Translations under genes and position numbers: made by a program | Origin: Candidatus Fermentibacterota bacterium | Lineage (GTDB): Bacteria > JAFGKV01 | Direction of reading: 5' to 3' | Length of the DNA: 20,806 nucleotides | Assembly: GCA_030620115.1 (NCBI GenBank) | Contig: JAUXFG010000062.1 | Coordinates: 1 to 20,806 of the forward strand | The notes under the pieces: generated by a model | Databases searched by the model: none | The model's input: only the letters and a program-made list of their open reading frames with translations | Told to the model about the DNA's origin: nothing | Part shown: piece by piece, positions 1 to 20,806 of the stretch | How the letters are laid out: the number at the start of each line of letters is the position of its first letter | Numbering within the stretch: position 1 is the stretch's first letter

Positions 1-1
1 G

Positions 2-178
2 GTTCTCAATCAGGAACTGATCAAAGCTTCGACACGGCATATTGATTACGTCATTATCCACGAGCTGTGCCATGTGACACACAAGAAGCACTGCCGTGCG
101 TTCTATGATCTGCTAGCATCAAAGCTTCCGAGATGGGAGAAACTTAAGACAGAGCTTGAACTCAGTCTCCTGGGCTGA
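2..178 (+). CDS. YgjP/DUF45-type zinc metallopeptidase, C-terminal fragment
   Basis: This is the 3' end of a gene that enters from the left edge. The open frame from base 2 gives 58 residues and ends in TGA at 176-178. It contains YVIIHELCHVTHKKHCRAFY, which carries the HEXXH zinc site (HELCH) and a further histidine a few residues on (HKKH). A tryptophan-containing tail (LPRWEKLKTEL) follows. This pattern is typical of the C-terminus of the YgjP/WrpP/DUF45 metallopeptidases, M48-like single-domain proteins of about 230 residues. They are sometimes found next to restriction-modification genes, but the upstream neighbour cannot be seen here. The biological substrate of the family is not well established. 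The identification rests on this short but characteristic motif. The N-terminal three quarters lies outside the window, so nothing can be said about the start or promoter. Confidence 0.75.
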   Translation, partial: VLNQELIKASTRHIDYVIIHELCHVTHKKHCRAFYDLLASKLPRWEKLKTELELSLLG

Positions 179-191
179 ATAAAAGAAGAAT

Positions 192-206
192 GCTCCCGCA
201 GGGAGC
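192..206 (+). terminator. Stem-loop downstream of the metallopeptidase gene
   Basis: A perfect 6-bp stem, GCTCCC/GGGAGC with a 3-nt loop, begins 14 bases after the metallopeptidase stop codon. The position suits a transcription end signal. The following bases (TACCTTTCG) are not a proper T tract, so intrinsic termination is uncertain. Confidence 0.25.
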
Positions 207-228
207 TACCTTTCGAACAGGAAACAGT

Positions 229-268
229 GTGTCTTGTTTTCTGAAGCTTGTCGGAAGATACAAGACAC
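229..268. repeat. 9-bp perfect inverted repeat
   Basis: GTGTCTTGT at 229-237 is matched by ACAAGACAC at 260-268, with a 22-nt spacer. It lies in the gap between convergent genes. It could be a weak hairpin or part of an old repeat element; no binding protein is implied by anything nearby. Confidence 0.35.
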
Positions 269-564
269 TCAGTTTCTATTGCTTGGATTCTTCAGCAAAA
301 AAGTGTGTGAGCAGGCTCAAGGCACCGGGAAAAAGTCAAGGGAAAAGTTTGAGCTCCGATTCTGGCAATACTCCTCCATTGCCGATCGGTGTCAGTTTTC
401 GAGGTGTCGTTCCCATCTCCTATCCGCTCCCGCTGTTTTTTTCGCGCGGGGGAATCGGGGTGCGACCTGGCCTGTCCCCATCCTGAAATGATCTCCGGCA
501 GGGATGCAGTGACAAGACTGCCCATCAATGGTTGCGAATGGAGGATACGCACTCGATTGAGTGC

Positions 565-921
565 TCAGTCCGACAAGTCAACGAGGTCAAGGACAGCGCT
601 GATGGCTTCATCCACGACATCCATCAATGTCTGGTCGAGTTGAGTCAACGGCCCTTTCACAAGGCGGCGGTTGTCAATTGCTCTGAGCTGATCCATGAGC
701 AGGTCGGAATCATGCGGCAGGCCGGGACGTGCCGGCACCCGGATGCGCAGTGGCTCTGCATCCTCCACCAGATTCGTGGTCAATGGGATAATGATCGTCG
801 AAGGATGATCTGCATCAAGCAATGCTTGGGCCTGTATGAGGAGCACCGGGCGTGTCTTGCCGGGTTCCGTGCCCTGTCTCGGATTGAGATCCGCGAGCCA
901 GATCTCTCCTCGTCTATACAT
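565..921 (-). CDS. mazF: MazF/PemK-family endoribonuclease toxin
   Basis: The 118-residue product has the full MazF/PemK core: an N-terminal MYRRGEIWLADLNPRQGTEP, then GKTRPVLLIQ, the IPLTTN strand and DQLRAIDNRRL. The family's conserved Arg (in KTRP) and Thr (in IPLTTN) are present. Family members are sequence-specific mRNA interferases that stall translation when the antitoxin is lost. The start at 921 is chosen because it begins exactly at MYRRGEIW, has GAGGAAG about 8 nt upstream, and overlaps the antitoxin stop by 8 bp. A longer reading from 1032 would run far into the antitoxin gene and add a basic, non-family N-terminus. The gene is translationally coupled to the antitoxin and transcribed from the same promoter. 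Family assignment is secure; the cleavage sequence cannot be read from the protein. Confidence 0.9.
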   Translation of the reverse strand: MYRRGEIWLADLNPRQGTEPGKTRPVLLIQAQALLDADHPSTIIIPLTTNLVEDAEPLRIRVPARPGLPHDSDLLMDQLRAIDNRRLVKGPLTQLDQTLMDVVDEAISAVLDLVDLSD

Positions 922-1150
922 CGGGATCTTCCTCGATCGCAGCGAACTCCGCGTTGACGCGCATGCTCTCTTCCCGAACCTTCTTCGATGCCTCGGCGAG
1001 CCGCTGAGCGCGTAGAGAAGCACGGATTTCATGGTTCATTCGCTCAATGGCGCTGCGGATATACTCCGCCCTGGAAACGTGAAGGCTTTCGGCGAATTGC
1101 CCAGCTAGCTGCATCATATCCTCAGGAAGCTTGAGAGAGATTGTTCTCAT
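914..1150 (-). CDS. Ribbon-helix-helix antitoxin of the MazF pair
   Basis: This 78-residue protein starts MRTISLKLPEDMMQLAGQFA, a CopG/MetJ-type ribbon-helix-helix DNA-binding segment (beta strand, then two helices through ESLHVSRAEYIRSAIERMN). A charged helical C-terminal tail (residues about 45-78) would bind and neutralise the toxin. The ATG at 1150 is preferred over ATGs at 1171/1168 because AAGGAGGAG sits about 6 nt before it and the fold begins at once. The stop TAG (914-916) overlaps the toxin start by 8 bp. Antitoxins of this type repress their own promoter as the toxin-antitoxin complex, and direct-repeat TATGTCT sequences flank the promoter here. The RHH fold, rather than the AbrB-like fold of classical MazE, makes this an RHH-MazF type pair. 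Confidence 0.87.
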   Translation of the reverse strand: MRTISLKLPEDMMQLAGQFAESLHVSRAEYIRSAIERMNHEIRASLRAQRLAEASKKVREESMRVNAEFAAIEEDPDV

Positions 1151-1187
1151 GATACTCCTCCTTGCCATCATTTCTGCATATGTCTGG

Positions 1188-1216
1188 AAGATATCTCATG
1201 TGGGTATTCATGTCAA
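1188..1216 (-). promoter_or_regulatory. Sigma70-type promoter of the toxin-antitoxin operon
   Basis: On the minus strand a consensus -35 TTGACA (1211-1216) and a -10 TATCTT (1188-1193) are separated by exactly 17 bp, about 35 nt upstream of the antitoxin ATG. The direct repeats TATGTCT at 1179-1185 and 1223-1229 (44 bp apart) flank it. The -10 region overlaps the palindrome AGATATCT (1190-1197). Either could be the operator for RHH autorepression. Confidence 0.65.
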
Positions 1217-1251
1217 ATATCCTATGTCTTAGATCATAACACACCGTGTTG

Positions 1252-1281
1252 CGCCTTGAAATCCGGTGAGAAGTCCGGGTT
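1252..1281 (-). repeat. Solo arm of a dispersed palindromic repeat
   Basis: On the minus strand this begins AACCCGGACTTCTCACCGG. The first 19 bases are identical to the left outer arm of the large palindrome at 10030-10212, and the match continues more weakly (8 of the next 11). No partner arm is visible nearby, so it is a truncated copy. It lies just upstream of the toxin-antitoxin promoter. Confidence 0.65.
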
Positions 1282-1415
1282 GATCCTCTCAGGAACTTGT
1301 TGCTTTCTCGTCATTTTGGGTTTATGAATGTGGATAGCTATGGATCGAATCGTTCCAGAATCTCCGTTCGGTCAAGAGAGGTTGTCATTTCTAACCTTTT
1401 CGGTAGTGTGCTTCC

Positions 1416-1946
1416 ATGACTGCGAAACAATTCTATGACTGGCAGACGTCTGGTGGCACGGACGATGTCATGAGACTCGTTGACGTCCTCGAGAGATCAG
1501 ACGTTGCGTGGTGTGCCATTCGCGGCATTGCGGTAAACCATTGGGCGAAAGAACCGATGGTTACTCAGGATGTTGACTTTGTCGTTTCCTCGGACGCCAT
1601 CGAGCGCACTGTTTCGTTGCTGGAAGAGGCGGGTTTCCACTCCGAGAGATTCGAGTGGTCCATCAACTTCACAGGACGATCTGTAGTCAGTATCCAACTC
1701 CGTACAGAGGATTTCTACCGAGACTTTCCTTCCCGATCGGTTGCTGCTGATGTTCACGGCATTCTCCTGCGAGTGGCTTCGCTGGAAGACACGCTCAGTG
1801 GCAAGATCAAGGCATGGTCCGACCCGAGACGGAGGCAGAGCAAACGGATCAAGGATCTCGCCGACATCGCCCGACTCGTGGAGGCGCATCCGCAGCTTTG
1901 GGAGCTGCTCTCCAGCGACCTGAAGAAACAAGTTGAGCCACCCTAA
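1416..1946 (+). CDS. Stand-alone nucleotidyltransferase (minimal NTase / AbiEii-like fold)
   Basis: The 176-residue product has the signature of minimal nucleotidyltransferases. A helix precedes CAIRGIAVNHWAKEPMVTQD (residues 33-52). The catalytic acidic pair follows as QDVDFVV (Asp52, Asp54). Later come a possible third acidic strand (VAADVHG) and the conserved SLEDTLSGKIKAW...KRIKDLADIARLV helix, in which the Lys and Asp residues are typical. The usual GG of the nucleotide-binding loop reads RG here. Relatives transfer NMP groups to RNA, protein or drugs, and many are toxin or antitoxin parts. No HEPN or AbiEi-type partner lies next to it. No clear Shine-Dalgarno precedes the ATG at 1416; an internal ATG at 1470 is an alternative but would cut the first helix. 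The substrate is unknown. Confidence 0.75.
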   Translation: MTAKQFYDWQTSGGTDDVMRLVDVLERSDVAWCAIRGIAVNHWAKEPMVTQDVDFVVSSDAIERTVSLLEEAGFHSERFEWSINFTGRSVVSIQLRTEDFYRDFPSRSVAADVHGILLRVASLEDTLSGKIKAWSDPRRRQSKRIKDLADIARLVEAHPQLWELLSSDLKKQVEPP

Positions 1947-2026
1947 CCCGACTGCGCACGGCGGATGGCAAATCTGAACATCGCGGTTGTGTTCGTGAGA
2001 ATCGCCAACCAGAAGGAAGGTCTTGG

Positions 2027-3445
2027 ATGAAGTTCGTAATCGGATGTGTGACGATTCTTTTGATGGCCATCCTACCGGCAGAGGAGCTTCCCGCGCAGTC
2101 TCCGCCACGTCAGAATCAGATCTGGTTCACTCCGAACGTCGGCAGCGTGGACATGTTAGACCTGTTCAACAATCCGGAACAATGGCCCACCGCCAGATCG
2201 CAGGTCGATGTGTTCAAGTTCTATACGATCTAGGTGGGTTCCGGAGGCTGGAGCTGCGCCGAGAGTCCGAACCAGGCGAACTGCGGAGATAACGACCTTG
2301 AGCACCTGGTGGATGTCCAGGCATTCTCCAAGCTGGGACAGTGGGGTATTGACATCGCTGTCGAGTCGTTTTTCGCCGGTTCCATCATGTCCGTAGATCC
2401 GATCGAATGCTCAACACACGAATATGTATTCTCCCTGTCGCTCGATGGATCCGTAAATGTCATTCAGAACATACAATCGAATGGGGGGACGGTTCGTTAC
2501 CTGGCGATGGATGAGCCTATAAGGCAATGGTACCCTGAATACTACTACATCTACACCGGACAGACAGACCCGAGGCCCTGTCTCGTTGATTCGCTTGGCG
2601 GTTTGGCTGATGAAGTGGCCGCCTATATTCGCCAGATGCAGCAATGGTATCCGTCGATTCCCATTGGACATATCGAGCTCTATCCGGAAGTGGGAGTTGA
2701 TCAGTTCAAGGAGTGGATCTTCGCCCTGGAGGCAAGAGGCGTTTCACTTCCGTTCCTACATATAGATGTCAATGGTCCCCGAGTTGATCAGTATATCCAA
2801 CTCGGATTGGACATCGATGTGGTCGCTGATCTGACGGAACTGAAGTTGTTCCTTGAAGCGCACGGCGTAGCACTCGGCATCATCTTCACCGACATCTATT
2901 GGGGTAGCCAGATCTGGGAAGAAGAGGAATACGTCGATAGCACTTATTACGGACGGACGATGGATTGGCTCAACTTTGTTAATGATGCGAATCTAGAGTA
3001 TAACCATAGTATTTTCCAAAGCTGGGTATTCCCTGTATACACAACCGGATACGGCCCCAACGAGATTCCGATCAATCTCCCTGAGGATGACCCAACCATC
3101 TACAGTCATACGCGGCTGATAAACGAGGCGTTGAGCATTCCTGTGGGTGTGGTGACAAAGCCTTCGAGCGATTCGCCAACGACTGGTGTTCTCCATCAGA
3201 ATTACCCAAATCCATTCAATCCCACCGCCACCATTACTTATGATGTTCCGAAATCGTCTGAGGTATCGCTGAAGGTTTACGATATGCTCGGAAGGGAGAT
3301 TCAGACCATTGTGAGCAATTTCCAGGAGTCGGGGACATATTCTGTGGTTTTTGAGGCGAGAGACCTTCCCAGCGGTGTCTATTTCTACGAGCTGCAAGTT
3401 GGGGAAAGCCTTGTAGCGTCAAAGAAGATGCTGCTCGTGAAGTGA
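2027..3445 (+). pseudogene. Secreted TIM-barrel-like protein with T9SS sorting domain, interrupted by in-frame TAG
   Basis: An ATG at 2027 (AAGGAAGG 6 nt before it) opens a signal peptide (MKFVIGCVTILLMAILPAEE) and 68 residues that stop at TAG (2231-2233). The same frame continues for 403 residues to TGA at 3445, and the sequence reads through smoothly (VFKFYTI, stop, VGSGGWSC). The downstream part has alternating strands and helices with acidic residues, for example YLAMDEP and GHIELYPEVG, suggesting a glycoside-hydrolase-like (beta/alpha) barrel, though no family is recognised. The last 85 or so residues are a classic Por/T9SS type A sorting domain (LHQNYPNPFNPTATITYDVP ... LPSGVYFYELQVG ... 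KKMLLVK). The protein would be exported and anchored outside the cell. A single CAG-to-TAG change would explain the break. GTG at 2234 has no ribosome binding site. TAG also ends normal genes here, so general recoding is unlikely. Confidence 0.75.
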
Positions 3446-3456
3446 TTGGGCTAGTT

Positions 3457-5559
3457 TCAACGCCCCGGTCCAAACGTGGCGGGCGAGCCCATGGAAACGG
3501 TCCACCTTGTCTCAGGCTCAGAAGAACGCCCGACCGCGATGACCGCCGGACCAGCGGGAGTTCCCACACCGAGAGAAATACCACCCCCACATGTTCTCCT
3601 TCCATCACTTGGTTTCAACGCGTGTTCCCAGTCCCACGTTCCTCCTGCCTCCAATGACAGAAAGAAGGGTCCTTTGAGCTCTCTTGTGAGCCGAAACCTC
3701 GTGGCGATACGTTGCCGTGCGGGGAGAGAGTACCAACCCACTCCCGGTATGGTCTTATCGGCAGAGAACCGCGCATACTGCCACATCTTTGTACTGCCGG
3801 AAACAATCTGCCCCCAGCCGCTGACCAAGAGTCTTCCTCCCCACGGAACACACCGAGCAGCGTCCCCCTCAAAGCATAGAAGAATATGGTGTCTGCCACA
3901 GAAGGGGGCGTTGATGGCTGCTTCGGTAGAAGCTCGATAGCCGTCTTCAGGGTCTACAGGGTCATCGACTGTTTCAACCAGGCCTCTCACGAAAAACCTG
4001 ACAAAATTGTCCACCTTCTCAGCTCCCCAGCGATGGAGAACACCACCGGCGCCAATCTCCACAAGCCCACCCCACCCAAGTGATATCCCTCTTGTCATGT
4101 CAACCAGTAGCTTGGTCTCTACATTCTCGTGCGTGTTGCCTTCCTCGTCATAACGATTCGCTTTCATCTGCCAATAGGTGATGGCCAATTGCTTGAACCG
4201 CTTGGTCCCTGCGGTAAGATCCAGTACCAATGCTTCGCTGAACGCGTACCCATCACCACCACCAACGCTGAGGAGAAATGTTCGTCCCCTGTTGAGAAAG
4301 TTCAAATGCTCCAAGGTCAAACGCCCGTCGAGCCCAAAACCACTATGATAGGTCAAGCCAAACCCAAGTGATCCAGGATCCCGCTCTTCCATTTCGAATA
4401 CGATATTCACTTTCCCGGAACCAGGAGCGGAGTACAGGCGTGTGTCCACCCTGCGAAAAAGACCCGAAGCATACACATTCTCGGTGACATCCCTGAGCAG
4501 TGACGGGGTCACCTGGTCCCCACGATGAATAATCAGCCACGGCAGAACCGCAGTGGGATGATGTCGCGTCAACCCTCCCAATTGGATATTCTGAATGGTG
4601 AGAACTGGCTCGCGAAAGCACGGTCGATCTCCCTTGTCACCATGGATTTCGGGATGACCGGCGAGGAAAGACTTCGTGGCGACGTAACCCCATTGCACAA
4701 GACTGTCTACCATGTCGAAGCTCCAAATGGTCGCTTCATTGAGATCGGGCCTGATATAGAAATCCGGTGATGCCTTGTACTGCTCGTTCAATCTTGAGGT
4801 GAGGGCATCAAAAGTGAGCTGTCCCACCTGGAGCAGCGTGGGGTTCTCTGGTATCTCGATGGAATCGCTCGATGTGTCCACGGCAATGATCGGGTAGTCC
4901 CACGTTTCTACTGCCACCTCTATGGGAAGGTTGTTGGCAATGCCGCCGTCGACCAGGAGGGAATGCCCGATTCTCACTGCGGGAAATACCGATGGTATCG
5001 CCATAGAACTCAACAAGGCTCGGCTCAGATCACCGCCCTGGTGCACCACGCGATTCTTTGTTCTCAGATCGAAGGATACCACACGCAAAGGTGTGGCCAG
5101 GGAATCGAAACTCTGCCCTCTCTCGATTTGAACCGGCCCTGTCATGGATGCAAGGAGTGAACTGATCCTCTGTGTCGAAAGAGCGCTCTGAGGCAAGACC
5201 GGCGTCAGTCCCCGAAGGCTCAGTGTAATCAGGTCATGCGACCTCGCCAACCTCTGGGGAAGGACCGTGAGCTCGCGCTTCTGCCCCGATGAGAAAAGGA
5301 AATCCCAGTCCAGGCTCTTGACAATGCTGTCCAGCATCGCGGCACTGTAGCCGCAGGCATAGAGCCCCCCTACGAGAGCCCCCATGCTCGTGCCCGCAAT
5401 GGCCTCAACCTTGACCCCCTCCTCCTCCAACGCGAGCAGGACACCCACGTGAGCCAACCCCCTCGCTCCTCCTCCGGACAGGACAAGAGCCACGCCCCCC
5501 TCTCTATCTTGAGAAGGCACAAGGAGGATAAGCAGTAAATAAGGGAGAATTGTGGTCAT
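3457..5559 (-). CDS. Patatin-like phospholipase with POTRA and outer-membrane barrel (type Vd / PlpD-like)
   Basis: This is a 700-residue protein. A hydrophobic N-terminus (MTTILPYLLLILLVPSQ) acts as a signal peptide. The patatin domain (about 22-300) has the oxyanion loop SGGGARG (29-34), the nucleophile elbow GTSMG (Ser57) and the catalytic Asp in VDGG (Asp203). A POTRA-like segment (about 315-390, ILTIQNIQLGGLTRHHPTAV onward) and a beta-barrel of alternating strands to the C-terminus follow. This is the layout of PlpD and related type Vd secreted or surface-displayed lipases. It ends ATFGPGR, so the expected terminal aromatic (F) is followed by four extra residues. The start at 5559 begins the signal peptide directly; GGAGG lies rather far upstream (13 nt). 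It is last in a minus-strand run after the radical SAM gene (54-bp gap) and converges with the T9SS gene (11-bp gap). Confidence 0.88.
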   Translation of the reverse strand: MTTILPYLLLILLVPSQDREGGVALVLSGGGARGLAHVGVLLALEEEGVKVEAIAGTSMGALVGGLYACGYSAAMLDSIVKSLDWDFLFSSGQKRELTVLPQRLARSHDLITLSLRGLTPVLPQSALSTQRISSLLASMTGPVQIERGQSFDSLATPLRVVSFDLRTKNRVVHQGGDLSRALLSSMAIPSVFPAVRIGHSLLVDGGIANNLPIEVAVETWDYPIIAVDTSSDSIEIPENPTLLQVGQLTFDALTSRLNEQYKASPDFYIRPDLNEATIWSFDMVDSLVQWGYVATKSFLAGHPEIHGDKGDRPCFREPVLTIQNIQLGGLTRHHPTAVLPWLIIHRGDQVTPSLLRDVTENVYASGLFRRVDTRLYSAPGSGKVNIVFEMEERDPGSLGFGLTYHSGFGLDGRLTLEHLNFLNRGRTFLLSVGGGDGYAFSEALVLDLTAGTKRFKQLAITYWQMKANRYDEEGNTHENVETKLLVDMTRGISLGWGGLVEIGAGGVLHRWGAEKVDNFVRFFVRGLVETVDDPVDPEDGYRASTEAAINAPFCGRHHILLCFEGDAARCVPWGGRLLVSGWGQIVSGSTKMWQYARFSADKTIPGVGWYSLPARQRIATRFRLTRELKGPFFLSLEAGGTWDWEHALKPSDGRRTCGGGISLGVGTPAGPAVIAVGRSSEPETRWTVSMGSPATFGPGR

Positions 5560-5613
5560 TCTCGCCTACTTTCCTCCATGGTTAAACCGATTTATATGAA
5601 TGAAACTAAAGCT

Positions 5614-6222
5614 TCATCTCACGTGGAGCGGAATGCCCAGCAATCTCATGAGCTCTCTGAGCGCGGAAAGCTCTTCCGGGCTGAGAGCCCGCCCGACTGC
5701 GGAGGCCCACACATCACCGATCCGAACCTTGGCGAGCCGCAAGAAACCCATCACACCCCGCCAGGTGGCTTCACCCATCCGCGGGCAACAGATCCTTTGG
5801 TAGCTCTCCTCATCAGGAGCATTAACCGAGACATTCACACGATCCACGTGCTGAGCCAAACGCGCCAGAGCATCCCCGCCATTGATAAGTATGGCTTGTC
5901 CGTTGGTATTGAGGCGAACGGTCAAACCCCGACCCTTGGACCATGCGGCGATCCTGAGGAGCGTTTCGAACCGAAGGGTTGGTTCTCCGTAGCCGCAGAA
6001 TACCACCTCCTGTGGGGCGCCTTCTCGTGTCATGCATCCCTCCAGGGCTGCAATGTACTCTTCGGGATCATGCACCGACGAAAGAGAAAGATCGAAAGGA
6101 CCAAGCGTGAAGATGCCAAACGTTCGCGCACAGAAAGAGCATGTGTTCGTGCATGCATTAGTGAGGTTGAGATAGATCTTTCCCGGACGATAGATGTAGG
6201 CTAACGTGTCTTCCATCGACAT
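5614..6222 (-). CDS. Small radical SAM protein (TatD-associated rSAM type)
   Basis: The 202-residue protein carries the canonical CX3CX2C cluster motif in LNLTNACTNTCSFCARTFG (Cys24, Cys28, Cys31). A GGEP-like strand follows (VVFCGYGEPTLRF) and then LTVRLNTNGQA, i.e. the first two thirds of a radical SAM barrel. The family would bind one [4Fe-4S] cluster and cleave S-adenosylmethionine. Its length and motif layout resemble the short 'TatD-family-associated' radical SAM proteins, but no TatD hydrolase is in this window, so that name is only a family resemblance. The second ATG (6216) is an alternative start. It overlaps the upstream glycosyltransferase by 22 bp, so they are probably co-transcribed and coupled. 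The substrate is unknown. Confidence 0.82.
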   Translation of the reverse strand: MSMEDTLAYIYRPGKIYLNLTNACTNTCSFCARTFGIFTLGPFDLSLSSVHDPEEYIAALEGCMTREGAPQEVVFCGYGEPTLRFETLLRIAAWSKGRGLTVRLNTNGQAILINGGDALARLAQHVDRVNVSVNAPDEESYQRICCPRMGEATWRGVMGFLRLAKVRIGDVWASAVGRALSPEELSALRELMRLLGIPLHVR

Positions 6223-7556
6223 CTTGTCGCTACTCTCTCAAGCATCGTGCCCAAAGCAAGGGCTGCCGGCAGCAAGAAGACGGAGTCCGCCGGAATCCTG
6301 TATCTGATGCCCCCATGAAACAGCGTGTGCGAGACGAGGTTCATGAGATAGACAAGGCCGGCCATCAGAATCATCGACTCCCTCCTCCCCCTCCATATGC
6401 CTATTGTGCCGAACACAAGCAGCAACCCAAAGCTCACCGATCCAAGGAAATCCACCAATCCCCCTCGCACCGACGAACCCGCGAATCGGAAATACCACCT
6501 GCATCTGAGCCAGCACATATACAGGAAGTACTTGGAGTTGCACGAGATGTACCGGAGGGCACGTGTGGTGAGAATCCGATCGCGCTGGACTTCCCGGACC
6601 GAGTCGGGAAAGGCGGGGAACTGCTCCAATTCGCGACAACGGATCGTCTCCATGATGTCTCTCGGAATCGGCGTGCCGATCCGCTCAAGCTGCAGCTGTT
6701 GCAGGTCCGGATGGTTCTGCATCCAGAGATTGAGACCTCCCTTGGTAGGGAGCAGCCGATACTCCCCCATGGAATGCCCGTTTCGTATCACCCATGGCGC
6801 GGTGATCAAAGCGAACCCCAAGACCACTGCGGGCACCGTTCTTAACGTTGATCTCTGACGCCACACCGCGAGGCAGAGAAGGACCACCCCCAGGGGCAGC
6901 ATCGAAGCTCTGGTAAGAAATGCCCCACCGCTGGCCACACCAAGAAACAGCGCACCCGTGCGATCCGGCTTCTCGACCCATAGTGCCCACCGCCATAGAG
7001 CGAGAAGCTGCAGGAATATGAAAAGCGTCTCCGTGGCAATGATCCCGCTGTAGTAGACCAGATGCGGATAGAAGGCGAAACCCAGCCCGGCAATCAGCCC
7101 AGTGTGGCGCCCTCCCAACTTCCGTCCCAGTGCGCATAACAACAGGGCACTCAATGCTCCCAGGCAGGCCTGAAGAATCCTGGTCACGAGGAGATTCCCG
7201 GCCCAGAGCCGCGAACCCAGTCCAAGGAGCAGGGGATACAACGGTTCGATGATTGCAGTGGGCCGCCCTTCAGGTGCCAGCCCCATGCCAGGGTCATCTG
7301 GCCCCACCCAGAAATCGTGGACCTTCTGTTTCCATTGGTTCTCAGGAGCCACCTTCCCCGGTGTGCGCCGCCCCAACATGAGTCCTCTTCCGGCGGCAAT
7401 CGACTCCCCGAGCCTGAGATAGAGCCGCTGATCTCGGAGCGGCTTCATGAGCTCGGCACCTAGAGGTATTACGAAGACAAGGCGCACAAGAAGGGCGACA
7501 GCGAATACGGTGACCCATGAATGCCGAGTAATGACCGAGCCTCTTTCTCTTCTCAT
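6201..7556 (-). CDS. GT39/PMT-type polytopic membrane glycosyltransferase
   Basis: This is a 451-residue protein. It has an N-terminal membrane helix (WVTVFAVALLVRLVFVIPLG), then the family's acidic first-loop motif (Asp42 in LRDQRLYLRLGESIAAGRG), a periplasmic loop, and about ten more hydrophobic segments. This matches the PMT_2/ArnT-like GT-C fold, which transfers a sugar from a polyprenyl-phosphate carrier on the outer face of the inner membrane. The start at 7556 gives a 4-bp ATGA overlap with the preceding glycosyltransferase stop; the longer open frame from 7826 would only overlap that gene with low-complexity sequence. GGGCGAG lies a few bases before the ATG. It ends in TAG. The acceptor is unknown; lipid, glycan or protein are all possible. 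Confidence 0.82.
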   Translation of the reverse strand: MRRERGSVITRHSWVTVFAVALLVRLVFVIPLGAELMKPLRDQRLYLRLGESIAAGRGLMLGRRTPGKVAPENQWKQKVHDFWVGPDDPGMGLAPEGRPTAIIEPLYPLLLGLGSRLWAGNLLVTRILQACLGALSALLLCALGRKLGGRHTGLIAGLGFAFYPHLVYYSGIIATETLFIFLQLLALWRWALWVEKPDRTGALFLGVASGGAFLTRASMLPLGVVLLCLAVWRQRSTLRTVPAVVLGFALITAPWVIRNGHSMGEYRLLPTKGGLNLWMQNHPDLQQLQLERIGTPIPRDIMETIRCRELEQFPAFPDSVREVQRDRILTTRALRYISCNSKYFLYMCWLRCRWYFRFAGSSVRGGLVDFLGSVSFGLLLVFGTIGIWRGRRESMILMAGLVYLMNLVSHTLFHGGIRYRIPADSVFLLPAALALGTMLERVATRCRWKTR

Positions 7557-9832
7557 TTTTTCTCGCCCATGCTGATCCGAATCCTCCCCAGGATGCTGAA
7601 TAACCACACCAACCCTCCCCCTGCCAGGGGCGCTAAGAGCCAGTCGGACATGATCCGATACCGGGGGTAACCCGCCGCAAGCACCGCGGGAGCAATGAGA
7701 GCCACCGCGCTGGCGCCAAGAAGAAGCTTCTCGGGATATCCTTTCCTGTCGGTGAGCAATCCAAGGATGCCGAGGGGAAGCAGTACTGGCAGGAATAGGA
7801 AGGGAAGCTGCCCTTGAAACTCCCATACTTCTGGTTGACCCTGTATGCCAAGAAGATTAAGGAGCTTGCTCCACGTCAATTCGATGAATGCGCGTGGATA
7901 GCAGATTCCAAAGATGGCCGTCCTCAACAGAAGTTCTCTGTTTCTCGGTCCTTCCCGTGGAATCTCCATGGGGAAATCAAACATATCACGCACATCCTGG
8001 GGTCGCGCATTCACAAGCTTGAGGATCCTCCGCCGCATTATCGAGAAATCCCCCCACGCAACTGCCGGTGCGTCTCGTGATTCTCGTTTGAATCTGACAT
8101 TGTTGCCGACGAAAAGATCCGTACCTGTGGAGGTACAACCCACAGTCATCTCGCCCACCACTGCCTTGTTTCGTAACGCCCAGGGCATCGCCACAATCAA
8201 ACAAAAAACCACAAGCATGATCGGACCGAGCCACCTGTGCCTATGATTCCTCGCCGTCATGGCGGCATAGGCAACGAACAACGGCACAAGCATGAATCCG
8301 ACACTCCGAGTAAGTGCTGCCAGACCAAGTACAAAACCAGATAGTGCCATCCATAAGAGCGTGCGACGCTGCACAAGTAGAAACGAGGTGAGAATAAGAA
8401 GAATGAAGAGGGACTCGGTGAACACATAACGAACCGTGGCGACACCCGGTGAGTGGAATCCGATGATGGCGACCGCGACAAGGGCTGCAGGCAGACCGAC
8501 AGCGGCACGGGCCAGCAGGAAGAGCAAGAGACAAGAGATCGAAGCAAGGATTGCCTGGATCAGATAGACGGCAACAGGAGACGAGCCAAAGAGACGTTGA
8601 ATGACCATGAGTAACAAAGAGTAGCCTGGGGGGACCAGCGCGGTCCGTTCTCCGCGATGTGCAATACCCAGGAACATCTCATTTCTTAGCCACGACCTCA
8701 CCACAGGATCACTGGTCGGGGCATCTTTGGGTTTGTAGGCGGAATCAGGCAATATCATCCCTTTGCCTTGCAACAGATTGGCAGCAATTCCGAGGTATAT
8801 CTTCTCATCCACATCCGTGGGCATCCGATCGCCGGCGTCCAGCGCCACCATGAAGCGTACCCCGACAACCGATAACAGAAGAAGAATGGCTGCCCAATGC
8901 AGCCGCGTCCGCGTGCCAACCGAAAAACCGATCACGCCAAGAAGAACCGTGAGTAAGGCAAAAGTACATATCGGCACAGAGCATATTGCCAGCCGTGTAA
9001 AGGGCGAAAAACTCGTAGGCAAAACACAAAGCACGGCAGCGGAAGGCAACAACCAAAGGAAAGCACTGAAAAACGGCGCAGACCGCTTTGAATCATCTCT
9101 CTCATGTGCTTTCGGGGGTGCCGCTGCGACTTGATGGAGCCGAGCATGTCGTGCCTTGTGAGTGGCCGCCAGTCTTGCCATGAAACCGTGCGGGGTTCCA
9201 GATAGCCCACGGATGCGCAGCAGCCATTTCCGGTTGCTCCCCAGAAAGAGACACGTCCCCACGGCGAGAAGCAGCGAAGTCAGATAGAGCACGACAGCGG
9301 GACTTGACCCCCGTGGGATGGCCCACACCCTGAGAATCCCCCAAAGTGCCGTGAATGATGTCTCAAATGGCTGTTCCCAGACAGCACGGAGATCCGTCAC
9401 AAAGAGGACTGTACCTGAACGGGCTTCAGGGGGCACGAGACACGAGATCACCATCCGGCGGGGATTTCTTTCCAAAGAAAAGGCGATCCGCCGCTTCCCC
9501 GGCGGGTTCGCCGGCACGTACCTGGTTTCGGAACCCGAGGGCATAAACACCGTGACCACAAGAGTGCACGGAGCTGCGCCTCTGGGTTCGGTTCGGGGAA
9601 ACAGCCCGCCCTCCAGGACAATACTCTTAGGGAGACCATCCAGACTGATCACGGTCTCTTTCTGCGGAGGGATCTCCAGATACCTCGCCAACGGAGCCAC
9701 GTTGGTTCCTGTGCTGAGCAAACCGACAGTGAGCACCGGCGGAAACATCAGCGCAATGAAGAACATAACGCGTTGGGCTCTAGGAGACATCAATCCCAAC
9801 AAGGGAGGCAACTTCTCAATAAGCCCGCGCAT
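7553..9832 (-). CDS. GT39/PMT-type membrane glycosyltransferase with extra N-terminal extracytoplasmic domain
   Basis: This is a 759-residue protein. TM1 lies at about 20-40. A strand-rich domain spans about 50-165 (VISLDGLPKSIVLEG, TLVVTVFMPSGSETRYV) and would sit outside the membrane. A helix (about 184-200) and a basic His/Arg-rich loop (about 205-250) come next. The GT-C transmembrane body then carries the acidic motif TDVDEKIYLGIAANLLQGKG (Asp340, Asp342) and about ten helices. The core resembles PMT_2/ArnT-type enzymes that use polyprenyl-phosphate sugars. The extra N-terminal half is unusual next to its 451-residue neighbour. The start at 9832 (MRGLIEKLPPLL) is chosen because GGGGGAG lies about 8 nt upstream; an ATG at 9880 would fall in a hairpin loop with no ribosome site. 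It is the first gene of the minus-strand run; the next gene overlaps by 4 bp. Confidence 0.8.
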   Translation of the reverse strand: MRGLIEKLPPLLGLMSPRAQRVMFFIALMFPPVLTVGLLSTGTNVAPLARYLEIPPQKETVISLDGLPKSIVLEGGLFPRTEPRGAAPCTLVVTVFMPSGSETRYVPANPPGKRRIAFSLERNPRRMVISCLVPPEARSGTVLFVTDLRAVWEQPFETSFTALWGILRVWAIPRGSSPAVVLYLTSLLLAVGTCLFLGSNRKWLLRIRGLSGTPHGFMARLAATHKARHARLHQVAAAPPKAHERDDSKRSAPFFSAFLWLLPSAAVLCVLPTSFSPFTRLAICSVPICTFALLTVLLGVIGFSVGTRTRLHWAAILLLLSVVGVRFMVALDAGDRMPTDVDEKIYLGIAANLLQGKGMILPDSAYKPKDAPTSDPVVRSWLRNEMFLGIAHRGERTALVPPGYSLLLMVIQRLFGSSPVAVYLIQAILASISCLLLFLLARAAVGLPAALVAVAIIGFHSPGVATVRYVFTESLFILLILTSFLLVQRRTLLWMALSGFVLGLAALTRSVGFMLVPLFVAYAAMTARNHRHRWLGPIMLVVFCLIVAMPWALRNKAVVGEMTVGCTSTGTDLFVGNNVRFKRESRDAPAVAWGDFSIMRRRILKLVNARPQDVRDMFDFPMEIPREGPRNRELLLRTAIFGICYPRAFIELTWSKLLNLLGIQGQPEVWEFQGQLPFLFLPVLLPLGILGLLTDRKGYPEKLLLGASAVALIAPAVLAAGYPRYRIMSDWLLAPLAGGGLVWLFSILGRIRISMGEKK

Positions 9833-9867
9833 CCAACCTTCTCCCCCTTTTGCTTTGTATGATGGAG

Positions 9868-9887
9868 GGACGCGTTTCATCGCGTCC
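9868..9887 (-). other. Perfect hairpin in the glycosyltransferase 5' leader
   Basis: GGACGCG and CGCGTCC form a 7-bp perfect stem with a 6-nt loop. On the minus strand the loop holds the upstream, probably unused ATG of the first glycosyltransferase frame. It lies 36 nt before the preferred start at 9832. A leader role is inference. Confidence 0.35.
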
Positions 9888-9963
9888 GCGGTGTGCGGCG
9901 CAGGCGGCCACGACGGAGCGTCGAAAATCCGACAACCGGCGGATGGCCCTCCAGCTTCCCGGA

Positions 9964-9990
9964 AGTATAGTATCCCATCGAGAACGTCAA
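9964..9990 (-). promoter_or_regulatory. Possible sigma70 promoter for the glycosyltransferase-rSAM-patatin run
   Basis: On the minus strand TTGACG (9985-9990) is followed, after a short 15-bp spacer, by TATACT (9964-9969). It is about 130 bp upstream of the preferred glycosyltransferase start. The spacer is below the optimal 17 bp, so the call is tentative. Confidence 0.4.
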
Positions 9991-9997
9991 TGCCTGT

Positions 9998-10028
9998 CCC
10001 GATTCCCCTATCAAGAGACGGAATCGGG
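9998..10028. repeat. Perfect 9-bp inverted repeat
   Basis: CCCGATTCC (9998-10006) pairs with GGAATCGGG (10020-10028) across a 13-nt loop. It abuts the large palindrome that starts at 10030 and may be part of it or of a terminator-like structure between the divergent transcription units. Confidence 0.5.
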
Positions 10029-10029
10029 C

Positions 10030-10212
10030 TAACCCGGACTTCTCACCGGCTTTCGAAGCGAAGCCGCCGAGATGGTTCTGGCTGCGAGGCTTGTGACTGA
10101 AGACCCCGCAGGCGTATCCTCTGCGATACGTCGAGGAGGCTGAAGAAGCGTAACGAAGCAGACAGTGCCATCTCGGCTGCTGCAGCCGGAAGTTGGTGAG
10201 AAGTCTGGGTTA
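10030..10212. repeat. Large imperfect palindromic repeat element, copy 1
   Basis: The left arm (10031-10075) begins AACCCGGACTTCTCACCGG. The right arm (10168-10211) is its inverse with a handful of mismatches and a 1-bp gap; both arms reach the shared GCCGAGATGG. Inside lies a perfect hairpin, CGTATC/GATACG (10113-10118/10125-10130), followed by GTCGAGGA. The 92-bp interior has no coding potential. The core motifs GGCTTGTGAC, GGCGTA...TACGTCGAGGA and CGAAGCAGACAG recur with small changes in the element at 14998-15211. The build suggests a non-autonomous mobile or REP/MITE-like palindrome between divergent promoters. Confidence 0.7.
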
Positions 10213-10422
10213 AGTGCTCAGGTTTCAGGAAAGACTTGCGAAATACGTCCCGTCAACAGATGCTGTCTGCCCTGCGTCTTCCTCTGGAAGCAAGCAGGCC
10301 GGACCAGTCATGCAGGAGCTTAACGTTTCGGAGAACCTTCAAGTTCTTGGCACACAAGGCCTTTAGATGCAGCTACCTATTGCATTTGATAGATCGAGCA
10401 CCCGCCGGGCGCGAGGAAGAAT
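10213..10422. other. Leader region of the glucan phosphorylase gene
   Basis: These 210 bp lie between the palindrome and the phosphorylase start. No gene is visible. TTGGCA near 10348 and TACCTA near 10375 are spaced too widely for a good sigma70 promoter, so no promoter is called. GAGGAAG just before 10423 is the ribosome binding site. Confidence 0.4.
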
Positions 10423-12978
10423 ATGATTACCACCAGAACGTATACCGTCACACCTCGACTTCCTGAATCACTGGAACCGCTGGAGAAGCTGGCGTACAAT
10501 CTCTGGTGGACATGGAATCCCCAAGCACAAGACCTCTTCCGGGCCGTGGACCCGGATCTATGGGAAGCGAGTCGGCATAATCCTATCAAGATGCTGGGAA
10601 GCCTGACCACGCGAAGACTTGAGCGTTTGGCCAAGGATAGCCATTTCCTCCATCGTCTTGGGCAAGTAGTGGAGGACCTGGAGCAGTATATGCAGCACCG
10701 GACATGGTTCCAGCGGGTCCACCAGGGCGCCCCGGGGGGAAAAATCGTCTATTTCTCGGCGGAGTTCGGATTGCACGAGAGCCTCCCGCTCTACTCCGGG
10801 GGGCTCGGTATTCTTGCGGGCGACCACCTCAAATCAGCAAGTGATCTCGGGCTTCCGCTCGTAGGAATGGGGCTTCTCTACCAACGTGGCTACTTCCACC
10901 AGCGGATCAACAGAGACGGCTGGCAACAAGAATCGTATCCGGAGAATGATTTCTATAACATGCCTATCGCGGTTGTGAAAGACGAGGCCGGCCGTGATGC
11001 CACCGTAATCGTCGAGATCCTCGGCCGCAATGTTGAAGTGGGCATTTGGAAGTTGCAGGTGGGAAGAGTTCCCCTCTATCTGCTGGATACGAATAGGAGA
11101 GCGAATTCCTCACAGGACAGGGCTATTACCGGCGAGCTCTATGGCGGAGATCAAGACACAAGGATCTGTCAGGAGATCATCCTAGGGATAGGAGGCATGC
11201 GAGCGCTGGCAGCCTTGGATTCGACACCAACTGTCTGCCATATGAATGACGGCCATTCAGCCTTCATGACCGTGGAGCGAATCAGGACGTTGATGCATAC
11301 AGTGAGCCTGAGTTTTGCCGAAGCGGGGGAAATCGTGGCCGCATCTTCGCTCTTCACCACCCATACTCCCGTGCCGGCAGGGATCGACCGGTTCCCGGCG
11401 GAACTCGTTGGGCGCTATTTCACAGGCTATGCGGAAGAGCTGGGCATCAGCATGGATGAGTTCTTGTCGTTGGGCAAACTGAACAATGGTTCAGAGTCCG
11501 CACGCTTCAGCATGGCCGTCTTGGCGATTCGTCTTTCAGCCCACGCCAATGCCGTGAGCCAGCTCCACGGATGCGTCTCGAGGGGAATGTGGGCGCCACT
11601 CTGGCCCGACGTCCCCGAATCGGAGATCCCCATCGGCCACGTCACCAATGGCGTACATACAAGAACGTGGCTTTCCGATGAGATGGAGCGTCTTTATGAT
11701 CTCTATCTCGACCCTGCATGGGTTGCCAATCCCGTCGATCGACGGCTATGGACGCGGATCGAGAGGATTCCTGATGCAGAACTATGGCGCAGCAAAGAAC
11801 GGTTGAGAGAACGGCTTGTCGGATACGCGAGGTCCTGCCTTCGTACTCAGCTACAGCGAAGGGGCGCCCACAAGAACAAGATACTCCAAGCCAGCGAAGT
11901 GCTCGATCCCGAAGCCCTGACCATCGGATTTGCGCGGAGGTTCGCCACCTACAAGAGAGCTACGCTCATCTTCCATGATCCTGACAAACTCCACAGAATT
12001 CTCACCGACCCTGATCGCCCGATACAGCTCATTTTTGCCGGCAAGGCGCATCCCCAAGACCAGCAAGGCAAGGAATTCATCCGAACCGTCGTCAGGTTTG
12101 CGAACGAGGAACGATTCAGGCGACATATCGTATTTTTGGAAAACTACGACATGCTTGTGGCCCGATATATGGTGCAGGGTGTCGATGTATGGCTCAATAA
12201 CCCAAGACGGCCCATGGAGGCAAGTGGTACCAGCGGCATGAAAGTGCCGATCAATGGAGGAATAAACCTGAGCATTCTCGATGGATGGTGGGCCGAGGCA
12301 TGCAATGGTGACAATGGCTGGGCCATTGGATCAGGGGATGAGTTCGAGGATCACGCGTATCAGGACGAGATCGAAGCCCGGACCATCTATGGCCTCCTCG
12401 ATGACGAAATCGCCACATTGTTCTATGATCGCGGCCCTGACAATCTTCCCCGTGGCTGGATAGCGGCCATGAAGTCCTCGATCAGATCGGTCTGCCCTTT
12501 CTTCAACACGAATCGGATGGTTGAGGCCTACACGCAGCAGTACTACCTGCCGGCCATGCTCCAGTGGAATCTCCTGACAGAAAGCGACATGGCCGAGGCA
12601 AGACGTCTGAGTACCTGGCGGGAGACCATCGCCAAAGAATGGGACAATATCAAGATCGTGGGTGTCGAGGCCCCGCTCGATCAACCAATACCCATGGGAG
12701 CGCACCTGGAGGTCAAGGCGCTAGTCGAACTGGGTTCCCTCTCAACTCATGACATTGCGGTAGAGCTATTCCATGGCCAAGCGGACTCAGATGGCAAGGT
12801 GGTGGAAGGTAAACCTATCCGTCTGACGCCCACGGGAGAGAAGAACGGCGAAGCGCATGTCTTCTCCGGTTTCAGCCCATCCGACTTCGCAGGGCGGCAT
12901 GCATTCACCCTGCGGATTGTTCCTCAGAGACCCGGCATGCTTGACCCCATGCAGATGGGCTTCATCAAATGGTGGTAA
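10423..12978 (+). CDS. glgP: Alpha-glucan (glycogen/maltodextrin) phosphorylase, DUF3417 type
   Basis: The 851-residue enzyme belongs to family GT35. It releases glucose-1-phosphate from alpha-1,4-glucans in the cytoplasm. The N-terminal DUF3417 region (about 10-110, LAYNLWWTWNPQAQDLF) marks the shorter, TIGR02094-like subfamily. Further motifs are VYFSAEFGLHESLPLYSGGL, CHMNDGHSAF (His273), HVTNGVHTRTW, GFARRFATYKRA, FAGKAHP and VWLNNPRRPMEASGTSGMK. Lys607 in that last motif is the expected pyridoxal-phosphate lysine. A short beta-rich tail (about 745-851) closes the protein. The start has GAGGAAG a few bases upstream. The next gene, a nucleoside kinase, follows on the same strand after 161 bp. 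Function is secure; preference for glycogen or maltodextrin is not readable. Confidence 0.94.
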   Translation: MITTRTYTVTPRLPESLEPLEKLAYNLWWTWNPQAQDLFRAVDPDLWEASRHNPIKMLGSLTTRRLERLAKDSHFLHRLGQVVEDLEQYMQHRTWFQRVHQGAPGGKIVYFSAEFGLHESLPLYSGGLGILAGDHLKSASDLGLPLVGMGLLYQRGYFHQRINRDGWQQESYPENDFYNMPIAVVKDEAGRDATVIVEILGRNVEVGIWKLQVGRVPLYLLDTNRRANSSQDRAITGELYGGDQDTRICQEIILGIGGMRALAALDSTPTVCHMNDGHSAFMTVERIRTLMHTVSLSFAEAGEIVAASSLFTTHTPVPAGIDRFPAELVGRYFTGYAEELGISMDEFLSLGKLNNGSESARFSMAVLAIRLSAHANAVSQLHGCVSRGMWAPLWPDVPESEIPIGHVTNGVHTRTWLSDEMERLYDLYLDPAWVANPVDRRLWTRIERIPDAELWRSKERLRERLVGYARSCLRTQLQRRGAHKNKILQASEVLDPEALTIGFARRFATYKRATLIFHDPDKLHRILTDPDRPIQLIFAGKAHPQDQQGKEFIRTVVRFANEERFRRHIVFLENYDMLVARYMVQGVDVWLNNPRRPMEASGTSGMKVPINGGINLSILDGWWAEACNGDNGWAIGSGDEFEDHAYQDEIEARTIYGLLDDEIATLFYDRGPDNLPRGWIAAMKSSIRSVCPFFNTNRMVEAYTQQYYLPAMLQWNLLTESDMAEARRLSTWRETIAKEWDNIKIVGVEAPLDQPIPMGAHLEVKALVELGSLSTHDIAVELFHGQADSDGKVVEGKPIRLTPTGEKNGEAHVFSGFSPSDFAGRHAFTLRIVPQRPGMLDPMQMGFIKWW

Positions 12979-13054
12979 GCGGACATCTCACGAACCGAGT
13001 TCCCAGCCCCCGCTTCTCATCACTTCTCGCGGCAAAGCGATTCCCGATCCGGAT

Positions 13055-13109
13055 CCCCATCACCCCAGTTCCCCATTACCCCAACACCCCATTCTTCCCC
13101 ATCACCCCA
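13055..13109. repeat. Degenerate 8-bp tandem CCCCA array, G-quadruplex-capable on the minus strand
   Basis: Seven CCCC runs start at 13055, 13063, 13071, 13079, 13087, 13097 and 13105. The step is 8 bp throughout except one 10-bp step, and every run is followed by A. On the minus strand this is seven GGGG tracts with 4-6 nt loops, enough for one or more G-quadruplexes. It ends about 30 bp before the nucleoside-kinase start, so it would lie in that gene's leader or promoter. Confidence 0.75.
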
Positions 13110-13139
13110 AGTGCGTAGCAACGCGGAGCTGATGATCAA

Positions 13140-14834
13140 ATGAACTCCATCCACGCGAGACAAACCAACGGCGCGCGCCATATTCGAGTCGTGTTCAACG
13201 GCGCCGAGATTTCCACCTCGTATGAGACAACGGTCATCGAGCTCCTCGAGCAGAAATCTCATCCGGGCCCCTTCTCCCCTTTGGGAGCCCTGGTCTCGCG
13301 CCGGCTCACGGGGCTCCACTACCCGCTTGTCTCGGACTGCACCGTGGATACGGTTGATTACGGCTCCAAGGAAGGAGCATCGATCTATCGCCGAACCGCC
13401 TCGCTGGTGCTTTATGAAGCGGCCGCCCAGCTGTTCCAAGGCATTCGTGTCAAGATAGGTCAGTCCGTGGACCGCGGCTACTTCTTCAGTCTCAGGATGC
13501 CCGGGGGTAAAGACCCGACTCCGCAGCAAGTCCATGATATCGAAAGAAGGATGAGAGAGATCGTTGCGCACGAAATTCCCCTGGTGCCGGTCCGCATCAC
13601 CGTGGAGGAGGCTATCGAGACCTTCGAGCTGGAGGGGTATGATGAAAAGGCCGACTTACTCAGGACGCTGCCCTACTCCAAGGTATGGTGGATCGATATG
13701 GGGCAATTCAAGGACATTCTCCACGGCCCATTGGCGCCTTCTACCGGTACGATCAGCCTATTCGCAGTGCATGGGTTCGAGGACGGTCTCATCCTCAGAT
13801 TCCCCGACAGGCGTTTTCAGATGCGGGCATTCAAGGGAGCGCAGGAGAAGCTTTTCGCCACGTATAGGGAGACGAGAGCGTGGAATCAGGAGATCGGTGT
13901 CCACAATGTCGGCCAGCTCAACATCGCGGTATTGCGTGATGAAACGCCGGAGATCATACGAATCACCGAAGGCTTCCACGAGAAAAAAATCGTAGGCATT
14001 GCCGACCGGATCGCCGCACGACGTCAAATCATCAGATTGATACTCATCGCCGGCCCATCCTCCTCAGGCAAGACCACATTCACCAAACGTTTGGGTGTGC
14101 AACTGAGAGTGAACGGACTCAGGCCGGTTGCCTTGAGCATGGACAACTACTATGTGGACCGCGAAGAGACAGCGAAAAACCACGACGGCACGTATGACTT
14201 CGAGTCTCTTCAAGCCCTGGATATCGAACTGCTCAACGAACATCTCGCCCGGTTGATGGCAGGCGAGACGGTAGAAACCCCTGTCTTTTCGTTCACCACC
14301 GGAAAGCGGCGACATGACAAGACAATTCCCCTGAGGCTTGGACAAGACCATGTGCTCATCATGGAGGGCATCCACTGCCTCAATGAGAAGATTTCACGAG
14401 CCATCGATCGCACGGCAAAATTCAAGATCTATGTTTCTGCACTCACACAGCTCATCATCGATTCACACAGCAGAATCTTCACCTCGGATACCCGTCTGAT
14501 CAGGAGGATTGTGCGCGACCGCCTGTTCCGGGGATATTCAGCGGAGGCAACCATCAATCAGTGGCCCAGTGTTCGAGCGGGTGAGAACAGGAATATCTTC
14601 CCCTTTCAGGAAGAAGCCGATGTGATGTTCAACTCCGCGTTGGTCTATGAAATGTGTGTGTTGAAAAACTATGCACACCGGTTCCTCCTCACGGTCCCAA
14701 GGAATAGCCCCGCGTATACCGAGGCTCACCGGCTCCTCGCCTTCTTGACCTATTTTGTGTCGATCTTTCCCGAGGAAGTCCCGCAGAACTCTCTGCTCCG
14801 CGAGTTCATCGGCGGCAGTACATTCTCCTACTGA
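13140..14834 (+). CDS. Uridine-kinase-like nucleoside kinase with N-terminal TGS/ThrRS-like region
   Basis: This 564-residue fusion has a TGS-like beta-grasp start (about 14-80, IRVVFNGAEISTSYETTVIE). A segment like the second additional domain of threonyl-tRNA synthetase follows (about 85-230, including RGYFFSLRMPGG and YSKVWWIDMG). The last part is a uridine kinase/phosphoribulokinase-type P-loop domain. Its Walker A is AGPSSSGKTTFTKRL (Lys311), followed by SMDNYYVDREET, the substrate lid region FSFTTGKR, and LIMEGIHCLNE. Proteins of this architecture are found in many anaerobes and are annotated as nucleoside kinases. ATP-dependent phosphorylation of uridine or a related nucleoside is the expected reaction, but the substrate is not fixed by sequence. 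The ribosome site is weak (GGAG 11 nt upstream). It may share a transcript with the upstream phosphorylase. Confidence 0.88.
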   Translation: MNSIHARQTNGARHIRVVFNGAEISTSYETTVIELLEQKSHPGPFSPLGALVSRRLTGLHYPLVSDCTVDTVDYGSKEGASIYRRTASLVLYEAAAQLFQGIRVKIGQSVDRGYFFSLRMPGGKDPTPQQVHDIERRMREIVAHEIPLVPVRITVEEAIETFELEGYDEKADLLRTLPYSKVWWIDMGQFKDILHGPLAPSTGTISLFAVHGFEDGLILRFPDRRFQMRAFKGAQEKLFATYRETRAWNQEIGVHNVGQLNIAVLRDETPEIIRITEGFHEKKIVGIADRIAARRQIIRLILIAGPSSSGKTTFTKRLGVQLRVNGLRPVALSMDNYYVDREETAKNHDGTYDFESLQALDIELLNEHLARLMAGETVETPVFSFTTGKRRHDKTIPLRLGQDHVLIMEGIHCLNEKISRAIDRTAKFKIYVSALTQLIIDSHSRIFTSDTRLIRRIVRDRLFRGYSAEATINQWPSVRAGENRNIFPFQEEADVMFNSALVYEMCVLKNYAHRFLLTVPRNSPAYTEAHRLLAFLTYFVSIFPEEVPQNSLLREFIGGSTFSY

Positions 14835-14898
14835 TCGTTGGCGCCCGAATAGGGAAGGTCTCCTCGCGAACACCGAATTCTGTTGTATCTCGGACGAG

Positions 14899-14980
14899 CG
14901 TTCACGGGTTCAGAGGTTTAGGGTTAGTGAAGGCTCACAAGAAAGGCAACCCTGAACGGTGAACTCTGAACCTGGGAACG
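14899..14980. repeat. Degenerate GGTTCAGAG inverted repeat
   Basis: The left arm (14899-14925) has CGTTC, GGTTCAGAG and AGGGTT. The right arm (14948-14980) is its inverse with the same blocks plus a short insertion, around a 22-nt loop. It could fold into a long hairpin after the kinase gene. The GTTCA(C/G) unit is also locally repeated. Confidence 0.55.
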
Positions 14981-14997
14981 CCTACCAAAATGGTAGG
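14981..14997. terminator. Perfect short hairpin CCTACCA/TGGTAGG
   Basis: A perfect 7-bp stem with a 3-nt AAA loop lies 147 bp after the kinase stop, wedged between two larger inverted repeats. There is no T tract, so it is not a convincing intrinsic terminator. It could instead be a repeat-element boundary. Confidence 0.3.
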
Positions 14998-15211
14998 GGT
15001 TCGCGCAAGAGTAAGTTCGCAGTTATGGCGCACAGATTTGCTGCAGATTTTGTCTCCCCGAAGGAGCGGAACCGGCTTGTCACGGCGTAGTCATACGCAG
15101 ACGGAAGCCTTGGCGTAGTCTAAGCTACGTCGAGGATTACGCGATCGAGGCGAGGCAAACAGATGCGGCAAAGATGGGATGCAAGAATGTGAAGTTATTC
15201 TTGCGCGAGCC
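14998..15211. repeat. Large imperfect palindromic repeat element, copy 2
   Basis: The left arm (14998-15056, GGTTCGCGCAAGAGTAAGTT...) and the inverse of the right arm (15156-15211, GGCTCGCGCAAGAATAACTT...) match at roughly two thirds of positions by eye. The outermost 24 are the best conserved. Inside are two perfect small hairpins: GCGTA/TACGC (15085-15098) and CGTAG/CTACG (15114-15129). The latter is followed by TCGAGGA. The shared core with the element at 10030-10212 (GGCTTGTNAC, GGCGTA...TACGTCGAGGA, CGARGCARACAG) makes them one family with different outer arms. It lies 41 bp upstream of preT. Confidence 0.7.
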
Positions 15212-15251
15212 ATAGATTATTCCAGCGCAAGCCCCAAGTGCAGGAGGTCAT

Positions 15252-16508
15252 ATGAACGAGCTGCTCTCCCCCTCTGCTGCCCTGAGAGAAGCATGGCGTT
15301 GTCTTCACTGTTGGGACGCCCCCTGCACCGCGGCGTGCCCGGTCCACGTTCCTATCCCAGAGTTCATCGCACGGCTGAGGGCCGACGATATCGTAGGGGC
15401 GGAGGAACTCGTTCGCCAGGCAAACCCCCTCATCAGCAGCTGTGGTGATATCTGTCCCGACGAAGATTACTGTTCACGGGCCTGCATATTGAAAGACGTG
15501 GAGGGTTCCATCCGCGTGCGGGAACTCCACGGGTTCGTCACCGAATCAGCCCACGCGCCGTGGCAGCGCTGGAAGCCGTGGAAGGCAGAGCGGGTAGCCG
15601 TGGTAGGCGCGGGTCCTGCAGGTATTGCCTGTGCCCGTGAGCTTGCGCGTTTTGGATACCATGTGTTTGTATTCGAGAAAGACAACGCCCCTGGAGGCAT
15701 GCTCCGCTATTCCCTTGCGGCTGATCGGTTTCCCGTTCGGATCCTTGATCAAGACCTGGCCCTCATGCAGGGTTTGGGCATCACATGGAAAACCGGCGCT
15801 TGTGTCGACTCCCTGAAATCGCTTTTGGATTCCTACGACGCCGTGTTCTACGGCACCGGCCGTCATGAGGATGCCACCCTGGGGCTAGCCGACGAAGAAT
15901 CATTTCTTTTCAGTGGCTTATCCTTCTTGCGCGCCTGGAGAACGGGATCCGGCGAGAGCCTTGCGGGAAAGGATGTGGTGATCATTGGCGGTGGCAACGT
16001 ATCCCTCGATGTCGCCTCCACAGCCGTACATGCAGGGGCAGAGAGCGTTGTCTTGATATACCGGCGCGGGCCCAAGGAAATGCCTGTCTGGAAACGGGAG
16101 CGGGAACACGTGGAAGGCAAGGGAGTCAGATTCGAGTTCTGCACACGCCCTACAGGCTTCATCACAGAAGGAGGGGTGCTCAAGGCGCTCCAATGCCAGC
16201 GCACGAGACTCATCGACACCGGGAAGTCGCGGCTCACACCACAGGATGTGGAGGGCTATGATTTTCTCCTGCCGGCTGATCTGGTGATTGGATCCGTGGG
16301 CATGAATGCCTCCAAGGATGAAGACGTGGAGCTAGGGTGGAAGGACAAAGCATATCTTCCCGTAGATGAGAATATGCGGACCAAAGAAAAGAGGCTTTTT
16401 GCCGGTGGCGACTTGGTCTCGGGCGAGGGGACGGTGGTGGCTGCCCAGTCTCACGGGATACGGGCGGCAAGAGCCATCCACGCCTTATTGCAGGAGGTGC
16501 GGTCATGA
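15252..16508 (+). CDS. preT: NAD(P)/FAD oxidoreductase subunit, PreT-like (GltD family)
   Basis: The 418-residue protein matches the electron-input subunit of dihydropyrimidine dehydrogenase. Two cysteine clusters near the N-terminus (Cys17, 20, 25, 29 and Cys64, 68, 74, 78) bind [4Fe-4S] centres. An FAD Rossmann motif follows (VAVVGAGPAG, 115-124), then an NAD(P) motif (VVIIGGGNVSLDVAS, about 236-250), YRRGPKEMP, and the second FAD loop FAGGDLVSGEGTVVAA. Electrons from NAD(P)H would pass to the next gene product. The ATG is preceded by a full AGGAGGT at 15242-15248. The stop overlaps the preA start by 4 bp (ATGA), so the two subunits are coupled. It could equally be called GltD-like alone, but the partner fixes the PreT reading. 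It corresponds to the middle part of E. coli YgfK. Confidence 0.87.
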   Translation: MNELLSPSAALREAWRCLHCWDAPCTAACPVHVPIPEFIARLRADDIVGAEELVRQANPLISSCGDICPDEDYCSRACILKDVEGSIRVRELHGFVTESAHAPWQRWKPWKAERVAVVGAGPAGIACARELARFGYHVFVFEKDNAPGGMLRYSLAADRFPVRILDQDLALMQGLGITWKTGACVDSLKSLLDSYDAVFYGTGRHEDATLGLADEESFLFSGLSFLRAWRTGSGESLAGKDVVIIGGGNVSLDVASTAVHAGAESVVLIYRRGPKEMPVWKREREHVEGKGVRFEFCTRPTGFITEGGVLKALQCQRTRLIDTGKSRLTPQDVEGYDFLLPADLVIGSVGMNASKDEDVELGWKDKAYLPVDENMRTKEKRLFAGGDLVSGEGTVVAAQSHGIRAARAIHALLQEVRS

Positions 16509-17734
16509 CCGGCGCATCACAGAGCAAACGGGGGCCTGAGCCTCCGCTCGATCTCTCGGTCAGCTTCCTGGGCATCGAACTCGAGAACCCCTTTATTCTC
16601 TCCGCGGCTCCGTCTACCGACGAGCTGGACATAGCATGCGCAGGGCTCGATGCGGGGTGGGCTGGCGTGATCCTGAAAACCACCAGTGTTGAGGGAAATC
16701 CGGTCTCCCTGGCATACCCCATGATGTCTACCATGGACTGGGCGGGCAGACGATTGGTGGGCATGGGCAACATCGATCTCATATCGGAGCACCACATCGA
16801 CGTGGTGGAGAAACGTGTGGCGATCCTCAAATCCGAGTTTGGATCCAAGCTTATCGCTGCCAGCATTATGGGGCAGAAACAAGAGGACTGGCAGAGCCTC
16901 GTGCAGCGACTGAAGGATGCAGGCGTAGACCTCATCGAGTGCAGTTTCTCGTGCCCGCAGGGCTCCATGGGCGAGCGCCCAGGCGCCATGTTGGCCCAGT
17001 CTGCCGAGGCTACGGAGAAAGTCACTGGATGGGTAAAGGAAGCCGCGGGAGATCTTCCTGTGTTGATCAAGATCACACCTCAGGTCACTGATGTGGTGGA
17101 GATCGCCCAGGCGGTGAAGAATGGAGGCGCTGATGGGCTCACCGCATCGAATTCCGTGCCGGCGCTTATGGGAGTCGATATCGAGACCTTTGTTCCAGCC
17201 CCCTCCTTGGATCAATATTCCACCTATTCGGGATTGACCGGACCTGCAATCAAACCTTTGACACTGCGAACCGTTGCGGAGATCGCGCGGCATGTCGATA
17301 TTCCCATCAGCGGCAATGGCGGCATCTCCACGTGGAAGGATGCGGTGGAGCTCTTTTCAGTGGGCGCCCGGAATATCCAGATCTGTACCGCGGTCATGCA
17401 TTATGGTTTCCGAATCGTGGATGACCTCAAGTCCGGCCTGTCGAACTATATGAAACGAAGGGGTTTCGGCCGTGTGTCTGATATCGTTGGCAAGGCTCTC
17501 CCGCATATCGTAGATCACGACAGCCTCCCCAGGAGAACGGTCAAGAGCCGTATCAAGAGTGATCTCTGTATCGGTTGTGGCGTCTGTTACGTGGCCTGCA
17601 GAGACGGCGGGCATCTGGCCATCAGCATGGATGACCGACAGCCGGTGGTGGACGACGACAAGTGTGTAGGGTGTGGCCTCTGCATGCTCACATGCCCCGT
17701 GAGTGACTGCATCAGCATGGAGGTGATCACATGA
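16505..17734 (+). CDS. preA: Dihydropyrimidine-dehydrogenase-like catalytic subunit, PreA-like
   Basis: The 409-residue protein has a class 1 DHOD-type FMN barrel (about 14-340): LENPFILSAAPST, the catalytic loop CSFSCPQGSMGERPG with Cys150 at the expected acid position, LIKITPQVTD, TASNSVPALMG, and the phosphate-binding ISGNGGI / ARNIQICTAVMHYG. The C-terminus carries two [4Fe-4S] ferredoxin motifs (CIGCGVCYVACRD and CVGCGLCMLTCPVSDC). It would reduce a ring C=C, or run in reverse, using electrons from PreT. Compared with dihydropyrimidine dehydrogenase as I remember it, the loop Asn before SCP is Ser (SFSCP) and the upstream N-rich loop (SYNKNDW) is shortened to GQKQEDW. The substrate may therefore not be uracil. 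ATGA overlaps link it to both neighbours. Confidence 0.86.
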   Translation: MTGASQSKRGPEPPLDLSVSFLGIELENPFILSAAPSTDELDIACAGLDAGWAGVILKTTSVEGNPVSLAYPMMSTMDWAGRRLVGMGNIDLISEHHIDVVEKRVAILKSEFGSKLIAASIMGQKQEDWQSLVQRLKDAGVDLIECSFSCPQGSMGERPGAMLAQSAEATEKVTGWVKEAAGDLPVLIKITPQVTDVVEIAQAVKNGGADGLTASNSVPALMGVDIETFVPAPSLDQYSTYSGLTGPAIKPLTLRTVAEIARHVDIPISGNGGISTWKDAVELFSVGARNIQICTAVMHYGFRIVDDLKSGLSNYMKRRGFGRVSDIVGKALPHIVDHDSLPRRTVKSRIKSDLCIGCGVCYVACRDGGHLAISMDDRQPVVDDDKCVGCGLCMLTCPVSDCISMEVIT

Positions 17735-19044
17735 AGCTGTATGCCAATGCGCTGCTTATCACCAATGACAGCGAGAATCGGGTCATCCAACCGGGTTGTA
17801 TGGCAGTGACGAATGGACGCATTTCCTATGTAGGCAAGGAAACCGAGGGAAACTTCCCCCCCGAGGTCGAACGCCTAGATATGGGAGGCAGAGTCTTGAT
17901 GCCCGGGCAGATTCTCGGCCATACGCACTTGTACAGTTTCCTCGCGCGCGGTCTTGCTCCGGAAGGGGCGCCGCAAAATTTCGTGGAACAACTGCAACAG
18001 ATGTGGTGGCGTCTCGATCGCGCCTTGAAGCTCGAGGATGTGTACTGGAGCGCAAAGGGTGCGTGTCTCGAGGCGCTACTCTCGGGCACCACCACGGTGA
18101 TCGATCACCACGCCAGTCCATCCTGTATCGAAGGAAGCCTTGAGGCGCTGGCAAAGGGCATTGCGGAGATCGGTATCCGCGGGGCCCTGGCCTATGAAAT
18201 CACCGATCGCAACGGCTTTGAGGGCGCGCAGCAGGGGATCGAGGAGAATCTCCGGGGCATGGAGATCGCCAAAGAAATGCCCGGCTTTCTCGCCGCACGC
18301 ATCGGTCTCCACGCATCATTTACTCTGAGTGATAAGACGCTGGATGCAGTGGCGGAGAAAATGCCTCGGATCGGCATTCATATCCATGTGGCTGAAGACT
18401 GGGAGGATGTGGATCTCAGCCGTGAGCTGCATGGAGGAGGCGTGTTGCAGCGCTTGGGCATCCGTGGACTTCTTGATGAACAGAGCATCCTCGTGCACGG
18501 CGTGCATCTCGAAGAGGATGAGCTCCACCGGCTTGCGGAGTCGGGGGCATTCCTCGTGCACAATCCTCGCTCGAATATGAACAACGGTGTTGGCGCCGCC
18601 AACTTGATGGCATTTGAGGCCGCGGGCGTCAATCTCGCCATGGGGAGCGACGGTATGGGGCCTGATCCCGCCCCTGAAGCCATGGCTGCCCTCCTGCTGC
18701 AGCGCCACCGCGCGGGCAGCCCCTCGGTTGCGTGGCCTCTCATACAGAAGATCTACTGTGAGGGCAACCCGCGGCTTGCGACCCGAACATTCGGCATTCC
18801 CCTTGGGAAACTCGAAGCCGGAGCTGCGGCCGATTTCATAGTACGGGATTACCAGCCTCCTACACCGCTGAATCAGGACAACTGGTGGGGACACTTCTTG
18901 TTTGGTTTGGCCTCGACGCCTGTGGACATGGTGGTAGTAGCCGGTGATACTCTGGTGAGCCACGGGCAACCGGTCAATCTCGACGCAGGACAGGTCTGGC
19001 ATGAATGCCGACGCCGGGCACACGACCTATGGGCGCGCTGGTGA
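17731..19044 (+). CDS. ssnA: SsnA-like amidohydrolase/aminohydrolase
   Basis: The 437-residue protein aligns well, from memory, with E. coli SsnA. The metal HxH is in GQILGHTHLYSFLARG. MWWRLDRALKLEDVYWSAKG and TTTVIDHHASPSCIEGSLEA are near-identical family landmarks. The later metal and catalytic positions are in GIHIHVAEDWED, ILVHGVHLEEDEL, LVHNPRSNMNNGVG and AMGSDGMGPDP. It belongs to the amidohydrolase superfamily, which deaminates or opens heterocyclic amines. SsnA's own reaction is not firmly assigned; it was once named for a putative selenium role and its locus is linked to anaerobic purine use. It overlaps preA by 4 bp (ATGA) and the downstream PLP enzyme by 4 bp or more, so it belongs to one operon. 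Confidence 0.87.
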   Translation: MKLYANALLITNDSENRVIQPGCMAVTNGRISYVGKETEGNFPPEVERLDMGGRVLMPGQILGHTHLYSFLARGLAPEGAPQNFVEQLQQMWWRLDRALKLEDVYWSAKGACLEALLSGTTTVIDHHASPSCIEGSLEALAKGIAEIGIRGALAYEITDRNGFEGAQQGIEENLRGMEIAKEMPGFLAARIGLHASFTLSDKTLDAVAEKMPRIGIHIHVAEDWEDVDLSRELHGGGVLQRLGIRGLLDEQSILVHGVHLEEDELHRLAESGAFLVHNPRSNMNNGVGAANLMAFEAAGVNLAMGSDGMGPDPAPEAMAALLLQRHRAGSPSVAWPLIQKIYCEGNPRLATRTFGIPLGKLEAGAAADFIVRDYQPPTPLNQDNWWGHFLFGLASTPVDMVVVAGDTLVSHGQPVNLDAGQVWHECRRRAHDLWARW

Positions 19045-20276
19045 CTTTGCTTCGCTGCGTGACATGTGGAGCTGAATACGACCCACGCGGCGACCATCCA
19101 CTCACCTGCCCGGTCTGCGGCCTCGATCGCGGGACATTGGACTACGAGTATGATCTCCCGCAATTGGCCGCCGATTGGGCAAAACCCGAGGACATTCACG
19201 CCGGCATAGGGGCTTGGCTTCCAATCCTTCCCATCTCCTCTGCCGGCTCTCTCCCTCCGCTCCCTCTCGGTCCTACACCTCTCATACACGCCACACGCTT
19301 GGCAGCTCACCTGGGAATCAAGGCCCTCCGGCTCAAGCTCGACTCAATGCTCCCCAGTGCGTCGCTCAAAGACCGCGCCTCAGCCCTCGCCCTGGCTCAT
19401 GCGAAGGAACGAGGCGTGACGATCATTGTGGCGGCATCCACGGGAAATGCCGCGTCCTCGTTGGCAACATTGGCGGCATCAAGCGGCCAGAAAGCGGTCC
19501 TATTGGTACCTGCCGACGCTCCCCCGGCGAAGCTCTGTCAGATCGCCATGCACGGAGGCATCCTCGTGCCTCTGAAGACAAGCTACGACCATGCCTTTGA
19601 TCTCTCCATGGAGCTCGCCGCCCGAGAGGGCTGGTACGTGCGCAGTACCGCAGTGAATCCCGTGCTTTCGGAAGGGAAGAAGACCTCGGCGCTGGAGACG
19701 ACCTTTCAGCTCGATTGGAATCCCCGAGACCCATGGTTCGTGAGCGTGGGTGACGGCTGTATCTTCGGTTCTTTCTACAAGGGACTGAGAGAGCTTAAGA
19801 CGCTCGGCTGGATCGCCGAGATGCCGCCACTTTTCGGTGTTCAGGCCTCCGGCGCCGCACCCTTGGCCAATTGCTGGGAGCAGGAGAAAAAGGAGATCAC
19901 CCCCTTGGAAGAGATCTCCACGTACGCTGACAGCATCGCAGTAGGGCACCCCCGGGACTGGGTGAAAGCGTTGCGCGCCGCAAGGGAGAGTCACGGACAA
20001 ATCATTGCCGCCCCTGACGATCTGATCCGAGATGCAGCTTCAATGCTGGCAAAACAGGCGGGGGTATTGGCAGAACCAGCCGCCGCCGCATCACTGGCCG
20101 GCCTTCTGATCCTCAAAGAGGAAGGCCGCCTCGGGCGAGATGACAGCGCCGTGATTTTCATCACCGGCCATGGCCTAAAAGATCAGGCAGCCCTCACCCA
20201 ATCAGTGACATTCCCCGATGCCATCGCCCCGGATCCGTGCCAAATCCTTCAGTTCATCAAATCCGCAATTACCTGA
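19041..20276 (+). CDS. Zinc-ribbon threonine synthase-like PLP enzyme (fold type II)
   Basis: The protein has about 411 residues. An N-terminal zinc ribbon (LRCVTCGAEYDP ... CPVCG) is followed by a tryptophan-synthase-beta-type fold. It has the PLP lysine in PSASLKDRASA (Lys110), the substrate loop AASTGNAASSLA, the phosphate-binding region FVSVGDGCIFGSFYKG, and the C-terminal ITGHGLKDQAA typical of threonine synthase. Starts at 19005, 19029 (ATG) and 19041 (GTG) are possible. 19041 is chosen because it gives the same 4-bp overlap (GTGA) as the other operon junctions and the ribbon begins at once; its ribosome site is weak. By sequence it is a threonine synthase family member. In this operon a beta-elimination or ammonia-lyase role, like that of YgeX, is an inference. 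No other threonine gene is nearby. Confidence 0.8.
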   Translation: MTLLRCVTCGAEYDPRGDHPLTCPVCGLDRGTLDYEYDLPQLAADWAKPEDIHAGIGAWLPILPISSAGSLPPLPLGPTPLIHATRLAAHLGIKALRLKLDSMLPSASLKDRASALALAHAKERGVTIIVAASTGNAASSLATLAASSGQKAVLLVPADAPPAKLCQIAMHGGILVPLKTSYDHAFDLSMELAAREGWYVRSTAVNPVLSEGKKTSALETTFQLDWNPRDPWFVSVGDGCIFGSFYKGLRELKTLGWIAEMPPLFGVQASGAAPLANCWEQEKKEITPLEEISTYADSIAVGHPRDWVKALRAARESHGQIIAAPDDLIRDAASMLAKQAGVLAEPAAAASLAGLLILKEEGRLGRDDSAVIFITGHGLKDQAALTQSVTFPDAIAPDPCQILQFIKSAIT

Positions 20277-20806
20277 TCAAATAAAATCCACATCCACTCA
20301 CATCGTGACAATTCATGCGATAGAATAGCCTTTCGTTCTACAAATCGGCAATTCAGGCGCTGGACGAGATGACAACAGACGCCTCTATCCATATTCCCCG
20401 GAAAAAACGAAACCCAATGCTCGGATATTTGGGATGTTTCATTCTCTCGTTTTGCGGTCTCGGCCTATCGCTACGGCTCAAGATAGGAATAGGGAATCCC
20501 GTAGAGAGATCCCGGAACCGTGGCGTCACCCTCTGTCATTGCGAGGAGGGTAACGACGAAACAATCTCATCCGCCCATTGAGATCGCCGCGCTGTCGCTC
20601 GCGATGACCCCCGGGACCTCAGTCATTGCAGGGAGGGTTCCGAAAGTGTAAAGCACTTCGCGGCCTGTCCTGAAACATCCCGAGATTTCCACGTGTTTCA
20701 ACACTCTACGCCTTCTGCTCAGCCCCGCAGCAGCAAAACCCGCGAGTGCGGTCCTCTACCGATTCACCACTACATTCCCGCTCATGATACGATCCTGTGT
20801 CTGAAC
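20277..20806. other. Non-coding tail with dispersed repeats
   Basis: These 530 bp follow the operon. A 70-codon open frame at 20369-20581 ends inside a palindromic repeat and shows no family features. An imperfect TAGAA/TTCTA stem near 20324-20342 is the only terminator-like structure, without a T tract. The rest contains the GTCATTGCGAG palindrome and a partial copy of its end at about 20623-20640. Confidence 0.5.
20535..20608. repeat. GTCATTGCGAG-type palindromic repeat
   Basis: The left arm starts GTCATTGCGAGGAGGGTAAC and runs through ACAATCTC. The right arm is the inverse of GTCATCGCGAGCGACAGCGC and ends at GAGATC; about 8 nt form the loop. Repeats with this GTCATTGCGAG...CGCAATGAC build are common interspersed palindromes in many environmental bacterial genomes. 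A truncated GTCATTGCAGGGAGGGTTCC follows at 20623, probably a second, degraded copy. Confidence 0.75.

Follow-up and report, generated by a model that had tools for sequence, protein, structure and literature searches.

A four-gene operon in a genome of the Candidatus Fermentibacterota probably specifies two parts of reductive urate degradation, the ring-opening core and the terminal lyase, with a threonine-synthase-like (ThrC-like) PLP enzyme taking the job that YgeX does in Escherichia coli. A reductive (oxygen-free) urate pathway that runs via 2,8-dioxopurine (“yanthine”) was published in 2025 (PMC12507026). In this pathway, YgfK and SsnA convert 2,8-dioxopurine into ureidomethyl-hydantoin, and it was proposed that hydrolysis by SsnA pulls the unfavourable reduction forward; SsnA serves as a marker of the pathway (PMC12507026). 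We infer the substrate and the reactions of the operon, above all that of its PLP enzyme, by comparison with these systems. Because YgeX was not found in the genome, the operon would be a variant that works like the urate pathway rather than a full member of it.

The operon occupies positions 15252–20276 of the window (the whole stretch of DNA that was analysed, 20,806 nucleotides), with all four genes on the + strand in the order PreT-PreA-SsnA-PLP (Table 1). Each junction overlaps by 4 bp (ATGA, ATGA and GTGA), as the first-pass annotation had described. The overlap between SsnA and the PLP gene depends on a GTG start at 19041; the list of open reading frames places this start at ATG 19005, resulting in a 40-bp overlap. 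The same gene order is found in all three genomes of the phylum that were examined (the window genome and two sister genomes). Since both sisters, which belong to another genus and whose operon proteins are 60–78% identical to those of the window, have kept this order, the operon is no chance adjacency and is confirmed as real.

Table 1. Features of the operon and its conserved neighbour, in window coordinates
Feature	Coordinates	Strand	Start, basis and remarks
TGS-uridine-kinase-like nucleoside kinase	13140..14834	+	conserved neighbour of the operon
PreT-like subunit, 418 aa	15252..16508	+	ATG start; profiles, ORF
PreA-like subunit, 409 aa	16505..17734	+	ATG start; profiles, motifs, tree
SsnA amidohydrolase, 437 aa	17731..19044	+	ATG start; profiles, 39% identity to E. 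coli SsnA
Threonine-synthase-like PLP enzyme, 411 aa	19041..20276	+	GTG start; candidate replacement for YgeX

The nucleoside kinase gene lies 417 bp upstream of PreT in the window, and about 40 bp upstream of it in both sister genomes.

Profile searches confirmed the families behind the combination that the first-pass annotation had proposed, a reductase, SsnA and a PLP enzyme in one operon. PreT consists of an N-terminal Fe-S domain (Fer4_20) and an FAD/NAD(P)-binding oxidoreductase domain (Pyr_redox_2), and is 31% identical to E. coli PreT and likewise 31% identical to the corresponding part of YgfK, in keeping with the suggestion of a split YgfK-like reductase. PreA (DHO_dh and Fer4_21) has an FMN barrel, the catalytic-Cys loop ECSFSCPQG and two 4Fe-4S sites. 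The two-subunit layout is that of E. coli PreTA, and the catalytic Cys loop and Fe-S sites are common to PreTA, mammalian DPD and the window. SsnA scores 452 bits against PRK07203 (cut-off 444) and 442.3 bits against TIGR03314, slightly below its cut-off of 455.5.

Besides SsnA and a PreA-type flavin reductase, the window genome has YgeY and candidates for XdhD, HyuA and YgeW of the E. coli urate pathway (xdhD-ygfK-ssnA-hyuA-ygeW-ygeY-ygeX), all of them off the operon's contig. An XdhD-like protein on contig C144 (locus L158), 38.5% identical to E. coli XdhD, has 2Fe-2S and YgfM-like neighbours, an arrangement shared by one sister genome (G001). The locus stays under the cut-offs of all the family models; four MoCoBD proteins are present in the window genome, and XDH-family enzymes accept many kinds of substrate. 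A HyuA homologue on contig C253 is 37% identical to E. coli HyuA and reaches 378.6 bits against the D-hydantoinase cut-off of 393.25. OTCase-family proteins occur once in each of the three phylum genomes; the one in G001 scores best against YgeW, though below the cut-off, and shares 50–54% identity with the YgeW-like proteins encoded in urate clusters elsewhere. YgeY exceeds its cut-off of 321.5 bits in all three genomes (484.6 bits in the window genome). The FdrA/DUF1116 genes beside an XDH gene on contig C5 were considered as a substitute for YgeW and rejected, being near none of the SsnA loci. With candidates for the remaining steps elsewhere in the genome and the pathway already published, the new, stripped-down parallel pathway that the first-pass annotation had envisaged is not supported. 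The gene set described here differs from the urate pathways of E. coli and Clostridioides difficile (the latter being the uacX/uacY variant) in the scattering of its genes over several contigs, in a reductase that is split into PreT and PreA and belongs to neither the YgfK nor the UacX subfamily, and in the ThrC-like enzyme that would replace YgeX.

This PLP protein belongs to the PALP family, with threonine synthase as its nearest relative (225 bits against PRK08197, cut-off 303; 165.8 bits against TIGR00260, cut-off 167.1). Four invariant Cys residues mark its N-terminus, and the clade to which it belongs carries the signature KDRA[ST], STGNA, no Arg before EGK[KR], and VGDG, with the Lys of KDR invariant in the alignment. 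The predicted model (pLDDT 92.6) places the protein in fold-type II with a catalytic Lys, as in class II threonine synthases (Thermus thermophilus 1UIM/1V7C, Bacillus subtilis 6CGQ; Z ~42 over 319 residues and ~33% identity by structural alignment), the match to T. thermophilus ThrC having a Z of 42.2 and an rmsd of 1.9 over 319 aligned residues. YgeX is also a fold-type II PLP enzyme (5YGR, Z 32.9) and holds the same place at the end of its gene set, but BLAST finds no match between the PLP protein and E. coli YgeX at an E-value of 1e-5, and the two differ in their motifs at aligned active-site positions; the earlier suggestion of another PLP family holds.

A first PLP tree that included E. 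coli YgeX and class I ThrC suffered from branches of about 10 changes per site; in the tree rebuilt without these two, the ThrC-like proteins formed one clade (100/97; recovered in 100% of 200 bootstrap trees). The members of this clade that were sampled belong to haloarchaea and about nine bacterial phyla, all from genomes with SsnA (SsnA being unchecked for one haloarchaeon). A contig scan with the window SsnA alone as query gave no matches, and one with an alignment of three SsnA sequences gave 216 candidates, 80 of which were retained. Of 93 SsnA loci, 45 have the ThrC-like gene nearby, 2 have YgeX and none has both, though these counts are not an unbiased sample because most loci were collected by SsnA similarity. 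The adjacency, whose restriction to this genome would have refuted the first-pass annotation, is not unique. A set of 60 genomes served as a control for the sampling bias: the ThrC-like gene is present in 10 of the 13 genomes with SsnA and in none of the 47 others (p ~4e-9; the genomes are not phylogenetically independent, three being from one family). Elsewhere, the clade occurs in near-complete urate-type clusters, and on the plasmids pNG700 of Haloarcula marismortui and pHTUR01 of Haloterrigena the ThrC-like gene is clustered with SsnA-like, HyuA-like, D-aminoacylase, XDH and LLM-oxidoreductase genes.

The window genome contains only three PALP proteins: the ThrC-like enzyme of the operon, a D-cysteine-desulfhydrase-like protein (named by eye) and P488, a member of a second PLP family. 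P488 has weak NCBIfam matches to cysteine synthase, far under the cut-off, and its structural neighbours in the PDB (Z ~30) comprise cystathionine beta-synthase and cysteine synthases. By its distribution, which it shares with the ThrC-like clade, P488 could itself be the real terminal lyase.

The identity of the substrate was weighed against two other readings. Ordinary pyrimidine catabolism, with PreTA as a uracil/thymine dehydrogenase and SsnA standing in for a dihydropyrimidinase, would agree with the 39% identity of PreA to its E. coli namesake and its 444.6 bits against the NCBIfam PreA model PRK08318 (cut-off 335), a model that does not separate uracil-type from SsnA-linked substrate groups. 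However, the window PreA has Ser at the site of pig DPD Asn668, which we take to be a substrate contact. Of 23 SsnA-linked reductases, 22 have Ser at this site and one differs; all seven pyrimidine-type references have Asn. A docking paper on human DPYD names Asn609, Asn736, Thr737 and Cys671. In the reductase tree, the window PreA falls within the SsnA-linked reductases (100/99), separate from uracil-type PreA (97/92). As the operon also has no dihydropyrimidinase or beta-ureidopropionase, and the linkage to SsnA extends across phyla, we regard the pyrimidine reading as highly improbable. From the range first entertained (a purine, a hydantoin or an unusual pyrimidine), a purine thus appears likely and uracil does not. 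Reductive breakdown of another heterocycle by the same chemistry (hydantoin, a modified purine or another ring) is a poor contender, if a somewhat better one: the genome encodes three more members of the XDH family, one of them next to FdrA/DUF1116/cyclase-like genes, but it also contains a candidate for nearly every expected urate step, and the near-complete clusters in which the PLP clade is found elsewhere are of the urate type.

As to the PLP enzyme, the first-pass annotation had reckoned with its being the organism's sole biosynthetic threonine synthase. Its gene is the only ThrC-like one in the genome, and family and fold are closest to that enzyme, yet homoserine dehydrogenase (PF00742) was found in none of the three phylum genomes and in 14 of 14 controls. 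Asn154, Arg160 and Asn188 of T. thermophilus ThrC are said, from work by Omi et al. in 2003, to bind the substrate phosphate. With these sites mapped on 1UIM by alignment, the window protein has Thr, Leu and Asp there, and the Arg is absent from every member of the separate ThrC-like clade that was examined. Given the missing homoserine dehydrogenase and the changed phosphate site, a biosynthetic role is very unlikely, and its presence in the operon by chance deserves next to no credence. A more serious, though still unlikely, alternative keeps the pathway and changes its ending: the ThrC-like enzyme may eliminate urea directly from albizziin (2-amino-3-ureidopropionate), or may share the last step with P488 (e.g. 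as racemase and lyase for D-/L-diaminopropionate), so that the pair replaces YgeX. The retention of YgeY, dispensable if urea left from albizziin, speaks against the former. In favour of the alternative, P488 and the ThrC-like clade occupy exactly the same 10 of the 60 genomes, P488 is found in 19 of the 45 SsnA loci that bear the ThrC-like gene, and in both sister genomes it lies upstream of the operon on the same strand. Against it, the haloarchaeal plasmid clusters have the ThrC-like gene, but no haloarchaeal P488 was found in the plasmid collection searched. A further point in its favour is that the order in which the ureido groups are cleaved, and the stereochemistry of that cleavage, are not settled (PMC12990295); the pairing suggests a two-enzyme solution to the stereochemistry of the pathway, e.g. 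one enzyme per stereoisomer.

In our preferred reading, with the ThrC-like enzyme in the place of YgeX, urate would be reduced to 2,8-dioxopurine by the XdhD-like molybdenum enzyme encoded elsewhere. Electrons taken by PreT from NAD(P)H would then travel through Fe-S clusters to the FMN barrel of PreA, which would dearomatise the pyrimidine ring, and SsnA would hydrolyse the reduced ring at once, drawing the unfavourable reduction forward, which the coupled genes fit. HyuA-, YgeW- and YgeY-type enzymes, encoded elsewhere, would open the remaining ring and remove both ureido groups. Finally, the PLP enzyme would convert 2,3-diaminopropionate by beta-elimination into pyruvate and ammonia, as YgeX does in E. 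coli.

We lean, with some reserve, towards the ThrC-like clade, alone or together with P488, being a new family that ends urate breakdown in place of YgeX in about nine bacterial phyla and haloarchaea. Since the published neighbourhood survey took PF00291 as its YgeX marker (PMC12507026), it would have counted ThrC-like genes as YgeX. The haloarchaeal plasmid records annotate the clade protein as “threonine synthase” and the haloarchaeal protein passes the NCBIfam thrC model (231.4 bits, cut-off 167.1), so an organism could be credited by mistake with threonine prototrophy. Among the reductases sampled, pig DPD position 668 told the SsnA-linked group apart from the uracil type, and it could help to sort the many genes labelled PreA. 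For urate clusters without YgeX, the ThrC-like enzyme is a candidate for the missing enzyme, and the reductive urate pathway of 2025 would have a range that takes in many uncultured phyla and cultured haloarchaea as well as the gut.

The reductive urate pathway has been reconstituted by Li et al. (2025; PMC12507026). In this route, XdhD reduces urate to 2,8-dioxopurine, YgfK and the pathway marker SsnA act to give ureidomethyl-hydantoin (UacX takes the place of YgfK in C. difficile), HyuA, YgeW/UacY and YgeY lead on to 2,3-diaminopropionate, and the PLP enzyme YgeX yields pyruvate as the pathway end (PMC12507026). Percudani (PMC12990295) counts among the open questions in which order the ureido steps run and with what stereochemistry.

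The PreT, PreA, SsnA and PLP genes of the window form a tightly coupled operon, as the first-pass annotation had described: each of the three junctions is a 4-bp overlap (ATGA, ATGA, GTGA), the third requiring a GTG start of the PLP gene that is consistent with the N-terminus of the relatives of its product. The window is one entire contig of a 4.1-Mb genome (296 contigs, 98% complete), and the order GlgP, nucleoside kinase, PreT, PreA, SsnA, PLP is common to all three genomes of the phylum compared. The kinase is TGS-uridine-kinase-like in all three, and in the sister genomes some 40 bp separate it from PreT. Because a gene for a second PLP protein (P488) and the kinase lie directly upstream on the same strand in both sister genomes, these two and the four core genes may there form one six-gene operon.

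Features of the window and of other loci
Feature	Sequence	Position	Strand	Remark
PreT	window	15252-16508	+	family confirmed by profile
PreA	window	16505-17734	+	family confirmed by profile
SsnA	window	17731-19044	+	family confirmed by profile
PLP gene	window	19041-20276	+	family confirmed by profile; GTG start
P488	locus L049 (source genome G000, contig C159)	836-2299		
Nucleoside kinase	window	13140-14834		
Nucleoside kinase	locus L054	5829-7493		
MazF-type toxin, CopG-like antitoxin look-alike	window	565-1171	-	judged by eye
Protein with C-terminal sorting-signal-like domain	window	2234-3445		YPNPFNP..., cf. type IX secretion cargo
Repeat-like sequence	window	20500-20640		GTCATTGCGAGGAGGG...
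XDH gene set	locus L156 (G000, contig C5)	1899-9858		

The repeat-like sequence close to the contig end is perhaps a dispersed repeat that caused the assembly break there.

The model for NAD-dependent dihydropyrimidine dehydrogenase, which does not discriminate between substrates, accepts PreA, and the protein retains the catalytic Cys. In the tree, it clusters with SsnA-adjacent reductases (support 100/99), including a Coprothermobacterota PreA of 55% identity, and is separated (97/92) from the PreA proteins of E. coli, Parabacteroides, Burkholderia, Sinorhizobium, Thalassospira and Deinococcus. At the position of pig DPD Asn668, a substrate contact in that enzyme, all seven pyrimidine-type references have Asn, and 22 of 23 SsnA-linked reductases, distant UacX-like ones among them, have Ser. 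Given this placement and residue change, uracil is an unlikely substrate of the window PreA.

Threonine synthases are the closest solved relatives of the PLP protein. A role as threonine synthase is opposed by the absence of homoserine dehydrogenase (0/3 phylum genomes versus 14/14 controls), by a changed phosphate site and by a separate clade (support 100/97; 200/200 bootstrap trees). On alignment with T. thermophilus ThrC, Thr, Leu and Asp of the window protein occupy the sites of Asn154, Arg160 and Asn188, the residues that hold the phosphate of the substrate in complex 1V7C. The clade signature (KDRA[ST], STGNA, no Arg before EGK, VGDG) is strong, though not absolute, since two members (G020, G031) have Arg one position later and a third (G027) has KDRAA.

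The PLP gene (ThrC-like) lies near SsnA in 45 of 93 loci examined and YgeX in two, with none of the 93 carrying both; these loci span Bacteroidota, Bipolaricaulota, Acidobacteriota, Spirochaetota, Thermotogota, Bacillota, Eisenbacteria, Effluviviacota and others. As the loci were picked by SsnA, a separate search of 60 whole genomes served as control, in which clade members (E below 1e-60) were clearly set off from the next matches (near 1e-36). The clade occurs in 10/13 genomes with SsnA and 0/47 without (Fisher p about 4e-9, uncorrected for relatedness); one of the three exceptions, G024, has YgeX within its SsnA cluster.

P488, a 488-aa protein with a CBS/CysK-like fold and no specific NCBIfam model among its matches, occurs in the identical 10 of 60 genomes. 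It is found in 21 of the 93 SsnA loci, and 19 of those 21 have the ThrC-like gene too; further copies sit on Bosea (near RidA and M20-peptidase genes) and Rhizobium plasmids with no SsnA nearby.

With XdhD-, YgeY-, HyuA- and YgeW-like candidates elsewhere and YgeX missing, the urate pathway of the source genome looks almost complete yet scattered. Contig C144 encodes an XdhD-like protein, accompanied by YgfM-like and 2Fe-2S partners (kept in sister genome G001), and contig C253 a HyuA homologue. YgeY is far over its cut-off in all three phylum genomes. The G001 counterpart of the only OTCase-family protein shares 50-54% identity with YgeW-like enzymes of other urate clusters and matches YgeW models best, but under their cut-offs. 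YgeX was not found among the genome's proteins, of which only three are PALP. Separately, XDH subunits adjoin FdrA-like, DUF1116-like and cyclase-like proteins (named by eye) in loci L156 and L163, possibly representing another carbamoyl-releasing heterocycle pathway.

The clade also occurs on haloarchaeal plasmids, where the label thrC (L227, L230, L231) is likely a misannotation. On Haloarcula marismortui pNG700 (L227), the gene adjoins SsnA-like and HyuA-like amidohydrolases, an NCS2 permease, an LLM-class (F420-type) oxidoreductase, a D-aminoacylase (UacY type), a carbamoylase-family hydrolase and XDH subunits; Haloterrigena turkmenica has a similar neighbourhood, and in Haloprofundus, the ThrC-like gene and an M20-peptidase gene share a 4-bp overlap. 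Urate-type clusters with the LLM oxidoreductase surround two of the three genes and may represent the pathway in an archaeal form. Since an F420-dependent reductase has been proposed by Li et al. to serve in Chloroflexota clusters (PMC12507026), the haloarchaeal genes may be taken for a complete pathway in which the ThrC-like enzyme would stand in for YgeX.

Anatomy, kinship and co-occurrence are the basis of the pathway reading. Proposed at first pass as a stripped-down, parallel heterocycle module, the operon is probably a variant of the already published urate pathway, in which the PLP enzyme would act as the terminal lyase. Judged from sequence, its novelty lies in a reductase of PreTA type that is split in two and in the putative replacement of the terminal lyase by a non-orthologous enzyme.
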